64,000 nt of DNA. It comes from Candidatus Thorarchaeota archaeon (GTDB taxonomy: Archaea > Asgardarchaeota > Thorarchaeia > Thorarchaeales > Thorarchaeaceae). Shown here piece after piece: positions 1 through 64,000 of this stretch. Both the position numbers and the translations under genes were made by a program. The notes under the pieces are model-generated. The model was given only the letters and a program-made list of their open reading frames with translations. It searched no databases and was not told the DNA's origin. The stretch lies in the NCBI GenBank assembly GCA_003345545.1, contig PRDH01000081.1:1-64000 (forward strand), given 5' to 3'. Positions within the stretch are counted from its first letter, which is position 1; each line of letters opens with the position of its first letter.

Positions 1-539
1 CGGTTGGAACAGTGAGATGGGGGATTCAAGTCCGTGCTGGGAAGATTGACCTAGGACTTGACGAGCTCATTGACTCTCCTATCATGGTGAGCGAACGTGA
101 TCCGACCCTGTTCAGGGTTGAAACGACTACTCCCACAGTGTCTCTGGCCGTCATAAGCAGGTCTGATGCTCCCGTCTATTGGGGATATGTAGCCAGTCGA
201 ACTGGAAGCCTGCTTGAGCTACTTAAGGACTCCAGCGATACGACACGAATCGGCTTCTCGAGAAAGGCACCCCCCTTCCAGAGACTGGAGAAAGATCTGA
301 AGTCCACAGTATCCAATACGGGCTCAGTCCTTGCTGTATTTGGAAGCCCAGACAGAGGTATCCTTGAGCTCTGTGACTCAGAGAGAGAGGAAGTCAAACA
401 CCATATTGACTTCTGGGCAAATACGATAGATGATCAAGGGTCCGAAACTGTCCGTCTGGAAGAGGCCCTTACAGTCAGCCTAGGTCTCTTGAACAACACA
501 GTAGGAAAGGTGATTGCACGACCTGGCTTCTATGGGTAA
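1..539 (+). CDS. Putative RNA methyltransferase of the SPOUT class (DUF171 type), 5' end cut off
   Basis: The reading frame is open to the left edge, so the listed GTG at base 12 is internal and the N-terminus lies outside the window. The remaining 175 or so residues match the C-terminal part of the archaeal DUF171 / Methyltrn_RNA_3 family, SAM-dependent SPOUT enzymes proposed to methylate RNA. Recognisable pieces are the GIQVR strand, a VFGSPDRGILEL strand-turn and the family's late QGSETVRLEEA segment, which forms part of the knotted cofactor site, followed by a final SLGLLNN helix. In many archaea this gene sits directly before rpl3. Here a glycyl radical enzyme gene separates the two. The family assignment is from remembered motifs; the substrate is not shown by the sequence. 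Confidence 0.72.
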   Translation, partial: VGTVRWGIQVRAGKIDLGLDELIDSPIMVSERDPTLFRVETTTPTVSLAVISRSDAPVYWGYVASRTGSLLELLKDSSDTTRIGFSRKAPPFQRLEKDLKSTVSNTGSVLAVFGSPDRGILELCDSEREEVKHHIDFWANTIDDQGSETVRLEEALTVSLGLLNNTVGKVIARPGFYG

Positions 540-628
540 TCTGTTCTCATACGCGACCTTTTTAGATGAATAGGGAAGCATCTATCAACTCGATGCGCAT
601 CGAAGAAGATTAGCCGAGGCTTCCCACA

Positions 629-2995
629 ATGCAGACTGAACGTGTCCAACGACTACGAGAACAGAGTGTGAGCACAAAGCCCTATATCTGCACAGAACGT
701 GCTGAACTCCTAACCGACTTCTATCAGAGTGGCGGAGCAGACACGGTTTCCACTCCAGTTGCGAGGGCACTGGCCTTCAAGCACATCCTCGAGAACAAGA
801 CAATCATCATCAATGATGGGGAGTTGATAGTAGGCGAACGCGGTTCAGCCCCACGAGCCACCCCCACTTATCCTGAGTTGTGTTGTCATTCAGTCAATGA
901 CCTTGAGATAGCCAGCTCACGAGAGCGAACCCCCTTTCTGGTTACCAACGAGGCTCTCAGTACATATCGTGATGAGATTATTCCGTTCTGGGCTGGCAGG
1001 ACAATGCGCGAACGTGTCTTTAGTGCAATGTCTGATGAGTGGATGAGCGCTTTTGAGGCCGGCGTTTTCACAGAGTTCATGGAACAGCGAGCTCCTGGCC
1101 ATGCAATTCTTGATGATAAGATCTATCGGCGAGGGCTCTTTGAATTCATTGACGACATCAAGCAAGCTCTGTTGAGGCTGGACTATTATAGTGACCCCGA
1201 AGCGTATGCGAAAGAACAAGAACTCAAGGCCATGCAGATTGCCGCAGAGGCAGTAGTATTCTTCGCACAGCGACACGCAGAGAAGGCAAGGGAACTTGTG
1301 GAGTCTGAAACCGATCCTGTCCGCAGAAACGAACTGGTACGGATTGCAGAGATCTGTACCCGCGTTCCCGGAAACGCGCCTCGTACCTTCTGGGAGGCGC
1401 TACAGGCATACTGGTTTGTCCACCTGGGGGTAATCATCGAGCTGAACGTCTGGGACAGTTTCAATCCTGGACGTCTGGATGTGAATCTCAATCCATTCTA
1501 TCTGAAAGGCATCAGTGATGGAACACTCACTAGGGAGTCTGCAAAAGAGCTCTTGCAGTGCTTCTGGGTCAAGTTCAATAACCACCCCGCTCCTCCCAAG
1601 GTGGAGATCACTGAACAGCAGAGCGGCACATACCAGGACTTCGCTCTCATAAACACTGGAGGCCTGAAGCCAGATGGCACGGATGCTGTCAACGAGGTTT
1701 CCTATCTCATCCTTGAGGTCTGTAATGAGATGCGGCTCATACAACCAAGCATCTGCATCCAGATGAGCACGAAGAATCCCGATCGTTTCCTGATGTCTGC
1801 TGTCGATGTTGTGAAGGAAGGTTTCGGTCAGCCCTCCATGTTCAATACTGATATGATCATCAAGGAGTTGCTGCGCGCAGGAAAGTCCATTGAAGATGCT
1901 AGGGCAGGAGGCCCGAGTGGTTGTGTCGAGATTAGTGCCTTTGGGAAAGAGAGCTGTATCTTGACGGGCTACTGCAACTGGCCAAAGATACTCGAGATTA
2001 CACTGCACAACGGCATAGATCCTCGCACAGGCAAACAGGTAGGGATTCAGACTGGACGTGCCACTGATTTCAAATCATTTGAGGAGTTGTTCTCTGCGTA
2101 CAAGAAGCAGCTTCGATACTTCATCGATACCAAGATCAAAGGCAACAACATCATTGAACGGCTGTACGCAGAGCATATGCCTGCCCCCTTCATGTCTCTA
2201 TTAATCAACGACTGCATTGCAAAGGGTAAGGATTACCATGATGGTGGTCCCCGCTACAACTCCACGTACATACAAGGTGTGGGAATGGGAACAGTCACCG
2301 ACTCACTCTCCGCAATCAAATACCACATCTTCTGTCAACAGAGCTATACCATGGCTGCATTACTTGAAGCGATGAAAACTGATTTCAGAACAGACGAAGT
2401 CATGAGAATGGCCCTACTGAACAAGACACCAAAGTACGGAAATGATGATGATTTTGCAGATGAGATAGCACGATCAGTGTTCGAGACGTATTTTGATTCG
2501 ATTGATGGTCGTCCAAATACAAAGGGTGGTGAACATCGCGTCAACCTTCTCCCGACCACAGTGCACATCTACTTTGGACAGATGACTGGCGCTACACCTG
2601 ATGGCAGAAAGGCTGGTAGTCCATTGTCTGATGGAATCTCCCCAAGTCATGGTGCTGACAAGAATGGACCTACAGCGGTGATCAAATCTGCTGCAAAGAT
2701 TGACCATTCCAAGACAGGAGGGACGCTCCTCAATCAGAAGTTCATGCCTGACATACTTGCAGGCCAGGAGGGAAGGCGAAAGCTTGCAGATCTTGTCCGT
2801 ACATACTTCAAACTAGGTGGTCATCATATCCAGTTCAATGTCATCAAGGCTGAAACCCTGCGAGATGCGCAAGCTCATCCTGAATCCTATCAGAACCTCA
2901 TCGTCAGAGTGGCTGGTTATTCGGATTACTTCGTCAACATAGGGAAGGACCTGCAAAACGAGATTCTCGCTAGAACCGAACAGAGTCATTTCTAG
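629..2995 (+). CDS. hypD: Glycyl radical enzyme, probable trans-4-hydroxy-L-proline dehydratase
   Basis: A complete 788-residue glycyl radical enzyme of the pyruvate formate-lyase superfamily. The C-terminus holds the radical loop RVAGYSDYF with the glycine at residue 763, and mid-protein is the thiyl motif GCVE with Cys432 and Glu434. His158 (in APGHA) and Asp276 (in NVWDSF) complete a set that sits exactly two positions below the catalytic His160, Asp278, Cys434, Glu436 and Gly765 that I recall for Clostridioides difficile HypD (789 residues). The stretch GKESCILTGYCNWPKILEITL is also HypD-like. HypD removes water from trans-4-hydroxyproline to give pyrroline-5-carboxylate, which is normally reduced to proline. 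The radical SAM activase and proC usually found beside it are absent from this window. A related diol or amine-lyase activity is possible. No signal peptide; cytoplasmic and oxygen-sensitive by family. Confidence 0.8.
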   Translation: MQTERVQRLREQSVSTKPYICTERAELLTDFYQSGGADTVSTPVARALAFKHILENKTIIINDGELIVGERGSAPRATPTYPELCCHSVNDLEIASSRERTPFLVTNEALSTYRDEIIPFWAGRTMRERVFSAMSDEWMSAFEAGVFTEFMEQRAPGHAILDDKIYRRGLFEFIDDIKQALLRLDYYSDPEAYAKEQELKAMQIAAEAVVFFAQRHAEKARELVESETDPVRRNELVRIAEICTRVPGNAPRTFWEALQAYWFVHLGVIIELNVWDSFNPGRLDVNLNPFYLKGISDGTLTRESAKELLQCFWVKFNNHPAPPKVEITEQQSGTYQDFALINTGGLKPDGTDAVNEVSYLILEVCNEMRLIQPSICIQMSTKNPDRFLMSAVDVVKEGFGQPSMFNTDMIIKELLRAGKSIEDARAGGPSGCVEISAFGKESCILTGYCNWPKILEITLHNGIDPRTGKQVGIQTGRATDFKSFEELFSAYKKQLRYFIDTKIKGNNIIERLYAEHMPAPFMSLLINDCIAKGKDYHDGGPRYNSTYIQGVGMGTVTDSLSAIKYHIFCQQSYTMAALLEAMKTDFRTDEVMRMALLNKTPKYGNDDDFADEIARSVFETYFDSIDGRPNTKGGEHRVNLLPTTVHIYFGQMTGATPDGRKAGSPLSDGISPSHGADKNGPTAVIKSAAKIDHSKTGGTLLNQKFMPDILAGQEGRRKLADLVRTYFKLGGHHIQFNVIKAETLRDAQAHPESYQNLIVRVAGYSDYFVNIGKDLQNEILARTEQSHF

Positions 2996-3104
2996 TGCTT
3001 CTTCGTGCTCTTACTCTCCCTGCGTCATGTAAGATTGCCACACAATGAGGACACCCCCGTTCCTAGGCCGGATATGCACGTACTGCAAATGGTCTTGAGA
3101 ACAA

Positions 3105-3115
3105 CGTTAAAAAGG
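3105..3115 (+). promoter_or_regulatory. TATA-like box for the ribosomal protein block
   Basis: The AT-rich stretch CGTTAAAAAGG stands out in the 204-base gap between the glycyl radical enzyme gene and the rpl3 start. It has the composition of an archaeal TATA element, and transcription about 25 bases downstream would leave a leader of roughly 60 bases before the preferred TTG start. It suggests that the ribosomal genes are transcribed independently of the enzyme upstream. Confidence 0.4.
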
Positions 3116-3199
3116 ATATCAAAACGCGGTCTTAGCCTGTAGTACGAATAGCCCTAGTTGATTGGCCATTCGATACGGATACTAAAAGTGGTGTTTGAG

Positions 3200-4210
3200 T
3201 TGGCGCACAGAAAAAAGGAAGCACCGAGACGTGGCAGTCTAGCATACTTGCCACGAGGTAGGGCCTCTAAATTTGTGCCCCGTATCAAGAATTGGCCTGA
3301 GTATAAGGACTCGGCTGCAAAACTACTCGGCTTCATCGGTTACAAGGCAGGCATGACTCACGCCGTTGTGACAATAAACAATCCTGAGAGTCCATTCAAT
3401 GGACAGGAAACCGTCGTCCCAGTCACAGTGATCGACGCCCCACCGATTAGGCCGTTCTCAGTTCGCGGTTATGAAGCGACTCCCTATGGCTTGAGGCTTG
3501 TATCAGAAGTTCTTGCCAGCAGTTTGTCGGAAGATCTTCGAAAGACATTGCCGCTGCCAAAAGAGTACAGCCATGAAACCAAGATGAATGAGTTCGAGTC
3601 AAAGCTCGACTCGTTTACCGAAATCCGGATGCTTGTACATACTCAGCCAAGACTTGCGGGACTATCGAAGAAGAAGCCTGATGTAACGGAATATAAGGTA
3701 GGCACTGATGGTAATGTCAGAGCGGCCTTTGAGTATGCCAAGAGCATTCTTGGCACCGATGTCCGTGTGGCAGACATCCTTAACGAGGGAATTCTCATTG
3801 ATACGATTGCCGTGACCAAGGGTCATGGTTTTCAGGGCGTAGTCCGCCGTTGGGGTGTTGCAATTCTTCAGCACAAATCTAGAAAGACAAAGCGTGGAGT
3901 AGCCTGTATCGGTCCATGGACCCCATCCAGTATTAGATACACAGTACCTAGATCAGGTCAGACTGGTTTCCACACCCGTACAAGTTACAACAATGAGGTG
4001 CTGAAGATGGGTGAACGTGGCGAGGAAATCACACCCTCTGGTGGATTTGTGAACTACGGAGTGATTCGCGGCGACTACATAATGCTTCATGGATCAGTTC
4101 CTGGTACAATAAAGCGACCAGTGCGACTCAGACTTGCCATACGTCCAAAGATGGGCCAGAAAGAAGGCCCGATGCAGGTGAGTTACATCAGTACTTCATC
4201 GAAGCAGTAG
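3200..4210 (+). CDS. rpl3: Large-subunit ribosomal protein uL3
   Basis: Archaeal/eukaryal-type uL3, about 336 residues, binding 23S rRNA near the peptidyl transferase centre. The family N-terminus HRKKEAPRRGSLAYLPRGRA and the central motifs GFIGYKAGMTH and VTKGHGFQGVVRRWG are intact. I place the start at the TTG at base 3200, because the archaeal protein normally begins just before the AHRKK segment; the ORF track's start 14 codons earlier adds residues not typical of the family. It heads rpl3-rpl4-rpl23-rpl2, with a 13-base gap to the preferred rpl4 start. A TATA-like box lies about 90 bases upstream. Confidence 0.95.
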   Translation: MAHRKKEAPRRGSLAYLPRGRASKFVPRIKNWPEYKDSAAKLLGFIGYKAGMTHAVVTINNPESPFNGQETVVPVTVIDAPPIRPFSVRGYEATPYGLRLVSEVLASSLSEDLRKTLPLPKEYSHETKMNEFESKLDSFTEIRMLVHTQPRLAGLSKKKPDVTEYKVGTDGNVRAAFEYAKSILGTDVRVADILNEGILIDTIAVTKGHGFQGVVRRWGVAILQHKSRKTKRGVACIGPWTPSSIRYTVPRSGQTGFHTRTSYNNEVLKMGERGEEITPSGGFVNYGVIRGDYIMLHGSVPGTIKRPVRLRLAIRPKMGQKEGPMQVSYISTSSKQ

Positions 4211-4223
4211 GAGGATGGCATCT

Positions 4224-5015
4224 ATGGCAAATGTAAAGACTTACACATTAACTGGAAAGGCCAGTAAGGAAACAATCGAACTACCGCCCCATTTTGATAC
4301 TCCCTATCGTCCGGATGTAATCAGGAGGGCAGTGTTGGCAGTTCAGTCACGTAGATTCCAACCACATGGTGTTGATGAACTCGCAGGCAAGCGCAACACT
4401 GCTCAGAGTTGGCAGACTGGTCACGCCAAGGCCAGAGTACCAAGAATCAAGGGCAGTGGAACAGGCGCAGCTAACAAAGCGGGCTTTGCTCCTAGTACCG
4501 TGGGTGGCAGAATGGCGCATCCTCCAGAGGCACGAAGAGTCCTTCTTGAGCGTGTGAATGTCAAAGAGAATCGACTGGCCATCCGCTCAGCAATTGCGGC
4601 TACTGCAAACCCGGAGTTCGTGAAGAAGAGAGGCCACAAGATAGACAGTGTACCTATAATCCCCCTCGTTGTGAGTAGCAAGCTTGAATCAGTTGCTACC
4701 ACAAAGGAAGCATATGATACACTTACGGCCTTGGGGCTTGGCGATGATCTTGAGAGAGCTAGCAACGGCCGTATCGTCAGAGCTGGCAAAGGAAAGATGC
4801 GAGGTCGTAAGATGAAGACCCCGAAATCGTTACTGATCGTCGTCGGTACCGACTCTGGAATTGGCGCAGCCGCGAGGAATCTTCCTGGAGTGGACATTAC
4901 TGAAGTCCAGGGTCTGAATGCAGAGCTCTTGGCTCCTGGAACACATGCCGGTCGCCTGGTGGTCTGGACAACTTCAGCCATTGACAGGCTTGGAAAGGAG
5001 AATCTATTCATCTGA
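4224..5015 (+). CDS. rpl4: Large-subunit ribosomal protein uL4
   Basis: Archaeal uL4, 263 residues from the preferred start, a 23S rRNA-binding protein that lines the exit tunnel. The tunnel-loop region is clear: QPHGVDELAGKRN, then GTGAANKAGFAPSTVGGRMAHPP. The later KGKMRGRKMKTPKSLLIVVG and the terminal TTSAIDRLGKE are typical of archaeal L4. Two in-frame ATGs exist, at 4215 and 4224. The GGAGG Shine-Dalgarno sequence ends at 4214, touching the first ATG but nine bases from the second, so 4224 is the better start. It lies in the rpl3-rpl4-rpl23-rpl2 unit, 11 bases before rpl23. Confidence 0.95.
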   Translation: MANVKTYTLTGKASKETIELPPHFDTPYRPDVIRRAVLAVQSRRFQPHGVDELAGKRNTAQSWQTGHAKARVPRIKGSGTGAANKAGFAPSTVGGRMAHPPEARRVLLERVNVKENRLAIRSAIAATANPEFVKKRGHKIDSVPIIPLVVSSKLESVATTKEAYDTLTALGLGDDLERASNGRIVRAGKGKMRGRKMKTPKSLLIVVGTDSGIGAAARNLPGVDITEVQGLNAELLAPGTHAGRLVVWTTSAIDRLGKENLFI

Positions 5016-5026
5016 GGTGAGCTATC

Positions 5027-5290
5027 ATGAGAGATCCAAATGAAGTGATTATCCGACCAGTTGTGACAGAGGCCAGTCTTGAGGCCGTTGATAGAGAGAA
5101 TAAGCTTGTATTCTATGTTGCTTTCAATGCCAACAAGAACACGATTCGGTGGGCAGTGGAATCCCTCTACGATGTTGTAGTGGCTAAAGTGAACACGCTC
5201 ATAATGCCTGATGGAAGAAAGAAGGCATTTGTGAGATTGGCACCAGAGTATAGTGCTGCAGAGGTTGCGACCAACCTCGGGATATTCTAA
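5027..5290 (+). CDS. rpl23: Large-subunit ribosomal protein uL23
   Basis: Archaeal uL23, 87 residues and full length for the archaeal form. It binds 23S rRNA domain III at the tunnel exit, where it helps dock the signal recognition particle. It opens with the family pattern IIRPVVTEAS, continues with ENKLVFYVAFNANKNTIRWAVESLYDV, and ends with the VNTLIMPDGRKKAFVRL strand pair and a terminal LGIF. AGGTGAG lies a few bases before its ATG. Third gene of the four-gene ribosomal unit; SRP19, which acts at the same place on the ribosome cycle, is encoded 17 kb away. Confidence 0.95.
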   Translation: MRDPNEVIIRPVVTEASLEAVDRENKLVFYVAFNANKNTIRWAVESLYDVVVAKVNTLIMPDGRKKAFVRLAPEYSAAEVATNLGIF

Positions 5291-5302
5291 GGGGGCTTAT
5301 GA

Positions 5303-6013
5303 ATGGGCAGACGTATACTTGTACAACGAAAAGGGAGAGGTACTACTCAGTGGAGGTCTCCGGGCCACAAGAAGATTGCACCGGCTCGACATCCCAAATG
5401 GGCACCCGGCAAGACCTATGTGGGAACAATTGTCAATCTCCACCACGAATCAGGTAGAGGAGCACCTCTTGCTATAGTGCGATACGGGGGCGAAACCAAG
5501 CTTCACTACATGGTAGCACCCGAAGGAGCGCAGGTTGGCCAGATACTAGAGTGTGGCGAGAATGCACATCTAGAGAATGGCAACACCATGATGCTTGAAT
5601 ACATCCCAGAAGGCACACCTGTCTATAACATAGAGGGCAGTCCTGGTGACGGTGGGAAGTATGTCAAGGCATCAGGCCTTACTGCGACGATTGTGTCAAT
5701 CGACAAGACAAGGGCAATGATCAGACTTCCAAGCGGCGCCCAGAAGGCATTCAGTCCGCGATGTCGAGCAACAATCGGTATCGTCGCTGGTGGTGGTCGG
5801 CCAGAAAAGCCATTCTTGAGAGCAGGTGCGGCCTGGCATTCTGTCAGCGGAACAGCACAAAAGTGGCCTGTGGTCCGAGGTACTGCGATGAATGCGTGCT
5901 CACATCCACACGGTGGTCATTCTCATAAACCAAAGACGACTAGTAGGAATGATCCTCCCGGTCGTAAGGTGGGTAGCATCGCAGCTCGAAGAACTGGTCT
6001 CAAGTCAAAGTAA
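5303..6013 (+). CDS. rpl2: Large-subunit ribosomal protein uL2
   Basis: Archaeal uL2, 236 residues, needed for subunit joining and peptidyl transfer. It starts MGRRILVQRKGRG with the archaeal PGHKKIAPARHPKW segment. The conserved C-terminal region WPVVRGTAMNACSHPHGGHSH contains the histidine implicated in activity in this family. In most archaea the operon continues with rps19, rpl22 and rps3. Here it ends at a hairpin plus T-run 10 bases after the stop, followed by a regulator and ftsZ, so the standard S10 cluster is interrupted after rpl2. Confidence 0.96.
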   Translation: MGRRILVQRKGRGTTQWRSPGHKKIAPARHPKWAPGKTYVGTIVNLHHESGRGAPLAIVRYGGETKLHYMVAPEGAQVGQILECGENAHLENGNTMMLEYIPEGTPVYNIEGSPGDGGKYVKASGLTATIVSIDKTRAMIRLPSGAQKAFSPRCRATIGIVAGGGRPEKPFLRAGAAWHSVSGTAQKWPVVRGTAMNACSHPHGGHSHKPKTTSRNDPPGRKVGSIAARRTGLKSK

Positions 6014-6022
6014 GAATCCATT

Positions 6023-6058
6023 AGAGAAGAGGCTACTCTTCTCTTCTTCTCTTTTTTT
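6023..6058 (+). terminator. Hairpin and T-run terminator after rpl2
   Basis: A perfect 9-base inverted repeat, AGAGAAGAG / CTCTTCTCT, is closed by a 4-base GCTA loop and followed within eight bases by seven consecutive Ts. It starts 10 bases after the rpl2 stop and precedes the next start by about 70 bases. Archaeal termination depends mainly on the T-run, which is present. Confidence 0.7.
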
Positions 6059-6129
6059 AACTCAATCAGTACGTGAGTATTACACACAGCCATATGCCAC
6101 TTGTTCCTCAATTGCACAGAGGACTCGCG

Positions 6130-6315
6130 ATGCGGCTCATAGCAGTGCACTTGCCCGATAGGATTCTGGACGATATCCAACAACTGGTCAAAAATGGTCT
6201 CTACCCTAATCGGTCCGAGGCAATCAGAATTGCCATCCGTGACCTTCTGAAACGGGAGCTATGGGACCAAAGCATGCTTCCTAAGGAGCGAATCAGTGAG
6301 GTCGTGGGACAATGA
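6130..6315 (+). CDS. Ribbon-helix-helix regulator next to ftsZ (CdrS-like)
   Basis: A 61-residue protein made almost entirely of one ribbon-helix-helix DNA-binding domain. It has the beta strand MRLIAVHLPDRI, helix 1 DDIQQLVKNGL and the turn-helix YPNRSEAIRIAIRDLLKREL. I start it at ATG 6130, which has AGAGGA six bases upstream and begins directly with the strand; the ORF track's GTG 19 codons earlier adds an unlikely extension. Its stop overlaps the ftsZ start (ATGA), indicating translational coupling. In haloarchaea the RHH protein CdrS is encoded with ftsZ2 and controls division genes. That role here is an inference from the same arrangement and size. Confidence 0.82.
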   Translation: MRLIAVHLPDRILDDIQQLVKNGLYPNRSEAIRIAIRDLLKRELWDQSMLPKERISEVVGQ

Positions 6316-7568
6316 CATCTTTCATCGATTCTGCTCGCGAGAACAGCCATATCGAGCGAGGATCCTCTACCTCGCGTGATGTGGGCCAGGCCCGCATCGT
6401 TGTAGTGGGCTGTGGAGGCGCTGGAAACAACACCGTGAAGAGACTCATGACCATAGGAATTCAGGGTGCTGAGTGCATAGCAATCAACACAGATCGACAG
6501 CATTTGGCTGTTACAACAGCGCATAGGAAACTGCTGATTGGTGAGAGAATCACTCGGGGGCTTGGAGCCGGAGGTTATCCCCATGTTGGTCAAGCTGCGG
6601 CAGAGGAGTCTGCGGGGCAGCTGACAGAACTGCTTCGTGATGCTGACCTTGTCTTTATTGCGGCAGGCTTGGGTGGCGGTACAGGGACTGGCAGTGCTCC
6701 TGTTGTTGCAGAGATTGCGAAGAAAAACGATGCCATTGTCGTGGGCGTTGTGACAATGCCCTTCAGTCTCGAACGAACCCGAATCGATAAGGCCAAGGCT
6801 GGCCTTGCTCGCCTGCAGGAAAATGTCGATACAGCAGTAGTAATTGATAATCAGAAGCTCATGGAACTGGTTCCCGATCTCCCATTGGAGGAGGCATTTG
6901 GAGTTGCCGATGAAGTTCTTGCAAACATGGTCAAGGGCATTACTGAGACCATCACTATGCCGAGTCTCATCAATCTGGACTATGCTGATGTACGGTCAAT
7001 CATCTGCAACGGTGGAGTTGCTCTTGTGGGTCTTGGAGAGGCCACAGGACCTGAACGAGTTCACGAGGCAATCAAGAACGCACTCAACAGCCCATTGCTT
7101 GAAGTGGAGTGGGACGGCGCAACTGGTGCCTTGATTCACATCACTGGCGGTCCAGATATGAGCCTTGCAGAGGCCAACAAGGTAGGAGAGATCCTTTCCG
7201 AAAAGATGAGCCCGAATGCGAATGTCATCTGGGGGGCACGTGTTGACCCAAGACTGGGTGGTATACTACGTGTCATGCTCATACTCACTGGTGTGAAGAG
7301 TCCACAGCTACTTCCGCGTTCCAAGGAAGAATCTGGAATTTCAGTGGCAACAAAACGGCTGGCTGAGTATGGGGTTATTGGATCAAGAACAGAAACACTA
7401 GAATTATCTCAAGCACGAGCAAAAGTCTTTGGCAAGCTCCCAGAATCCACTCGTGGAAGCTGGGAAGATCGTCTAAAACCCCTAGAACGGACACTCTCTA
7501 GTCGAAAACAGAACGAATGGGCGAAGAAGAAGGAGCTCGAAGAGCTCGGTCTCCGCAAGCTTCTCTAG
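6312..7568 (+). CDS. ftsZ: Cell division protein FtsZ
   Basis: A 418-residue tubulin-family GTPase that polymerises into the division ring. The nucleotide-binding start IVVVGCGGAGNN lies near residue 29, the signature loop GGGTGTGSAP at 121-130, and the T7 catalytic loop NLDYADVRSI near 221 has the aspartates needed to hydrolyse GTP in the next subunit. An unusual 25-residue polar N-terminal extension precedes the core. The tail after about residue 345 is charged and would hold the membrane-anchor interaction site. It is co-transcribed with the overlapping RHH gene. No SepF or second FtsZ is in the window. The family is certain; FtsZ1 versus FtsZ2 cannot be decided by eye. Confidence 0.97.
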   Translation: MTSFIDSARENSHIERGSSTSRDVGQARIVVVGCGGAGNNTVKRLMTIGIQGAECIAINTDRQHLAVTTAHRKLLIGERITRGLGAGGYPHVGQAAAEESAGQLTELLRDADLVFIAAGLGGGTGTGSAPVVAEIAKKNDAIVVGVVTMPFSLERTRIDKAKAGLARLQENVDTAVVIDNQKLMELVPDLPLEEAFGVADEVLANMVKGITETITMPSLINLDYADVRSIICNGGVALVGLGEATGPERVHEAIKNALNSPLLEVEWDGATGALIHITGGPDMSLAEANKVGEILSEKMSPNANVIWGARVDPRLGGILRVMLILTGVKSPQLLPRSKEESGISVATKRLAEYGVIGSRTETLELSQARAKVFGKLPESTRGSWEDRLKPLERTLSSRKQNEWAKKKELEELGLRKLL

Positions 7569-7683
7569 ACGAAGCTATCGTGGTGAAGCAATAGAGTTGG
7601 CCGTTTGATGCAGCAATGAACCTAGATTGACCTAGTCATGACTTGAGTTGTCTTCCGTGTCTGCCGATGTTTCTGATTACTGC

Positions 7684-8118
7684 TTATGCAAGACCATGTT
7701 CTTTCAGCCATTCATCCGCAATGGCTGCCACACGTTCGTACAGAGGCCCTGACCCATCTACACCCTCAGGTGTTATTCGTATCTTGTTCATCACTACGAT
7801 GACTCCAGTTTCAGGATAGAAGTTTACGCCTCCTGGTGGAAATGTCTTCTCTAGCTCCTTAGCAAGGCCCTCAAGACTAATCTCTTTCTGGGCTACTGAG
7901 AATGTACTGATACTACTACCATAGATGAAGATCTTCGGGATGTTTGCCCCGCCACCTGCGACAACAACATCTGATAGGATGATGCTCAGGGTTGCCTGAT
8001 CAATTCCCTTGAGAGTGCCTTGGTAGACCTTTCCTTCCTTTGTCGTGACTTCGACTGTTGCACCGACAACCGCTGCTAATTCACGGTTGAAGGTTCTCAT
8101 TGCTGCGACATCTGACAT
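7684..8118 (-). CDS. Lsm/Sm-like RNA-binding protein with C-terminal extension (SmAP3-like)
   Basis: 144 residues. The first 75 or so form an Sm fold: the Sm1 motif VGATVEVTTKEGKVYQGTLKGID is followed by TLSIILSDVVVAG, and the Sm2-like strand reads IFIYGSSISTFSV, with G in place of part of the usual RG pair. The second half, ending in ITPEGVDGSGPLYERVAAIADEWL, resembles the extra domain of the archaeal SmAP3 type rather than plain SmAP1. Such proteins form rings that bind U-rich RNA. The gene stands alone, convergent with ftsZ at a 115-base gap and divergent from the CPBP gene. The partner RNAs are unknown. Confidence 0.8.
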   Translation of the reverse strand: MSDVAAMRTFNRELAAVVGATVEVTTKEGKVYQGTLKGIDQATLSIILSDVVVAGGGANIPKIFIYGSSISTFSVAQKEISLEGLAKELEKTFPPGGVNFYPETGVIVVMNKIRITPEGVDGSGPLYERVAAIADEWLKEHGLA

Positions 8119-8338
8119 AAAGTTTCACCACTAAAGCAAATAGCTTTGGAGGTGAGGGCTGCCGGTTTCCTGTTTTAAAATTGCTGATAGAGTCTGAACT
8201 TGTCGAGCACCAAAAGAACACACTGATGCGACCAGTGACTTCTGCGCCACCGCCTCATTGTGTGAACTCAGTCTATCGGGGCTTAAATTGCTTGAACCAT
8301 CATGACAAATCAATTCATACAGGAGCAGTGGGCTTCCT

Positions 8339-9304
8339 ATGGTGACAAGACAGACCCAAGAACTGGCAGAATCAGCAACACGCAAGTCCTCTATCTGGGC
8401 TTCAATTCAGCTCATTAGACTTGGAGCAGTCATGCTATCTATTGCAGTGGTCTGGAGAATAGTTGATCAGTTTGTATTGAATCTTGGCAGCACTTGGATG
8501 AATATTCTCCCCTCAAAGCTGTTCCCGTTCCTAATCATTCTTCGTTTCTTCTGGAAATATCGTCCACGGGAACTTGCATCAGTCCTTGGTCTCTCGCGGG
8601 ATAGAATCCGGGCTCAACTTGCACTCGGGTTTCTAATTGGTGTAGTATTTGCAGTAGGCATTGATTTTGGGGGAACCATTGTATATGCACTGTTCTTCGA
8701 TGCGGCATACCCCCTTGAACTCCGTATCCTGAACCAAGGACTACTCGGGTATACTCTCATCTTCTTCCTAACGAACGCATTTCTTGAAGAAACCCTGTTC
8801 AGAGGTCTTCTCCTGAATGCCTTCAAGACTCGCCTTACAGCAAAGCTGTCAATCATGCTATCCGCCATCGTGTTCGGCATTTGGCATGCTGGCTGGCCTA
8901 TCATCAATGGCGGCTCTGATGTTCTTGGTCAAGTCGCTTCCATTGTATTCTTTACAACTATACTTGGAATACTCTTTGGTGTCTATTATGAGCGCTTCAG
9001 TTCTGCCCGCTCTCTTGTAGGACCAATAACCGTTCACACACTTGCCAACTTCTTCAGTGAGAGTTTCAAACTTGGTCCAGAACCGGTAATTCAAGGTCCA
9101 GATTTGGCCTTTTTGAATAGTGGACTGATGGCATCAACATTTCTAATGTTTCTAATAGTATTCATTCCACTAATCATATTCCTCTGGAAATACAAGATTG
9201 AACAGGTGACAGACATGTTGCAGAGAGTGATAGGTAGGAATGGCAGGGTGACAGCGGGGTATGATGATAGATCCCGCAATACTGACAAGAGGAACGAGGA
9301 ATAG
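8339..9304 (+). CDS. CPBP-family intramembrane metalloprotease
   Basis: 321 residues with about eight hydrophobic segments. The three hallmark motifs of the CPBP (Abi/CAAX protease) family are present: EExxxR as EETLFR at residues 150-155, FxxxH as FGIWH about 30 residues later, and a final histidine in GPITVHTLANF. These residues bind the catalytic metal inside the membrane. Members process prenylated or other membrane proteins, or bacteriocin-like peptides; the substrate here is unknown. The basic tail after the last helix faces the cytoplasm. The next gene starts four bases after the stop, so the two are probably one transcript. The ATG at 8339 has no clear Shine-Dalgarno sequence and may be leaderless. 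Confidence 0.88.
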   Translation: MVTRQTQELAESATRKSSIWASIQLIRLGAVMLSIAVVWRIVDQFVLNLGSTWMNILPSKLFPFLIILRFFWKYRPRELASVLGLSRDRIRAQLALGFLIGVVFAVGIDFGGTIVYALFFDAAYPLELRILNQGLLGYTLIFFLTNAFLEETLFRGLLLNAFKTRLTAKLSIMLSAIVFGIWHAGWPIINGGSDVLGQVASIVFFTTILGILFGVYYERFSSARSLVGPITVHTLANFFSESFKLGPEPVIQGPDLAFLNSGLMASTFLMFLIVFIPLIIFLWKYKIEQVTDMLQRVIGRNGRVTAGYDDRSRNTDKRNEE

Positions 9305-9307
9305 AAA

Positions 9308-9994
9308 ATGCAAGCAGGCACTGATTTGGTACTTATTTCGAGCATAGCAACAATCCTGGTTTCTGGGGTGATCAGTGTGTATCTGGGCCGGCAATGGTAT
9401 CGCCAGAAGGCCAGGCTCATCACTGATTTACCATTGGTCTTTGCAATCTCCTTTGTAAGCCAGACTCTCAACATGATGATACTGACACTTCCAAACGTTG
9501 GGCTCTTAGAACCATCTATGGCACTCTTTCGGCTTCGTTCCGTTGTGATCAGTGGTGCAACTGTGCCGGTTCTGGGCGCTCTTCTCCAAATATGGGCACC
9601 TTCTATTCAAAAATACCACAATCGACTTGTGTATCTCCTTCTCTTATACTGGGTTTCTGTTGCGCTCTTTGGGGCAACAGAGCAGTTCGTCATGATAATG
9701 ACGATTCCTGTGATACTAATCATCGGCGTCATGATGATGGCCACATTTGCCATAACTTGGAAGACGGGTCGTCTCAAAGAGGTACGAAGCGACCTCATGA
9801 TCATATCTGTCCTCTTCGGTATGATGAGCCAAGTCTTGCGAGTCCCCTTTATCTCCACTCCCTTCTTTTACATTCCTGATGTACTTCTGACTATCTCAAT
9901 GGTTGTAGGTGCACTGGCCCTAACCAATCCGTGGTACCATCGGGAGAGAAAGGTCAGAGTGGAAGAGTCCTCACAATTAACAACAGTCGTTTGA
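9308..9994 (+). CDS. Seven-helix membrane protein of unknown function
   Basis: 228 residues with about seven transmembrane helices and short loops, ending in a charged tail. It begins four bases after the CPBP protease gene and is probably co-transcribed with it. I recognise no family motif. The layout of an N-terminal helix, RQWYRQKARL loop, then evenly spaced helices recalls small seven-helix sensor modules found in archaea, and the 205-residue membrane protein at 62.8 kb has a similar plan, but no clear sequence relationship is visible by eye. It could be a protease partner, a sensor or a substrate. Confidence 0.7.
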   Translation: MQAGTDLVLISSIATILVSGVISVYLGRQWYRQKARLITDLPLVFAISFVSQTLNMMILTLPNVGLLEPSMALFRLRSVVISGATVPVLGALLQIWAPSIQKYHNRLVYLLLLYWVSVALFGATEQFVMIMTIPVILIIGVMMMATFAITWKTGRLKEVRSDLMIISVLFGMMSQVLRVPFISTPFFYIPDVLLTISMVVGALALTNPWYHRERKVRVEESSQLTTVV

Positions 9995-10052
9995 AACCAA
10001 AGACAACCTGTATTCTTTACAAATAGAGGAAGTCCTGACTAGAAGGGCAGTC

Positions 10053-10622
10053 CTAGAGTGATTCACCCTCTTCTTTCATGCTCTTCTTGGATTCTGCCCA
10101 CCAATCACGGGATTCTTTCTGTTCTGTCCAAGGTTTGGTCGGTTCCGGTAGTGGTGCTCTCCAGAGAATTAGTAGACCCACTATCATCTGAATCGGCAAT
10201 GGGATGAGGAACCAGTCTGGAAAAGAGAGAGAGAGAGAAGTAATTAAGGCTACTATGTTACCTGGTAGATACACGCCATCGCCAATGAGAATGATGAGCG
10301 CAGTTACTTTTCTTGTCGAATTTCCACGATAATATCTGATCATCTGAAGGACTGGTACTAATCGTAAGCAGAGAAATGGTAGTACTCCATCGAAAAAATG
10401 GTTGATTCTAAATAGCCTGAATGAATCTAGAGCACCATCCCAAAGAAGGGCAATGAAGTAATAATTCGTTTCATAGCCAATGCGAGAGATGATTAACGAG
10501 ATTGGAGCTGCAAGTGCTAAGATTGCCATAATTGTTCCCCAAAGTAGTGTTCTTCGAGACCCGACTTGCTTTGATTCTCCATCCTCTGCAGGCTCTCTCC
10601 GAGTTTCACCCAACGCAACCAC
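10053..10622 (-). CDS. Four-helix membrane protein of unknown function
   Basis: 189 residues. A polar, Glu-rich N-terminus is followed by about four hydrophobic helices (LLWGTIMAILALAAPISLII is the first) and an acidic, Trp-rich cytoplasmic tail ending KSMKEEGESL. No catalytic motif is visible. It converges on the membrane protein gene at 9.3 kb and diverges from korB, with about 135 bases between the starts. I do not recognise the family. Helix spacing and typical codon use support a real gene. Confidence 0.6.
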   Translation of the reverse strand: MVALGETRREPAEDGESKQVGSRRTLLWGTIMAILALAAPISLIISRIGYETNYYFIALLWDGALDSFRLFRINHFFDGVLPFLCLRLVPVLQMIRYYRGNSTRKVTALIILIGDGVYLPGNIVALITSLSLSFPDWFLIPLPIQMIVGLLILWRAPLPEPTKPWTEQKESRDWWAESKKSMKEEGESL

Positions 10623-10759
10623 TGAGTAGGGAGTATTGATGCATTGTATTGTATCTTTTGTAAAACCTGAGAATCAATTAGGAGCTGACGTTCCACTTCC
10701 CTAAGGAATGGATTATTAACTTAGCACATCACGAATGCGATTGTCTAAGGGTGAATGCA

Positions 10760-11590
10760 ATGTCCTTACACTCAAAGCACTTTGCACTGCCATATCTGCG
10801 TGAAGAAACCCTTCCGAGCACCTTTTGCAGTGGGTGTGGCGCAGGGGAAGTAACAAATGCCCTCATCAGAGCAGTGAAGGATCTTGGTCACGCTGACCTC
10901 AGCAAGTTCTCCTTCGTTTCAGGCATTGGCTGCAGTTCTTGGATTACGTCACCCTACTTCAGGGCTGACACTCTTCATACCACTCATGGCAGAGCTATTG
11001 CGTTCGCCACAGGATTGAAGCTTGCTAATCCAGACTTGAAGGTAATTGTGATCAGCGGTGACGGTGATCTTGCAGCCATTGGTGGAAATCACCTCATCCA
11101 TGCAGCAAGACGCAACATCGATATGGTCGTCATCTGTGTCAACAATTATATCTATGGCATGACTGGCGGACAGGTCGGTCCGACGACCTTTACTGGAGAC
11201 CGGACAAGTACGTCTCCCTATGGAAATCCAGAACGTCCTTTCGATCTTGCTCGTCTTGTTGCTGCAGCGGGCGCCAACTATGTGGCCCGATGGACAACTG
11301 CTCACCCTGTTCAAGCCGCACGTGCCATAAGAACAGCCATTGAAAAGAAAGGATTCTCCTTTGTCGAGATGATATCCCAATGTCCAACAGCGTATGGCCG
11401 TCGGACCGGTACCGGTAGCCCTGAAGAGATGATTGCTTGGTTCAAGAAGTACCCCGTGCGCAAGAAAGACGAGCCAGTAGAGCAGAGAATTCCCACGAGG
11501 GATGGACTGGATCTGGGAGTCTTCGCAGACCGCAATGAGATTGAGTTCATTGACTCAATGAGAGCAATCTACAGGAATTTGGAGGCATAG
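10760..11590 (+). CDS. korB: 2-oxoacid:ferredoxin oxidoreductase beta subunit (KorB-like)
   Basis: 276 residues from ATG 10760; a GGGTG lies six bases upstream, and the ORF track's GTG is three codons earlier. This is the thiamine-diphosphate subunit. CSGCGAGE carries the start of the Fe-S and cofactor region, and the TPP motif GDGDLAAIGGNHLIHAARRN ends at NN about 30 residues on. LHTTHGRAIAFATGLKLANPDL and YGMTGGQ are the form seen in 2-oxoglutarate ferredoxin oxidoreductases. The enzyme oxidatively decarboxylates a 2-oxoacid to acyl-CoA, reducing ferredoxin. The gamma subunit follows six bases after the stop. The alpha subunit and the small ferredoxin (delta) subunit are not adjacent, which is unusual. 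Confidence 0.9.
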   Translation: MSLHSKHFALPYLREETLPSTFCSGCGAGEVTNALIRAVKDLGHADLSKFSFVSGIGCSSWITSPYFRADTLHTTHGRAIAFATGLKLANPDLKVIVISGDGDLAAIGGNHLIHAARRNIDMVVICVNNYIYGMTGGQVGPTTFTGDRTSTSPYGNPERPFDLARLVAAAGANYVARWTTAHPVQAARAIRTAIEKKGFSFVEMISQCPTAYGRRTGTGSPEEMIAWFKKYPVRKKDEPVEQRIPTRDGLDLGVFADRNEIEFIDSMRAIYRNLEA

Positions 11591-11596
11591 GCCCTG

Positions 11597-12121
11597 ATGA
11601 GAACTGAGATTCGCATTGCAGGCACAGGCGGAATGGGCGTTGTTCTTGCGGGTGTGATTCTCGGGCACGCAGCAGTTGTGTATGGCGGACTTGATGCCGT
11701 CCAGAGTCAGAGCTACGGTCCTGAGGCACGCGGTACAGCTGCTAAGAGCGAAGTGATAATCAGCGATAAACCGATTCAATACCCAAAGGTCCGTCAATCA
11801 GACTATTTCGTTGCCATGTCACAAAAGGCATTTGAGATGTACCTGGGTGGTTCGAAGAAGGGCAGCGTCATCATTGCTGATCCCGACCTTGTGGAGACTG
11901 AGAGTATCAAAGGTTTTGAGATTGTGAAGGTGCCGGCGATGAAGACCGCTGATGAACTCGGTCTCAGACTTGTTTCGAATATGGTGATGCTCGGAGCTCT
12001 CGTGAAGAAGGCTGAGCTCTTTCCACTTGATGTTCTGGAAAAGACACTGCCTGAGTTCGTGCCTCCAAAGGCGCTAGAGCTCAACATCAATGCAGTTCGT
12101 GCCGGTGCAAAATTCATCTAA
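11597..12121 (+). CDS. korC: 2-oxoacid:ferredoxin oxidoreductase gamma subunit (KorC-like)
   Basis: 174 residues, the usual length of the separate gamma subunit. It begins EIRIAGTGGMGVVLAGVILGHAAV, the glycine-rich motif of this family, followed by QSQSYGPEARGTAAKSEVIIS, which contributes to CoA handling in the complex, and ends with a helical segment rich in Lys and Glu. It is translated six bases after korB, so the two subunits are coupled. Its stop overlaps the convergent MoaD-like gene by four bases. Together they make half of a four-subunit enzyme; alpha and delta must be encoded elsewhere. Confidence 0.9.
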   Translation: MRTEIRIAGTGGMGVVLAGVILGHAAVVYGGLDAVQSQSYGPEARGTAAKSEVIISDKPIQYPKVRQSDYFVAMSQKAFEMYLGGSKKGSVIIADPDLVETESIKGFEIVKVPAMKTADELGLRLVSNMVMLGALVKKAELFPLDVLEKTLPEFVPPKALELNINAVRAGAKFI

Positions 12122-12396
12122 CCGCCATGGACCAGCGGTACTATCATAATGACGTCTCCATCGTCTATCAACGAACCGAGCCCTCCGGTCACTCCGATGT
12201 CCACCTCATTGCAGAGTATCATTGAGTCACGGTCAATCTCAGCGGGGCTATTCCATATAGTCTGCAAGTACGAGTCCTCCCGTATCAACAAACTCAGCAG
12301 CTCAGATGCAGTGATAGTGTCCTGAACCTTGACTTCCACAGAGCCGCCCGTAATGCGCCCCGCGATGGGACCCCGGAAACGAACAATCACTGTCAT
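12118..12396 (-). CDS. MoaD/ThiS-like beta-grasp (ubiquitin-like) protein ending in GG
   Basis: 92 residues with the pattern of a small beta-grasp protein: an N-terminal strand pair VIVRFRGPIAGRITGG, an acidic helix ASELLSLLIRE, and the closing segment DGDVIMIVPLVHGG. The free C-terminal Gly-Gly is the site of thiocarboxylation or conjugation in MoaD, ThiS and the archaeal SAMP modifiers. It could supply sulfur for molybdopterin or thionucleotides, or act as a protein tag. No E1-like (MoeB/UbaA) or molybdopterin gene lies beside it. It converges on korC with overlapping stops. Confidence 0.75.
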   Translation of the reverse strand: MTVIVRFRGPIAGRITGGSVEVKVQDTITASELLSLLIREDSYLQTIWNSPAEIDRDSMILCNEVDIGVTGGLGSLIDDGDVIMIVPLVHGG

Positions 12397-12496
12397 CGTG
12401 TTTCATCACTCTTGGTTGCTGAGAGAATGCTTGATAAAAGGCTTGTTTCATGTTCAAGTGTCCCTTCGCTACAGGGAATGACCGGAGGCGGCGCCC

Positions 12497-14002
12497 ATGA
12501 CTCTAGAGAACAAGCCCTGCCAGCCTGAGGTATCATCGAGCAGATACGCTCGTATGTTTGGTCTGGAAGGAGCAACATCCGATGCTGTTCGTCTAGTGAA
12601 GATATTATTTGTCCTGCTCCCCGCCTTTGGAGCAAGCTTTCAAATCAGCACCACATTCTGGATGATCTTCATTGCAGAGTCACTAGGAAGCGGCGATTAC
12701 ATCGCTGGGCTCACACTTGTCGGAATCCTTGTTGTCATTCAGATGGCAGTTCAGACCATTCTTGACTATCCTACAGGCGTGGTGGGGGATTGGATTGGCC
12801 AGAGATACATACTGGCCTCTGCCCTCCTCTGCTATGCCGCAGCATTCTGGCTCTCTGCACAGATTGTCAAGGACACTCCGGCTCCCTTCCCCATCTATGT
12901 GGCAATCTATTTCCTCTTCGGACTTGGTGCCTCGCAGGAGAGTGGAGCTTTCAACGCTTGGTTCGATAACAACTATCGGGTAGCAATGCCCCATGATGAA
13001 GGCCGTAAGATGTACGGCGTGTTTTGGGGCCGCATGGGTATGATCTGGCAGGTGTCATCAACACTGGTCCTGATCCCTGGCTCCTGGCTTGCATGGTATT
13101 TTAGTGAACAATGGGTCTTCAATCTCCAGGCCATCTTTGCAGTCTTTCTGGCGATAGTTGTGTTCAGACTCATCCGCGACTTGCCTGGGGTCCGAAAAGA
13201 GCAGGAGAACCGCCCAACCATCAAAGAGTATGGTACCCTACTAAAGGATGGATTCAAGTTTCTGTGGTCCTCTCGGTTCGTTACATACATTGTCCTAGGC
13301 GGGGTGGTGCTATGGAGCACTGGGCCTGTCTGGTGGAACCTGATTCTATTCCCTCTATATTTCAGTTATCTTGTCACAATGGTGGCTGTTTCTGCATTCC
13401 GTACCTTCATCTTCATCCCCGAAGCCATTGAAACCGAAAGAAGTGGTGTGCTGGCGAAGAGGTTCGAGCCAAAGAAATGGATTCCACGTTTCAGGTTCCT
13501 GCAGTTCACGGGTGTCATCTTCTATTTACTTCTGGCGTTGATTGTCTACGTCTTCCCTAGAGCAGACCCAGACACTACTGAATTCGTGAGTGTTCTGATT
13601 CCCTTTACGAGTCTTCCTTTGATTGAGATTCCTGTCCAGACCCTGGTCCCCATAGTTCTCATCTTCATTCTCTTTGTGGCTCTGAACATGTTTGGGGCAA
13701 TTGCAGACATTCTTACTCAACGTGTTATGCTGGATGTCGTTCCAAATCGAATTCGTAACTCACTGTATTCCCTACAGCCCACACTGGTCATGGTGATCTC
13801 AATGCCTCTCATCGTGTTCTTCGGATGGCTCTTGCCTCAATCTGGCGGATTCACACTGAGCCTAGTCATCTGTGCGTTCATCTCTCTCATAGGAACGTTG
13901 ATGATAAGAGAGGCTTTCAAGAACCCAATCCCGGTCGCTGAAGCTGTGGTTGAGGCAGGCAAGAAAGAGAGTGAGGAAGTTCAGAAGATGGAAGTCACCT
14001 AG
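12497..14002 (+). CDS. Major facilitator superfamily transporter
   Basis: 501 residues with about 12 hydrophobic helices. The loop between helices 2 and 3 carries DYPTGVVGDWIGQRYIL, the MFS motif A equivalent. The central region has a long charged loop (residues about 235-255 and 300-325), and the C-terminus is a Glu/Lys-rich tail. The start has GGAGG nine bases upstream. The substrate cannot be read from sequence; the protein resembles uncharacterised archaeal MFS members with an extended middle. It stands alone, converging on mch with 10 bases between stops. Confidence 0.85.
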   Translation: MTLENKPCQPEVSSSRYARMFGLEGATSDAVRLVKILFVLLPAFGASFQISTTFWMIFIAESLGSGDYIAGLTLVGILVVIQMAVQTILDYPTGVVGDWIGQRYILASALLCYAAAFWLSAQIVKDTPAPFPIYVAIYFLFGLGASQESGAFNAWFDNNYRVAMPHDEGRKMYGVFWGRMGMIWQVSSTLVLIPGSWLAWYFSEQWVFNLQAIFAVFLAIVVFRLIRDLPGVRKEQENRPTIKEYGTLLKDGFKFLWSSRFVTYIVLGGVVLWSTGPVWWNLILFPLYFSYLVTMVAVSAFRTFIFIPEAIETERSGVLAKRFEPKKWIPRFRFLQFTGVIFYLLLALIVYVFPRADPDTTEFVSVLIPFTSLPLIEIPVQTLVPIVLIFILFVALNMFGAIADILTQRVMLDVVPNRIRNSLYSLQPTLVMVISMPLIVFFGWLLPQSGGFTLSLVICAFISLIGTLMIREAFKNPIPVAEAVVEAGKKESEEVQKMEVT

Positions 14003-14012
14003 TATCTGTATC

Positions 14013-14966
14013 TCACATACCGAGAGAGAGATGAAGAACTTCGGGATTTAGTCCTCCTGCATGATATACCGCTCCACTCTCAATGTGATTGAATGTGACC
14101 TCGGCAGGACCGAAGAGCAGTGGGTCCACCCTGTTGAAGTCAGAGTTGACACTCTTGAACAGATCATAGAAGGGTCGACCGTATTGGCTCGATGTGGATG
14201 ACGGTAGTTTCTCTACAATTGCCCTCAGATCATCACTATCCTTGTCCACATGGTAAAAAGTTCTCCCACCGTACAATATGCAGTCATTACCCAGAGCCTT
14301 TGCCCTGTTGTCATTCTTTGTCACTGGTGCGATCGGGGCAACACCATGACCTCTCTTGATTCGGTTGAGGTCGAATCCAATCTGGCGAAGCTTGTGAAGT
14401 CCGACCCCGACAACTCTTGAGGAACTCTGAACCGAACCCGCAACACTCGCTGTAGGCACCAAGATACAATACAGGCTCGATGGTGCAATTCCACATTTTT
14501 CGGCGATATACTCAGTTACTTCTTCTGTGGGTGCCACCCTCGTTTCAAGTACAATCACGCCCTCCTTTGAAACATCATGATAGTCTATGTTCTCATAGAG
14601 TTCCTTCTCCTCCCGTGCCAAGGATCTAGCTGGACCGGCGCCCATTGCATGAAACTTGCCCACTTTGATATTCCATCCCGCGTATTGCGAACCAAGTGTG
14701 GCAATCTTCGGTTGCTCGGCGCTGACTATGACTGCAGGCAAGTCGAGGTCTCCAACGAACATTCTGGTCAGTCTGACGACTCCGAGTCCACCAAGACAGG
14801 TCTCTCCGATGAGTCTTCCAAGCTCTGGCGTCCCCGCGCAATCAATTCCTGCATCAATCAGTGTAGTTCCCGACCCTATCTCCTTCACGATGCAGAGGAG
14901 TTCCTCCTTTCTGTCAAGTATCTCCTTGACGACCTCAAGTGCTCCCTGATTCACACTATGATGCAT
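14013..14966 (-). CDS. mch: Methenyltetrahydromethanopterin cyclohydrolase
   Basis: 317 residues, the usual length. The enzyme interconverts methenyl- and formyl-tetrahydromethanopterin in the archaeal C1 pathway. The family start, with a helix then GSGTTLIDAGIDCAGTPELGR, the GDLDLPAVIV strand and the AGPARSLA segment are clear, as are VPTASVAGSVQSSSRVVGVGLHKL and the late YGGRTFYHVD motif. Mch uses no metal or extra cofactor and acts in the cytoplasm. None of the other methanopterin-pathway genes (fwd, ftr, mtd, mer) is within the window, so this is a stand-alone member of a dispersed pathway. It implies the organism makes or imports tetrahydromethanopterin and runs a Wood-Ljungdahl methyl branch in one direction or the other. 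Confidence 0.93.
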   Translation of the reverse strand: MHHSVNQGALEVVKEILDRKEELLCIVKEIGSGTTLIDAGIDCAGTPELGRLIGETCLGGLGVVRLTRMFVGDLDLPAVIVSAEQPKIATLGSQYAGWNIKVGKFHAMGAGPARSLAREEKELYENIDYHDVSKEGVIVLETRVAPTEEVTEYIAEKCGIAPSSLYCILVPTASVAGSVQSSSRVVGVGLHKLRQIGFDLNRIKRGHGVAPIAPVTKNDNRAKALGNDCILYGGRTFYHVDKDSDDLRAIVEKLPSSTSSQYGRPFYDLFKSVNSDFNRVDPLLFGPAEVTFNHIESGAVYHAGGLNPEVLHLSLGM

Positions 14967-15116
14967 ATCTGGTCACCTTGGTGAACGGTTTGTTTTTCAA
15001 AGAACACACGCACATTCCTTTGCTTGTCACGCAGAAATCTATTGTGCACTTGTCATGTTTCATACCATACCAGATTATTAAGTAGAGAGTGTTCAGGATA
15101 CGTGGATGCATCATCA

Positions 15117-15731
15117 ATGGAAGAGATCACTCTCTGGGGCGAAACAAAAAGGGGTGGGAGAGTAGTAGAACGGGTCGACCCCAGTACAACATCAATCAAT
15201 CTTGGCGACAAGCGAATTGGTTCAATTGACCTTGCCCCGCTCGGCCAGTTTCTGAATCTTGAAGTATTGACACTCTCTGGAAACGAGATTCAGAGCCTTG
15301 ACCTCTCAGTCCTACATGGCAATGGCAGTCTGCTGGAACTCAACCTCGGGAGCAATGAACTTGAGGTCATTGACCTCTCACCTTTGGAAGGCTGTACTGG
15401 TCTGATGCATCTGGACCTCTCATTCAACAAACTCAGAACTCTCGATCTTGCACCTCTAGGGGGCTGTACTAGCCTGCAAGCACTCCATCTCTACGAAAAC
15501 AAGATTGAGCGCATAGACCTCTCACCCCTCAAGAAGTGCAAGAAACTGCGGAACCTAACTCTGACGAAGAACGAACTCACCTCTTTGGATATATCGGCTC
15601 TGTTCGATTGTCCAAGTCTTATGCAGTTGGGCCTGGATTCAGAGGTGACTCTGACTGCAGCTGCCAAATTCAAAGGAGCCAAGACACCTCGTGCTCTAGC
15701 ACTACTTCTAGGCAAGATTCAGTGGCGATAG
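15117..15731 (+). CDS. Leucine-rich-repeat protein
   Basis: 204 residues from ATG 15117. The ORF track extends 31 codons further, but a TATA-like GATTATTAAG about 40 bases upstream supports the shorter start. The body holds five or six repeats of about 23 residues with the consensus LxxLxLSxNxIxxLDLSxLxxC, for instance LEVLTLSGNEIQSLDLSVL. Such repeats fold into an arc that binds other proteins. The N-terminus has a short WGETKRGGRVVERV segment with no signal peptide or membrane helix, so the protein is cytoplasmic. It is divergent from mch. The partner is unknown; LRR proteins of this plain type are frequent in Asgard archaea. Confidence 0.85.
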   Translation: MEEITLWGETKRGGRVVERVDPSTTSINLGDKRIGSIDLAPLGQFLNLEVLTLSGNEIQSLDLSVLHGNGSLLELNLGSNELEVIDLSPLEGCTGLMHLDLSFNKLRTLDLAPLGGCTSLQALHLYENKIERIDLSPLKKCKKLRNLTLTKNELTSLDISALFDCPSLMQLGLDSEVTLTAAAKFKGAKTPRALALLLGKIQWR

Positions 15732-15761
15732 CGCTCTCCGAATTTGACTTGGATGACATCC

Positions 15762-16019
15762 TTATTTCTCCTCCTCAAGCCAAGTGCTGCTTGGTGCCTG
15801 AGTATTCTGGAGTGCTCCTCTTGATTGTAAATTCCGGCTTCTCCAGCAGAGGGCCAGCCACGCAATCGCGGTGAAAACAAACAACCATAGATTTAGAACT
15901 ACTGCCTGCTGCATCCACACTGGATGCATGTTTGTTACAAACGTCCCTCCAATCAGGAATCCTATCCCCTCAATAATCAACACGGCTTTCAGGAAGGAAC
16001 AGATATCTCTTTTCTCCAA
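15762..16019 (-). CDS. Small two-helix membrane protein
   Basis: 85 residues: a short basic start, a hydrophobic helix (AVLIIEGIGFLIGGTFV), a loop with TNMHPVWMQQ, a second helix (LNLWLFVFTAIAWLALCW) and a polar, Ser/Glu tail. The pattern of two clean helices with flanking arginines on one side supports a real protein, but no family is recognised. It converges on the LRR gene at a 30-base gap. It could alternatively be a chance frame. Confidence 0.5.
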   Translation of the reverse strand: MEKRDICSFLKAVLIIEGIGFLIGGTFVTNMHPVWMQQAVVLNLWLFVFTAIAWLALCWRSRNLQSRGALQNTQAPSSTWLEEEK

Positions 16020-16482
16020 GATTCACGCCCTGTATATTTCGATGGCTCTTGCCTATAACTTCTCACCTGGGAAGTCCTTACTCTCAACGAGTGGCCATTC
16101 ATCAGGGTCTGGAGAGTACGCAGTTGTTCATTTTGTTCAGATGGACCTTGCCAGTTTCAGTGATGAGCCTAGCAAGAGTGATCATGATCATCCGTGGAAA
16201 GAACTATGAAAACGCTCTCTGTCGCTGGGAGTGATGGACCAGCATCGGCACAGGAGAAGGAAGCCAGGTCTGTATGAGGGATTCAATCCCGATGACGTAG
16301 ACAGCGTTCCTGCTAATTCTAGGTTTCGTTTGAGGTTTGGGAGGGGGCGACACTGGCAGGAGAAGGGCAGAATACAGGTTTCTTGCTGTTGGTGGTATGT
16401 CCACAACAAAAAGGAAGAAACGGGTCATCGGTAGCTTAGCTGGTTATTACATTGCATCGATGCCAGCTAGTGAACAAGAAAG
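16020..16482. other. Gene-poor stretch before tRNA-Thr
   Basis: About 460 bases with only short, mutually overlapping frames on both strands, none with recognisable motifs, a ribosome-binding site and a sensible protein composition together. A segment near 16425-16450 (GGTAGCTTAGCTGGTTA) resembles a tRNA D-arm but has no matching acceptor, anticodon or T-arm. I see no other structured element. Confidence 0.5.
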
Positions 16483-16590
16483 TGGAGCCCTTGGCGAGAT
16501 TTGTTCCACATTGAGTAAATCCCAACGTGCTTGAACTCGCGACTTCCTCCTTACCAAGGAGGCGATCTAACCGGTCTAAGCTACAAGGGC
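16483..16590 (-). tRNA. tRNA-Thr(GGT) with a 30-base T-loop intron
   Basis: Read on the minus strand from 16590. The acceptor GCCCTTG pairs with CAAGGGC, followed by discriminator T and an encoded CCA (16483-16485). The anticodon stem CCTCC/GGAGG encloses TTGGTAA, anticodon GGT. The T stem GCGAG/CTCGC is split by 30 bases (16501-16530) inserted between nucleotides 58 and 59 of the loop TTCAA|AT. The insert can fold on CACGTTG/CAATGTG. Removing it leaves a 75-base tRNA. The D stem GCTT/GATC has an unusual C11-U24 mismatch. A TATA-like CCTTTATC lies about 35 bases upstream. Confidence 0.9.
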
Positions 16591-16621
16591 GTTCATCGAG
16601 AGGGCGGCGAGAATGCTGAGA

Positions 16622-16631
16622 TAAAGGTTTC
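16622..16631 (-). promoter_or_regulatory. TATA-like box for tRNA-Thr
   Basis: On the minus strand the sequence reads CCTTTATCTC, centred about 37 bases before the first tRNA nucleotide, the expected place for an archaeal TATA element. The remaining bases up to 16864 show no convincing gene. Confidence 0.45.
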
Positions 16632-16864
16632 GAAGAGGTGATGTTGTTCAGTCACCCAAAGACCAGTCACCAACCATGCAGAGTTTGTTCCTCCCTCTAA
16701 AGATGGCCTAGAACTCGATGAGAGGCTGATTAGGTAGGTAACGGCTCTTTTTGCATAATAATCATATCTTATCCCGTACCATGTTTTCCGGCTTTCCAAA
16801 ACTGCTGTTCACTGTAGAGGAGGTTCGCGCAAATCAGTCGATTTTACCTCCCCATAGCAACAGT

Positions 16865-17107
16865 CTAGTCGTCGGACAAATCGTCATCATCAAGATTGTG
16901 CTCAAATCCGGCAAAGAGATATTGATGCATCAAGGGTGGAAGTCTTTGAATGCCTGGAGCTATTGAGATATGCTGTCTGGGCTCAATCTCTGCCTGTTGC
17001 TCAAGTGTAATTTTCTGCCGACGATCTACCTCTTCTGCAATGACCACAATCATCACAATGAACACGATTGCCAATAGCCAGAGCAAGACTGATTCCTCCC
17101 TACGCAA
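16865..17107 (-). CDS. Small single-helix membrane protein
   Basis: 80 residues. After MRREES comes one strong transmembrane helix (LLWLLAIVFIVMIVVIAEEV), then a polar domain ending in the acidic tail HNLDDDDLSDD. The positive start and single helix predict an N-in, C-out anchor with the acidic tail outside, or the reverse if processed. No homologous family is recognised. It is the last of four small minus-strand genes (16.9-18.3 kb). Confidence 0.5.
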   Translation of the reverse strand: MRREESVLLWLLAIVFIVMIVVIAEEVDRRQKITLEQQAEIEPRQHISIAPGIQRLPPLMHQYLFAGFEHNLDDDDLSDD

Positions 17108-17229
17108 GGTATCTGCATTACTCTATTGAACTGAAACCATTTAGTTCTTGTGAGTGGTCTGGGTAGAGCCGCGTGTTGATTCCAGATTGATTTGGCGGTG
17201 TGCGCCTACGTCTTGCCTTGAAATAGGAA

Positions 17230-17586
17230 TCACTCTGTGCCATCCAACTGAGGGGACTCTGCTGCAGGTTTCTCTCTGACTCCGTAATACGTTGCAATGC
17301 AGATCAATGCGTAACAGAAGATTGTGGTGAATATCACAGACCCACCATAGAGGAGATTGAGCCACTGACACTCAGAATCATGAAATAGGTTCCAGAGCAC
17401 AGATATCACAGCAGTAGACAGGACGACTAGTATGAAGACGAATATCATGATTCTTGCCTCTCTCCTCGTTAGTCCGGCTTTCCGCGAGCTCCCTAGCCAG
17501 TAGAGCGCGCACATTATGCCAAGAAACAGTAGACTACCGACAAGGAGGGGTATGGTGGAATTGGATCCATCAACAATCGTTTCCAT
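17230..17586 (-). CDS. Small three-helix membrane protein
   Basis: 118 residues with three clear helices (LLVGSLLFLGIMCALYWLG, MIFVFILVVLSTAVISVLW, YGGSVIFTTIFCYALICIATYYG) and basic loops such as RKAGLTRREAR. The short extracellular loop has a single Cys beside HDSECQW. No family is recognised. It follows the DUF202-like gene by 58 bases on the same strand and is probably part of the same set of small membrane proteins. Confidence 0.6.
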   Translation of the reverse strand: METIVDGSNSTIPLLVGSLLFLGIMCALYWLGSSRKAGLTRREARIMIFVFILVVLSTAVISVLWNLFHDSECQWLNLLYGGSVIFTTIFCYALICIATYYGVREKPAAESPQLDGTE

Positions 17587-17644
17587 TTCCGGAAGTCCTC
17601 CTCAGGGCATGAAGGAATATCAATCGATCCGGAGATAAACGACA

Positions 17645-18052
17645 CTAAGAAGGCACTGAGTCAGCAGTTTCTACCTTATGCTCGATAGAGAACCATCTCG
17701 AGTTGTATTCTTCCACCAGATAAGCAACATCCTTGCACGATTTTCGGAGTCGTTCATCTTCTCTGATTTTCTTTAGAGATTGAATCACAATATAGGCACC
17801 TAGAAACGAGAGCGCGACTATACCAATCAGGAATACGGCAGCGAACAACAGAACCGATTCAATTGCGTAGTAATCGGATGTAGCAATGAGAATAGTCACC
17901 AACGACATGGGGACAGTGAGAATGCCAATGCCTGTTCTCAGCTCTGCAAAATGTGTCCGTTTCTCGGCGTCGATTGTCCGGATGAGTGCAAGCAGGGTTG
18001 ACATATCCTTGGTTTCGTCGGTCAAGTGCCTTGTCATTTCTTTCTCATTCAT
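17645..18052 (-). CDS. Two-helix membrane protein, DUF202-like
   Basis: 135 residues. The N-terminal half contains LLALIRTIDAEKRTHFAELRTGIGILTVPMSL, which resembles the repeated RT-x-LA-x-ERT pattern of the DUF202/YidH family just before the first helix. A second helix (VLLFAAVFLIGIVALSFLGAYIV) follows, then a charged C-terminal tail. Its start overlaps the end of the upstream 82-residue gene by eight bases, so the two are translationally coupled. Function unknown. The DUF202 assignment is by eye and moderately secure. Confidence 0.65.
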   Translation of the reverse strand: MNEKEMTRHLTDETKDMSTLLALIRTIDAEKRTHFAELRTGIGILTVPMSLVTILIATSDYYAIESVLLFAAVFLIGIVALSFLGAYIVIQSLKKIREDERLRKSCKDVAYLVEEYNSRWFSIEHKVETADSVPS

Positions 18053-18290
18053 CTCTGAGCCAAGGGTCGCCTGGCTTCAGTTGTTTTCCGTGCACTCTGC
18101 GGTTGCCTATCAGTCGTGATGCCTCTTCTGGACCCACCAGTTCAGCTATCTTCTTGAATGCCTGTGGAGAATCTATCTTGTCCAACCACCTTGCAATCTC
18201 TTTTTCCACAGAGGGAGGGAGGTCCTTTGCTAGCTTCTTCTTCCTCTCCTTCTCGTTGAGATTGAAGTCATCAGGTCCTAGTAAGCTCAT
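18045..18290 (-). CDS. Small basic soluble protein coupled to the DUF202-like gene
   Basis: 82 residues from the ATG at 18290 (MSLLGPDDF); the ORF track's start is a TTG five codons earlier. The protein is helical and highly charged, with ERKKKLAKDLPPSVEKEIARWLDKI and a Gly-Asn-Arg-Arg segment before KPGDPWLRDE. No membrane segment. Its stop overlaps the next start, the strongest sign that it is a real gene working with the two-helix protein that follows. Function unknown. Confidence 0.6.
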   Translation of the reverse strand: MSLLGPDDFNLNEKERKKKLAKDLPPSVEKEIARWLDKIDSPQAFKKIAELVGPEEASRLIGNRRVHGKQLKPGDPWLRDE

Positions 18291-18389
18291 ATTACTCACT
18301 ATCAACTACTGATTGACCGTTATGACCTTATTCATACATGAACTCCTAATCACTCGGCCAAAGGAATAAGAAATAGAACGAGGCTCCTG

Positions 18390-20117
18390 GTGGCCGAATT
18401 GTGTGAGGAATCTTCATTGTCGAACCCCTCTCTTGAAATCCTACCATGGTGGAAGACGACCACAGTCTATCAGATCTATCCACGAAGTTTCAAGGACAGT
18501 ACAGGTGATGGAATTGGAGACATCCCCGGAATCATCTCGAAACTGGACTATCTCCAGGATCTAGGAGTTGGAACAATCTGGTTCTCTCCCTTCTTTTCCA
18601 GTCCCCAGGCAGACCATGGGTATGATGTGAGCGACTACAGACGTATCGCTCCTGAATATGGAACTATGCTGGACTGTGAAAGACTCATACATGAGATTCA
18701 CAATCGAGGCATGCATGTTGTCCTTGATATGGTTCTCAACCACACTAGCAATCAACACCCCTGGTTCCTAGAATCACGGTCGAGCAGAGAGAGTCCAAAG
18801 CGCGACTGGTACATATGGCGTGATGGTCGAAGATCCAGAGGAAGAAAGCCACCGAACAATTGGAAGGCTGTTGTGGGGGGTTCAGGATGGCATTATGATG
18901 AACAGACCGATCAATGGTATTGGGCTCAGTTCTTACCCTTTCAACCAGATCTCAACTATCGTAATTCTGAGGTGAAACAAGAGATGTTTGATATTGTTCG
19001 TTTCTGGTTGAACAAGGGTGTTGATGGGTTTCGTTTAGACATCATTAATGCGATATATGAAGATGAAGCTCTTCGGGATAATCCATTCGTTTTGAAGTTG
19101 TTTCCCTCTGAGGAATACGAAAAGAGCTTCTTCCAAAACAGGATCCACACTGTCAACCACTCTGACAATTTTGCCTTTGTGAAGGAGCTTCGAAGTGTCA
19201 TGGATGAATACTCAGACCCTGAGCGGTTTTTGGTTGGCGAAGTAGCAGCATCCCTTGAAACGCTCAAGAGGTACTGTGGCGAGGAAATAAACACGAACCA
19301 GACCAATGGGCTCCATCTCACATTCCTGTTTCAGTCCCTTGACGCAGATTTTGATGCACACACATTTCGTAACCTAATCAGTAGATACGAGCAGTATTTC
19401 GCAGAGCCGTATTCTCCGACTTGGGTCTTCTCCAACCACGATCAGATGCGTCGTATTAGTAGATTAAGGAATGACGTGGACAAGGCAAAGCTCAATGTGA
19501 CACTGCAACTGACAGTAAGAGGAGTTCCCTACATCTACTACGGTGAGGAGATTGGAATGCCAAATCATAGACTTCCTCTAAAGACCGCACAAGACCCTGT
19601 AGCTCTGAAGTACAGCTGGATTCCCCAGTTTCTTGTCAATCTACTGACAAGAAGTGGTTCCGTTTTGCTCAATCGTGATGATTGCAGGACCCCAATGCAA
19701 TGGAACTCATCACCTAACGCAGGCTTTTGTTCCGAAGAATCGGAACCTTGGCTGCCAGTAGAACCGAGATACGAAACGATCAATGTGGACTACGAAGAGT
19801 CACAGCCCAATTCATTGTTGCATTGCTACAAATCTCTTCTACGACTCCGCAGGCAGATGCCAGCTCTTCATTCAGGCTCATTGCATCTCATCAATCTCTT
19901 CCTACACAAGAAGTCGATTCTCTCTTTCGAACGGAAGTATGACAAGCAAGTAGTACAGATATGGTTGAACTTCTCTGATAGGCCGATCCAGATAGAAGAG
20001 ATTCAGGGGAGGGCAGAACTGATATTCTCCACTCGTAGGGAACCGACTCCACTCAACAACACTGGTATTCACCTTGAACCATTTCAGGGAATCATTCTTG
20101 AAACGCATCATGACTGA
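18390..20117 (+). CDS. GH13 alpha-glucosidase / oligo-1,6-glucosidase family protein
   Basis: 575 residues, the normal size for this subfamily. WWKTTTVYQIYPRSFKDSTGDGIGDIPGI opens the barrel. The conserved regions follow in order: region I as DMVLNHTSNQHPWF, region II GFRLDIINA with the nucleophile Asp, region III LVGEVAA with the acid/base Glu, and region IV FSNHDQ with the third carboxylate. The QPDLNYRN segment is typical of oligo-1,6-glucosidases and alpha-glucosidases. A C-terminal beta domain follows. No signal peptide, so it acts on small glucans inside the cell. Start is a GTG. Trehalose synthase or sucrose hydrolase activities occur in the same subfamily and cannot be excluded. It stands alone, upstream of tRNA-Pro. 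Confidence 0.88.
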   Translation: MAELCEESSLSNPSLEILPWWKTTTVYQIYPRSFKDSTGDGIGDIPGIISKLDYLQDLGVGTIWFSPFFSSPQADHGYDVSDYRRIAPEYGTMLDCERLIHEIHNRGMHVVLDMVLNHTSNQHPWFLESRSSRESPKRDWYIWRDGRRSRGRKPPNNWKAVVGGSGWHYDEQTDQWYWAQFLPFQPDLNYRNSEVKQEMFDIVRFWLNKGVDGFRLDIINAIYEDEALRDNPFVLKLFPSEEYEKSFFQNRIHTVNHSDNFAFVKELRSVMDEYSDPERFLVGEVAASLETLKRYCGEEINTNQTNGLHLTFLFQSLDADFDAHTFRNLISRYEQYFAEPYSPTWVFSNHDQMRRISRLRNDVDKAKLNVTLQLTVRGVPYIYYGEEIGMPNHRLPLKTAQDPVALKYSWIPQFLVNLLTRSGSVLLNRDDCRTPMQWNSSPNAGFCSEESEPWLPVEPRYETINVDYEESQPNSLLHCYKSLLRLRRQMPALHSGSLHLINLFLHKKSILSFERKYDKQVVQIWLNFSDRPIQIEEIQGRAELIFSTRREPTPLNNTGIHLEPFQGIILETHHD

Positions 20118-20192
20118 GAGCACAAATCCGTTCTCTTTCCACGGTTTCGGAGATATTCTTATAACCGGAGCTGAGAGCACACCCAAACATAA

Positions 20193-20333
20193 GGGTCGGT
20201 TGTCTAGCTTGGCTACAGTCAGTCATTCGTGACCGGTTGCCAAAAATGATTCTTGGTTTGGGTCGCCGCTTGGCGCCAACCAAGCCCGCAAGAATCCAAG
20301 AGGTCCCCGGTTCAAATCCGGGCCGGCCCACCA
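20193..20333 (+). tRNA. tRNA-Pro(TGG) with two introns (D-loop and 37/38)
   Basis: The acceptor GGGTCGG pairs with CCGGCCC, followed by A and an encoded CCA (20331-20333). The T-arm CCCGG-TTCAAAT-CCGGG is intact. The anticodon stem CTTGG/CCAAG holds TTTGGG|T with anticodon TGG and a 32-base intron (20263-20294) at the canonical 37/38 site; it folds on GCTTGG/CCAAGC. A second insert of about 31 bases (20216-20246) lies at the D-loop/D-stem border and contains GTCA-TTCG-TGAC, a UUCG-capped hairpin. Removing both leaves 75 bases. A TATA-like CTTATAAC is about 35 bases upstream. Confidence 0.9.
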
Positions 20334-20475
20334 CTTCTTTTCGCATCCTCCACTTTCTCAGAAGGTGGAATGATGCATCACGAGCAGAGAGATACAATCA
20401 TCGAGTACGACAAACTCATCTCAACATCGTCAAAAGTCGAAATGCTTATGTTCATCGGGCTCTGAAAATCGTGTA

Positions 20476-21201
20476 ATGTCGTATCAATCATCAGTTCGAG
20501 ACCGCCTAGCAAGACGAATAGCAGGCGAGATTGCACTGTCCGTCAGTCCAGGTAAGTCAATGCGAGTTTGGCGTGAGCGTTTTAGACTTCCCCAGATTGT
20601 ACTTGCAGGGCACCTTGGTATAAGTCCAAGCGTCATAAGCGACTATGAATCGGGAAGACGGAAGTCCCCTGGCACTTCGACGATACGACGGTTTGTGATG
20701 GCCCTTCTCAGTATTGATGAGCGTAATGGCGGTCAAACCATGGCGGCCTTTGTAAGACTGATGGATGTGAGCCTTGTGGATCTCAATATAGTTCTCGCCA
20801 TGAGTGATTTCTCATTGCCTATCAGCTCGAGGGAATTCTGCAAACAACTGAAGTGTACGGTTGTCGCAGGAGAGAAGTACATTGATAGACCAATTTACGG
20901 GTATACCTTGGTCGATGTAGAACGTGCCGTGAAAGAGCTAAACAGCGATGCTTTTCTCAAGCTCTTTGGTGCCACTACCGAGCGATGTCTTCTGTTTACG
21001 AATGTCAATACAGGCAGGGCTCCCATGATTGCTATCAAGTCGCAGGAGTTCAAACCCGCTCTTGTCATCCTCCACGGCGTGGGAGAGGTAGACCGTCTAG
21101 CATTGGAATTGTCTGAACAGATGCGGATACCCCTCGCTGTCAGCAAGATAGGCTCTCTGGATACGCTGACTAGGGAGCTGCGAGGCCTGGAACCGACCTA
21201 A
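20476..21201 (+). CDS. XRE-type HTH transcriptional regulator with C-terminal sensing domain
   Basis: 241 residues. An N-terminal helix-turn-helix of the Cro/C1 type (RERFRLPQIVLAGHLGISPSVISDYESGRRKSPG) covers residues about 30-70. The rest is an alpha/beta domain with CTVVAGEKYIDRPIYGYTLVDVERAVKEL and GATTERCLLFTNVNTGRAPMIAIK, matching my memory of a widespread archaeal regulator group (COG1709). It probably binds DNA as a dimer and senses a ligand through the C-terminal part; the ligand and targets are unknown. Its stop overlaps the convergent pyrB stop by four bases. It has no clear Shine-Dalgarno sequence. Confidence 0.82.
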   Translation: MSYQSSVRDRLARRIAGEIALSVSPGKSMRVWRERFRLPQIVLAGHLGISPSVISDYESGRRKSPGTSTIRRFVMALLSIDERNGGQTMAAFVRLMDVSLVDLNIVLAMSDFSLPISSREFCKQLKCTVVAGEKYIDRPIYGYTLVDVERAVKELNSDAFLKLFGATTERCLLFTNVNTGRAPMIAIKSQEFKPALVILHGVGEVDRLALELSEQMRIPLAVSKIGSLDTLTRELRGLEPT

Positions 21202-22118
21202 CCAAGAATCATCTTTAGAATAGCCATGCGAACGATGACTCCATTATAGACCTGGTCAAAGTACTTTGCCTGCGGAAGACTATCTATCTCAGTGCTCAGT
21301 TCATCTACTCTCGGGAGTGGATGTAAGATGATCGCATCATCTCGCATCAGCTTGACATCTGCAGCTGAGATACTGAATTTGCCCGACACCTTGTCATATT
21401 CTCTGGGATCCGGAAACCTCTCCTTCTGAATCCGAGTCATATAGACTACATCTGTATCTTTGACTGCTTCTTCAATGGTGTCCACTTCGACAACTTTCAC
21501 GCCTGCTTTCCTCATCTGTTCGATTACCGCAGGTTTCATTCTCAGTGATGGTGGAGCCGCTAGCTTGATTGTGACATCATAATTCGTGAGCGCCATGCCG
21601 AGAGAGTGTACAGTTCTGCCATACTTCAGGTCGCCACAGAGAGAGATTGATATTCCATCAAGTCTTCCCTTGAGTTTCTTGATGGAGTAGAGGTCCAATA
21701 GTGCCTGTGTTGGATGTTCCTCGGAACCACTTCCGGCATTGATGACAGGGATGCTAGAGAACTCCGCAGCGACTCTGGCAGAGCCGTCCAACGGGTGGCG
21801 CATGACGATTACGTCGGCATATCTCTCCACAGTCCTGATGGTATCAGCAAGTGTTTCTCCTTTTCCACCTGCACTTGACGTTCCAGCGTCCGCAAATCCA
21901 AGCACGCTTCCACCAAGGCGTAACATTGCGCTCTCAAATGAGAGGCGAGTGCGTGTCGAGGGTTCAAAAAACAGTGTTGCCATAATCTTGGACTCAAGGT
22001 CCTTGCTTCGTTTCACAGCCACGGCTTCCATCTTGGCTGCGTTAACCATGATTGAATCAATCTGTTTCTTCTCTAGGTCAAGTATGCTAATCAGATTCCG
22101 GAGTTCGAGCATTTTCAC
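21198..22118 (-). CDS. pyrB: Aspartate carbamoyltransferase catalytic chain
   Basis: 306 residues. It catalyses carbamoyl phosphate + aspartate to carbamoyl aspartate, the committed step of pyrimidine synthesis. The carbamoyl-phosphate loop STRTRLSFESAM lies near residue 53. GGSVLGFAD, the HPTQALLDLY motif with the catalytic His, the strand ISLCGDLKYGRTVHSL and the C-terminal HPLPRVDELSTEID are all present. The regulatory chain gene pyrI, usually next to pyrB in archaea, is not here. The dCMP deaminase gene lies 59 bases upstream on the same strand, giving a small pyrimidine-nucleotide group. Confidence 0.96.
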   Translation of the reverse strand: MKMLELRNLISILDLEKKQIDSIMVNAAKMEAVAVKRSKDLESKIMATLFFEPSTRTRLSFESAMLRLGGSVLGFADAGTSSAGGKGETLADTIRTVERYADVIVMRHPLDGSARVAAEFSSIPVINAGSGSEEHPTQALLDLYSIKKLKGRLDGISISLCGDLKYGRTVHSLGMALTNYDVTIKLAAPPSLRMKPAVIEQMRKAGVKVVEVDTIEEAVKDTDVVYMTRIQKERFPDPREYDKVSGKFSISAADVKLMRDDAIILHPLPRVDELSTEIDSLPQAKYFDQVYNGVIVRMAILKMILG

Positions 22119-22177
22119 GTACCTAGAGATGAAGTTGCAGGGAGGTCTCTCTTTAAGCTTTCCAGAAATGTTGTCGC

Positions 22178-22669
22178 TCAGAATTCTCTTGCGGACTTGC
22201 TGCTATTTCTCCCGTAGACTCTTGGAATCTGAATCTGACGAAGAATCAGTTTTGACTCCTTGAGCATTTGTGCTGCCAGATCATCCGCGTATTCATCAAC
22301 ATAGATAATCTCGTCAATGCCTGCATTGATGATCATCTTTGTGCAGATACTACAGGGTCTCGTTGTACAATACATCTTTGCCCCTCTGACACTTATTCCG
22401 TGATATGCTGCCTGAATGATGGCGTTCTGCTCGGCATGAAGGCCTCTACACAACTCGTGACGTTCTCCGGATTTTATGCCCATCTGGTCCCTTAGGCACC
22501 CAACCTCCGAACAATGCGGGAGTCCCTTTGGAGCGCCATTATAGCCCGTACTTAGAATCTGGGACTCCTTCACGATAACAGCACCCACTTGGTCCCTGAG
22601 ACAAGTACTTCGCGATGACACAAGGTCCGCAATCTCCGCAAAATACACATCCTTGCTCTTTCTGTTCAA
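22178..22669 (-). CDS. dCMP deaminase (zinc-dependent)
   Basis: 163 residues. Zinc-binding motifs of the cytidine/deoxycytidylate deaminase family are clear: HAEQNAI with the catalytic Glu, and [16 protein letters not shown] with the PCxxC cysteines. The upstream [26 protein letters not shown] and the inserted [19 protein letters not shown] loop are the form seen in dCMP deaminases of the ComEB type. The product dUMP feeds thymidylate synthesis. It lies just upstream of pyrB on the same strand. A tRNA or riboflavin-type deaminase is less likely given the [10 protein letters not shown] motif. Confidence 0.9.
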
Positions 22670-22825
22670 CTCACTAGCATCCTCTGTTCGGTCATCTTAC
22701 GAGCCTGCTCAGATGCTTAAGAAGTTCCCTCTCATCATGACTACGGTTCTCGAAGACTAGCCTCATGGGAAAGATAAAAAGTGCAAAAGCATGAGAAACA
22801 GCACTGGAACTCGGGTGCTTTCACC

Positions 22826-23179
22826 ATGAAAAAACATGACAGGATGCTCATCTTCTGGCCAGCGTATTTCGAGAAGAACTATACGCGACTTCAGGGCAGA
22901 AAGATACCGAGCAACCTTGCTGCTTCAGATGTCACAATAGATACTCTTGAAGAGGCCGCAGAGTCTTCAGGATTCGAGTATGAAACTGAGCACGATAAGA
23001 GATACCCCCGTAATTGGAGTGAGAAAAGAGGGTGTATCGTAGTCACCAGTGATGAGGGCCACAAGAAGAAGAGAGTCATGTTGATGCTGGCAAAGGGCGT
23101 CCGAAGAGTTGTCGCCGCCCGAGAGTCCGCCCGTCTGGCTGAAACAACGAAAAAGGAAAAGAAGAAGCATCGAAAGTAG
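22826..23179 (+). CDS. srp19: Signal recognition particle 19 kDa protein
   Basis: 117 residues from the ATG at 22826; the ORF track uses an upstream GTG. The family core MLIFWPAYFEKNYTRLQGRKIP and the later YPRNWSEKRGCIVV match archaeal SRP19, which binds the 7S RNA tip and assists Srp54 loading. The C-terminus is very basic (KKEKKKHRK), as expected for an RNA-binding tail. It is followed by gar1 about 20 bases on, an arrangement that groups two small RNA-protein components. Confidence 0.9.
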   Translation: MKKHDRMLIFWPAYFEKNYTRLQGRKIPSNLAASDVTIDTLEEAAESSGFEYETEHDKRYPRNWSEKRGCIVVTSDEGHKKKRVMLMLAKGVRRVVAARESARLAETTKKEKKKHRK

Positions 23180-23201
23180 TGCATGATTGGAGGAGATCTG
23201 T

Positions 23202-23438
23202 ATGCGGCGGTTAGGAACTGTACTCCACATCTCACATCGCGGGTCAATCATCGTCCGCACAGAGAAGGCCCCGCCTGTGGGCGACAAGTCCATTGTATTT
23301 GACAAACAGGCACAAGAAATAGGATCAATCATCGACGTCTTTGGGCCAGTCAAGAATCCGTATGTGGCAATCCGCCCTCGCAAGGAGTTAGAGTCAAAAC
23401 GACTCCTTGGACAGGTCATCTATATGCACAAGAAGTGA
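23202..23438 (+). CDS. gar1: H/ACA ribonucleoprotein subunit Gar1
   Basis: 78 residues from ATG 23202, with GGAGGAG seven bases upstream. The compact barrel is typical: MRRLGTVLHISHRGSIIVRT, then PPVGDKSIVFDKQAQEIGSIIDVFGPVKNPYVAIRP, the hallmark glycine-rich core of Gar1, and GQVIYMHKK at the end. Gar1 binds the catalytic subunit Cbf5 and helps product release during RNA-guided pseudouridylation. The eukaryotic RGG extensions are absent, as usual in archaea. It follows srp19 closely, probably on one transcript. Confidence 0.92.
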   Translation: MRRLGTVLHISHRGSIIVRTEKAPPVGDKSIVFDKQAQEIGSIIDVFGPVKNPYVAIRPRKELESKRLLGQVIYMHKK

Positions 23439-23570
23439 ATGGTCACAAGTGTACATCCATGTCACTTCTGATACGACACTTGTCGATAGTGGCTAGTATC
23501 TTCCGATAGTTAAATATCGGTCGGTGTAGTTTCTTTGATGTTGTCATTTGTTAATCTAAAGGTCATTTCA

Positions 23571-23918
23571 ATGAAGGACTTAGCTGGCCTGATACTAAGC
23601 GAAATAAAAGCCGCAGAGAGGGCCGGTCTCACCATCACGGACCTTGTAGAGCGACTTGACATTAGTCCCAAGAAAATCACGTCAGCTATCACAGCTCTGA
23701 TGTCCGAGGGAATGATAATGCAGAAGCAAGAAGTAGAAAATGAAAGGTACATCGCGAAGGATGCGCTCGCAGAGGAATCAGAGTCCATTGGTCTGACTGA
23801 CATGAATGGCTGCCCCTGTTTCCACTGCCTGAAGATAACCAAGTGTGGTGTTAGGCAACCAGACTCTCCAATCTTTTGCCGGGGACTGGAAGAGTGGGTG
23901 GGTACTGACATTCAATAG
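23571..23918 (+). CDS. Winged-helix protein with C-terminal Cys cluster, TFE-beta/RPC34-like
   Basis: 115 residues from ATG 23571. The N-terminal half is a winged helix (LILSEIKAAERAGLTITDLVERLDISPKKITSAITALMSEGMI). The C-terminal 40 residues hold CPCFHCLKITKCGVRQPD and SPIFCRGLEEW, four or more cysteines spaced like the [4Fe-4S] site of archaeal TFE-beta and its RNA polymerase III relative RPC34/hRPC39. Those proteins help open promoter DNA during initiation. A TATA-like GTTAAATA lies about 60 bases before the start. Compact archaeal TFE-beta proteins are known, so a basal initiation role is plausible but inferred. Confidence 0.7.
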   Translation: MKDLAGLILSEIKAAERAGLTITDLVERLDISPKKITSAITALMSEGMIMQKQEVENERYIAKDALAEESESIGLTDMNGCPCFHCLKITKCGVRQPDSPIFCRGLEEWVGTDIQ

Positions 23919-23925
23919 TACCAGC

Positions 23926-24552
23926 TCACAGATTTTTCGCATCTGAACGTTTTCTGATTGGCGCAGTGGCCAGTAGATATATCTCTGCACTTGTCTTACG
24001 TGATGCATCCGGTTTGATCAGTTTCACTGTACGGAACATTGACCGGATTTCTGCAACGAATTCCTGAAAGCCCTGTCCCTGGAACACCTTTGCTAGAGTC
24101 TTACCATTTGGTCCAAGAACTCGGTTGCCAATCTCGAATGTTCTCTCTGCAAGTTCAAGCTGTCTTGCAACATCGAGCTCCCAATGACCTGATACATTTG
24201 GTGAGCAGTCTGATAGCACGAGATCGAAAGACCCACCGGTCAATCCCTCAGCTCTTCTGATTATTCCATCATCAAGAATGCTTCCTTGTATGAATTGCAC
24301 ACCTTCAATGGGCAGCATGGCTTCCAAATCTATTGCCACAATTCGCAGGCTCCCATTGAGTTCCCGCAAGACTTGGGTCCAGCCTCCAGGAGCACTACAC
24401 AGCTCCAGAACAGTTTCGACACCGCGTAGCAGGCCTTCCTTCCTAGCCATCTGCATGATTTTGAAGGCGGATCTACTCCGATAGCCTGCCTTCTTTGCTG
24501 CTCTATAATAGTGCTCTCGCTTACGACGTTCGCCTTCGGCCCCTCTTGCCAC
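23926..24552 (-). CDS. rlmE: 23S rRNA 2'-O-methyltransferase, RlmE/FtsJ family
   Basis: 208 residues. The N-terminal RREHYYRAAKKAGYRSRSAFKIMQM, the SAM-binding VLELCSAPGGWTQVL and the strand DLVLSDCSPNVSGHWELD give the FtsJ fold with its K-D-K-E catalytic set: an early Lys in the AFK segment, Asp in SDCSP and Lys in LAKVFQG are visible. It methylates ribose 2'-OH in rRNA, or tRNA in some archaeal relatives. It begins six bases after trm1 on the same strand, making an RNA-methylation pair. Confidence 0.92.
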   Translation of the reverse strand: MARGAEGERRKREHYYRAAKKAGYRSRSAFKIMQMARKEGLLRGVETVLELCSAPGGWTQVLRELNGSLRIVAIDLEAMLPIEGVQFIQGSILDDGIIRRAEGLTGGSFDLVLSDCSPNVSGHWELDVARQLELAERTFEIGNRVLGPNGKTLAKVFQGQGFQEFVAEIRSMFRTVKLIKPDASRKTSAEIYLLATAPIRKRSDAKNL

Positions 24553-24558
24553 TCACTA

Positions 24559-25764
24559 TCACCTTCTCATTAGACTCGCTATCGCAGATGTCACTTCATG
24601 TACGGATGCATTGGTTCTAATTGCAGTCGGGCTGAAGTGTGTTCTGGCTACACTGTGCCCTGCGTCTTTGAGACACTCGAGGATATCATAGTTACTCGGT
24701 GGTGTAAGATTATGCAAGTCACACAGAGAATGAAGGTCTATGAATGGAAAATCTGTCAGAGTACTCTCCTCCAGCATCTCTTCTAGGATTCTTGGAACCC
24801 GCTTGTGATACAAGCTTGCATCATCGTCTTTGAAAGACTCTTGTGCATGCTCTAGATACTCCTTGTTGAACAGGTCCCCAATCCATAGTGGTCCTGCAAT
24901 CCGTATCGGCCCCCTACAATCAGGAATCGCATGTTCGAAGGCAATATCCTCGTATCTGGCTCTCTGTGGGATTGTCTGGGTCTGCATACACCCCTCGCAG
25001 TATCTGATGACACCAAGGCTCTCAGCTTGGCTGTTGGCTCTCTCTCTGTCAGCTTCAACCTTGACCCATACTCTGACATAATGGTCCGTACTCAAGATGG
25101 CGAGAGGCAACATAGAGCAGTCATTGAGACCTGCCACTCGAAATACGAAGCCCTCAAGAAGTCTCACTGCGATCTCGTGAACAAAGGGTGCCTTGATGGA
25201 GAATCCCCCATATCTTCGCAATGCAACCTTTTGATACGTTCCACAGAGAACTGGCATATCGGTGGCAGTCAGAGCTAGGAGCCCGCCGTCTGGGTTCAAT
25301 GACTGTATGGCTGCGTTAAGATATGGCGCGGGAGTTCCAAATGGGTCAACATCCACATAATCAAATCGTTCCTCTCTGGATTCCGATAATAGTAGGAGTC
25401 TGGCATCACCTCTCAGTACTTTAGCCCTATTCTCAAGGTTGAGTAGTCTGATGTTCTTTTGCACAACTTCTACGGCATTGGGATTCACATCGAACATCTT
25501 TGCGGTGAAGTTTCCGGGGACCTCCTTCAGGTATCGGAGGGTTCTGACACCAGAACCTGTCAAGGGTTCACACAAACTTCTAATCGTGTTGTCTCTCAGG
25601 TACGAAGAGAGAAAGAGCACGGACATATCGCGATTGAGTCTCATCCTTGGATTATAGAAGACGGGCAGATTCGCTCTGATCTGCTTCTTATCTCCACTAT
25701 AGTACTCTACATCTGCGCTCAGGAACGTGGTCCTGCCTTCAGTATATTCTCTCTCGACGGTCAT
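24559..25764 (-). CDS. trm1: tRNA (guanine26-N2)-dimethyltransferase Trm1
   Basis: 401 residues. Trm1 adds one or two methyl groups to N2 of G26 in tRNA. The sequence carries the family's FYNPRMRLNRDMSVLF, the SAM motif region LCEPLTGSGVRTLRY and the catalytic strand YVDVDPFGTPAPYLNAAI, then ALTATDMPVLCG. A cysteine-containing insert (CEGCMQTQ) follows in the C-terminal domain. RlmE is encoded directly downstream. All five tRNAs of this window have their anticodon arms close to this modification site, and the Thr, Ala and Ile genes have G26. Confidence 0.94.
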   Translation of the reverse strand: MTVEREYTEGRTTFLSADVEYYSGDKKQIRANLPVFYNPRMRLNRDMSVLFLSSYLRDNTIRSLCEPLTGSGVRTLRYLKEVPGNFTAKMFDVNPNAVEVVQKNIRLLNLENRAKVLRGDARLLLLSESREERFDYVDVDPFGTPAPYLNAAIQSLNPDGGLLALTATDMPVLCGTYQKVALRRYGGFSIKAPFVHEIAVRLLEGFVFRVAGLNDCSMLPLAILSTDHYVRVWVKVEADRERANSQAESLGVIRYCEGCMQTQTIPQRARYEDIAFEHAIPDCRGPIRIAGPLWIGDLFNKEYLEHAQESFKDDDASLYHKRVPRILEEMLEESTLTDFPFIDLHSLCDLHNLTPPSNYDILECLKDAGHSVARTHFSPTAIRTNASVHEVTSAIASLMRR

Positions 25765-25914
25765 CTGTATCGTGGACTCCCTGTATCTGCTAATAAGCCG
25801 ATAGGCAACGATGCAAAATGTTCGGGAACTGTGCCTCCGGAACGCCTAAGAGGAGAGAAGGGGCGCCTGTGAGGAGCAATTGTGTTCGCTGACCACGTTG
25901 AAAGGTGTTGAAGT

Positions 25915-26403
25915 TTGCCAACAAGAATCAAAATTCAAACAAATCGGGGCGATATTCTCGCTGAATTCTGGAACGATGATGCAATTAACACGGTCAAGAA
26001 CTTTGTCACTCTCGCCAAAAGCGGATATTATAATGGACTGACCTTCCATAGAGTCGTGGACAAATTTGTGATTCAGGGTGGCGACCCTACTGGCACAGGA
26101 TCCGGTGGACCGGGGTACGCTATACCCTGTGAAACACGAGGGCCTCGACAGAAGCACAAGAATGGTGCCTTCTCGATGGCACATGCTGGAAAGGACACCG
26201 GCGGAAGTCAGTTCTTTGTAGTCCTTGACGAGAACAACACAAAACATCTTGATGGAAAGCATACAGTCTTCGGTCAGACGATTCAGGGGTTTGACGTTGT
26301 TCAGAAGATTCGACAGGGGGACAAGATGCTCAAGGTTGAGGTCCTTGAGGTAGATCCCAAGATTGAAGCTCACGAGCTTCAGAAACTGAGGTCACGGCGT
26401 TGA
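25915..26403 (+). CDS. Peptidyl-prolyl cis-trans isomerase, cyclophilin type
   Basis: 162 residues, one cyclophilin domain. Recognisable active-site segments are LTFHRVVDKFVIQGGDPTGTG with the catalytic Arg, GAFSMAHAG and GSQFFVVLDENN. The cyclosporin-site Trp is replaced by His (KHLDGKHTVFGQ), as in many prokaryotic members. No signal peptide, so it is cytoplasmic. The start is a TTG at 25915, preceded by AAGGTG; an alternative start is not obvious. It stands alone, divergent from trm1. It catalyses proline isomerisation in protein folding. Confidence 0.94.
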   Translation: MPTRIKIQTNRGDILAEFWNDDAINTVKNFVTLAKSGYYNGLTFHRVVDKFVIQGGDPTGTGSGGPGYAIPCETRGPRQKHKNGAFSMAHAGKDTGGSQFFVVLDENNTKHLDGKHTVFGQTIQGFDVVQKIRQGDKMLKVEVLEVDPKIEAHELQKLRSRR

Positions 26404-26450
26404 ATTCAGGTATGTTCCTGCAGAAGACCGGGGTTTCCTATTCGTTCAGG

Positions 26451-27125
26451 CTACTCTAGTCTGTATTCCTCTCCCTCTCTGAGCAAGACAACCTTCGTGG
26501 ATGATTTCGACCCAACTTCCCTCTTGAAGATCTCCGGGTCCGTATCCCAAAGGTGCATCGGTATTGCGACCTTTGGTCTTATTACTGAAGCCGCCTTTGC
26601 AGCCTCTTTGATGTCCATCGTATATGTATCTCCACCTGGAAGTAGAGCGACCTCCACGCCAACTCCGCTCAGTTTCTCCATTTCCGGAATCAGATCGGTA
26701 TCCCCTGCATGGTATATTCTCTTTCCCTCTACCGTCAAGAGATACCCCACACCAAATCCCTTTGGATGGAATGGCTGACCATTGGGTCGGAATCTCTTCA
26801 CGTTGTATGCCTCTGTGGCCAACACATCGACCCCGCCGGCTGTCATCACATGTTCTCCTGGCTTCAGGCTCAAAGCCAGTCCGCCGCCTATCTCCCTCCT
26901 AACTTTCTCTGGGGCAATGATCTGAGACCCTGGACCTCGAATCTTCTTGACGAGGTCCTTCTCAAAATGGTCGTAGTGTCCATGCGTGATCAGTATTAGG
27001 TCTGCAGATTTCAAATCGTCCATCCTCACACCAGTATCCTTCGTGGAGGGATCAATGTAGATGTTCTGCGTTTCTGTCTTGATCTGGAAACTCGCATGAG
27101 CCAAGCATCTAACAGTCACACCCAA
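26451..27125 (-). CDS. Metallo-beta-lactamase-fold metal-dependent hydrolase
   Basis: 224 residues of the UlaG/UPF0173 group. The metal motif HGHYDH (THGHYDHFEKDL) is near residue 50, AGDTD at about 140 and the final histidine in IPMHLWDTD at about 190. The opening VRCLAHASFQI with YIDPST is the usual start of this group. Members hydrolyse lactones or phosphoesters, but many remain uncharacterised. The gene stands alone, convergent with the cyclophilin gene and divergent from the isomerase-like gene. Confidence 0.85.
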   Translation of the reverse strand: MGVTVRCLAHASFQIKTETQNIYIDPSTKDTGVRMDDLKSADLILITHGHYDHFEKDLVKKIRGPGSQIIAPEKVRREIGGGLALSLKPGEHVMTAGGVDVLATEAYNVKRFRPNGQPFHPKGFGVGYLLTVEGKRIYHAGDTDLIPEMEKLSGVGVEVALLPGGDTYTMDIKEAAKAASVIRPKVAIPMHLWDTDPEIFKREVGSKSSTKVVLLREGEEYRLE

Positions 27126-27230
27126 TCAAATCACCTAGTCTTAGTATGACGCAGTTGTCTATATGTGTTTCACAAGATGGCATACTTTATGGGTCACGCT
27201 GCTCTCTGAGTATAAGGAGATGGTCATCAA

Positions 27231-28169
27231 GTGCCCCTTCGTTTTGGCATAGCAGCGTTTGAATTTCAGTCAACAGCAGACCAGATTATCGTCGATGGAG
27301 TTCCTGATTTCTCTCGCTTCAGCATCGAGAATGAGATACGTACTGCTGTACAGGCAGGGTACTCTGTTCTCGAGCTCGGGATGGATGCAAAGTACATGAT
27401 TCCGGGCGCACTCACACCAGAGTCATTCAATCGTCTTCTTGAACTACAGACAGAACTCGGGCATTCATACACAGTACATCTGCCATTTTGGTCTGTGGAA
27501 TTGGCCACGTTCAATGAGCCTGTCCGAGAAGGAAGCATCAAGAGCATAGTCGATTGTATCAGATCTGCAGAAGTCTTACAGCCTGAAACCTACGTCTTGC
27601 ATGCAACTGGAAGCCTGGCTGCAGAATTCTCCACACTACGGTTCTCAAGCAAGATTGTACATCTGATTTGCACGCTACTTGCAGGATTCTCAAATAGGGG
27701 CATCGAGGACATCATCACTCAGACTGAGATAAGTCCACGAAAGTTCGCGATTGAGAACTGCGTGTTTCCGTTTGTAATAATGCGGGATCTCGTTGATGAT
27801 TTGGACACAAGCATCTGTTTTGACACTGCTCATCTCATAACACGCATGTCTGGAACGGAGTCGGTCATGGAGTTCTACAGGGCTCACAGGGACAGAATCG
27901 CAGAGATTCATCTGCAGGACGGTAGCTACTCTGAGCACAGGGGAGTGGTTTCACGTGAGGACCATATTGCATTGGGACGAGGCATCATGGGAGATAACGT
28001 ATTGCGAGAGTTCTTGACGGAACTTGTCAAAGACAAATTCACAGGCCCTATCATCTTCGAGCTCCCACAAGGTGACGCCAATGAGTCTCTAGCAAGAATC
28101 AGGGATGTGGTTCCGGAAGTGTTGAGAAGAACCGGAAAGGCAAGAGGTATTGGCCCGCATAAGGACTAG
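27231..28169 (+). CDS. Sugar isomerase/AP endonuclease-2-like TIM barrel protein
   Basis: 312 residues of the xylose-isomerase-like superfamily. Metal-binding residues can be placed in the usual strand ends: YVLHATG, FAIENC, ICFDTAHL, AEIHLQDG and the closing FELPQGD, with GRGIM before the last helix as in many family members. This group includes sugar epimerases, endonuclease IV and cobamide phosphodiesterases, so the substrate is not determined. Start is a GTG. It precedes the desulfurase-SelD gene by 70 bases on the same strand, but a functional link is not evident. Confidence 0.75.
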   Translation: MPLRFGIAAFEFQSTADQIIVDGVPDFSRFSIENEIRTAVQAGYSVLELGMDAKYMIPGALTPESFNRLLELQTELGHSYTVHLPFWSVELATFNEPVREGSIKSIVDCIRSAEVLQPETYVLHATGSLAAEFSTLRFSSKIVHLICTLLAGFSNRGIEDIITQTEISPRKFAIENCVFPFVIMRDLVDDLDTSICFDTAHLITRMSGTESVMEFYRAHRDRIAEIHLQDGSYSEHRGVVSREDHIALGRGIMGDNVLREFLTELVKDKFTGPIIFELPQGDANESLARIRDVVPEVLRRTGKARGIGPHKD

Positions 28170-28239
28170 TTAGTAAGATTGAAGAGAATACTCTCGGTTC
28201 CTGCAGGTATATCCTATCACATATCGGAGCGATTGACGG

Positions 28240-30468
28240 ATGTCAGAACAAGGACCAATCTATCTCGACTACAATGCTACTACACCCATCGATAAGGAGG
28301 TAGCAGCGGCGATGGCTCCCTATCTGTATCAGCACTTTGGAAATCCATCTAGCAGTCATCCGTACGGGACCACCACAAAACGAGCCATTGAAAATGCAAG
28401 ATCTCAGGTTGCAGGACTCTTGGGCTGTCAACCGTCAGAAGTGATATTCACAAGTGGTGGCACAGAGAGTAACAACTATGCCATAAAGGGCGCTGCCTTG
28501 GCCTCTAGAAATCGGGGCAATCATATCATCACATCAGCAATCGAGCATCCTGCTGTAGTAGAAGTCTGCGCGTGGTTGGAAGAACAGGGCTTTCGAATCA
28601 CTGTATTACCTGTCGACGAGTATGGTCTTGTAGACCCCATAGATCTGGAGAATGCGATTTCGCCAGACACCATTCTCGTCACAATTATGCATTCTAATAA
28701 TGAAGTGGGAAGCATTCAACCAATCTCGGAACTCTCAAAGATTGCACATCGCTATGGTGCGATTATGCATACTGATGCGGCTCAGTCAGTTGGCAAAACC
28801 CGCGTGAATGTGAATGAACTGGGTGTTGATCTACTCTCAGTAGCAGGACACAAGCTCTATGCTCCAAAGGGGATAGGTGTCCTCTATGTTCGCAGTGGCA
28901 CAGACCTGAAACAATTGATGCATGGCGCGGCCCATGAAGGTGGCCGCAGGCCTGGCACCGAGAATGTCCTTGAAATCGTGGGTCTGGGGCAGGCATCTGA
29001 AATCGCTGCGCGTGACCTTGACAAGAACATGGCGCATCTTCATGAAACGAGAGATAGGCTTTACAGCATTCTTATTGATGCGTTGGGCACTGATATGGTC
29101 AGGCTCAACGGACATCCTGAACACCGTCTTCCGAATACTCTGAGTCTTAGTTTTCGTGGCATTGAAGCCACCACGCTTCTCTCGGAAATCAGCAATAGAG
29201 TTGCAGCCTCAGCAGGTGCGGCTTGTCATGCTGATGAAGTTGACATATCTGCAGTTCTTCAGGCCATGAAGGTCCCAGTAGAATGGGCAATGGGCACAGT
29301 TCGTTTCTCCACGGGCAGGTATACAACTTTTGGGGAGATCGATGAAGCAGCACGAACCATAATCGATGCAGTTAGAAGACTGCAGCCCGAAACTGCTGGC
29401 ACTTCTCCTGAACCATCTTCCAAGGTAGATGATTATAGGCTTACAAGGTATACTCATGGTCTGGGTTGTGCCTGCAAACTCCGTCCCCAGGCACTTGAAG
29501 AGGTCCTACGTGGCCTACCAATGTCTAAAGACCCAGCTGTCTTGGTTGGAATAGAAACAGCAGATGATGCAGCGGTCTACCGCCTGAGCGACGAACTGGC
29601 AATAGTTGAGACCGTGGATTTCTTCACGCCAGTAGTAGATGATCCTTACTGGTTCGGTGCTATCTCTGCAGCCAACTCCCTAAGCGACATCTATGCAATG
29701 GGAGCAAAACCGCTCTTTGCATTGAACATTGTGGGATTTCCCTCTAGTAGACTTCCACTGTCTGTCTTACACGATATTCTTCGTGGAGCGCAGGACAAGG
29801 CTGACGAAGCTGGAATCAGTATCATCGGAGGTCATACTGTTGAAGATATAGAACCCAAGTTTGGTCTGGCTGTGACTGGTGTAGTCCATCCCGATAGGGT
29901 CATGCGTAATAGTACTGCACGGCCCCGCGATGTGCTTGTTCTGACGAAACCAATTGGACTGGGGATAATCTCCACAGCGGTCAAACGCGGGCTGGCTGAC
30001 AAAGAGACTGCAGAGAAGGCGACTCATCTGATGGCCACACTGAACCAGAAGGCCGCAGAGGTAATGATGGAAGTAGGAGCCAATGCATGCACTGATGTCA
30101 CTGGTTTTGGGCTCTTGGGGCACTTACATGAGATGGCTGCTGGAAGCGGCATGGATGTAAAGATTCGAGCAAGTGCGGTACCTGTGTTGAAAGAGGCACA
30201 GACTTTTGCTGGGGCTGATGTTGTACCAGGAGGAACCATCAGCAATCTAGAGTATGTTGAACCCTTCGTCGACTTCGCCTCAAACATATCTCGCACCACA
30301 AGACTAGTCCTAGCAGATGCTCAGACTTCAGGTGGGCTCTTGATCAGCTTACCTGCGAAGCGAGGTGAGCATTTGATTGAGCTGCTCAAATCATCTGGCG
30401 TGAATGATGCAGCAATAATAGGAACAGTGACTGGAAAGGGGACTGGACGAATTCTTGTCGAGCCCTAG
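28240..30468 (+). CDS. selD: Fusion of cysteine desulfurase (NifS-like) and selenophosphate synthetase (SelD)
   Basis: 742 residues with two full enzymes. Residues 1 to about 385 are a PLP-dependent cysteine desulfurase or selenocysteine lyase: YLDYNATTP start, TGGTES-type loop, PLP lysine K205 in SVAGHKLYAPKG, and mobile-loop Cys329 in AGAACHADEV. Residues from about 395 are SelD: THGLGCACKL, where Cys410 and Lys413 align with E. coli Cys17 and Lys20, then IETADDAAVY and FFTPVVDDPYWFG for ATP and metal. SelD makes selenophosphate, the donor for selenocysteine and selenouridine. The fusion suggests selenium released by the first half is passed to the second. The ORF is unbroken. No other selenium gene is in the window. 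Confidence 0.93.
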   Translation: MSEQGPIYLDYNATTPIDKEVAAAMAPYLYQHFGNPSSSHPYGTTTKRAIENARSQVAGLLGCQPSEVIFTSGGTESNNYAIKGAALASRNRGNHIITSAIEHPAVVEVCAWLEEQGFRITVLPVDEYGLVDPIDLENAISPDTILVTIMHSNNEVGSIQPISELSKIAHRYGAIMHTDAAQSVGKTRVNVNELGVDLLSVAGHKLYAPKGIGVLYVRSGTDLKQLMHGAAHEGGRRPGTENVLEIVGLGQASEIAARDLDKNMAHLHETRDRLYSILIDALGTDMVRLNGHPEHRLPNTLSLSFRGIEATTLLSEISNRVAASAGAACHADEVDISAVLQAMKVPVEWAMGTVRFSTGRYTTFGEIDEAARTIIDAVRRLQPETAGTSPEPSSKVDDYRLTRYTHGLGCACKLRPQALEEVLRGLPMSKDPAVLVGIETADDAAVYRLSDELAIVETVDFFTPVVDDPYWFGAISAANSLSDIYAMGAKPLFALNIVGFPSSRLPLSVLHDILRGAQDKADEAGISIIGGHTVEDIEPKFGLAVTGVVHPDRVMRNSTARPRDVLVLTKPIGLGIISTAVKRGLADKETAEKATHLMATLNQKAAEVMMEVGANACTDVTGFGLLGHLHEMAAGSGMDVKIRASAVPVLKEAQTFAGADVVPGGTISNLEYVEPFVDFASNISRTTRLVLADAQTSGGLLISLPAKRGEHLIELLKSSGVNDAAIIGTVTGKGTGRILVEP

Positions 30469-30605
30469 GAGTGCTGGAATCAAAGGAATGTGACGATAAT
30501 GAGATTCCGCACAATCCGCGTATCATAGTATCACGAGATAGTATCTGATTCATATTCACAACCTTTTTATCGCCAGCAAAGACAAACCGAAAACGCGAAC
30601 GCACT

Positions 30606-30712
30606 GGGCCCGTGGCTTAGACTGGTTATAGCGCCGCTCTGATAAGGCGGATATCGCGCGTTCAAACAGATAGGGAATTTCCCCTCTGGAATTCATCGCG
30701 TCGGGCCCACCA
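30606..30712 (+). tRNA. tRNA-Ile(GAT) with a 29-base T-loop intron
   Basis: The acceptor GGGCCCG pairs with CGGGCCC, followed by A and an encoded CCA (30710-30712). The anticodon stem CCGCT/GGCGG encloses CTGATAA, anticodon GAT. The T stem GCGCG/CGCGT is interrupted by 29 bases (30666-30694) between nucleotides 58 and 59 of TTCAA|AT. The insert folds on CAGA/TCTG with an inner GGGAA/TTTCCC. Without it the tRNA is 75 bases. A TATA-like CTTTTTATC lies about 40 bases upstream. Confidence 0.9.
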
Positions 30713-30718
30713 CTTCTT

Positions 30719-31093
30719 CTACTGCGACTGTTTTGACAGTTCACTGACTTGTCTCTCTCTTCTCAGAAACCGACCGACAAATACTGTATATGCTAGTGCC
30801 ATATTGATTCCAATGAGTATTGCTAGAGATACTATGAATACAGGGAGAAGAAGAGGGTCACTTGGATTTCCCTGAAATGTGCTTGCCAATATCAGGAGGA
30901 AAATGCCTGTCATTAGAATGAAAATGGCTGATATCAGCGTAATTCGACGATAGCTGCCAGCGGCAAAACACTTGAACGAGCAATACTGATGCCTGTTGCC
31001 GCTCCATACGATCTGCACTTCTGATTTTCCACACCAATCACATGTATATGGTGGCTCTTCGCCATCTATCCCCAGACACTCTCTAAACGACAC
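30719..31093 (-). CDS. Two-helix membrane protein with N-terminal zinc-ribbon-like motif
   Basis: 124 residues. The N-terminus has YTCDWCGKSE and HQYCSFKCFAAG, a Cys4 arrangement (CxxC then CxxxC) that could bind zinc. Two helices follow (TLISAIFILMTGIFLLILAS and LLPVFIVSLAILIGINMALAY), then a basic tail with RFLRRERQ. The layout predicts a zinc-bearing cytoplasmic head anchored in the membrane. No family recognised. It ends just beyond the tRNA-Ile gene on the opposite strand. Confidence 0.6.
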   Translation of the reverse strand: MSFRECLGIDGEEPPYTCDWCGKSEVQIVWSGNRHQYCSFKCFAAGSYRRITLISAIFILMTGIFLLILASTFQGNPSDPLLLPVFIVSLAILIGINMALAYTVFVGRFLRRERQVSELSKQSQ

Positions 31094-31221
31094 AAATTCT
31101 TCCCTCTCTCTATTGGTGAAACTGGAGCCTAATGATTCTATTCGTGCTAGGTTCGGAGCAATTGCTCATTCTCTCTAGGACCTTATATTCGTAAGTCATC
31201 ACAGAGAATTGGGTCACAAGA

Positions 31222-31476
31222 ATGGATCTTACATTGCTTCTCCAGTCTCCATTGGCCAATTTTGCTCAGATGATTGGTCGGTATCTTGCCGAGATCTGGG
31301 ACTTTCTCATCTTCATCGGGCAGGTTTCAGGAGTCATAATTGTTCTTGCTGGAGCTATCCTCTGGTTCACTGAAACCAACCAGAGCAGGGGGAAGGGACT
31401 CGTCTTCAGTGGCATCCTTCTCTCGATTGTTGTGGAGTACTTCATCATCTTCCCGCCGAGTTTTGTCATCGCATGA
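31222..31476 (+). CDS. Small two-helix membrane protein
   Basis: 84 residues with two hydrophobic helices (LIFIGQVSGVIIVLAGAILWF and LVFSGILLSIVVEYFIIFPP) separated by the basic turn TETNQSRGKG. An amphipathic N-terminal segment precedes them. The hairpin plan resembles small pilin- or holin-sized proteins, but no family is recognised. Its 3' end overlaps the convergent 82-residue gene by 11 bases. Confidence 0.55.
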   Translation: MDLTLLLQSPLANFAQMIGRYLAEIWDFLIFIGQVSGVIIVLAGAILWFTETNQSRGKGLVFSGILLSIVVEYFIIFPPSFVIA

Positions 31477-31714
31477 CTTGCGGTCCAGATTCAACCATCA
31501 CCATGGCTTTTCCCTTATCTTTCTGAACCTGGTCCAACGCATTCCTGAGCTCATTTCGTAGTAGTTCTATCATATCAGGAGCATTACAGGCTCCAAACTG
31601 ACCGTGATAGTCTCTGAACTCCTCGGGGTCCAGTAGTTTCAGAATCTTGTCGATTGCCTCAAGTTGTTCTCTGGAAAAATGAATCATGACCGATGAGAGA
31701 GCTGTATCTGTCAT
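31466..31714 (-). CDS. Small acidic helical protein of unknown function
   Basis: 82 residues, soluble and largely helical: FSREQLEAIDKILKLLDPEEFRDYH, then a short FGACNAPD loop with one Cys, and MIELLRNELRNALDQVQKDKGKAM. The amino-acid composition and heptad-like spacing suggest a coiled-coil or small adaptor. No match to a family. It converges on the two-helix protein gene and is divergent from the nucleotidyltransferase gene. Confidence 0.5.
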   Translation of the reverse strand: MTDTALSSVMIHFSREQLEAIDKILKLLDPEEFRDYHGQFGACNAPDMIELLRNELRNALDQVQKDKGKAMVMVESGPQVMR

Positions 31715-31932
31715 GCTCTCCAGTCTGCCATACTGGATTTATTCTCGTCAGAAATATCTAGGTGCTTATTAGATGGCATCATGATTGATTATTGTACGGC
31801 GCCACAGATTCCAAACTGCTTTTGCTGTCTGTCGTGTCCGCTTCCCGGCGGTGTGGCGCCCTCACCTCTTCTCGCTCAGATAATCACGCTTTAATGTACC
31901 ATTTCCCGCGCTCTCGCCAGAGGAAACGCTTG

Positions 31933-32754
31933 GTGACCGATAGTCAGATACTAATTGTGAAGAGTATTCATGAAATTGACGATAAGATGGTTTGCGAGCG
32001 CCTTGAAGGCTTAATCAAAGAGCCCTATGTTCTTGGCGTGATGTTGTGGGGGAGCAGGGCGACAGGCTTTGGAGCTCCGACAGCAGACTGGGATGCACTC
32101 ATCTATGTCACTGAGGAATATTATAACACTCTCAAGCTCAAGGACACAATCTGGTTGGAGTTCGATGAGTCTGTAGAGCCTCGCAAGCTGGTGATTGATT
32201 TCTCTCCTGTGTCTGACGCTTGGTTCAGACAGCAGATCGAATCTCCCCTTGATATGGACCACTTTCCATATGTCGAAGGTGTTGTGATTCATGATCCAAC
32301 GGGCAAGCTTGAGGAGTGGCGGAAGAGACTCGCTAGATATCCCGAGGAGGAACACCTCGACCGGCTCAAGAACAAGTACTGCACTCTGCTTGGTTCTTTA
32401 GGATATGCTGATATCAACAGCAGACGAGGCCACATATACGACTCGAAATTGAATGCTTTCCGCTCGGTCGTGGCTGCTGCCAATCTGTGGTTCACAATAC
32501 AGAAACAATGGACCCCTCCTCTGAAGTGGTGGACTCCCCATGTGAAGAATATGGGCATGTCTGAGGAAACCTACAAGTTGTTCTGTCACGCATTGGATGA
32601 TCCAAAGTTTGAAACTGCTCTTGAACTGTTTAAGAAACTGAAGCAGGAAATCCTTGAGAAGGACTATGATTTTCCCAACGATTCAATGTCAACCTTCCTC
32701 GAAACAATCCATGTGAACGGTCGTCCTGCCCAGATTCGTCACACCTATCTCTAG
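31933..32754 (+). CDS. Nucleotidyltransferase-domain protein
   Basis: About 273 residues from the GTG at 31933. The ORF track's TTG 47 codons earlier adds a Ser/Arg-rich stretch that looks non-coding. The core GVMLWGSRATGFGAPTADWDALIYV is a pol-beta-type nucleotidyltransferase motif (GSxxxG with DxD replaced by DWDALI), and RKLVIDFSPV provides the third carboxylate strand. The helical C-terminal half has a W-rich segment (WFTIQKQWTPPLKWWTPHV). Related folds include aminoglycoside adenylyltransferases and tRNA or protein nucleotidyl modifiers. The substrate is unknown; the helical tail resembles sugar-antibiotic or small-molecule transferases more than toxin-antitoxin forms. Confidence 0.7.
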   Translation: MTDSQILIVKSIHEIDDKMVCERLEGLIKEPYVLGVMLWGSRATGFGAPTADWDALIYVTEEYYNTLKLKDTIWLEFDESVEPRKLVIDFSPVSDAWFRQQIESPLDMDHFPYVEGVVIHDPTGKLEEWRKRLARYPEEEHLDRLKNKYCTLLGSLGYADINSRRGHIYDSKLNAFRSVVAAANLWFTIQKQWTPPLKWWTPHVKNMGMSEETYKLFCHALDDPKFETALELFKKLKQEILEKDYDFPNDSMSTFLETIHVNGRPAQIRHTYL

Positions 32755-32875
32755 ACAGCATTGGCGCTATATCACGGTCTTCTCTCTGAGAACAACCCTC
32801 TTGATGGCTCTCATCTTGAACGAAGAAGTAGCCGAGGCAGTGCTGCCCCAGAGCATTGATCAATAGCCCCTTCTA

Positions 32876-34762
32876 CTACAACTTCAGTCGAAAGACGTAC
32901 TCCTCATCCTGTATCGAGATCTTGCTCTCTACAACCTTGCCCGTCTTATGGATGAAACGAATCATCGGTTGGTTCTGAGGATGCACAATGGCGATGAATG
33001 CCTCAACCCCCTTACTCTTTGCAATCCTCATCAGATGATTCAACAGGAATGTACCTATGCCCTTGCCTTGGTAGTCATCGTTTATGAGCAGAGCAAATTC
33101 AGCTTCGTTGGTGCTCCTGTCGAGGACGTATCTGCCTGCTCCAATAATCCGTTCAGTTTCGCCATCTGTATCCGACTTTATCACTGCTACAACACTGATA
33201 TCACGGGACTGGTCCACATTATAGAAGTCCTGGAGTGTCTGCCTTCTTAGACTCCTCAGCGGGGTGAGGAACCTGAAGTAGATACTCTCCTCGCTGAGCC
33301 CATAGAACAGCTCTTTGATTCGGTCAGTATCGTCAGGTCGGATAAGTCTAAAGTGTACATCAACTGGTCCCTCGGGACCTTTGAATCTCTCAGTCATCTC
33401 ATACTCGGAGGCAAAGTACGTTCCCTGTACTAGAAACGGGACCTGATCCTCAAAGACATAGCGCATCTTCTTTGCGGCCTCAAGGAGCTCATTTCGGAAC
33501 TTGGGGTGTGCAATAGCTATGAGGGATAATACACGTTCTCGGATAGTCTTCCCATACATGTTTGCCAGGCCATACTCCGTTATTATTACGTCTACATCTC
33601 CACGAGTAGTTACGACGCCGGCTCCCTCGCTCAGTTGCGGAACGATTCTTGACACTGTTCCATCAACAGCTGTGGAGGGCAAACAAATGATGGCCTTCCC
33701 TCCCACAGACCTCTTGGCTCCTCGAATGAAGTCAACTTGTCCTCCGATTCCACTGTAGAACCTGTGACCAATCGAGTCTGCACAGACCTGACCCGTGAGG
33801 TCGACCTCCAATGCGGAGTTTATTGCGATCATCTTTCTATTCTGCCCGATGACGTACGGGTCATTGACATACGCTGTGTCATGGAACTGGAAGAGAGGAT
33901 TGTCGTCAATGTACTCGTACAGCTTGCTAGACCCCATGGCGAAGCTCGCTATCACTTTTCCCTTGTTGATTGACTTCTTCTTGTTGGTCACAATACCAGC
34001 GTCTATCAGAGGAAGCAGGCTATCACTGAACATCTCTGTATGGATGCCCAAGTCTCGGACTCCCGAGTCCAAAAGGTTGTTACATACAGACTGTGGGAGT
34101 GCTCCAATTCCAAGCTCAAGAGTCGATTCATTCTCAACCAGTCTTGCTACATATTTACCAATGAGGTCTACTGTCTCTGTAATCTCATCACCTTGGAACT
34201 CTCTCAGTGGTTCGTTGAAGGGGACAAGATAGTCAATCTCTCGTATATCTACGAACGAGTCACCATGTGTTATTGGCATTTTGTCATTGACCTGTGCTAT
34301 GACGATATCAGCACTCTCGGAGGCAGCTTTTGTGATATCCACTGAGATACCCAGGGAACAGTATCCATAGCGGTCGGGTGGGCTAATCTGTATCATGGCG
34401 ACATCGAGAGGCATTCTCTTCTGTCTGAAGAGGTCAGGAATATCGGACAGCATCATGGGTGTATAGTCCGCGCGTCCCTCTGCGACTGCATCTCTGATGT
34501 TTGCGCTGACAAAGAACGTGTTGTGACGGAACTGGCTCTGGAATTTTGGATCTGCAGAAGGTGTATCTCCAAGAGTGAGAAGGTGTACAATCTCGTTGTC
34601 TGCCATCTGGTCGGCATGAGCTGCCAATTCTTGCACAAGATGATATGGTACGCCGCATCCCGTTCCCAAGAAGATTCTCGATCCTCGCCTAATCTTCTTG
34701 ATGGCCTTTGAGGCTGTCAGGATTTTGCTCTTGTATTGTTCAGTCCAATCAACCGCGACCAT
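32876..34762 (-). CDS. Acetyl-CoA hydrolase/CoA-transferase fused to a GNAT acetyltransferase domain
   Basis: 628 residues. Residues 1 to about 440 are an acyl-CoA hydrolase/CoA-transferase of the Cat1 or 4-hydroxybutyrate CoA-transferase type: GTGCGVPYHLVQEL at the start, the catalytic Glu in NSALEVDLTGQVCADS, and GGQVDFIRGA. Residues about 460-628 are a GNAT domain: FRLIRPDDTDRIKELF, AEFALLINDDYQGKGIGTFLLNHLM with the acetyl-CoA loop QGKGIG. The first half moves CoA between acids; the second could acetylate a lysine, perhaps on a metabolic enzyme, or sense acetyl-CoA. The gene is divergent from an OFA-family transporter that is followed by an acetyl-CoA synthetase. Same-frame fusion without stops. 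Confidence 0.9.
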   Translation of the reverse strand: MVAVDWTEQYKSKILTASKAIKKIRRGSRIFLGTGCGVPYHLVQELAAHADQMADNEIVHLLTLGDTPSADPKFQSQFRHNTFFVSANIRDAVAEGRADYTPMMLSDIPDLFRQKRMPLDVAMIQISPPDRYGYCSLGISVDITKAASESADIVIAQVNDKMPITHGDSFVDIREIDYLVPFNEPLREFQGDEITETVDLIGKYVARLVENESTLELGIGALPQSVCNNLLDSGVRDLGIHTEMFSDSLLPLIDAGIVTNKKKSINKGKVIASFAMGSSKLYEYIDDNPLFQFHDTAYVNDPYVIGQNRKMIAINSALEVDLTGQVCADSIGHRFYSGIGGQVDFIRGAKRSVGGKAIICLPSTAVDGTVSRIVPQLSEGAGVVTTRGDVDVIITEYGLANMYGKTIRERVLSLIAIAHPKFRNELLEAAKKMRYVFEDQVPFLVQGTYFASEYEMTERFKGPEGPVDVHFRLIRPDDTDRIKELFYGLSEESIYFRFLTPLRSLRRQTLQDFYNVDQSRDISVVAVIKSDTDGETERIIGAGRYVLDRSTNEAEFALLINDDYQGKGIGTFLLNHLMRIAKSKGVEAFIAIVHPQNQPMIRFIHKTGKVVESKISIQDEEYVFRLKL

Positions 34763-34931
34763 CGTAGTTTCCTCTGTGAATGTGCTTCTCCCTTAGGCTC
34801 GCTATATAGGCATTTCCACATGGCATACTAAGCAAAGGGCGGTTGATTGTGTACCTAGAAGACGGAAGACTTTTAGTGCAGAACTATTCGCAAGCGATGT
34901 AGTATCTGACACATTACTAGGTGGATATCAT

Positions 34932-36197
34932 ATGTCGGAAGAAAAGATAGGAAATCGAAACCTGGTCGTACTCGGCGCAATCATAGTACAGCTCTGCCTT
35001 GGATCTATCTATGCATGGGGGATATTTCAGAATGAGCTGTACAGGCTTGACGGCTTGTATGGATGGGATAAGTTGTGGTCTAATCTGCCATTTGCAGCTG
35101 GTCTTGCATCATTTGCGATTGTCATGATATATGCTGGTCGCAGACAAGACCGTGTAGGCCCCCGTAAGGTTGCCACACTTGGGGGTGTCCTACTAGGAAT
35201 AGGTGTAATCCTCTCTGGATTAGTTGACATACTTGGGTTCGGAGCTGATATGGTTCAAGGTACACTGTATCTGATAATCACCTATGGTATCGTTGGTGGT
35301 GCTGGAATTGGGTTTGCCTACGTCTGTCCAATTGCAGCTCTTGTAAAATGGTTCCCTGACAAAAAAGGATTCATGACCGGAATCGCAGTTGCTGGTTTTG
35401 GTGGCGGTGCATTGATTTTCAACTTTGTTGAACAGGGTCTAATCAGTTACTTTGGATATGTCATTGGATATCCATTGATGATTCTTGGAGCAATCTATCT
35501 CATATTCACAGTACTCGGTGCTCAACTGCTAGTCAATCCCCCGGTTGGTTGGCTTCCTCAGGGCTTCACACCTCCCGCAACAACAGCGGACGGCAAAGGT
35601 ACAGGATGCGTGCCAGGTGTAATGATTCGAACGAGTAGTTTTTGGGTTCTCTGGTTGATGTTCATCTTTGCTGCAACAGCTGGTCTGATGACCCTTGGCA
35701 ATGTTGTATCAGCAGCTAGAGGCATCGATCTGACCATCACAGCGTTCATCGCCGCTCTGATTCCAAGTATTATGGCAATCTTCAATGCAGCTGGAAGAAT
35801 AGTCTGGGGGACAGTTTCTGATAGGATTGGGAGAATCTCTACCTTCATCATGATGTTCTCGATTCTTGCCTTAGCTATGTTTGGACTTGCATTCATTCCA
35901 ACAGGGACTTCATGGATTGTGATCACTCTCATAGCATCTGTTGTAGGATTCTGCTTTGGAGGCAACTTTGCTCTATTCCCATCCGCAACAGCAGATTACT
36001 TCGGCTCTGCAAACGTTGGTAAAAACTACGGTGTCGTCTTCACTGCCTATGGAATTGCAGGAATTACTGGTGCTCTAGTTGCAGGCACATTTGGTCAAGC
36101 CTTCGGCTACTCAATGGCCTTTCTTGTAACAGGAATTCTTGCCGTTATAGCAGTACTACTGACTTTCGCTCTAAAATCGTGCAGAAAGAATGCATAA
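34932..36197 (+). CDS. MFS transporter of the oxalate/formate antiporter (OFA) family
   Basis: 421 residues with 12 predicted helices. The family opening LGAIIVQLCLGSIYAWGIFQNEL and the loop YAGRRQDRVGPRKVATLGG (MFS motif A) are typical. The segment YGIVGGAGIGFAYVCPIAALVKWFPDKKG is a signature of OFA proteins. Members exchange or take up small carboxylates such as oxalate, formate or other monocarboxylates. The start has AGGTGG seven bases upstream. It sits between the CoA-transferase-GNAT gene (divergent) and the acetyl-CoA synthetase (same strand), which points to a carboxylate substrate. A strong hairpin terminator follows, so the synthetase is transcribed separately. Confidence 0.88.
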   Translation: MSEEKIGNRNLVVLGAIIVQLCLGSIYAWGIFQNELYRLDGLYGWDKLWSNLPFAAGLASFAIVMIYAGRRQDRVGPRKVATLGGVLLGIGVILSGLVDILGFGADMVQGTLYLIITYGIVGGAGIGFAYVCPIAALVKWFPDKKGFMTGIAVAGFGGGALIFNFVEQGLISYFGYVIGYPLMILGAIYLIFTVLGAQLLVNPPVGWLPQGFTPPATTADGKGTGCVPGVMIRTSSFWVLWLMFIFAATAGLMTLGNVVSAARGIDLTITAFIAALIPSIMAIFNAAGRIVWGTVSDRIGRISTFIMMFSILALAMFGLAFIPTGTSWIVITLIASVVGFCFGGNFALFPSATADYFGSANVGKNYGVVFTAYGIAGITGALVAGTFGQAFGYSMAFLVTGILAVIAVLLTFALKSCRKNA

Positions 36198-36208
36198 TCA
36201 GTACCATG

Positions 36209-36254
36209 AGAGGTCAGAGGATGTGAATTCTCCGACCTCTTGTCACTCTTTTTT
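36209..36254 (+). terminator. Hairpin and T-run terminator after the OFA transporter
   Basis: Inverted repeat AGAGGTC / GACCTCT with an 18-base spacer that can pair partly, followed eight bases later by six Ts. It lies 11 bases after the transporter stop and before the acetyl-CoA synthetase gene. Confidence 0.6.
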
Positions 36255-36355
36255 GGGAACTAACCCTCTGAACAATTTCCGTTCCGATTGGACAAGCTTC
36301 ATATAGTACATTTCTTGTGGCCGGTCAAATCATCTACCGGATTTGGTGACCGATT

Positions 36356-38344
36356 TTGTCAACAGATAAGAAGATTACAGTTTACAGCCAAGAGGAAAGG
36401 CATTTTCCACCTCCAAAGAGCTTCTCCAAGAAGGCTTACATAAAGAGCCAAGAAGAGCGGATGAAGATGTGGAAGGAGTCTATAGAAAAGCCTGACACCT
36501 TCTGGCTAAAGGCAGCAAAGGAATTGTGTTACTGGAAGAAGGAGCCGACCAAGGCTCTCGATTGGAAGGACCCCAAGAATGCAGTATTCACGTGGTTCGA
36601 AGACGGTGTGACCAACATGGCTTACAACTGTCTTGACAAGCATGTGAAAGCAGGTAAGGGCGATCAGATTGCACTCATCTGGCAGGGCGAGCCTTTGGAT
36701 GAGTCAAGGACCTTCACCTACAAACAGCTTCTCAGCGAGGTCAACAAGGCTGCGAATATTCTGAAGAGCCTCGGGGTCAAGAAGGGCGACAGAGTCACGA
36801 TCTATCTCCCGATGATTCCTGAGCTCGGAATCATCATGCTTGCATGTGTGAGGATTGGCGCGGTCCACAGCGTCGTCTTTGGCGGGTTCAGTGCTGATTC
36901 CTTGGTGGATAGGATTACAGACTCTCAAGGCAAGGTCCTAGTCACGGCTGATGGTTACTACCGCAGTGGCAAGGTTGTCCCACAAAAGGCAGGTGCTGAC
37001 AAAGCACTCGAATCTGTTCCTGTGGTAGAGAAGGTTCTTGTTATCAAGAGAGTTGGAATCGACGTTCCATGGGTCAAGGGCAGAGATGTCTGGTACCATG
37101 AAGAGCAAGCAAAAGTCAATGACAAGTGTGAGACCGAGTGGATGAAGGCTGAAGATCCCCTATTCATCCTCTATACTTCAGGTTCTACTGGCAAACCAAA
37201 GGGTGTGCTTCACACACTTGCGGGATTCATGGTCTACACAACTCAATCCTTTCTCTATATCTTTGACTGGCACCCTGGAGATGTCTACTGGTGTACTGCT
37301 GACATCGGCTGGATTACAGGTCATTCCTACATCTTGTATGGCCCTCTCTCAGCTGGAGCGACAACTCTGATGTATGAGTCGGTACCTACATACCCTGACA
37401 ATGACCGCTTCTGGCATGAAGTAGAACACTGGAAAGTGAACGAGTTCTACACGGCTCCTACTGCACTTCGTGCACTAATGAGATTCGGTGATGGCCCCGT
37501 ACTGAAGCACAATCTGTCAAGCCTGAAACTTCTCGGGACCGTTGGTGAGCCAATCAATCCGGAGGCCTGGATGTGGTATCATAGGGTAGTTGGCAAAGAG
37601 AAATGCCCGATTGTTGACACCTACTGGCAGACTGAAACGGGTGGTGTGATTCTCACACCTCTACCTGGTGCAACGTCAACAATCCCCGGTTCAGCCACTT
37701 TCCCCTACTTTGGTCTTGAGCCCCTCATCGTTGCCGAAGACGGAGTACCCGTAGGTCCAAACGAGGGTGGCTATCTCTGCTTCAAGAAACCTTGGCCAGG
37801 TCTCATGAGGACTGTCTATGGCAACCACAAACGATTCATCGAAACTTACTGGGTCCAGTTCAAGAACCCCGAAGACAAGAAGCCGATGTACTACACTGGT
37901 GATGGCGCTCGATTCAACCAAGATGGCTACTACTTTGTTATGGGCCGTCTAGACGATGTCTTGAAAGTTTCCGGCCATAGACTCGGAACTGCAGAGATTG
38001 AGTCTTCACTCGTCAAGCATCCTGCTGTTGCGGAGTGTGCAGTTGTTGGATTCCCACACGAGATCAAGGGAGAAGACATCTACTGCTTCGTGACCCTCAA
38101 GGTGGGTGTTGAGAAGACTGATGCGCTCCGTCAGGAACTCAAGAACCACGTTCGTAATGATGTAGGCCCCATCGCAACCCCGGCCAAGATACAGTTTGCA
38201 GATGCTTTACCCAAGACTCGCTCCGGCAAGATCATGCGCCGCATTCTGAAGCGCATTGCTGCGGGTCAGATAGACGATCTCGGTGATGTCACCACGTTGG
38301 CAGACCCATCAGTCGTCGATACCTTAGTCAGTGAGCGTCAGTAG
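36356..38344 (+). CDS. acs: Acetyl-CoA synthetase (AMP-forming)
   Basis: 662 residues, the full ACS length. Acetate + ATP + CoA gives acetyl-CoA. The ATP loop YTSGSTGKPKG is near residue 275, the acetate-pocket region WWxTE appears as DTYWQTETGG, then YTGDGARFNQDGYYFVMGRLDDVLKVSGHRLGTAEIES (motifs A5-A8), and the C-terminal lysine motif TRSGKIMRR at about 630 supplies the catalytic Lys that is acetylation-controlled in many organisms. The start is a TTG with GGTGA six bases upstream. The neighbouring CoA-transferase carries a GNAT domain, which could plausibly acetylate that lysine (inference). Confidence 0.95.
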   Translation: MSTDKKITVYSQEERHFPPPKSFSKKAYIKSQEERMKMWKESIEKPDTFWLKAAKELCYWKKEPTKALDWKDPKNAVFTWFEDGVTNMAYNCLDKHVKAGKGDQIALIWQGEPLDESRTFTYKQLLSEVNKAANILKSLGVKKGDRVTIYLPMIPELGIIMLACVRIGAVHSVVFGGFSADSLVDRITDSQGKVLVTADGYYRSGKVVPQKAGADKALESVPVVEKVLVIKRVGIDVPWVKGRDVWYHEEQAKVNDKCETEWMKAEDPLFILYTSGSTGKPKGVLHTLAGFMVYTTQSFLYIFDWHPGDVYWCTADIGWITGHSYILYGPLSAGATTLMYESVPTYPDNDRFWHEVEHWKVNEFYTAPTALRALMRFGDGPVLKHNLSSLKLLGTVGEPINPEAWMWYHRVVGKEKCPIVDTYWQTETGGVILTPLPGATSTIPGSATFPYFGLEPLIVAEDGVPVGPNEGGYLCFKKPWPGLMRTVYGNHKRFIETYWVQFKNPEDKKPMYYTGDGARFNQDGYYFVMGRLDDVLKVSGHRLGTAEIESSLVKHPAVAECAVVGFPHEIKGEDIYCFVTLKVGVEKTDALRQELKNHVRNDVGPIATPAKIQFADALPKTRSGKIMRRILKRIAAGQIDDLGDVTTLADPSVVDTLVSERQ

Positions 38345-38360
38345 TAATTCGCTATTTTAC

Positions 38361-38395
38361 GAGAGACCTACAAAGGTCTCTCGAGTTCTTCTTTT
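38361..38395 (+). terminator. Strong hairpin terminator after acs
   Basis: A perfect 9-base stem, GAGAGACCT / AGGTCTCTC, with a 4-base ACAA loop, is followed by a TTCTTCTTTTTC tract. It begins 17 bases after the acs stop. The rest of the gap to 38704 has no supported gene. Confidence 0.75.
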
Positions 38396-38704
38396 TCAGA
38401 GTGATCACATGTTTCGACAACGCTCGGCTATCGAGCGGGTTCAGTCAGAGTTTCCGAGAAGGATAATGACCATTGATATACGCATCATCTCAAAGTCCGT
38501 GTCTACTACTGTATCTGACAAGAGATAAGCTACCAGACGGTCTTGGGACGTCTCAGAACGTTTCTTCCAATGATTTCTCTTTTGAGTTCGGCAATCACGA
38601 TACTCGTTCTTGGAAGCGTAGATGTGCTGCAATACTCTGCTGGTTTGGGGAAAACCATGACACCTCTCAAGCATTGGATTGAACATGGTGTTCGATACTG
38701 ATGT

Positions 38705-40801
38705 CTACTTGCAGATTTCGCCATACTTCCTCTTGAAGTTCGCAGCCATCTCCGGAAAACCATACTTGACCCAGGCTCTGTACGCCAAATCGAATGTTTC
38801 CCTTGCCAGTTGAGGGTACTTCTTGTTGTCCAGTCGCTTGCACGCGTCCATTAGTATCCCTACATACTGGCTCGACATCATGGCTACCTCGTAGTCGTAT
38901 TTTGTTGGGTCTTGAACTGCAATTCGGTTGAGTGCAATCACCCTGTCTACGACTTCTTCCAACTCCTTCGCCTTCAAGGACCCCGTGACCAGAGAGGCAT
39001 GAAAACTAGCAGACATTATATCATCCCTGCAGATTATGCCCCTAGAAACAAACCACTCTTGGGTGTCCAATATGACCTCCACGCATCTCTTGAGAACTAC
39101 TATCCTCTCATCGCGCTTGAGCAGCCTTGCAGCAAGCGCAGTCAGTGCAGTTACTGCATTTCCGAGGCTTGTGGCATAGGCCTCTGGTTTTGTTATCTGT
39201 TCTGCGTCAATCGTATTGACGTCAAGCGATTTCATAGCGATATAGATCAGACGCGTTTCATCTTCAGATAAGATGTCTGCCCTTGTAAGAATCGGACTAA
39301 GAGAATTCGCAACTACGAATACCGAGAATTGCACCTGTGCCTTCTGCCATTCTCCGTCTATGGTACTATAGATATCCAAGAGAAACTCTAATGATTGATT
39401 CAGATGCTGTTCGCGAGCATCGCCAGTTGCCAAGAAGTAGTACTCTGCGTAAGCAACACCTAGACTCTGGAATACACTATCTAGTGTGTAGTTGAAGATG
39501 GGAATCTCAGTTGTCAGTAGGCTCCTGAAGTAGTCTCGATACAACATGAGGACTTCCTCGAGTATCTTCCTGCGTTCGTCTATTGTGAGCACAGGGGATT
39601 CAGCCAGGGCGGTAAGAATCGCGATGTAATTCTGCAGCTTCAGAGAAGCTGTGACACCAATCTCGATTCCCTTTCCCTCTTTCTTTAACTCCCATAACAG
39701 ATCCGGGTCAAGCACCCAGTTGATATTTCCAAGGATACCTGTAATCTTCGACTTATATGCTCCTAACTCGTCACGAAAACCATCATAGCTTGTGATTGAG
39801 TAGAGTTTTTTGAATAACTTGCCTCGTTCATCAATAGCCTCAATGAATGTACAATACACATCTGACTTCTCTCTATACATATCGAGTATTCTCGCGGCGA
39901 ACTCCGGGTAATCTACAACTCTCACATCAAAAAACAGAAAACCAAGTAGAAGATGCTCATCATCATTCCTGAACTCAAAATGCTTCACTGCCTCTCTGAA
40001 TGCCCGAGAGTAATCAGCAGGAATGAGGTCCCCAGCTGTAAAGCCTACGAGTGTCCGGGCAAGATCTGTGAAAGGATAGTCCTGTGGAAGAGCTGCGGCA
40101 ATTCTCTTCAGTTCTGCCATCGGAGGTGAAACCGCCTTAGTCATGGTATGCGTCAATGCACCCATCTTGAGACAGAAGACGCTGGCCAGTGCCCCCTCTT
40201 GACTCATCGCCACAGCACATGCTCTATCGAACTCTCCCTGAAGGGCCAATTCAAGTGCATCATCGAGAGTTCCCTTCGCTTTTGTCTTGAGATTATTCCA
40301 CTTCTCAATGGATTCTGCCCTACTGAAAAGTGACTCCACGTCCTGAAGAGCCTTGGAGAGTTTCTTATCTTGCATCAAGACCTTCAGTGTGGGATTCCAG
40401 ATGCCGTATATTGTTTCCGCGAATCCTGTTTCAATGTGATCTCGTGTATAGGTATGAAGAATCTGATCAATTGTCCTTGTGTGAGTGTCACCCACTAATC
40501 CATCTGCTGCCACTAAGTCCGAGTCATCAATTGCATCTGCTATCACTCGGAGGAGGCTATCCATGTAGTCTTCTGCCCTGTCTACAAGTGCGACAACTGT
40601 GTAGCCCTTCTTGCACTCCGTCACAATCAGAGTGTTCTCCCTAAAACCCAGCTTTCTGACCTCTCCGCTCCCTATGACATTACTCAGTGCCTTTGCAGCC
40701 TCTATCAGGGGGCCAAGGATCATCTCACCATCTGCATCCATTGAGCTCTTGATCTTGATAGGGACGCCGCCTGTGGTCAGGACACCGATGAGCCGAATCA
40801 T
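38705..40801 (-). CDS. Large helical protein with a probable longin-like N-terminal domain
   Basis: 698 residues. The first 100 or so look like a longin/roadblock-type profilin fold: a strand IRLIGVLTTGGVPIKI, a loop, the helix LIEAAKALSNVIGS, then strands RKLGFRENTLIVTE and YTVVALVDRAEDYMDSLLRVI. That strand-strand-helix-strand-strand plan is what eukaryotic trafficking proteins and Asgard homologs share. The remaining 580 residues are almost wholly helical, in pairs of 15-20 residues, like a solenoid. No membrane helix or enzyme motif. Start has AGGAGTG nearby. It stands alone. I infer a small-GTPase or vesicle-tether partner role from fold only; an archaeal-specific scaffold is equally possible. 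Confidence 0.6.
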   Translation of the reverse strand: MIRLIGVLTTGGVPIKIKSSMDADGEMILGPLIEAAKALSNVIGSGEVRKLGFRENTLIVTECKKGYTVVALVDRAEDYMDSLLRVIADAIDDSDLVAADGLVGDTHTRTIDQILHTYTRDHIETGFAETIYGIWNPTLKVLMQDKKLSKALQDVESLFSRAESIEKWNNLKTKAKGTLDDALELALQGEFDRACAVAMSQEGALASVFCLKMGALTHTMTKAVSPPMAELKRIAAALPQDYPFTDLARTLVGFTAGDLIPADYSRAFREAVKHFEFRNDDEHLLLGFLFFDVRVVDYPEFAARILDMYREKSDVYCTFIEAIDERGKLFKKLYSITSYDGFRDELGAYKSKITGILGNINWVLDPDLLWELKKEGKGIEIGVTASLKLQNYIAILTALAESPVLTIDERRKILEEVLMLYRDYFRSLLTTEIPIFNYTLDSVFQSLGVAYAEYYFLATGDAREQHLNQSLEFLLDIYSTIDGEWQKAQVQFSVFVVANSLSPILTRADILSEDETRLIYIAMKSLDVNTIDAEQITKPEAYATSLGNAVTALTALAARLLKRDERIVVLKRCVEVILDTQEWFVSRGIICRDDIMSASFHASLVTGSLKAKELEEVVDRVIALNRIAVQDPTKYDYEVAMMSSQYVGILMDACKRLDNKKYPQLARETFDLAYRAWVKYGFPEMAANFKRKYGEICK

Positions 40802-41045
40802 ATGGGCACTCCTCTATAGACCTCTCTACATACTATAGCATGTGAAAAGGGTTCTTACGACTTAGTGCTGTGACTCAGTCTACTGATGCTAATACTCCTT
40901 CAGAATCCGGAGAAAAACAGGCATAGCTCTTGAAGCAAGCCTGATCATGCAATGATTCGGCATCATTTCCCTCTGGCGGGAGTCTTAAATATCGCAATTG
41001 AATTCAGAAGGTATTACTCTCCCGAAGACTGAATTGAATACGGCG

Positions 41046-41921
41046 ATGAAAATGTGTCAATGGTGTTTCAAACACGGCGATGGCGGCAAGTGGTACAACA
41101 ATGCCCGGCTCTACCGGAACGAACTGGCTGATGAGTATAATGCGAGTGAGTACCTGCAGGAACAGTGGAAGAACATGGAAACCCTCTTTATTCGTAAGAT
41201 TATGGGATTCAACTCCATTGGCCTAGGTTACAAGATGCAGATGCCAATCATAGGGCGAGTCATTCGCAAGGTCGTTGAGGCTCAGATACATAGTGAGAAG
41301 AAGAACAGAAATCCAGTACGTGCCGACGGCCACTTCGGACAGGTTGTCCCCCTCGAAGATGCTCAGCACATCCTTGGGAATCTTGCGGCTGAACCTATCA
41401 TCAAGAACTACTGTGTCTGCAGATGGATGCAGAGAGGAGTAAAGGATGCAGTCTGCATCAACTTCGGTCAGTTGTCAGGGATAATTGAGAAATGCACGCG
41501 ATATATCCCTGAGGGCGTGAAGTATAAACTCGACCGTGAAGAAGCAATCCAAGCGCTTCAAGAGCAGAACCAAAAAGGCTACGTTGCGACGGTCTGGTTC
41601 CAACCAATACCCTACATCAATGCGGTCTGTTCCTGTGAGAGTCCCGAGTGCGGAGGTCTCAGACTGAGAAACGACTTCAATCTGAGGACCGTGTACAAGG
41701 GTGAGTACGTCATCAACATTGATATTGACAAATGCCAAGGCTGCCAGTCGTGCGTCAAGATGTGTCAGTTCAGCGCGCTCAGATATCTTCCATCTGTGAA
41801 GCGGACCATTGTAGACCTAGACAAGTGTTTTGGGTGTGGTGTCTGTCGGCATGCATGTAAGCATGATGCGCTCAGCTTAGTCCCGAGAGAGTCTGTCCCC
41901 GGGCAAGCCGGGAGGTACTGA
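41046..41921 (+). CDS. Iron-sulfur protein with two [4Fe-4S] ferredoxin motifs and extra Cys motifs
   Basis: 291 residues from ATG 41046; a TATA-like CTTAAATA about 60 bases upstream favours this over the ORF track's TTG. The C-terminal 70 residues hold two classic clusters, CQGCQSCVKMC and CFGCGVCRHAC. Earlier, CVCRW and later CSCESPECGG resemble the cysteine-rich part of archaeal Fe-S proteins found near redox complexes, and MCQWC starts the protein. The middle has no catalytic motif. It is probably an electron-transfer subunit or adaptor, and the next gene is another ferredoxin 10 bases on. The redox partner is unknown. Confidence 0.75.
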   Translation: MKMCQWCFKHGDGGKWYNNARLYRNELADEYNASEYLQEQWKNMETLFIRKIMGFNSIGLGYKMQMPIIGRVIRKVVEAQIHSEKKNRNPVRADGHFGQVVPLEDAQHILGNLAAEPIIKNYCVCRWMQRGVKDAVCINFGQLSGIIEKCTRYIPEGVKYKLDREEAIQALQEQNQKGYVATVWFQPIPYINAVCSCESPECGGLRLRNDFNLRTVYKGEYVINIDIDKCQGCQSCVKMCQFSALRYLPSVKRTIVDLDKCFGCGVCRHACKHDALSLVPRESVPGQAGRY

Positions 41922-41931
41922 GGTGTGTGAA

Positions 41932-42216
41932 ATGGTCAAGAGAACGAGCATCAAGATTGACTATTCCAAATGTCATAGTGGAGCTAGCACAGACCCGCGC
42001 GAGTGCAGAAAATGTCTCTTTGTCTGTGACCCCGCAGTATATCTGATGCATCCGACGTTGGAGAACCACCCAGACCCCTATAATCCTGAGATCTGGCGCA
42101 TTGACGCGATTTGGCTCTCAAAATGCACTGGATGCATGAAATGTGTCGAAGTCTGCCCGGAGAAAGCAATCACAGTGAAACCTGGAGACTCGCTCATGAC
42201 GATCAGGGGATACTGA
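41932..42216 (+). CDS. Small ferredoxin-like Fe-S protein
   Basis: 94 residues from ATG 41932, with AGGTG seven bases upstream. It carries one complete [4Fe-4S] motif, CTGCMKCVEVCPEKAI, near the C-terminus, and a second, looser set CHSGASTDPRECRKCLFVC in the N-terminal half, with a long insert like polyferredoxin subunits of oxidoreductases. It follows the larger Fe-S gene by 10 bases, so the two are co-translated and likely share one electron-transfer chain. Its end overlaps the convergent PEP-synthase-like gene by 14 bases. Confidence 0.82.
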   Translation: MVKRTSIKIDYSKCHSGASTDPRECRKCLFVCDPAVYLMHPTLENHPDPYNPEIWRIDAIWLSKCTGCMKCVEVCPEKAITVKPGDSLMTIRGY

Positions 42217-43195
42217 GAGTAGTTATCGGTCGTGATTGAAGAATCACAATCTCACCGTCTGATTTGATACACCACTCGATGTCTTGGGGTGTTCCCATCA
42301 TCTGCTCAATCTCCAGTCCTATCTGTGCCACCTTCAGCACTAATCGATTATCCAGAGTGAACTCCTCACGTTTCTCCCTGGGCGTATCGTGTGTTGTGGC
42401 CTTAGCGCTGTTCTCTGAGACTGAAGCAATACTAGTAATCATCTTCGTTCCTAGTTCTCTCTGTAGGACACGTCGCGGTTTCTTGGATAGTATGAAGGTG
42501 TCGGGAATGACTCTCCCCGATACTAGTGTTTCTCCTAGTCCCCAAGTTGCGTTGATCAACATCTCGTTCGTGTTGCTATTCACTACATTAGCTGTGAACA
42601 TTACACCTGAAACAACGGCAGGTATCATCTCCTGAACTACTACAGCCATCTTGACTTGTTTCAATGGAATTCCCTTGGACTTCAGATAGATTGCTGCGCT
42701 TGGAGAGTATGCTGATCTCCAGACCCGTTTCACAGCTTCAAATATGTCTGAAGTGTTTCTGATACAGAGAAGAGTTTCTGCTTGACCTGCAAAGGAAATA
42801 TCACTGCGGTCTTCGATTGTGGCTGACGAACGAACCGCATAACCTGCCTTAGAGCCGGTTGTTGATTCCTGCATACTCTGAAGTCCCTTCATAATCTCGG
42901 ATTTCAGATCCTCCCCCAACTGACAGAGACTCACCAGTGTCTGGATCTTTTCTGCAAGAAGAAGCATCTCTTCGAAGTCATCCACAGATTCGATTTTATC
43001 AAGCAGTCTGATCACATCTGGAATTCTATCTCTCATCCGAACGAAGTTATGACTCGAGATTGAAAACCCTCTTGGTGTACGAAACCCCTCACGGCGCAGA
43101 TGGGCAAGGCTCGTTGCCTTACCACCATGAGTTTCAATATCCTCTGGTCGAATGCTGTCCAGAGATTGAATCAGAGGAATCTTGCAGTTGTCCAA
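42203..43195 (-). CDS. Pyruvate,phosphate dikinase/PEP synthase ATP-grasp domain as a separate protein
   Basis: 330 residues corresponding only to the nucleotide-binding domain of PEP synthase. It has GGKATSLAHLRREGFRTPRGFSIS, the YAVRSSATIEDRSDISFAGQAE core with the phosphate-binding arginine, MIPAVVSGVMFTA, and the closing DIEWCI and ILQSRPIT motif. It should transfer phosphate from ATP to a histidine on a swivelling domain. That domain is encoded by the gene just upstream (17 bases between them), and the C-terminal PEP-binding barrel is missing from both. The final acceptor is therefore unknown. Confidence 0.88.
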   Translation of the reverse strand: MDNCKIPLIQSLDSIRPEDIETHGGKATSLAHLRREGFRTPRGFSISSHNFVRMRDRIPDVIRLLDKIESVDDFEEMLLLAEKIQTLVSLCQLGEDLKSEIMKGLQSMQESTTGSKAGYAVRSSATIEDRSDISFAGQAETLLCIRNTSDIFEAVKRVWRSAYSPSAAIYLKSKGIPLKQVKMAVVVQEMIPAVVSGVMFTANVVNSNTNEMLINATWGLGETLVSGRVIPDTFILSKKPRRVLQRELGTKMITSIASVSENSAKATTHDTPREKREEFTLDNRLVLKVAQIGLEIEQMMGTPQDIEWCIKSDGEIVILQSRPITTLSIP

Positions 43196-43212
43196 GTGTT
43201 GATGCGCCTCAA

Positions 43213-43563
43213 CTATTCGCCTACATAGAGAACCCCTGAAGCACCCTCTTCAGGCTTGATCATGGCATGTTTTCCATTGAGCCCTTCTGGGTCCTCTATC
43301 TTCACCCCCATCAGTGCCGGTATCTCAAACTCACGAGTGACAATGGCTAGGTGTGATCCCAATGCCCCAGACCTGCACACAACGCCTGCCAATCTTGAGA
43401 GAACTGGCGCAAGGAAAGTGGTGCCTGCATCATCTACGAGTACTATCTTTCCATCGGGCCCTTCTTTCAAAAGCTTGACCACTTCCTGAACAGAGGTAAT
43501 GTACCTGAGTTCACCCTCTGCACTCAGTTTCAATGAGATAAGTCCATCTCCAACTCGTTTCAA
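43213..43563 (-). CDS. PEP-utilising enzyme swivelling (phosphohistidine) domain as a separate protein
   Basis: 116 residues. The family motif appears as GALGSHLAIVTREFEIPALMG, in which the His is the phospho-acceptor that shuttles between active sites in PEP synthase, PPDK and rifampicin phosphotransferase. KIVLVDDAGTTFLAPVLSRLAGVV before it is the usual strand-helix lead. It is the first gene of a two-gene unit with the ATP-grasp protein. Full enzymes put these domains on one chain together with a third domain; here they are split. Confidence 0.85.
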   Translation of the reverse strand: MKRVGDGLISLKLSAEGELRYITSVQEVVKLLKEGPDGKIVLVDDAGTTFLAPVLSRLAGVVCRSGALGSHLAIVTREFEIPALMGVKIEDPEGLNGKHAMIKPEEGASGVLYVGE

Positions 43564-43676
43564 CAGAAATCGGCCACCCGGGGCTTTCTTTGTTTAGGAA
43601 TATCCGAATTATAAGACTGCTTATGCTTTCGAACAACTTAATACTGACAGTGACTGCGGCATCATTTCAATGAGCA

Positions 43677-44858
43677 TTGCTCTCTGTGGAGATGAATGCA
43701 TTGGAAACCAGCGAGATTAACCAACAACTAACTCACCTGTCTCAAGTCTTCTCTGATATTCTTGCGGAACGTGGTCTTCTCGAGTCAAAGCTCTTCCCTG
43801 TGAACGAGTACATCTGTGTGAGTTTCTACCAGACGTATGAACATCTCTTTGATGTGATGACTCAGGTGTGGAAGAAGATTACTCCTGAGGTGCTTGCCAA
43901 GAAGAGCAAGACGCTTCTCTCAGAGATTCAGGCACTGTCAATCACCTACCTCTGGCTTTACTATGGTCTGGCACGGATGGGTGTGATTTTCAACAAATGT
44001 AATAGTGACCCCTCAAAAGAACCCACTGAGCGTCAGGAACAGTGGAAATGGATGCTTGAGCAGTGGTACAGACTAGGCACGAACTACTTCAACACAGGCA
44101 AGCCCACGGTTGCATCATCGGGAGGGGTGAACCTTGCCCTTCGCAATGACAGTATCAGCTGGTTGAAAGACCATCTAGAACCCGTGAGTGAGGAACAAGT
44201 ACGCAAGATTCGTCGTCAGATTGGTGCGGTCGATCTCTATGCCTTCATGGATGAGTGCGAGGCTAGAGCAAAGATCATTGATCACGGTCCGTACCCCGTT
44301 GGGCACAACGAGGTCCTCATCATCTCAGAGTATACTCATCTTCATGATGGAAAAGAGGCACTATGGCTACCTTGGTCTGACACAGAATCGAAACTTCCAT
44401 CCGCATCGCTTGGCATCGCTATGACCATGCGTGACTGTACGACCTTCTTCAATGACGTCGGTACTGCGACCGTTCAGCCTGGTGACTACTCCAAGCTGGT
44501 TACTAATGCTTGTGCATACACAAAACATGGCTCCAAGATTGTGGCACTAGGCTTGGATGAGCTCTCAGCATTTGCTGAGGCAGCTGATGCTGCTCAGACA
44601 GAGCTATACCTGAAGTTTGCAGAATGGGACAAGAAGACACTCATGATTGCGGGAGCTGAAGCATACTGGAGGTGCTATGCTCGCTATACAAATCAGGTTG
44701 GAATCACTAGTAAGATAGACTGGAAGATATCTCAGGCCGTCATAGACGAACATGTGCCGTTCTTCATGGATAATGATGCGGACCCAGCTTTCATGCGATT
44801 TGGCCGATTCGATGATGAAATGGAGGCAGACCCAACTCTCTACTTGCTTCCCGAGTAG
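43677..44858 (+). CDS. Unknown protein paired with a lipocalin-like gene
   Basis: 393 residues (387 if the ATG at 43692 is used), soluble, with no motif I recognise. It is mostly helical in the first half (FSDILAERGLLESKLFP and LWLYYGLARMGVIFN) and has a mixed C-terminal half with YPVGHNEVLIISEYTHLHDGKEALWLPWSD and WRCYARYTNQV. A few invariant-looking His and Asp residues (HLHDG, DVGTA) could form a site but this is guesswork. The next gene starts 12 bases after its stop, so the pair is an operon. The function is open. Confidence 0.75.
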   Translation: MLSVEMNALETSEINQQLTHLSQVFSDILAERGLLESKLFPVNEYICVSFYQTYEHLFDVMTQVWKKITPEVLAKKSKTLLSEIQALSITYLWLYYGLARMGVIFNKCNSDPSKEPTERQEQWKWMLEQWYRLGTNYFNTGKPTVASSGGVNLALRNDSISWLKDHLEPVSEEQVRKIRRQIGAVDLYAFMDECEARAKIIDHGPYPVGHNEVLIISEYTHLHDGKEALWLPWSDTESKLPSASLGIAMTMRDCTTFFNDVGTATVQPGDYSKLVTNACAYTKHGSKIVALGLDELSAFAEAADAAQTELYLKFAEWDKKTLMIAGAEAYWRCYARYTNQVGITSKIDWKISQAVIDEHVPFFMDNDADPAFMRFGRFDDEMEADPTLYLLPE

Positions 44859-44870
44859 GAGTGAACGCAG

Positions 44871-45767
44871 TTGAGAAGACACCGTTTCACACAGAGCGAC
44901 GAATATGCGCATGAGGCAGATGAGCGCCCTGATTGGCGTGAGAGCTACTACTTCAACTGGGTCGATCTTGATGCACGGATATCTGGCTTCTCTACTATCG
45001 GCCTTCTTCCGAACACCAACAAGCGTGAGTTTGTGTGTGCACTCTTCTATGATGATGAGCGTGAGGTCCATTTCAATGAGCCACTCAGCTCAATCTCTGA
45101 TGACCTATCAGAGTCGTTGACCGATGGCGTACTATCGTACAACTTGGTCAAACCGATGAAGGAGTGGAGAATCACTTACAGAGGCAAGAGTCTCAATGCA
45201 GACATCATCTGGTCTGCTCGATTCCCACCTTATGACTTTGGCAGTGGAAGTGGGACATCCTGGGCCGGCCATTTCGAGCAATCTGGTGTGCCCCATGGTA
45301 CAGTCAAGTTCTCAGATGGGACTGCTGTGACGATACAGGGGTACGGCGAGCGTGACAAGAGCTGGGGCTCTCGAGACTGGCACATTGAGAGCTGGTTTGC
45401 TCTGCATGCACAGTTTGATGATATGTCAATAGGACTTCGACGTGACGTGGTCAAGGGTGAAGAGCATCCCTCTGGCGGAATCAGCAATATCGATGGCAAC
45501 GTTCCTATCAAGAGCGTGAAACTGGTGACAGAGACACACAAGGAGTCTGGAATACCCATCGGAGCGAAGGTCCGGATCATAGGCAGGGATGATGCTGTCT
45601 ACAATCTCAAGTCCCATCTGATTAGCCCCAAGAGTTTCGCGCGATTCGCTCGAGAGTTTCCGGGTGGCACCACCGAGCTCTACGAGGGGATGGCAGTCCA
45701 TGAGTGCAAGGAACTGGGTACCACTGGCACAGGATTACTTGAGTGGTTGTTCACTCATCCCAAGTAG
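44871..45767 (+). CDS. Lipocalin-like protein of the DUF7064/7065 (CrtC/AttH-like) group
   Basis: 298 residues of beta-rich sequence. The segment GYGERDKSWGSRDWHIESWFALHAQF resembles the core of DUF7064/7065 proteins, which fold like carotenoid 1,2-hydratase and bind hydrophobic ligands in two lipocalin barrels. YFNWVDLDARISGFSTIG and FPPYDFGSGSGTSWAGHFEQSG flank it. No signal peptide or membrane helix. It is coupled to the 393-residue unknown protein. A role with a lipid or isoprenoid is suggested by fold only. Confidence 0.7.
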   Translation: MRRHRFTQSDEYAHEADERPDWRESYYFNWVDLDARISGFSTIGLLPNTNKREFVCALFYDDEREVHFNEPLSSISDDLSESLTDGVLSYNLVKPMKEWRITYRGKSLNADIIWSARFPPYDFGSGSGTSWAGHFEQSGVPHGTVKFSDGTAVTIQGYGERDKSWGSRDWHIESWFALHAQFDDMSIGLRRDVVKGEEHPSGGISNIDGNVPIKSVKLVTETHKESGIPIGAKVRIIGRDDAVYNLKSHLISPKSFARFAREFPGGTTELYEGMAVHECKELGTTGTGLLEWLFTHPK

Positions 45768-45829
45768 TGACCCCTGTAGGCAATCCAGCAGCGATCTCAC
45801 CCCAGTTTGTTGTGACTCATCATAGTCTA

Positions 45830-47539
45830 TCATCTGAATGACAGTATTGATGCCAGTAACCATGCACATATCATTGCGTTGACCATCGCGCCAAGCCATC
45901 TGTTTCCTGTCAGACGGTATCCAAACATAGTGATCAGGGTGCATACTGCGAACCATGGTGTAAAGGCATAGAAGAACAACCACGAGTACCCAATCATACC
46001 TGGAATGACCGGCGCACCCGCAATCAGACCACCAAGAAACTCGATAGCGATCAGAGCGAGATATGGAATGCACTTGATGAAGACTGCTGTTACAGACCAC
46101 TCGAGCTGCACTCTTGCCCAGCTCCCCGTACTCTTTGGCAACATGATACTCGTGAACCAAGTTCCTTCTACGACGGAGTACACAAGAAATACAACAAAGT
46201 ATAGGGGTACTAGAATCGCTTGCAGCAATGTGAGGTCATGAAGCCCGGGCAGGAAACATCTCAGGTCCAATACGAAACCGAGATCGACCATCAAGGTCAG
46301 GGCGTATAGCCAGACAAAGACGATAGCTGTCAAGAGGACAAGTCTGACGATATCCGGAAGGCCTCTCTCAGTCCCTACTGATACCAATTTGCGAAGGCTG
46401 AGCTGTGGATTGCCTCGGCGTCTTAGCAGCAATGTAAGTGCCCCAGCCGCAATCAGCCCGCTCCCCAACATCCATGACATCACTGGCAGTCCATTGTATT
46501 GTGGGAAGGGAATGACTAATTGCAGTACTGTTCCAAGAATCAAGAAAGGAAAGAATGTTGCAACCCCGATTGCGCCGTAAAGTGTCCCATATGCCAGAAT
46601 GGATCCTGTGCTCTGTGCTTTCTCCTGAGGTAGAGTTCTACGCAGGTCCGAGAAAAATGGCAGGCTCAGTAGTATTGCCAGCAGAGGGAAGATTGTGAGT
46701 ATGGCACCAAGCAGTCCGAATAGGCCACCGATCAACCACGCTGAAAACAGAAGAATCGAACTGTCTATCCAGTGTTCGTCTTCAACGCCTCCCTTTAGGC
46801 TCATCCTCATCCAGTCAACACTCTCGCTCACGATGGTGGGGTCTATGGTTTCAAAGAGGTGATTGGTCGGAGGGAAAACAGCTCTCCTTGCTGTATTATT
46901 TGCGAAGTCACCATATGTGATACCAGGTACAACCCCAGTCACATTGAAGTATGGGTCAAGTTTAGTATGATTGCCGGGATAGCTCGAGAGTGAGTCAAAG
47001 CTACCGACTGCTACAAGCGTATTTGGTATGTAAACTGCAGTTGGGCTGAAGCCTGATCCAACAAGAACCAATGCACGCACATACACGCTTGAGCCTGCTA
47101 TGGCAGTCCACGCGATACCGCCTCCCATGCTGTGACCAATCAATCCAATCTCTGTGTTGTCGACATAGTCCAGTGAAGCGATATAGTCAAGTGCTGCAGG
47201 TCCACTTCCTGTACCTGGGTCAGAGTTGCCATGACCGTTGGCATCAATCGTGAGCACGACAAAGCCTCGTCGTGCGAGTTCAATGCCAAACGCCATCAGC
47301 CACTCCTTGTTCTGCAATGAGCCATGAATCACGACTACGCCCGGGAGAGGATTAGCGCTGGTGCCGTATATTGGACGTTGTAGTGTACTGTGAATTGTAG
47401 AGCCGTCCGCAGCCTGAAAATCGACTTCGGTGACACTCACAGTCCCATGACCGCTCTGGGTATATGCCGCCACACTGACCCCTGCTGACAGCATTATGAG
47501 ACCAAGGATCAGTACTAGGTATCTCCTTCTGATTGCCAT
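45830..47539 (-). CDS. Alpha/beta hydrolase fused to a multi-helix membrane domain
   Basis: 569 residues. An N-terminal signal anchor (YLVLILGLIMLSAGVSVAAY) precedes an alpha/beta hydrolase domain of about 230 residues with the nucleophile elbow GHSMGGG, the oxyanion region VIHGSLQNKEW and a late NHLFE histidine. Then come eight to ten transmembrane helices from about residue 255. The hydrolase should face outside the cytoplasmic membrane. It may act on lipids, esters or peptides at the cell surface. The fusion with a large membrane domain is unusual, and its role is unknown. Confidence 0.82.
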   Translation of the reverse strand: MAIRRRYLVLILGLIMLSAGVSVAAYTQSGHGTVSVTEVDFQAADGSTIHSTLQRPIYGTSANPLPGVVVIHGSLQNKEWLMAFGIELARRGFVVLTIDANGHGNSDPGTGSGPAALDYIASLDYVDNTEIGLIGHSMGGGIAWTAIAGSSVYVRALVLVGSGFSPTAVYIPNTLVAVGSFDSLSSYPGNHTKLDPYFNVTGVVPGITYGDFANNTARRAVFPPTNHLFETIDPTIVSESVDWMRMSLKGGVEDEHWIDSSILLFSAWLIGGLFGLLGAILTIFPLLAILLSLPFFSDLRRTLPQEKAQSTGSILAYGTLYGAIGVATFFPFLILGTVLQLVIPFPQYNGLPVMSWMLGSGLIAAGALTLLLRRRGNPQLSLRKLVSVGTERGLPDIVRLVLLTAIVFVWLYALTLMVDLGFVLDLRCFLPGLHDLTLLQAILVPLYFVVFLVYSVVEGTWFTSIMLPKSTGSWARVQLEWSVTAVFIKCIPYLALIAIEFLGGLIAGAPVIPGMIGYSWLFFYAFTPWFAVCTLITMFGYRLTGNRWLGAMVNAMICAWLLASILSFR

Positions 47540-47632
47540 CGACGAGAGAACTCCTGAGATTTGTGAGTCCGATGTAACGACTCCGGTCTTTTATTTACCC
47601 CGATACTTGATAGTATTCATATAAATCACAGA

Positions 47633-48283
47633 ATGACAACTCCCAGTACCATGCCTACCTGGGATAGTATCTTCAGAGAACAAGGGTACTTGTTTGTTGA
47701 TCCTCACCCAGATATGGCAAGGATTGCTGTTCTCTTCAAGGAACATGGTGTCAAGAGAGTCCTTGACCTAGGTTGTGGCACTGGCCGACATCTTGTGTAT
47801 CTATCAAGACTGGACTTTCAGATGGATGGCCTTGATTCTTCCTCACATGCTCTTGCACTCTCCAATAGATGGTTGGATGAAGAGGGTCTTTCTGCAAGCC
47901 TGAGAGAGCATCTGATAGAACGGCCATTTCCTTACCCAGACGGAATGTTCGACGCTCTGATTTCGATACAAGTGATTCATCACAATCTGCTCAAGGACAT
48001 TGTCTTCACAGTTTCTGAGATCGAACGTGTTCTGAAACCTGGCGCTTTCGTCTTCATCACTGTTCCCACACTAGGGCTGAAGCGGGAGAATCATGAGGAG
48101 GACTGGCAGCTTCGTCAAGTCGAGGATGGAACCTACATTCCAATGGGAGGCCGTGAGAGTGGTATACCTCATCACTACTTCACCGAGAATGAACTACGTG
48201 AAGTGTTCGGCAGTTTTGAAATTCTTGAGATCTTTCTGGACAGTACTGGCCACAGGTGTCTCTTGGGTTCTAAGAGAGTGTAG
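47633..48283 (+). CDS. Class I SAM-dependent methyltransferase
   Basis: 216 residues. The SAM-binding motif VLDLGCGTGRHLVYLSRL lies near residue 43, followed by the acidic strand MDGLDSSSHAL and the DALISIQVIHHNLLKDI motif. The C-terminal part (IPMGGRESGIPHHYFTENELREVFGSFEI) is that of small-molecule methyltransferases related to UbiE/Tam. The substrate is unknown. It is isolated, divergent from the membrane hydrolase and convergent with the deacetylase gene. Confidence 0.88.
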   Translation: MTTPSTMPTWDSIFREQGYLFVDPHPDMARIAVLFKEHGVKRVLDLGCGTGRHLVYLSRLDFQMDGLDSSSHALALSNRWLDEEGLSASLREHLIERPFPYPDGMFDALISIQVIHHNLLKDIVFTVSEIERVLKPGAFVFITVPTLGLKRENHEEDWQLRQVEDGTYIPMGGRESGIPHHYFTENELREVFGSFEILEIFLDSTGHRCLLGSKRV

Positions 48284-48293
48284 GCGCTGATGG

Positions 48294-49574
48294 TCACTCT
48301 AGCCCGAACACGGGGAATATGAGTTCCTTCACCTTATTGATGGCATCATCAACAGCACGCTTGACCTTGGGATAGTGCTTCTCGTCCATCCTACTTGGCC
48401 TGTCAGTCCAGCCATCCCGCCCCATCTTGAGGCCATACTTCTCAATCAGCACTAGCCATTTGTTCGGCAGTACTGGCGGCAGTGCCATATCTGCAAGACC
48501 TGCAAGCACTATTGTCCATACCTTCGCTGTTGTTACAGGGTTGTAGCCTCCACCCCCTACAGCAACAAGCTTTCTTTCTCCCTCATGTACAAGCTGTCGG
48601 ACTGTCATAGTCAGGCGATGGTATGTATCAAAGGTGAGCATTAGGTCTGCTAAGGGATCGCCAAAATGTGCATCCGCTCCGACGTTCCAGAACACAAGGT
48701 CTGGTTTGTAGACCTGCCAGATGGGAACAATGGCATCTTCGAAGGCCCTCCAGTACTCAACATCATCGGTCAGTGGTGGAAGGGGGACATTGACGGAGTA
48801 GCCTTTTCCTTCACCTATCCCCATTTCTTCTGGTTTTCCAGTTCCAGGGAAGAATCCCATGCTCTTCTCGTGAAGTGATATGGTGAGAACATCCGGGTCG
48901 GCATAGAACGCTTTCTGTGTACCATCACCATGATGAACATCCGTGTCGAGATACAGAACCTTCTTGCCCGGATTCACTTCTTTGTATTTCTTGATGGCAA
49001 CTACCGTGTCATTGAGGTAACAGAATCCTGCAGCTTGGCTCTCCATAGCATGATGGAAACCGCCAACAAACGACATCGCATTTTTGAACTTCCCCTTGGC
49101 AACACCTATTGTGGCATCAATCACTCCCCCTACTGGTAGACGTGCGTACCTATGAACCCCCGGAAAAACAGGGCAATCATCAGTATCAAGACCAAATCGG
49201 GCAGAGAATGCTGACCCTGTGTTCCCAAAGAGATCAAGCGTTTCTACAAAGGATGGATCGTGGAAGGTCAGCAATTCCTCCTTGGTCGCCTCCCTCATTT
49301 GCTGGAGAGAGATCTTCGAACTCTCGGTCATTCCTGCCATCACTGGAAGACTCCACGTGACATCAAGACGTGCTCTATTCCAGAAGGGATTGACTACTGC
49401 CTTCATCCTCTCCAGCTCATCGATACCATCTAGAGCTAAGAGGCTCTCAGGACTATAGAGGGCTGTGCGTTCAGTCACTTGGTTCCCACCGCATGCAAAT
49501 AGGTACTGCCTTTCTCCAACATGAAGTCTACTTATGTGTGATGGCATATCACTCTTCGAAAGCCTCATTATCAT
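48294..49574 (-). CDS. Histone deacetylase/AcuC-family deacetylase
   Basis: 426 residues, longer than the average 375 of AcuC. Zinc-dependent deacetylase motifs are in place: the His-His pair near GGFHHAMESQAAGFCYLND, DTDVHHGDGTQKAFYADPDV with the Asp/His metal ligands, and GGGGYNP near the end. Such enzymes remove acetyl groups from lysines or polyamines. With a GNAT-linked CoA-transferase and ACS in the same window, reversible acetylation of a metabolic enzyme is a reasonable idea, not shown. Head-to-head with the UroD-like gene at a 22-base gap. Confidence 0.92.
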   Translation of the reverse strand: MIMRLSKSDMPSHISRLHVGERQYLFACGGNQVTERTALYSPESLLALDGIDELERMKAVVNPFWNRARLDVTWSLPVMAGMTESSKISLQQMREATKEELLTFHDPSFVETLDLFGNTGSAFSARFGLDTDDCPVFPGVHRYARLPVGGVIDATIGVAKGKFKNAMSFVGGFHHAMESQAAGFCYLNDTVVAIKKYKEVNPGKKVLYLDTDVHHGDGTQKAFYADPDVLTISLHEKSMGFFPGTGKPEEMGIGEGKGYSVNVPLPPLTDDVEYWRAFEDAIVPIWQVYKPDLVFWNVGADAHFGDPLADLMLTFDTYHRLTMTVRQLVHEGERKLVAVGGGGYNPVTTAKVWTIVLAGLADMALPPVLPNKWLVLIEKYGLKMGRDGWTDRPSRMDEKHYPKVKRAVDDAINKVKELIFPVFGLE

Positions 49575-49596
49575 GAATGGAGATTGAAGATGTGTT

Positions 49597-50610
49597 ATGT
49601 CGAAGTATGAACTTCTGAAGGAAACATTTCTTGGAAACCTTGGGGAGCAGATACCTGTTTCCCTATGGAAGCATCACCCCGACCTGGATCGTACCCCTGA
49701 GGGACTGGCAAATGCTGAGATTGAGTTTCACAGAAAGTTTGACCATGATCTCCTCAAAGTATCCTTCTTTGGTCACTATCCATGCATTGACTTTGGATGT
49801 ACTGCAGAATACGATGGTGCCAGCACTGGGTCTACTACATTGACTTCTTATCCCATTAAGGACTCAGCTGGCTGGGAGGTCCTTGAGCCAGTCGATGTGA
49901 ATGCCGGTGAATTCGGCAACCAGGTTAGGGCAGTAGAACTGATTCAGAGGTATGCACACGGGAAAGTCCCAACTATGGCCACCCTCTTCGATCCTGCCAT
50001 GGTTGCTGATAGACTGTGTGGTCAGAATCTAGTCAAGTATGCGGATGAGGTCCCTGTCATCCTGAAGAGAGCTCTTGATCTGATCTGTGACGTGATGATT
50101 GATTTTGCACGAGCTACGCTTGAATCAGGGGCTGATGGACTGTTCATCGCCAGCCAGCACTCGACTCTTTCATCAATTTCAGATAAACACTATAATACCT
50201 TCATCTATCCCTATCATCTGAGGATGGTTTCCAAGCTGCGTAGCAAGGCCAAGTTCATCATCATGCATCTCCATACGAGAGAGGAGAGAGAAGAGATTCG
50301 ATTCAACAGAATCGCTGAAACTCCCGGGGTTGTTGGCATCAACTGGGAGGATCGGAGTTCTTCGCTGTCACTCAGAGAAGGCAAGAGAAGATCACGAAAG
50401 ACTGTGCTGGGCGGTATCGACCATAATGGCGTATTGAGGACCGGGACGCCCCATGAGGCCGAGAAACAGGTCTTGAATGCAGTGGATGAGGCTGGGTTCG
50501 AACACCTCATTGTGGCTCCAGGCTGCGTAATCACTGTCGATACACCGCCTGAAAACGTACTAGCTGTCAGGGATGCAATACGGTCCATCGACCCATTCAG
50601 AGGCAAATAG
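49597..50610 (+). CDS. Uroporphyrinogen decarboxylase-superfamily protein (methyltransferase-like)
   Basis: 337 residues of the UroD barrel family. SLWKHHPDLDRTPEGLANAEIEFHRKFDHDLLKVS is the usual opening of archaeal UroD-like proteins, and GADGLFIASQHS and FIIMHLH occur where the active-site strands lie. The true decarboxylase's GRPPV-type start and Arg pair are absent, so a corrinoid methyltransferase such as MtaA or CmuA relatives is more likely. No corrinoid protein gene is adjacent. It is followed by polX 13 bases after the stop on the same strand. Confidence 0.78.
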   Translation: MSKYELLKETFLGNLGEQIPVSLWKHHPDLDRTPEGLANAEIEFHRKFDHDLLKVSFFGHYPCIDFGCTAEYDGASTGSTTLTSYPIKDSAGWEVLEPVDVNAGEFGNQVRAVELIQRYAHGKVPTMATLFDPAMVADRLCGQNLVKYADEVPVILKRALDLICDVMIDFARATLESGADGLFIASQHSTLSSISDKHYNTFIYPYHLRMVSKLRSKAKFIIMHLHTREEREEIRFNRIAETPGVVGINWEDRSSSLSLREGKRRSRKTVLGGIDHNGVLRTGTPHEAEKQVLNAVDEAGFEHLIVAPGCVITVDTPPENVLAVRDAIRSIDPFRGK

Positions 50611-50623
50611 GAGGAAGAGATTG

Positions 50624-52339
50624 TTGACAAGAAACGCTGAGGTTGCACGAGTCCTGAAGGAAATAGGCCTGCTTCTAGAGTTCGAGGGAAAGGAACCCTT
50701 CAAGGTCAAGGCATACCAGCGAGCTGTCAGATCCATCGCAGCTCTTGGTGAAGATGTTGCTGTACTAGCAGAACGTCGAGAGCTCACCAGTATTGCAGGC
50801 ATTGGTAAAGGTCTTGCTGAAGTCATCACGAGCTATCTCGAAACCGGGCATGTTGCGGTTCTCGATGAATTGAGAACACGTGTTCCAATAAGAATCATGG
50901 AGCTCGATGCTATTCCGGGCGTTGGCATCAAGACAATCAAGTTGGTCTATGAGAGGCTAGGAGTCACTAATCTGGACTCACTCGAGAAAGCCGCCAACGA
51001 GAACAAGCTATCACAGCTGCCTGGTCTTGGAGCGAAGACACAAGAACAGATCATTGAGGGGATTCAAGTCGCGCGAGGTGGTCTGAGCAGGACCCTTCTA
51101 GCTGATGCGCTGTCAATCGCCAGTGACGTGGAGAAACAACTTCGCAGGTTACCCGTGGTTCGCCAGTTCGTCATTGCAGGTTCCATGCGTAGGAGAAAGG
51201 AAACGATTGGTGACATTGACATACTTGTCGAAGCGACTGATTCAAAGCTAGTGATGGACACATTTGTAACCCTTAAGGAGGTGTCAAGTATCTCTGCCCA
51301 TGGTGAGACCAAATCCTCAGTACGGCTCTCAGGTGGAATTCAGGTGGACCTCCGAGTGCTGCCTGCTGACAGCTTTGGTGCTGGTCTTCAATACTTCACT
51401 GGCAGTATCGACCACAATGTGAAACTACGTGCCATTGCACAGAAGAAGGGGCACAGACTGAACGAGTACGGTCTCTTTAGAGGGGAAGAGAAGATTGCTG
51501 GAAAAGACGAGTCTGGCATATACCGCAGCTTGGGAATGGACACAATCCCACCAGAGCTCAGAGAAGACTGGGGTGAGATAGAGGCAGCTCAGAACGGGAC
51601 TCTACCTACGCTCATCGAGTTGAAGGATATACGTGGCGACCTTCACAGCCACACTGATCAGTCTGATGGAAAGAATACCATTGATGAGATGCTGGATGCG
51701 GCCCAAGCAAAGAGGTACGAATACTATTGCGTATCGGACCACACGCAGAGCCTCACGATTGCCAATGGAATGGATGAGGACCGATTGTTGAGGCGCATTG
51801 ATGAGATTGATGAACTGAATGCCTCTGGTCGCTGGAAGATGAAGATTCTCAAGGGTGCAGAGGTGGATATCTTGTCTGATGGTTCATTAGACATCAAGGA
51901 TGAGGTCCTGTCTCAACTCGACATTGTCACAGCGTCAATCCACAGTAGAATGAAGGATGACCGGAAGACCATGACTGAACGTGTCTGCCGAGCTCTTGAG
52001 AGCAAATATGTGCATATCCTCGGTCACCCTACTGGTCGCATGCTTTTGAAGAGAACAGAGTTTGAGATTGACCTTGAGGCAGTATTTGAGTCCGCTAAGA
52101 AGAACAATATTGTGATGGAGTTGAATGCACACCCAGAGCGTCTCGATCTCAATGCCAGCAATTTGCGGGCTGCAACCAAGGTGGGCCTGCGCATTGCAGT
52201 TAACACTGACGCTCACTGGACAACAGAACTCGACCATATGCAATTCGGGGTCTACCAAGCACGGCGTGGCTGGCTGTCAAGAGACGATGTCATCAATACC
52301 TATCCCCTGAAGAAGATGATGAGCACAATCAGAAAGTAA
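50624..52339 (+). CDS. polX: PolX: X-family DNA polymerase with PHP exonuclease domain
   Basis: About 572 residues from a TTG at 50624, supported by GGAGGA eight bases upstream; a TTG one codon earlier is possible. The ORF track's ATG lies within the UroD-like gene. The N-terminal helix-hairpin-helix region, the polymerase motif GSMRRRKETIGDIDILVEA with metal aspartates, and VRLSGGIQVDLRVLP are followed by a PHP domain (DLHSHTDQSDGKNTI, HPTGRML, NTDAHW). This is the bacterial-type two-domain PolX, used in repair gap filling with 3'-5' exonuclease and AP-endonuclease activity. It is probably a horizontal acquisition, but some archaea carry it. Confidence 0.92.
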   Translation: MTRNAEVARVLKEIGLLLEFEGKEPFKVKAYQRAVRSIAALGEDVAVLAERRELTSIAGIGKGLAEVITSYLETGHVAVLDELRTRVPIRIMELDAIPGVGIKTIKLVYERLGVTNLDSLEKAANENKLSQLPGLGAKTQEQIIEGIQVARGGLSRTLLADALSIASDVEKQLRRLPVVRQFVIAGSMRRRKETIGDIDILVEATDSKLVMDTFVTLKEVSSISAHGETKSSVRLSGGIQVDLRVLPADSFGAGLQYFTGSIDHNVKLRAIAQKKGHRLNEYGLFRGEEKIAGKDESGIYRSLGMDTIPPELREDWGEIEAAQNGTLPTLIELKDIRGDLHSHTDQSDGKNTIDEMLDAAQAKRYEYYCVSDHTQSLTIANGMDEDRLLRRIDEIDELNASGRWKMKILKGAEVDILSDGSLDIKDEVLSQLDIVTASIHSRMKDDRKTMTERVCRALESKYVHILGHPTGRMLLKRTEFEIDLEAVFESAKKNNIVMELNAHPERLDLNASNLRAATKVGLRIAVNTDAHWTTELDHMQFGVYQARRGWLSRDDVINTYPLKKMMSTIRK

Positions 52340-52419
52340 GAATCAAGAGAGATTGGTCGGATTCAATAACTCTTGTTCAATAATCGACAGTATCTATCAT
52401 AGTTCCTGTAATACCGCCT

Positions 52420-53334
52420 CTATGAGATCATTTCAATGAAATTGTATTGCTTGAGAGATATCAAGCACTCGACAGTTATCTTTCCTGCCCATTCCTTTTT
52501 TGCATGTGACCAGCTATCCATGTATTGACCCCACTCCCATGTTGGCCACCAACCCCCATCATCGGATTGTTTCTGTATCTGGGAGGCGATTAGCCCAGTC
52601 ACTCTGTCGGGGTAAAGTCGGTACAAGAGTGATTGAGGATCTGGAGCTATCACAAAGACCCGGACCTCTCGTAATACTTGTTCAATCGTCGGCATAATCT
52701 TTCGCAGAGTTCTTTCAATCTTATCAGTAGCCTTCCTTCTCAAGGCATCAGGAAGGTATGAATATGCACGATTCCAACATACGATATCGTAAATCAGACC
52801 TTCAATATATGTTGAACTCTCAAGATTGAGAAGGGCACGCCGATTTACAGCGATTAGAACGTCCTTCGGAACATGTATTGCGTACTTGTTCATATAGCCC
52901 ACAAGCTCTGCATTTGGATTCGGCCATCCTGCCTCTGATGGCGAAATGACGCTCTCTACATGCCACCAAGGTGCATGTGGCTCTTCATTTACATTCATAA
53001 ATGTGGGCGGCCAATATCCGCCATCTGATTGATATGTAGATACAAGATACTTCATCGCCGATTCAATGATTGGGTCAGCAGAGTCTAATTCAATTTGAGT
53101 GCAGTACTGTAATCCTACTGATGTTGCCATTGGAGAAGATGCTTTGAGTCGAAAATCGGGGTCTATCGCATTACCAAATCCTCCGTCTGGATTTTGGTAC
53201 TTTACTAAGGCCTTACGTACTTCCTTCTCTGATTCGTTTCCAAATTGAGATTCAATCAGTTTCCTATCCAGTTCTCTTGCATTGTTCTTGACAAACTCAA
53301 ATGCTTGCAAGAATTCTTCACGTTTGAGTAACAT
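52420..53334 (-). CDS. Prenyltransferase/squalene-oxidase-repeat protein (alpha/alpha barrel) of unknown function
   Basis: 304 residues made of repeats with the pattern NPDGGFGNAIDPDFR, STYQSDGGYWPPTF and SDDGGWWPTWEWGQ, the QW-like motif of the terpene cyclase and prenyltransferase repeat fold. The cyclase DxDD and metal-binding motifs are not seen, so it is probably not a terpene cyclase. It has a large helical core with Trp-rich turns and no signal peptide. Base composition is more AT-rich than the polX gene. It marks the start of the low-density island up to 55.4 kb. Confidence 0.75.
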   Translation of the reverse strand: MLLKREEFLQAFEFVKNNARELDRKLIESQFGNESEKEVRKALVKYQNPDGGFGNAIDPDFRLKASSPMATSVGLQYCTQIELDSADPIIESAMKYLVSTYQSDGGYWPPTFMNVNEEPHAPWWHVESVISPSEAGWPNPNAELVGYMNKYAIHVPKDVLIAVNRRALLNLESSTYIEGLIYDIVCWNRAYSYLPDALRRKATDKIERTLRKIMPTIEQVLREVRVFVIAPDPQSLLYRLYPDRVTGLIASQIQKQSDDGGWWPTWEWGQYMDSWSHAKKEWAGKITVECLISLKQYNFIEMIS

Positions 53335-53497
53335 TTCAGATCATCGATGAGTTGTTTTATTCTCGATGGCACAACTGACCTGCTGCAGTCTCTCGCCTTA
53401 ATCAGTATTGTTTAGTGTATACCTTACTGCATTGCAGGGAGTTCAATATTCAGAATAATATGCAATCCGCCTACCTTTGATATTCTTGAAGAAGGAA

Positions 53498-53649
53498 TGG
53501 TGCCGAGAATGGGATTTTCGGATCAGATGCAAACCATCTAATCCTTCGAACCCATGAACCCCTACGAGAGTGGATTTCTCCTGGGAGTCAAGCCGGCAGC
53601 TTGAACGATCTTGAGCCCACCGCCTTTAACCGGGCTTGGCTATCTCGGC
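53498..53649 (-). tRNA. tRNA-Leu(CAA) with two introns (anticodon and T-loop)
   Basis: Read on the minus strand from 53649. The acceptor GCCGAGA pairs with TCTCGGC, then A and an encoded CCA (53498-53500). The anticodon stem GTGGG/TCCAC encloses CTCAAG|A (anticodon CAA) with a 34-base intron at 37/38 that folds on TCAAGC/GCTTGA. A long variable arm, as in leucine tRNAs, follows. The T stem ATGGG/CCCAT carries a 30-base intron (53516-53545) between nucleotides 58 and 59, folding as a 10-base stem GGATTAGATG/CATCTGATCC. Without introns it is 85 bases. Confidence 0.9.
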
Positions 53650-53670
53650 TTGGACTCCCAGAAATCCAAT

Positions 53671-53680
53671 CAGTATATAG
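53671..53680 (-). promoter_or_regulatory. TATA-like box for tRNA-Leu
   Basis: On the minus strand the sequence CTATATACTG lies about 25-30 bases before the first tRNA nucleotide, a standard archaeal promoter position. The 330 bases on to 54011 hold no supported gene. Confidence 0.5.
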
Positions 53681-53908
53681 TCATTTTGGACAGACGCACA
53701 GCGATGATGGAACCATCCTTGCTAATCTGTGCAAATAAGGAAAAGGAGCGCCACTTTGGACACGATGAACCGTTCGAGAGCGAGTAATCGATTTTGATGT
53801 TATACTAATAGAGATGAGATTCACATTGAGGATGGCGAAGAAAGGACTGCCTCCAATATGACGAATAAAGAGCCCACCAACGACCGATGACTGGTTCAAA
53901 AATGAAGA

Positions 53909-53940
53909 GGGTGGCTCAAAACAAACAGCAAGGGTAAGTT
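53909..53940 (+). repeat. Imperfect direct repeat, copy 1
   Basis: The segment GGGTGGCTCAAAACAAACAG, followed by AAGGGTAAGTTC, recurs imperfectly at 54450-54487 about 540 bases on. Both copies lie just outside the ORF at 54012-54437 and near the partial tRNA-Leu copies, suggesting a duplicated segment. The similarity fades after about 35 bases. Confidence 0.45.
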
Positions 53941-54011
53941 CCCTGATATGATTTTTGAGAATTGGAAATCATACACTCTATGGTGCCGGTAATCGTCTGG
54001 ATGGATAGACC

Positions 54012-54437
54012 ATGAAGAGATCAGTTTTGATCATGACTGGGATATCTTTGCTTGCTACTTTGATTGCACTCACTATTGAAGTATACTATATTATTCTTCA
54101 GACTGAACCCATAGAACTCGATGTAAGGACTAGAGGGGTTACGGAAATTCTTCTCTTTCTCATAAGTGCTCCCTTATTTGCTGCAGCCTGGAATTTGAAG
54201 CAGAAGACAGACAAGACTGTAGTGCTCATTCTGATAGCGATTGGGATTCTCGGCGCCAGTGGAACTTGGGTATTTCACGATTCACTTGCAAGTATTTTCT
54301 TTCCGAAATTGTCCATAATCACATTCTTGATCATCGATTTTGCATGGTTTTGTTTTGTTGGCTTCTTTCTATGGGTTCGTCGGTTGGGCACTCCAGCCAA
54401 ACGAGAGCTAGAGAATCCCCTAAAGATAACAAACTAA
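54012..54437 (+). CDS. Four-helix membrane protein of the tRNA-Leu island
   Basis: 141 residues with about four transmembrane helices (VLIMTGISLLATLIALTIEVYYI is the first, and FLIIDFAWFCFVGFFLWV the last) and a polar tail. The two central helices flank LKQKTDKT. No family recognised. It lies between the tRNA-Leu gene and its first partial copy, flanked by an imperfect direct repeat. Composition and helix regularity suggest a real gene; a cargo gene of an old insertion is possible. Confidence 0.6.
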   Translation: MKRSVLIMTGISLLATLIALTIEVYYIILQTEPIELDVRTRGVTEILLFLISAPLFAAAWNLKQKTDKTVVLILIAIGILGASGTWVFHDSLASIFFPKLSIITFLIIDFAWFCFVGFFLWVRRLGTPAKRELENPLKITN

Positions 54438-54449
54438 CGAAAAAAAGGA

Positions 54450-54487
54450 AGGGTGGCTCAACAGCGACAAGCTAAGGGAGAGTTCGA
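54450..54487 (+). repeat. Imperfect direct repeat, copy 2
   Basis: Second copy of the GGGTGGCTCAA segment (here GGGTGGCTCAACAGCGACAA), followed by TAAGGGAGAGTTCG in place of AAGGGTAAGTTCC. Together with copy 1 at 53909 it brackets the ORF at 54012-54437. No further gene is seen up to 54610. Confidence 0.45.
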
Positions 54488-54610
54488 CGATTACCTGACC
54501 CCATCGAAAGCCCGCACCTCTGCCTGTCTGAAGCAAGGACAAACAAGAGGATGCGCCAGTCTGCTTTGACGTTCGGAATTACAGGTGAAGAATATCATTG
54601 CACTAGCCCA

Positions 54611-54696
54611 ATGAGAGTGGATGTCTCATCGGAGACAAGCCAGCAGCCTGAATGACCTTGAATCCACGGCCTTTAACCGGATTTGGCTACCTCGGC
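54611..54696 (-). pseudogene. 5' part of a second tRNA-Leu(CAA), lacking the T-arm and 3' acceptor
   Basis: On the minus strand from 54696: GCCGAGGTAGCCAAATCCGG, then the anticodon stem GTGGA/TCCAC with TTCAAG and the same type of 37/38 intron, ending in the variable-arm start TCTCATTGGG. It aligns along its length with the complete tRNA-Leu at 53498-53649, with scattered changes. No T-stem, T-loop or CCTCGGC 3' acceptor strand follows in the next 150 bases. It is either a truncated relic or, less likely, the 5' half of a split tRNA. Confidence 0.8.
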
Positions 54697-54776
54697 CCAT
54701 ATAGCCAGAAATGAATTACCTGTTACTATTTCAATAGTCCTTCGACGAATATTTCTTTCATACTCGTCTTGAATTT

Positions 54777-55289
54777 CTAGTTGGAATCCTCAACAACTGT
54801 TGATTCATCCCATGGAGAATCTAGCTTTTTCACAACTTTGGACACAAGCAGTAGGGCTATTATCCCTGTACTGGGGACGGGGATACACAGGAGAGGGTTT
54901 GTCGAGATTGGGCAAGGAATGAATATCCAAATGATTAGTATATAGACTACCTGCAATAGAAGAACTTGTTCCAAGTATGTATATCTACTCAAGTTTGGAT
55001 TCTTGAATCCACGCCACACATACGTTGCAACAATAATTCCAGGTGAATAGAACGGAAACATGAAGAGAGTTAGCAAGATTGATACGACAATTGGAGAGGT
55101 TGAGTAGGGATTGCTTGGAAGATATGACCATAGACCAGCATAGATGATGATATTCAGGTTGCCCGAAGTGGGAAGTATGATCTTCAGTGGAGTGAGAAGA
55201 TTCCAAATATGCAAGAAGACTGTTGTTCGTGCTGGAGACCACAAGACCATCCCATTATTCCCCTGAACGTTTCGCCCTCGTTTGCCCAT
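54777..55289 (-). CDS. Membrane protein of the tRNA-Leu island
   Basis: 170 residues with about four or five helices, including VVSILLTLFMFPFYSPGIIVATYVW and VLLLQVVYILIIWIFIPCPI, and a C-terminal charged tail with DESTVVEDSN. The N-terminus MGKRGRNVQGNN is basic and polar. No family recognised. It lies between the partial tRNA-Leu copies at 54.7 and 55.3 kb. A and T content is high compared with flanking housekeeping genes, consistent with acquired or fast-evolving DNA. Confidence 0.55.
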   Translation of the reverse strand: MGKRGRNVQGNNGMVLWSPARTTVFLHIWNLLTPLKIILPTSGNLNIIIYAGLWSYLPSNPYSTSPIVVSILLTLFMFPFYSPGIIVATYVWRGFKNPNLSRYTYLEQVLLLQVVYILIIWIFIPCPISTNPLLCIPVPSTGIIALLLVSKVVKKLDSPWDESTVVEDSN

Positions 55290-55312
55290 CTACGGTCTAA
55301 ACTCCGACGCTA

Positions 55313-55345
55313 GATGGCTACCTCGCCCATATAGCCAGAACTGAA
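55313..55345 (-). pseudogene. Third fragment of tRNA-Leu, first bases plus upstream sequence
   Basis: On the minus strand the sequence TTCTGGCTATATGGGCGAGG followed by TAGCCA repeats the upstream region and first 15 bases of the partial tRNA at 54.7 kb (TTCTGGCTATATGGGCCGAGG), with one base deleted in the acceptor. It then diverges. Thus the same boundary sequence occurs at 53.65, 54.70 and 55.32 kb with increasing loss. Confidence 0.7.
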
Positions 55346-55378
55346 TTGTCTATAGTATTTAGCCATTTCCGTAGAAAA

Positions 55379-55669
55379 TCAGGGACCTTCGAGGTGTGGC
55401 CTGATTATTTCATAGAACTCGGAGATGATCTTGGACTTGGGATCCTCGGTTTCTAGAATGAACAGGCGTATCTGCTGCCCGACCTTGATCTCCTTGACAA
55501 TACCCATGTCAACCAGAGGCTGCATCACACGATGGATGGTAGAATGTGCCAGACCTGTTTCCTTCGCGACTCTACTGAGGTTGAAGAAATCCTTTGGACG
55601 GTCCAAGAAATGCTGGACCACACGTGTCTGAGCTCGGGATGCGAAAACTTTCTCAAGTAACTTCTTCAA
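55379..55669 (-). CDS. Winged-helix transcriptional regulator (ArsR/MarR-like)
   Basis: 96 residues forming one winged helix: RAQTRVVQHFLDRPKDFFNLSRVAKETGLAHSTIHRVMQPLVDMGIVKEIKVGQQIRLFIL. The second and recognition helices are clear and the wing is ended by a basic strand. No ligand domain, so it likely acts as a dimer. It begins six bases after the pyrH stop on the same strand and is probably co-transcribed with it. Target unknown. It could regulate pyrimidine genes, but that is only suggested by position. Confidence 0.78.
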   Translation of the reverse strand: MKKLLEKVFASRAQTRVVQHFLDRPKDFFNLSRVAKETGLAHSTIHRVMQPLVDMGIVKEIKVGQQIRLFILETEDPKSKIISEFYEIIRPHLEGP

Positions 55670-55675
55670 GTCATT

Positions 55676-56377
55676 CTACCTCTGCTTTGCATTATCATAT
55701 ACAACTCGGGTACCAATCTTTTCTCCACGAAAGGCTCGCGAGAAATTGCTTGCATCTGTCCCATCGAAAATGATCGTAGGTATCTTTGATCGCTCAACAA
55801 CCCTAATGGCGACCGGATCGAACAGCTTGTACTCTCCAGCTTTTGTACCTCCGGCTTCGAGTATCTTTCGCAACTTGTCAATGGTGACAGACTCCAGTTT
55901 TACAGCGCCCGTCTTCTTAGGATCTCTGTCATAGACCCCATCGACATTGGTTGCATTAAACAGAATCTCTGCTCGAACAGTTTCGGCTGCTACTGCTGCG
56001 ACTGCATTGGTGGACTGTGCTGGTATCAGGCCTCCCATTAATACAACCTTGTTCAAGTTGACAGCGACTTCAAGCTCATCAAGGGTTTCCACTATCGTCG
56101 GATACGCAATACTGCCAAGGGCTGCGCATAACAGCTCTGCATTGTCCCTAGCTAGTTTAATTCCAAGCCAGTCACACTGAGCCTCGGTTGCTCCGAGAGA
56201 CCGAGCTGCATCTATGAACGTTCGTGCTGGCTTGCCGCCACCGACCACGACAATAATGGAATGGCCCTCTTTCACCAAGGACTTGATGATATTGGCATAG
56301 TCCTTCACTCTATCGACGATTACACTGCCGTCTTTGTCATAGAGGAGAGACCCTCCAAGTTTCAACACTGCTCTCAT
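55676..56377 (-). CDS. pyrH: UMP kinase (archaeal type)
   Basis: 233 residues from the ATG at 56377 (MRAVLKLGGSLL); the ORF track's longer start adds an unlikely 31 residues. Amino-acid-kinase fold: the phosphate loop KLGGSLL, VVVGGGKPARTFIDAARSLGA, and NATNVDGVYDRDPKKTGAVKLE near residue 150 match archaeal PyrH. It phosphorylates UMP to UDP. Convergent biology with pyrB and dCMP deaminase elsewhere in the window. It is divergent from valS, with about 240 bases between starts. Confidence 0.93.
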   Translation of the reverse strand: MRAVLKLGGSLLYDKDGSVIVDRVKDYANIIKSLVKEGHSIIVVVGGGKPARTFIDAARSLGATEAQCDWLGIKLARDNAELLCAALGSIAYPTIVETLDELEVAVNLNKVVLMGGLIPAQSTNAVAAVAAETVRAEILFNATNVDGVYDRDPKKTGAVKLESVTIDKLRKILEAGGTKAGEYKLFDPVAIRVVERSKIPTIIFDGTDASNFSRAFRGEKIGTRVVYDNAKQR

Positions 56378-56614
56378 GGCAAGTCCTCTTGGTATGCCTT
56401 GTGGATAGTTTTCCTTCTGACCATTAAAGAAGCTTTCTTGAATGCACCAGTTCGCCGAATTTTCGAACACTACCAGTTTTCTCCCAGAATCCCTGTAATG
56501 TCATGCGGGCCACATAGGCAAATAGAACTGACCAAAGCCCTTTTAGGTGGAATAACCTCAGCGAGTCTAAGCGGCGAGAGCCGACCCTTGTTGACATCAA
56601 GGAGATTGATCCTT

Positions 56615-59086
56615 TTGTCGAACTTAGAACCCAAAATCAAGTCCAAACGGTGGACACCTGAATCAGAGGCTGAACTGCTGGAAACTTGGGCAAAGGAAGA
56701 TACATACGAGTTCAATATGGACTCAGGGAAGAAGATCTACACGGTTGATACTCCCCCTCCCTATCTCTCAGGCCCCATGCACGTAGGGCAGGTCACGCAC
56801 TATACACAGATTGACGCTATTGCACGCTACAGACGAATGCAGGGGTTCGAGGTCAATTTCCCACTTGGAATTGATCGTAATGGTCTACCGGTAGAGATTC
56901 GAGTCGAGAAGGATCTCGGTATTAGTATGCACAGGACACCCCGTGATGAGTTTCTCCACCTGTGCAAGAAACGTCTAGATGATGATGAAAAGATAGCTAT
57001 TCGTGCCTTCAAGAGACTTGGAATCGCCTTCAACACGTATGAGGATAGGGGCAGTTATCGTACCGATAGCCCACGATTCAGGGCTGTGACTCAGGCCACG
57101 TTCATTGAGATTTGGAACAAGGGACTCGTGTATTCTGATGTACGTCCAAACAACTGGTGCTTTGAGTGTGGTACAACTATCGCAGATGCTGAAGTGGAGT
57201 ACTCTGAGCGTCAGACTACCCTGAACTATCTACACTTTGAGGTAGAAGGACTTGATCCGATTGAGATTGCTACAACAAGACCTGAGCTACTCTGTGCATG
57301 TGGCGCAGTGTTTGTTCATCCTGATGATGCACGATATTCTGCTTATCATGGAAAGAAAGCCAGGGTTCCAATCTTCAACATTGAAGTACCCATAATAGCA
57401 AGCTCTGCTGCTCAGATGGAGTTTGCCACAGGAGCTCTAATGGTCTGTAGTTATGGTGATCAGGCTGATGTGATGGCTTTCAGAGATCATGCGCTTACTC
57501 CGATTGCTGCTGTTACACCTGAGGGTACAATGACTGAGGCTGCTGGGAAATATGCCGGCATGACGATGGCTGACGCTAGGAAAGCAATTCTGGCTGATCT
57601 CAAGAAGAAGAAACTGCTTATCCGACAGGAACAGACAATGCAGAGGATACCCCTATGCTGGCGTAGTGGTACACCCATTGAGTTCATTGCGATGAACGAG
57701 TATTACGTGAAACAGGTGGAGTTCGTCGAGGACCTGCTGAAGATCGCCAGAGAAATGACCTTCTACCCACCATTTCACAGGCAGATTCTCATTGATTGGC
57801 TCAACAGAGTCACTGTAGACTGGCCAGTCAGCAGACGCAGATACTATGGCACTGAAATCCCAATCTGGTACTGCAAGTCATGCGGAGCGGCTGTTCTTCC
57901 TGAGCTGACTGGAGAGCCTAAGTATTACCAACCATGGCGAGAGAATCCTCCCTTCTCTAAGTGTCCCAAGTGTGGTGTGGAAGAGGGATTCAGAGGAGAA
58001 GAACGCACCTTTGATACATGGATGGACTCGTCTACTACTGGCCTCCAAATCATAGGATTCATGCGTAATGAAAAGCTGTTCAAGAAAGCCTTTGGAAACG
58101 TACTTCGCCCACAGGGAAAGGACATTGTAAGGACTTGGCTCTATTACTCTCTTCTCCGGACTCTGCAGCTGACAGGGAAGCCTGCGTTTAAAGAAGCATG
58201 GATTTCCGGTCATGTAGTGGATGAAAACGGCGAAACAATGAGCAAGTCCAAAGGCAACTCACCACCTCCGATGCCATTCGTCGAGAAGTATGGTGCCGAT
58301 GCGATGCGTATGTTCGGAATTCTTGAGGCTGGACTCGGCAGCGATGTTCGTTTCTCCGAGGATCGCTTGGCTGGAGTATCGAAATTCATGACCAAGCTCT
58401 GGAATATCGCTCGTTTCATCTCGATGTTTCCAATACCCAAAGAGATGGGATTCAAGAAGCTCACTAGTGTGGATCAATGGATTCTTGCAGAACTGAACAA
58501 GGTCTTGGAGCGAATAGTGCCTGAATGTGATCTTCTTGACTTTCACAAGCCCGCAACAGAAGTCCGAGGATTCACTTGGAACTTCTTCGCGGACATTGTC
58601 ATGGAGATGATCAAGGGACGTGCACTCAATACGAACGGCACCTTTTCAGCAGATGAACAGAAATCTGCCTGGTCCACCTTACATGAGGTATTGAAGAAAG
58701 TGACTCGAGCACTGGCTCCAATTACTCCCTTCATCACTGATCGAATCTACAGAGAGCTCTATGATGAGAGAGGAGTTCACAGACAGAGCTATCCCTTAGT
58801 GCGTAAGGACTGGGAGTCAGATTTGACGGAACACACAGTGCTCTTGCTTCAGACAAACCAAGCACTCTGGAAATTCAAGCGTGAGAATGGGATTTCACTG
58901 AGACAGGGACTCCCTGAGGCCTATATCCCAGAGAATCTTAGACCTTGGTCAAAGGACCTTCAGGCAATGCATGGCATTGAGAGAATCAGCTTTGGACAGC
59001 CCAACGATGCCAAGTTTGTGGAAGTCAAGTTTCTTGAGGTGGAAGGTGCAATCTACATTCGTCCCCCGGCAGAGAATAAGACATGA
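56615..59086 (+). CDS. valS: Valyl-tRNA synthetase
   Basis: About 823 residues from a TTG at 56615; the ORF track's upstream ATG would run into pyrH's N-terminus. AAGGAG lies about 10 bases before it, and SNLEPKIKSKRWTPESE is a typical ValRS start. The HIGH motif reads HVGQ (PPPYLSGPMHVGQ), and the KMSKS loop reads MSKSKGN. FPLGIDRNGLPVEIRVEKDLGI, WPVSRRRYYGTEIPIWYCKSCG and the anticodon-binding region follow. HVGQ instead of HIGH is an unusual but conservative variant. IleRS is excluded by the family motifs, though the editing pocket was not analysed. Confidence 0.9.
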   Translation: MSNLEPKIKSKRWTPESEAELLETWAKEDTYEFNMDSGKKIYTVDTPPPYLSGPMHVGQVTHYTQIDAIARYRRMQGFEVNFPLGIDRNGLPVEIRVEKDLGISMHRTPRDEFLHLCKKRLDDDEKIAIRAFKRLGIAFNTYEDRGSYRTDSPRFRAVTQATFIEIWNKGLVYSDVRPNNWCFECGTTIADAEVEYSERQTTLNYLHFEVEGLDPIEIATTRPELLCACGAVFVHPDDARYSAYHGKKARVPIFNIEVPIIASSAAQMEFATGALMVCSYGDQADVMAFRDHALTPIAAVTPEGTMTEAAGKYAGMTMADARKAILADLKKKKLLIRQEQTMQRIPLCWRSGTPIEFIAMNEYYVKQVEFVEDLLKIAREMTFYPPFHRQILIDWLNRVTVDWPVSRRRYYGTEIPIWYCKSCGAAVLPELTGEPKYYQPWRENPPFSKCPKCGVEEGFRGEERTFDTWMDSSTTGLQIIGFMRNEKLFKKAFGNVLRPQGKDIVRTWLYYSLLRTLQLTGKPAFKEAWISGHVVDENGETMSKSKGNSPPPMPFVEKYGADAMRMFGILEAGLGSDVRFSEDRLAGVSKFMTKLWNIARFISMFPIPKEMGFKKLTSVDQWILAELNKVLERIVPECDLLDFHKPATEVRGFTWNFFADIVMEMIKGRALNTNGTFSADEQKSAWSTLHEVLKKVTRALAPITPFITDRIYRELYDERGVHRQSYPLVRKDWESDLTEHTVLLLQTNQALWKFKRENGISLRQGLPEAYIPENLRPWSKDLQAMHGIERISFGQPNDAKFVEVKFLEVEGAIYIRPPAENKT

Positions 59087-59107
59087 TAATGCCCGCTCCA
59101 CTCGATT

Positions 59108-59542
59108 CTATCCCACTGTCACTTCATTTACATGCTCAGTTGGACACTTCATGCTGTTGGACACAAGGCAGTACTTCCCAGCGAGTTCCAACGCTCGTTC
59201 TGCCTTTGGTATGAGATCTTCAGTGTCGACCGTCACCTTTGTTCTCAGAAGAAGCTTGGTGAACTGAAAGCCCTTCTCCACCTTCTCCAGCGTTCCAAGC
59301 CCTTCACAGGCGAATGACTTGAATTCAACGTGTACTTTCTTTGCGAATGTAATGAAGGTTGTCAGGAAACATGAGGTGGCAGCTGCTACAAAGAGGTCCT
59401 CTGGACTGATGATTCCTTCAGGTCCATCGAATTCAGGAGGTGCTGAGATCTGTATCTTGGGTTTTCCTTTTACAGTCAGATCTCCAACCCTACCGTGTGT
59501 CCAATCAATCTTCACAAGATACTCGTGTGACTCGTCACTCAT
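59108..59542 (-). CDS. OsmC-family protein, copy A
   Basis: 144 residues of the OsmC/Ohr fold. The two redox cysteines lie in VAAATSCFLTTFITF (near residue 58) and AGKYCLVSNSMKCP (near 122), the positions used by family members that reduce peroxides. The start GRVGDLTVKGKPKIQISAPPEF is the usual beta strand. It has an extra Cys in SMKC. A tandem paralog follows upstream on the same strand. It likely acts against organic hydroperoxides in the cytoplasm; the reductant is unknown. Confidence 0.88.
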   Translation of the reverse strand: MSDESHEYLVKIDWTHGRVGDLTVKGKPKIQISAPPEFDGPEGIISPEDLFVAAATSCFLTTFITFAKKVHVEFKSFACEGLGTLEKVEKGFQFTKLLLRTKVTVDTEDLIPKAERALELAGKYCLVSNSMKCPTEHVNEVTVG

Positions 59543-59603
59543 CTCTTTCGCCGTAGTTTCTAGCCTTCATCTCCATGAAAAAAGGATTTGGTTCTTGCCG
59601 CAA

Positions 59604-60038
59604 CTACAGAACAACAATCTCAACATCATGTGAGATTGGGCACTTCATACTGTTACCAACAAAACAATACTTCTTTGCTAGCTCTAGGGCCCGACCAATC
59701 TTATCACGAAGCTCTTCGGATTCAATCTGGGCTCTAGCCCTTATCCGAATTCTGGTTATCTCAAAGCTGCGACCGACCTTCTCCAGTGTCCCGACAGCAT
59801 CACATGTGAATGCCTTGAAATCGATGTGCATCTTTCTTGTGAAATCGACGAAGCCATTCATGTAGCAGACTGATGCGGAGGCTACAAAGAGGTCTTCTGG
59901 AGAATGATAGTTCGCCTCCTCAGGATCGCTTGATGAGGTACCAGTTCTTATGACTGCTTTCCCCTCGACTGATAACTTGCCGGTCCTTCCACCGGTCCAG
60001 ACAAGGCTCACAGGAAAAAGTGTTGGCTCTTCACTCAT
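59604..60038 (-). CDS. OsmC-family protein, copy B
   Basis: 144 residues, the same length as copy A and aligned with it without gaps, with about half the residues shared by eye. Cysteines are in VASASVCYMNGFVDFTRK and KKYCFVGNSMKCPISH. The charged DPEEANYHSPEDLFVA segment resembles copy A's PEGIISPEDLFVA. Shared spacing shows a tandem duplication. Copies may differ in substrate. The gene is 61 bases upstream of copy A and could be co-transcribed with it. Confidence 0.86.
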   Translation of the reverse strand: MSEEPTLFPVSLVWTGGRTGKLSVEGKAVIRTGTSSSDPEEANYHSPEDLFVASASVCYMNGFVDFTRKMHIDFKAFTCDAVGTLEKVGRSFEITRIRIRARAQIESEELRDKIGRALELAKKYCFVGNSMKCPISHDVEIVVL

Positions 60039-60098
60039 TCAATACACCTATCCTTTCTCTTGCATAGTCCTGAAAAAGCATTTAGGCGTGGCAACGCT

Positions 60099-60872
60099 CT
60101 ATCCCTTTTCGCCCTTGAAGACGGCAAAGAACGGAATTCGATGCTCTCGATCAAAGAACGCATCATCAGCTGTTGGCTGGGGCTCTCTGAAGGCTACGAG
60201 ATTGAAGCCAGAAGCAATTAGCGCATTCAGGTATGTGCCAAGAGTTCTGTGAAAGAAGCTTATTGCTGCTGGAAATCTCTCGCCTGTCCGAGTGGTCCAA
60301 TAACGTTCGTACTCTCTCTCATCAAAGTACTTGTCGACTTTGAAGTACACCCCCTCTCTTCTTCCAGTCTTAGGGTCTTTCTCACCCATCTCCCAAGAAC
60401 CAGGACCATAGAGATTGAAGGCAGGGTGCACGATGGAGAATACAAGATGTCCACCTTCTCGAAGGACTCGGTAGAACTCTCTGAGTGCCTCTCTGAGGCA
60501 TGGAACATTCAGAAGGACTAGATTTGCGAGCACAATGTCGAATTCGTGGTCTGGAATCGAATCCAGATGACATATGTCCGTCGCTCTGTATTCAACGATG
60601 ATTCCCTCGCGCTTTGCCAGGCTCCTAGACGTTTCTATTAGACGCTCAGATAAGTCGACAGCAGTGACAGAAGCTCCCTTCCCTGCGTAATATCGAGATA
60701 GGTATCCCTCTCCACACCCTGCATCAAGGAGCTTCTTGCCCTTGACATCACCGAGGAGCTGCTCGACGCATGGATTCAGAATGTGTCTGTGGTGAGGTGT
60801 ACCACTTTCTGCAATGAGATCCGCGAATGCCTCTGCATTAGCTTCCCACTGCTGTCGAAATCGGTCGTCCAT
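60099..60872 (-). CDS. Class I SAM-dependent methyltransferase
   Basis: 257 residues. SAM motif KLLDAGCGEGYLSRYYAGKG near residue 55, VTAVDLSERLIE with the acidic ribose-binding Asp, and DIVLANLVLLNVPCLREAL before VLREGGHLVFSIVHPAF. The C-terminal half, with YERYWTTRTGERFPAAISFFHRTLGTYLNALI, resembles small-molecule methyltransferases of the UbiE group. No adjacent pathway genes. Upstream, a frame of 65 residues at 60.8-61.0 kb is not supported. Confidence 0.85.
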   Translation of the reverse strand: MDDRFRQQWEANAEAFADLIAESGTPHHRHILNPCVEQLLGDVKGKKLLDAGCGEGYLSRYYAGKGASVTAVDLSERLIETSRSLAKREGIIVEYRATDICHLDSIPDHEFDIVLANLVLLNVPCLREALREFYRVLREGGHLVFSIVHPAFNLYGPGSWEMGEKDPKTGRREGVYFKVDKYFDEREYERYWTTRTGERFPAAISFFHRTLGTYLNALIASGFNLVAFREPQPTADDAFFDREHRIPFFAVFKGEKG

Positions 60873-61095
60873 GAGCTGTCAACCTAGATCGGCTCTTCTC
60901 AAGTTTTCGCTTGCCTAACCATATTCTATCCCAGGCCTTGCGGACCCGTTTTCTGGTCTTCCCAAGTACTGGGCAACGGTCTACTTGATTGCAGGCCCCA
61001 CTTCGGCTGCAATCTCGTTTTCTACGTGAATTCATGACAAATCAGACCAATCAAAATAAGAGGTCGTAGATATCCGTGCATTTTGGTAGTTCAAG

Positions 61096-62298
61096 ATGGT
61101 CATCGACGAACGGCACTCAGATGAAGCAAAAACAGAGAGAAATCCGGCATACGTGCTTGGACTCGCCTCTTTGCTTAATGATACTGGATCTGATATGATT
61201 GCTCCTATCTGGCCTGCCTTTCTTACCACTCAGCTTGGCATAGATCCCGGTGTTGTACAGATGATTGATGGTCTGGCATTGACAGTCACTTCCCTCTCAA
61301 AGCTAGGCGCTGGCTATGCTTCAGACAAAACAGGCAAACGGAAGCCATTCATTGCTCTGGGATATGCCCTGTCGTCTATTGCACGCATAGGATTCATTCT
61401 TGCCACCTTTGGATACCAGTTCTTCCAGATACTCCTCTGGAAGTCTATGGACCGACTTGGCAAAATGCGAGGGCCCCCACGTGATGCAATAGTTGCTGCT
61501 TACGCATCAGAGAAGAAACGGGGACGTACATTTGGTGTACTGCGGGCACTTGACACCACAGGTGCAGTTCTGGGCTCGTTTATTACCCTCCTTCTCTTTG
61601 CCTATTTAGGTTATACGGGGATTATCCTGTTGGCCGTTGTTCCAGGTCTCGGTTCCGTTGTTGTAGTTTCTGCACTTATAAAGGAAAGAAGAGGAAGAGA
61701 TGCCTTCAAGGGGGTGAATTTCCGTGGTCTTGACCGCAATCTTAAGGTATTTCTCGTGGCCTCTGTTCTCTTTGCTCTTGCGACTTTCAGCTACTCACTA
61801 TTGATTCTCTATTCAGCCACTTTTGGGCACACAGTCATTCAACAGACGGCTCTCTATCTGCTGTTCACGATTGTGTACGCTGCCACAGCATACCCCTTTG
61901 GCAGAATCTCGGATAGGGTGGGTCGAAAACCTGTACTAATTGCTGCCTTCCTCTTCTTGATACTGACAGCAGTCTGGGCCTACTCATTCACCACTGATAT
62001 GCTGACTATCGTGCCTCTCTTCATCCTCTTTGGACTGATGAATGGTGCTCTCGATCCTGTTCAGACAAGCCTGGTCGCTGACCTAGTGGAGGAGAAGCGC
62101 CGTGCGAGTGTCATTGGAGCATTTCAAATGGCGATTGGTATGTCCGCGCTTCCTGGGGGACTGATTATTGGATATCTCTGGGATCAATTCAATCCTCAAG
62201 CAGTCTTCCTGTATTCAATCGTTCTCACATTTCTAGCATTGATTCTACTGTTACTCATACGAACGAAAAGGAGCGAACTGGTAACCAGCGCAAGTTGA
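61096..62298 (+). CDS. Major facilitator superfamily transporter
   Basis: 400 residues with 12 helices in two halves. Motif A in each half is visible: YASDKTGKRKPFI after helix 2 and FGRISDRVGRKPVLI after helix 8, with LVEEKRRASVIGAFQMAIG near the end. It matches the multidrug/sugar-phosphate-like uptake group best, but the substrate is unclear. A long N-terminus (ERHSDEAKTERNP) precedes the first helix. The gene is transcribed toward tRNA-Ala, which is on the other strand. Confidence 0.87.
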   Translation: MVIDERHSDEAKTERNPAYVLGLASLLNDTGSDMIAPIWPAFLTTQLGIDPGVVQMIDGLALTVTSLSKLGAGYASDKTGKRKPFIALGYALSSIARIGFILATFGYQFFQILLWKSMDRLGKMRGPPRDAIVAAYASEKKRGRTFGVLRALDTTGAVLGSFITLLLFAYLGYTGIILLAVVPGLGSVVVVSALIKERRGRDAFKGVNFRGLDRNLKVFLVASVLFALATFSYSLLILYSATFGHTVIQQTALYLLFTIVYAATAYPFGRISDRVGRKPVLIAAFLFLILTAVWAYSFTTDMLTIVPLFILFGLMNGALDPVQTSLVADLVEEKRRASVIGAFQMAIGMSALPGGLIIGYLWDQFNPQAVFLYSIVLTFLALILLLLIRTKRSELVTSAS

Positions 62299-62301
62299 AG
62301 A

Positions 62302-62408
62302 TGGTGGACCGGGCGAGATTTGAACTCGCGGCCTTCTGAAGTGTCGGCCTGTGGCTAACACCAGCAAGCTTGCGAATCAGACGATCTACCGGTCTGATCT
62401 ACCGGCCC
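62302..62408 (-). tRNA. tRNA-Ala(CGC) with an intron at 37/38
   Basis: Read on the minus strand from 62408. The acceptor GGGCCGG pairs with CCGGTCC and includes the alanine identity pair G3-U70; then A and an encoded CCA (62302-62304). The D stem GATC/GATC is intact. The anticodon stem TCTGA/TCAGA encloses TTCGCA|T, anticodon CGC, with a 30-base intron at the 37/38 site. The T-arm GCGAG-TTCAAAT-CTCGC is uninterrupted. Without the intron it is 74 bases. A TATA-like CTTTTAAG is about 30 bases upstream. Confidence 0.93.
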
Positions 62409-62460
62409 ACTGAGATGCTTCTCCGTATGGATTTCTTAAAAGATTGTCTGCTCATATGAA

Positions 62461-62754
62461 TCAGATCTCAATCCCAAATGCCTCGGAGAACCGTTCCATT
62501 CTAAGGAACTCCCGAAGGAACTCTCTGCCTTTCTCTGTCAGCAGGTATGACCGATTGTTACTATCAGGGCCCACCTCTTGCACGAGTGCTTTTTCGACCA
62601 GTTCTTCCAGATATTGGGTCAATCGATCATGGGACAGATTTGCCGCGTAGAGTATCTTAGTCGGGCCTGTGCCTTCCTCCCCCTCACTCTGAATGGCACG
62701 CATCATATCTGCTAGGATGCGCATCTTTGAGCGATAGGGTCGCTTCTTACTCAT
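62461..62754 (-). CDS. Winged-helix regulator (HTH_45-like)
   Basis: 97 residues: an N-terminal basic arm KKRPYRSKMRILADMMRAIQSE, a winged helix with GPTKILYAANLSHDRLTQYLEELVEKALVQEV and the wing RSYLLTEKGREFLREFL. This is the form of archaeal regulators of the HTH_45 type. Its start overlaps the end of the membrane protein gene upstream by four bases (ATGA), so the two form an operon, possibly with the membrane protein as a sensor that modulates DNA binding (inference). Confidence 0.82.
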   Translation of the reverse strand: MSKKRPYRSKMRILADMMRAIQSEGEEGTGPTKILYAANLSHDRLTQYLEELVEKALVQEVGPDSNNRSYLLTEKGREFLREFLRMERFSEAFGIEI

Positions 62755-63368
62755 ACGTTTCGGCCTGCCTTATAGAGCATGACCAATAGCGACAAGAAAC
62801 CAAGGAATTGCGCTCCTTGGCTCAACAGATAGAGGCCGGGAGCTGCAGCGACTTGAGCCATCATAATGTGGCTCAATAGGATGAGGAAGAATCCAACTAG
62901 GACATAACGTGCGAACTTGCTACGCGTTGCCAAGTAGTTGAGGATGGCCTGGAGAACCACCACGACTAGTACCAGTATTGCAACGATCTCGAGACTCGGA
63001 TTGACCAGAAAGGTTGCCATCAACAGCATAGTGACACTTGCTGTGTCTTGGTTCTCTGTTTCCCTACGTGTGGGTTTCGTGGAGATTACGAAAATGGCAT
63101 AGGCCATGATTCTGGATACTCCGTAGGCTATTGTGACAATGTCGGAGATTACATCTGTTGGTTCCCTTACAAGAAAATACCATGTCCCAATCACTCGCCC
63201 GAACATGCCTGCAGATAGGACAAGGAATCCAGTAGATAGATCTGAGAGTCTCTTCTCACCAGTCAGTCGATATGCCTTTGTGGCATAGTAAGACACCATC
63301 AAGGCGATTATCCCACTGACTGCTTCAAAGAGTAAGTCTAGTCTGATGATTCCGGGATCTACTTGCAT
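62751..63368 (-). CDS. Membrane protein coupled to the HTH_45-like gene
   Basis: 205 residues with about six or seven helices: LLFEAVSGIIALMVSYYATKAYRL, LVLSAGMFGRVIGTWYFLV, VSRIMAYAIFVIS, LLMATFLVNPSLEIVAILVLVVVVL and a final LLSQGAQFLGFLSLLVMLYK. The spacing resembles histidine-kinase-type membrane sensor domains without a kinase. It overlaps the regulator gene that follows. No family is recognised with confidence. Confidence 0.65.
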   Translation of the reverse strand: MQVDPGIIRLDLLFEAVSGIIALMVSYYATKAYRLTGEKRLSDLSTGFLVLSAGMFGRVIGTWYFLVREPTDVISDIVTIAYGVSRIMAYAIFVISTKPTRRETENQDTASVTMLLMATFLVNPSLEIVAILVLVVVVLQAILNYLATRSKFARYVLVGFFLILLSHIMMAQVAAAPGLYLLSQGAQFLGFLSLLVMLYKAGRNV

Positions 63369-63567
63369 TGGGTGACGCCTGTCCTATTCTTGTCAGCTTT
63401 GGTCTTATTACTGGTGAATGAATCATCTATGGCTTTTCTCTAATTCGGTGACATAATCCCCTGCTTCAGACGGTCTTTAGTGCGGATACTTCTTCTAGAT
63501 GAATCATCTAGTGGTATCGTTCATCGCGCCTTTATATCGAGAATGCACTATACTTAACGTGCAAATC

Positions 63568-63762
63568 ATGGAGCATGCCAAGAAGGCACTTGCATTCGTG
63601 GTTGCACAGATGGGCCGAACTCTCACGGCCCAACACATGATGGAAGAGTTCCGACAACTGCAAGATGAGCAGACAGGTAGACACTGTTTCTGCTTTGAAA
63701 GGCGGAGGAAACTCCGCCCTTCCATCGCCTTTTGTTCTATCCCTCTTTCTTCTCTAGCATAG
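63568..63762 (+). CDS. Possible small protein, weak
   Basis: A 64-residue frame from ATG 63568, preceded by TTTATATCG about 40 bases upstream, which resembles a TATA box. The start MEHAKKALAFVVAQMGRTLTAQHMMEEF looks protein-like, but the end, after the GAAA-capped hairpin at 63701-63718, is Ser/Arg-rich and unconvincing. It could be a real gene with a hairpin inside its end, or the transcript may be an RNA. I report it only as possible. Confidence 0.3.
   Translation: MEHAKKALAFVVAQMGRTLTAQHMMEEFRQLQDEQTGRHCFCFERRRKLRPSIAFCSIPLSSLA
63701..63718 (+). terminator. GNRA-capped hairpin, probable terminator or RNA element
   Basis: A perfect 7-base stem GGCGGAG / CTCCGCC closed by a GAAA tetraloop, followed by a modest CTTTTG tract. 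It lies between the possible small gene and the HEAT-like gene on the other strand. Such a compact GNRA hairpin is typical of structured RNA ends. Confidence 0.5.
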
Positions 63763-64000
63763 ACTCTATCTTGTCCAATCGGTCCTTGAGGTCTCTGTTT
63801 TGTTTCTCCAGTTCTTCTATACTCTTTTTCAGAGAATCGATTTCTTTTGGCTCCTTCTTCTTGCTCAGGTTTCTAATAGCAATCCTGCATCTACGAACGG
63901 TTCCACTCTCGGCAGCCTGCTCAGCAAGCCGTGACAGCGCAGGTATGAGAGATGCGTCCTCATAGTCTGAAATTGCGGAGATCGTCATGCTCTGCACTCG
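63737..64000 (-). CDS. C-terminal end of a HEAT-like protein with coiled coil, 5' cut by the window edge
   Basis: The frame is open to the right edge, so only the last 87 residues or so are seen and the start GTG at 63997 is probably internal. They contain one HEAT-type helix pair (DASLIPALSRLAEQAAESGTVRRCRIAIRNL) followed by a coiled coil (KEIDSLKKSIEELEKQNRDLKDRLDKIESML). Archaeal aminopeptidases of the M1 family end in this way, as do other HEAT proteins, so an M1 peptidase is a guess. Confidence 0.55.
   Translation of the reverse strand, partial: RVQSMTISAISDYEDASLIPALSRLAEQAAESGTVRRCRIAIRNLSKKKEPKEIDSLKKSIEELEKQNRDLKDRLDKIESMLEKKEG

Follow-up and report, generated by a model that had tools for sequence, protein, structure and literature searches.

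Archaeal tRNA Introns outside the Anticodon Loop

Non-canonical bulge-helix-bulge (BHB) introns are known from the tRNA genes of Thermoproteales (Sugahara et al. 2008, as summarised in PMC4090602 and PMC8450103), and the T-arm sites listed for archaea in PMC4090602 are 53/54, 56/57, and 59/60. Similar introns found in different tRNA species of Thermoproteales have been taken as evidence of copying, a process called intron transposition (Fujishima 2010, as related in PMC4033280); in Caldiarchaeum subterraneum, a mobile element has been proposed as the source of the intron gained by tRNA-Thr(GGU) (PMC3293823). Closer to the organism studied here, the main-text passages of Valentin-Alvarado et al. 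2024 (PMC11291895) report that most tRNA genes of Atabeyarchaeia and Freyarchaeia are interrupted, often non-canonically. Published work, then, already covers tRNA introns at non-canonical sites, introns in the T-arm, the transposition of introns, and Asgard tRNAs rich in introns.

We analysed a stretch of 64,000 nucleotides, hereafter the window (bases 1-64000 of contig C81), from a Thorarchaeia genome of 2.69 Mb in 82 contigs (92.9% complete, 5.4% contaminated). As in Thermoproteales, where, according to the summaries cited above, several introns per tRNA are possible, we found short hairpin introns away from position 37/38, including in the T-arm, along with an EndA endonuclease of predicted broad specificity; unlike what those summaries describe, the host belongs to Thorarchaeia, one and the same site (58/59) is interrupted in tRNAs for most amino acids, and intron length hardly departs from 29-30 nt. 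Atabeyarchaeia and Freyarchaeia are likewise Asgard archaea with non-canonical tRNA introns, but they belong to other Asgard classes, and the main-text passages of PMC11291895 name no T-loop family, UUC/GAA docking, or comparison between isotypes. The introns of Fujishima 2010, in the account of PMC4033280, come from a different phylum, whereas those described here are concentrated in the T-loop and have a conserved AYUUC pentaloop. Caldiarchaeum subterraneum offers a parallel in its T-arm introns, in their presence or absence among close strains, and in its loose tRNA fragments (PMC3293823). In the literature that we searched, mostly outside subscription journals and without supplements, we found no description of T-loop introns in Thorarchaeia; what is apparently new is a T-loop family in this group that docks on the invariant UUC at the recurrent site 58/59, with related introns across tRNAs and a conserved AYUUC loop.

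Three tRNA Genes Interrupted at the Same Site

The window contains four tRNA genes, all with an encoded CCA. The first, tRNA-Thr(GGU) (16487..16590, minus strand), is 104 nt long with its T-loop intron and 74 nt once spliced, and scores 90.8 bits with our covariance model; it is preceded by the TATA-like sequence CCTTTATC. Its intron (16501..16530, minus strand; 30 nt, GCACGTTGGGATTTACTCAATGTGGAACAA) lies at 58/59 and folds into a 9-bp hairpin with the pentaloop AUUUA, and its GAA (16504..16506, minus strand) pairs with the exon TTC at 54-56. The second gene, tRNA-Ile(GAU) (30606..30708, plus strand; 103 nt, 74 nt spliced, 87.8 bits), has the TATA-like TTTTTATCG upstream and a 29-nt intron at 58/59 (30666..30694, plus strand; ACAGATAGGGAATTTCCCCTCTGGAATTC), whose GAA at 30689..30691 (plus strand) pairs with the exon TTC at 30661-30663. 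The third, tRNA-Leu(CAA) (53502..53649, minus strand; 148 nt, 71.7 bits), also has a TATA-like sequence upstream and carries two introns: a canonical one of 34 nt at 37/38 in the anticodon loop (53576..53609, minus strand), where the syntenic tRNA-Leu(CAA) genes of relatives are likewise interrupted, and one of 30 nt in the T-loop at 58/59 (53516..53545, minus strand; AGGATTAGATGGTTTGCATCTGATCCGAAA). The latter combines a 10-bp hairpin, a UUC/GAA mini-helix, and two 3-nt bulges, and is, among the T-loop introns of the window, the closest to a canonical BHB. The fourth gene, tRNA-Ala(CGC) (62306..62408, minus strand), is interrupted by a 30-nt intron in the anticodon loop (about 62341-62370), whereas its T-loop is intact. 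At the other end of the window, 629-2995 encodes a pyruvate formate-lyase-type glycyl-radical enzyme, with the Pfam domains PFL-like and Gly_radical.

The original prediction had placed the three inserts between nucleotides 58 and 59, after TTCAA or TTCGA, each as a hairpin followed by a GAA able to pair with the TTC of the T-loop. The insert coordinates proved exact to the base, and the split holds in all three genes, 58/59 being the sole junction that fits them together (gene by gene, 56/57 or 57/58 would also be possible in Thr, 59/60 in Ile, and 57/58 or 59/60 in Leu). The predicted hairpins were borne out as well, with T-arm plus intron folding at −16.9 kcal/mol for Thr, −14.4 for Ile, and −21.5 for Leu; in each intron, a GAA close to the 3' end faces the TTC. 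Intron removal leaves a perfect cloverleaf in each case and, as anticipated, a 7-base T-loop, TTCAAAT in Thr and Ile and TTCGAAT in Leu; the same loops are present in intron-less genes of relatives with the same anticodon.

Such genes are easily overlooked by tools that take no account of these introns: ARAGORN, run with the bacterial code and mode, recovered none of the four, and Rfam recovered only tRNA-Ala. All four were found with a scanner that we wrote to recognise cloverleaves with inserts in the anticodon loop and the T-loop. One has to keep in mind that this scanner requires TTCRA and a paired T-stem, so that independent evidence is provided not by those two features but by the GAA, the hairpin, and the covariation; its anticodon calls are also unreliable for tRNAs with further introns (locus L130, called Glu, looks like Thr-GGU). 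The three genes with T-loop introns scored 22.0-22.5; the best score in 30 shuffled windows was 19, and chance can be excluded because none of these windows reached 21.5.

A covariance model built from eight T-loop-intron tRNAs was then run on the genome and its relatives. In the same genome, it revealed further T-loop introns in tRNA-Leu(CAG) (C44:96062-96175), tRNA-Pro(GGG) (C78:21515-21647), and tRNA-His(GUG) (C44:103051-103150). In tRNA-Thr(CGU) (C27:10210-10311), a 30-nt insert with a 9-bp hairpin and an AUUUC loop lies at about 53/54, not at 58/59.

A Relaxed BHB Fold and Its Predicted Processing Enzymes

The introns share a common design, namely the T-stem, a UUC/GAA mini-helix, and a hairpin, in two registers that differ in what follows the mini-helix: a 3-nt bulge, as in the Leu intron of the window, or a 5-nt bulge, as in Thr and Ile. 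In the 5-nt register (17 sequences), compensatory changes occur at all nine hairpin pairs, with a covariation score of 0.79 vs 0.23 when shuffled and at most 0.15 when partners are slid by 1-3 columns; in the 3-nt register (12 sequences), they occur at 10 of 10 pairs, again with 0.79 vs 0.23, and slid partners reach at most 0.17 overall. The UUC helix is paired in 100% of the 5-nt set, a figure to be read with care, as both sets were picked for their fit to the register and percentages of pairing are, thus, biased towards the structure; it is the compensatory changes that count as evidence. Of the 75 introns, 74 carry a complement of UUC (GAA, GAG, GGA, or GGG) at one or other of the two spacings observed, vs a mean of 8.6 and a maximum of 21 in shuffled sequences.

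With a 3-bp UUC/GAA central helix, a 3-nt 5' bulge, and a 3' bulge of 3 or 5 nt, the motif agrees with a relaxed BHB. The strict form has a 4-bp central helix and two 3-nt bulges; we class the motif as relaxed because its helix has 3 bp instead of the canonical 4 and because some half of its members have a 5-nt 3' bulge. In the 5-nt class, a fourth pair could form only if G53 were displaced from the T-stem. We also considered the apical UUC as a surrogate T-loop and dropped the idea, the loop sitting 9-10 bp beyond the junction.

Two genes of the EndA family (PF01974) are present in the genome, as in most relatives, and lie on separate contigs. The product of one, a 188-aa alpha subunit, matches EndA of Aeropyrum pernix (3p1z_B, E 1.5e-41); the Tyr/His/Lys triad and, in the Crenarchaea-specific loop (CSL), a lysine that aligns with Lys44 of A. 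pernix are conserved in all 25 aligned alpha subunits, that of this genome included. The second protein (212 aa) aligns as an EndA-like partner and lacks the histidine of the DHAPF site; catalytic and structural subunits are, thus, separate, as in a heteromeric EndA. In the (alpha-beta)2 enzyme of A. pernix (PDB 3p1z), the CSL lysine, which is required to cut relaxed motifs, has been reported to confer broad specificity (PMC6379350). By comparison with this enzyme, the host EndA is predicted to be of the broad-specificity, heteromeric CSL type. A gene for the RtcB ligase is also present.

We, thus, regard the inserts, with high confidence, as archaeal tRNA introns of the non-canonical kind, located at position 58/59 of the T-loop. 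The precursor would adopt a BHB-like structure made up of the T-stem, a 3-bp helix in which U54U55C56 of the exon pairs with the GAA of the intron, and the intron hairpin, with a 3-nt bulge on the 5' side and one of 3 or 5 nt on the 3' side. The heteromeric EndA, of the predicted broad-specificity type with the CSL lysine, would cleave inside both bulges, a role that we infer from homology, and RtcB would ligate the exons, giving back a normal 7-nt T-loop.

Two other explanations would make the inserts something else than introns. The genes could be pseudogenes, broken by insertions, with intact copies elsewhere doing the work, a condition that the original prediction had named as refuting it. 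Decay of tRNA copies does occur locally: about 1 kb upstream of tRNA-Leu(CAA) lies the truncated 5' relic of a second one (54606..54696, minus strand), which runs from the acceptor strand to the variable arm. This relic has no T-arm and is not a functional backup, and although the genome is incomplete, neither Rfam nor the covariance model found, in this 92.9%-complete assembly, a gene without interruption for tRNA-Ile(GAU), tRNA-Thr(GGU), or tRNA-Leu(CAA). The interrupted genes themselves have all stems paired, an encoded CCA, and TATA-like boxes, and same-site inserts in many isotypes, with a conserved UUC complement and covarying hairpins, are not expected of random insertion; we, therefore, find pseudogenes very improbable. 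Just as improbable, in our opinion, is that the inserts are not removed and lengthen the T-arm of the mature tRNA. One can conceive of tRNA arms extended by hairpins, but the UUC/GAA pairing would block the usual contact between D-loop and T-loop, the insert is exactly missing in closely related species, further inserts interrupt tRNA genes of the same genomes at 37/38 and in the variable region, and an EndA with the broad-specificity loop is encoded along with RtcB. Compensatory changes, exact intron-less orthologues, presence or absence in synteny, and these enzyme genes all point to introns, as originally predicted.

As for the tRNA-Leu locus, another possible tRNA-Leu remnant lies near 55300 of the window, and a similar fragment is found at 2998-3070 in the relative L032; local duplication and decay of tRNA-Leu seem to recur there.

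Distribution and Turnover in Thorarchaeia

Covariance-model matches of this length were obtained in many of 47 Thorarchaeia genomes, as well as in other families of the phylum. We retained 75 distinct tRNA genes with a T-loop insert (those of the present genome included), covering most amino acids; the insert is 30 nt long in 43 and 29 nt in 20, i.e., 29-30 nt in 63 of the 75. Six Thorarchaeia genomes of good quality (95-99% complete) carry 2-5 confirmed T-loop introns each, in differing isotypes; the site is, thus, re-used while the set of tRNAs changes. So many T-loop introns had been called unusual for the lineage; this part of the original prediction does not stand, given these counts, the other families of the phylum, the non-canonical Asgard introns in the published passages of PMC11291895, and the T-arm introns of Caldiarchaeum (PMC3293823).

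The T-loop is not the only site away from the anticodon loop. In several Thorarchaeia genomes, tRNAs for Thr, Ile, Asn, Lys, and Met (L252, L260, L263, L264, and L266) carry inserts of about 30 nt in their variable region, which makes it a second recurrent non-canonical insert site in this group. Within the anticodon loop, a GGGGTCA-like stretch is common to the inserts of L008/L107 (Trp), L229 and L247 (Met), and L230, L250, and L251 (Trp); these stretches are possibly box C/D-type guide elements within the introns.

The tRNA-Leu(CAA) gene lies beside that of leucyl-tRNA synthetase (LeuRS; 56261-59086, 82% identical to a Candidatus Thorarchaeota LeuRS), and this neighbourhood allows syntenic genes to be compared. 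Of the 35 related loci, most are likewise assigned to Candidatus Thorarchaeota. The T-loop intron is present in six of these loci, the window included, and missing in 13, and the six intron-bearing loci require six changes on the LeuRS tree. The three nearest LeuRS rows to the window (L032-L034) are without the intron; L032 and L034 keep the T-stem of the window with the loop TTCGAAT, so these intron-less orthologues match the predicted spliced sequence. Judging from such sequence comparisons, T-loop introns have been repeatedly gained or lost among relatives.

Possible Copying between tRNAs

We compared introns across amino acids, using as a control the reversed intron sequences, which retain composition and pairing. 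The best score between introns of different amino acids was 18, vs 7 for the control; 20 pairs scored at least 8, vs none, and 15 vs none once the loops were removed. Introns of different tRNAs are, thus, more alike than structure and composition require. A 31-nt pattern derived from the best-matching pair hit four sites in the 47 genomes, while the reversed control gave no hit. Three genomes of the genus of the window account for all four: the pattern lies there in the T-loops of tRNA-Ala(UGC), tRNA-Leu(CAG), and tRNA-Thr(CGU), and one of these genomes has it also in a decayed tRNA 3' end. This search found no two intact tRNAs of different isotype with near-identical introns within one genome. 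A looser DNA pattern for the intron family was set aside, as most of its seven matches were apparently not tRNAs and one more appeared in the reversed control. The apical loops tell a similar story: among 43 loops of five bases, 19 have the sequence AYUUC, across seven amino acids, vs 0.26% expected from composition. Similar loops (ACUUC, AUUUC, AAUUC) occur at other intron sites of the same genome, i.e., in Thr(CGU) at 53/54 and in the inserts of another three tRNA genes, including one for Trp. T-loop introns in different isotypes are, thus, likely to be related.

In genome G008, the intron of tRNA-Thr(CGU) is near-identical to that of a lone decayed tRNA 3' end with CCA (C86:24056-24086), possibly an attachment-site remnant or a tRNA fragment.

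How the introns came to be in so many tRNAs is a separate matter from whether they are introns, and here our confidence is lower. TTC is invariant in tRNAs, so almost every tRNA should permit the splicing of a hairpin that terminates in GAA, and we attribute to this portability both the re-use of the site in many tRNAs and the relatedness of introns in different isotypes. The account that we put forward, tentatively and as one falling just short of probable, is that of a small mobile T-loop intron family in Thorarchaeia, a hairpin of about 30 nt with an AYUUC pentaloop and a terminal GAA on the universal TTC, which would spread from tRNA to tRNA; the loop would mark either common descent or a factor-binding site. 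The likeness might instead come from structural demands alone, each intron having been gained independently at a favoured site. Many introns are indeed unlike in sequence (e.g., Leu and Thr in the window), mean similarity across isotypes is low, and GAA and hairpin are needed for splicing anyway; yet the excess over the reversed control, with or without loops, the confinement of the 31-nt pattern to four sites, three of them T-loops of different isotypes in one genus, and the frequency of AYUUC make independent gains unlikely in our eyes. The route itself may have been DNA recombination, or integrating elements bearing an intron-containing tRNA 3' end, as has been suggested for the tRNA-Thr of Caldiarchaeum (PMC3293823), and not reverse splicing of intron RNA; this we hold to be a real possibility, though on the whole somewhat doubtful. 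The tRNAs with the related introns, Ala(UGC), Leu(CAG), and Thr(CGU), have one T-stem in common (GCGAG/CTCGC), which leans towards recombination of the whole arm; the decayed 3' end with the same intron stands alone in G008, and the LeuRS sisters L041 and L042 differ in T-stem as well as in intron. Against this, the Leu gene of the window and those of L032, L034, and L035 share the T-stem ATGGG/CCCAT, and their T-arms differ by the intron alone.

Significance for Asgard tRNA Biology

Asgard tRNA sets may be under-counted, because intron-blind tools miss or truncate genes such as these. The intron-rich tRNA splicing of hyperthermophilic Thermoproteales and the matching type of enzyme would extend, as predicted from genes and genomes, to Thorarchaeia within the Asgard archaea. 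The re-use of one tRNA site would have a simple reason, the universal TTC providing half of the splice motif, and the many pairs of close relatives with and without an intron offer material for studying how introns are gained.
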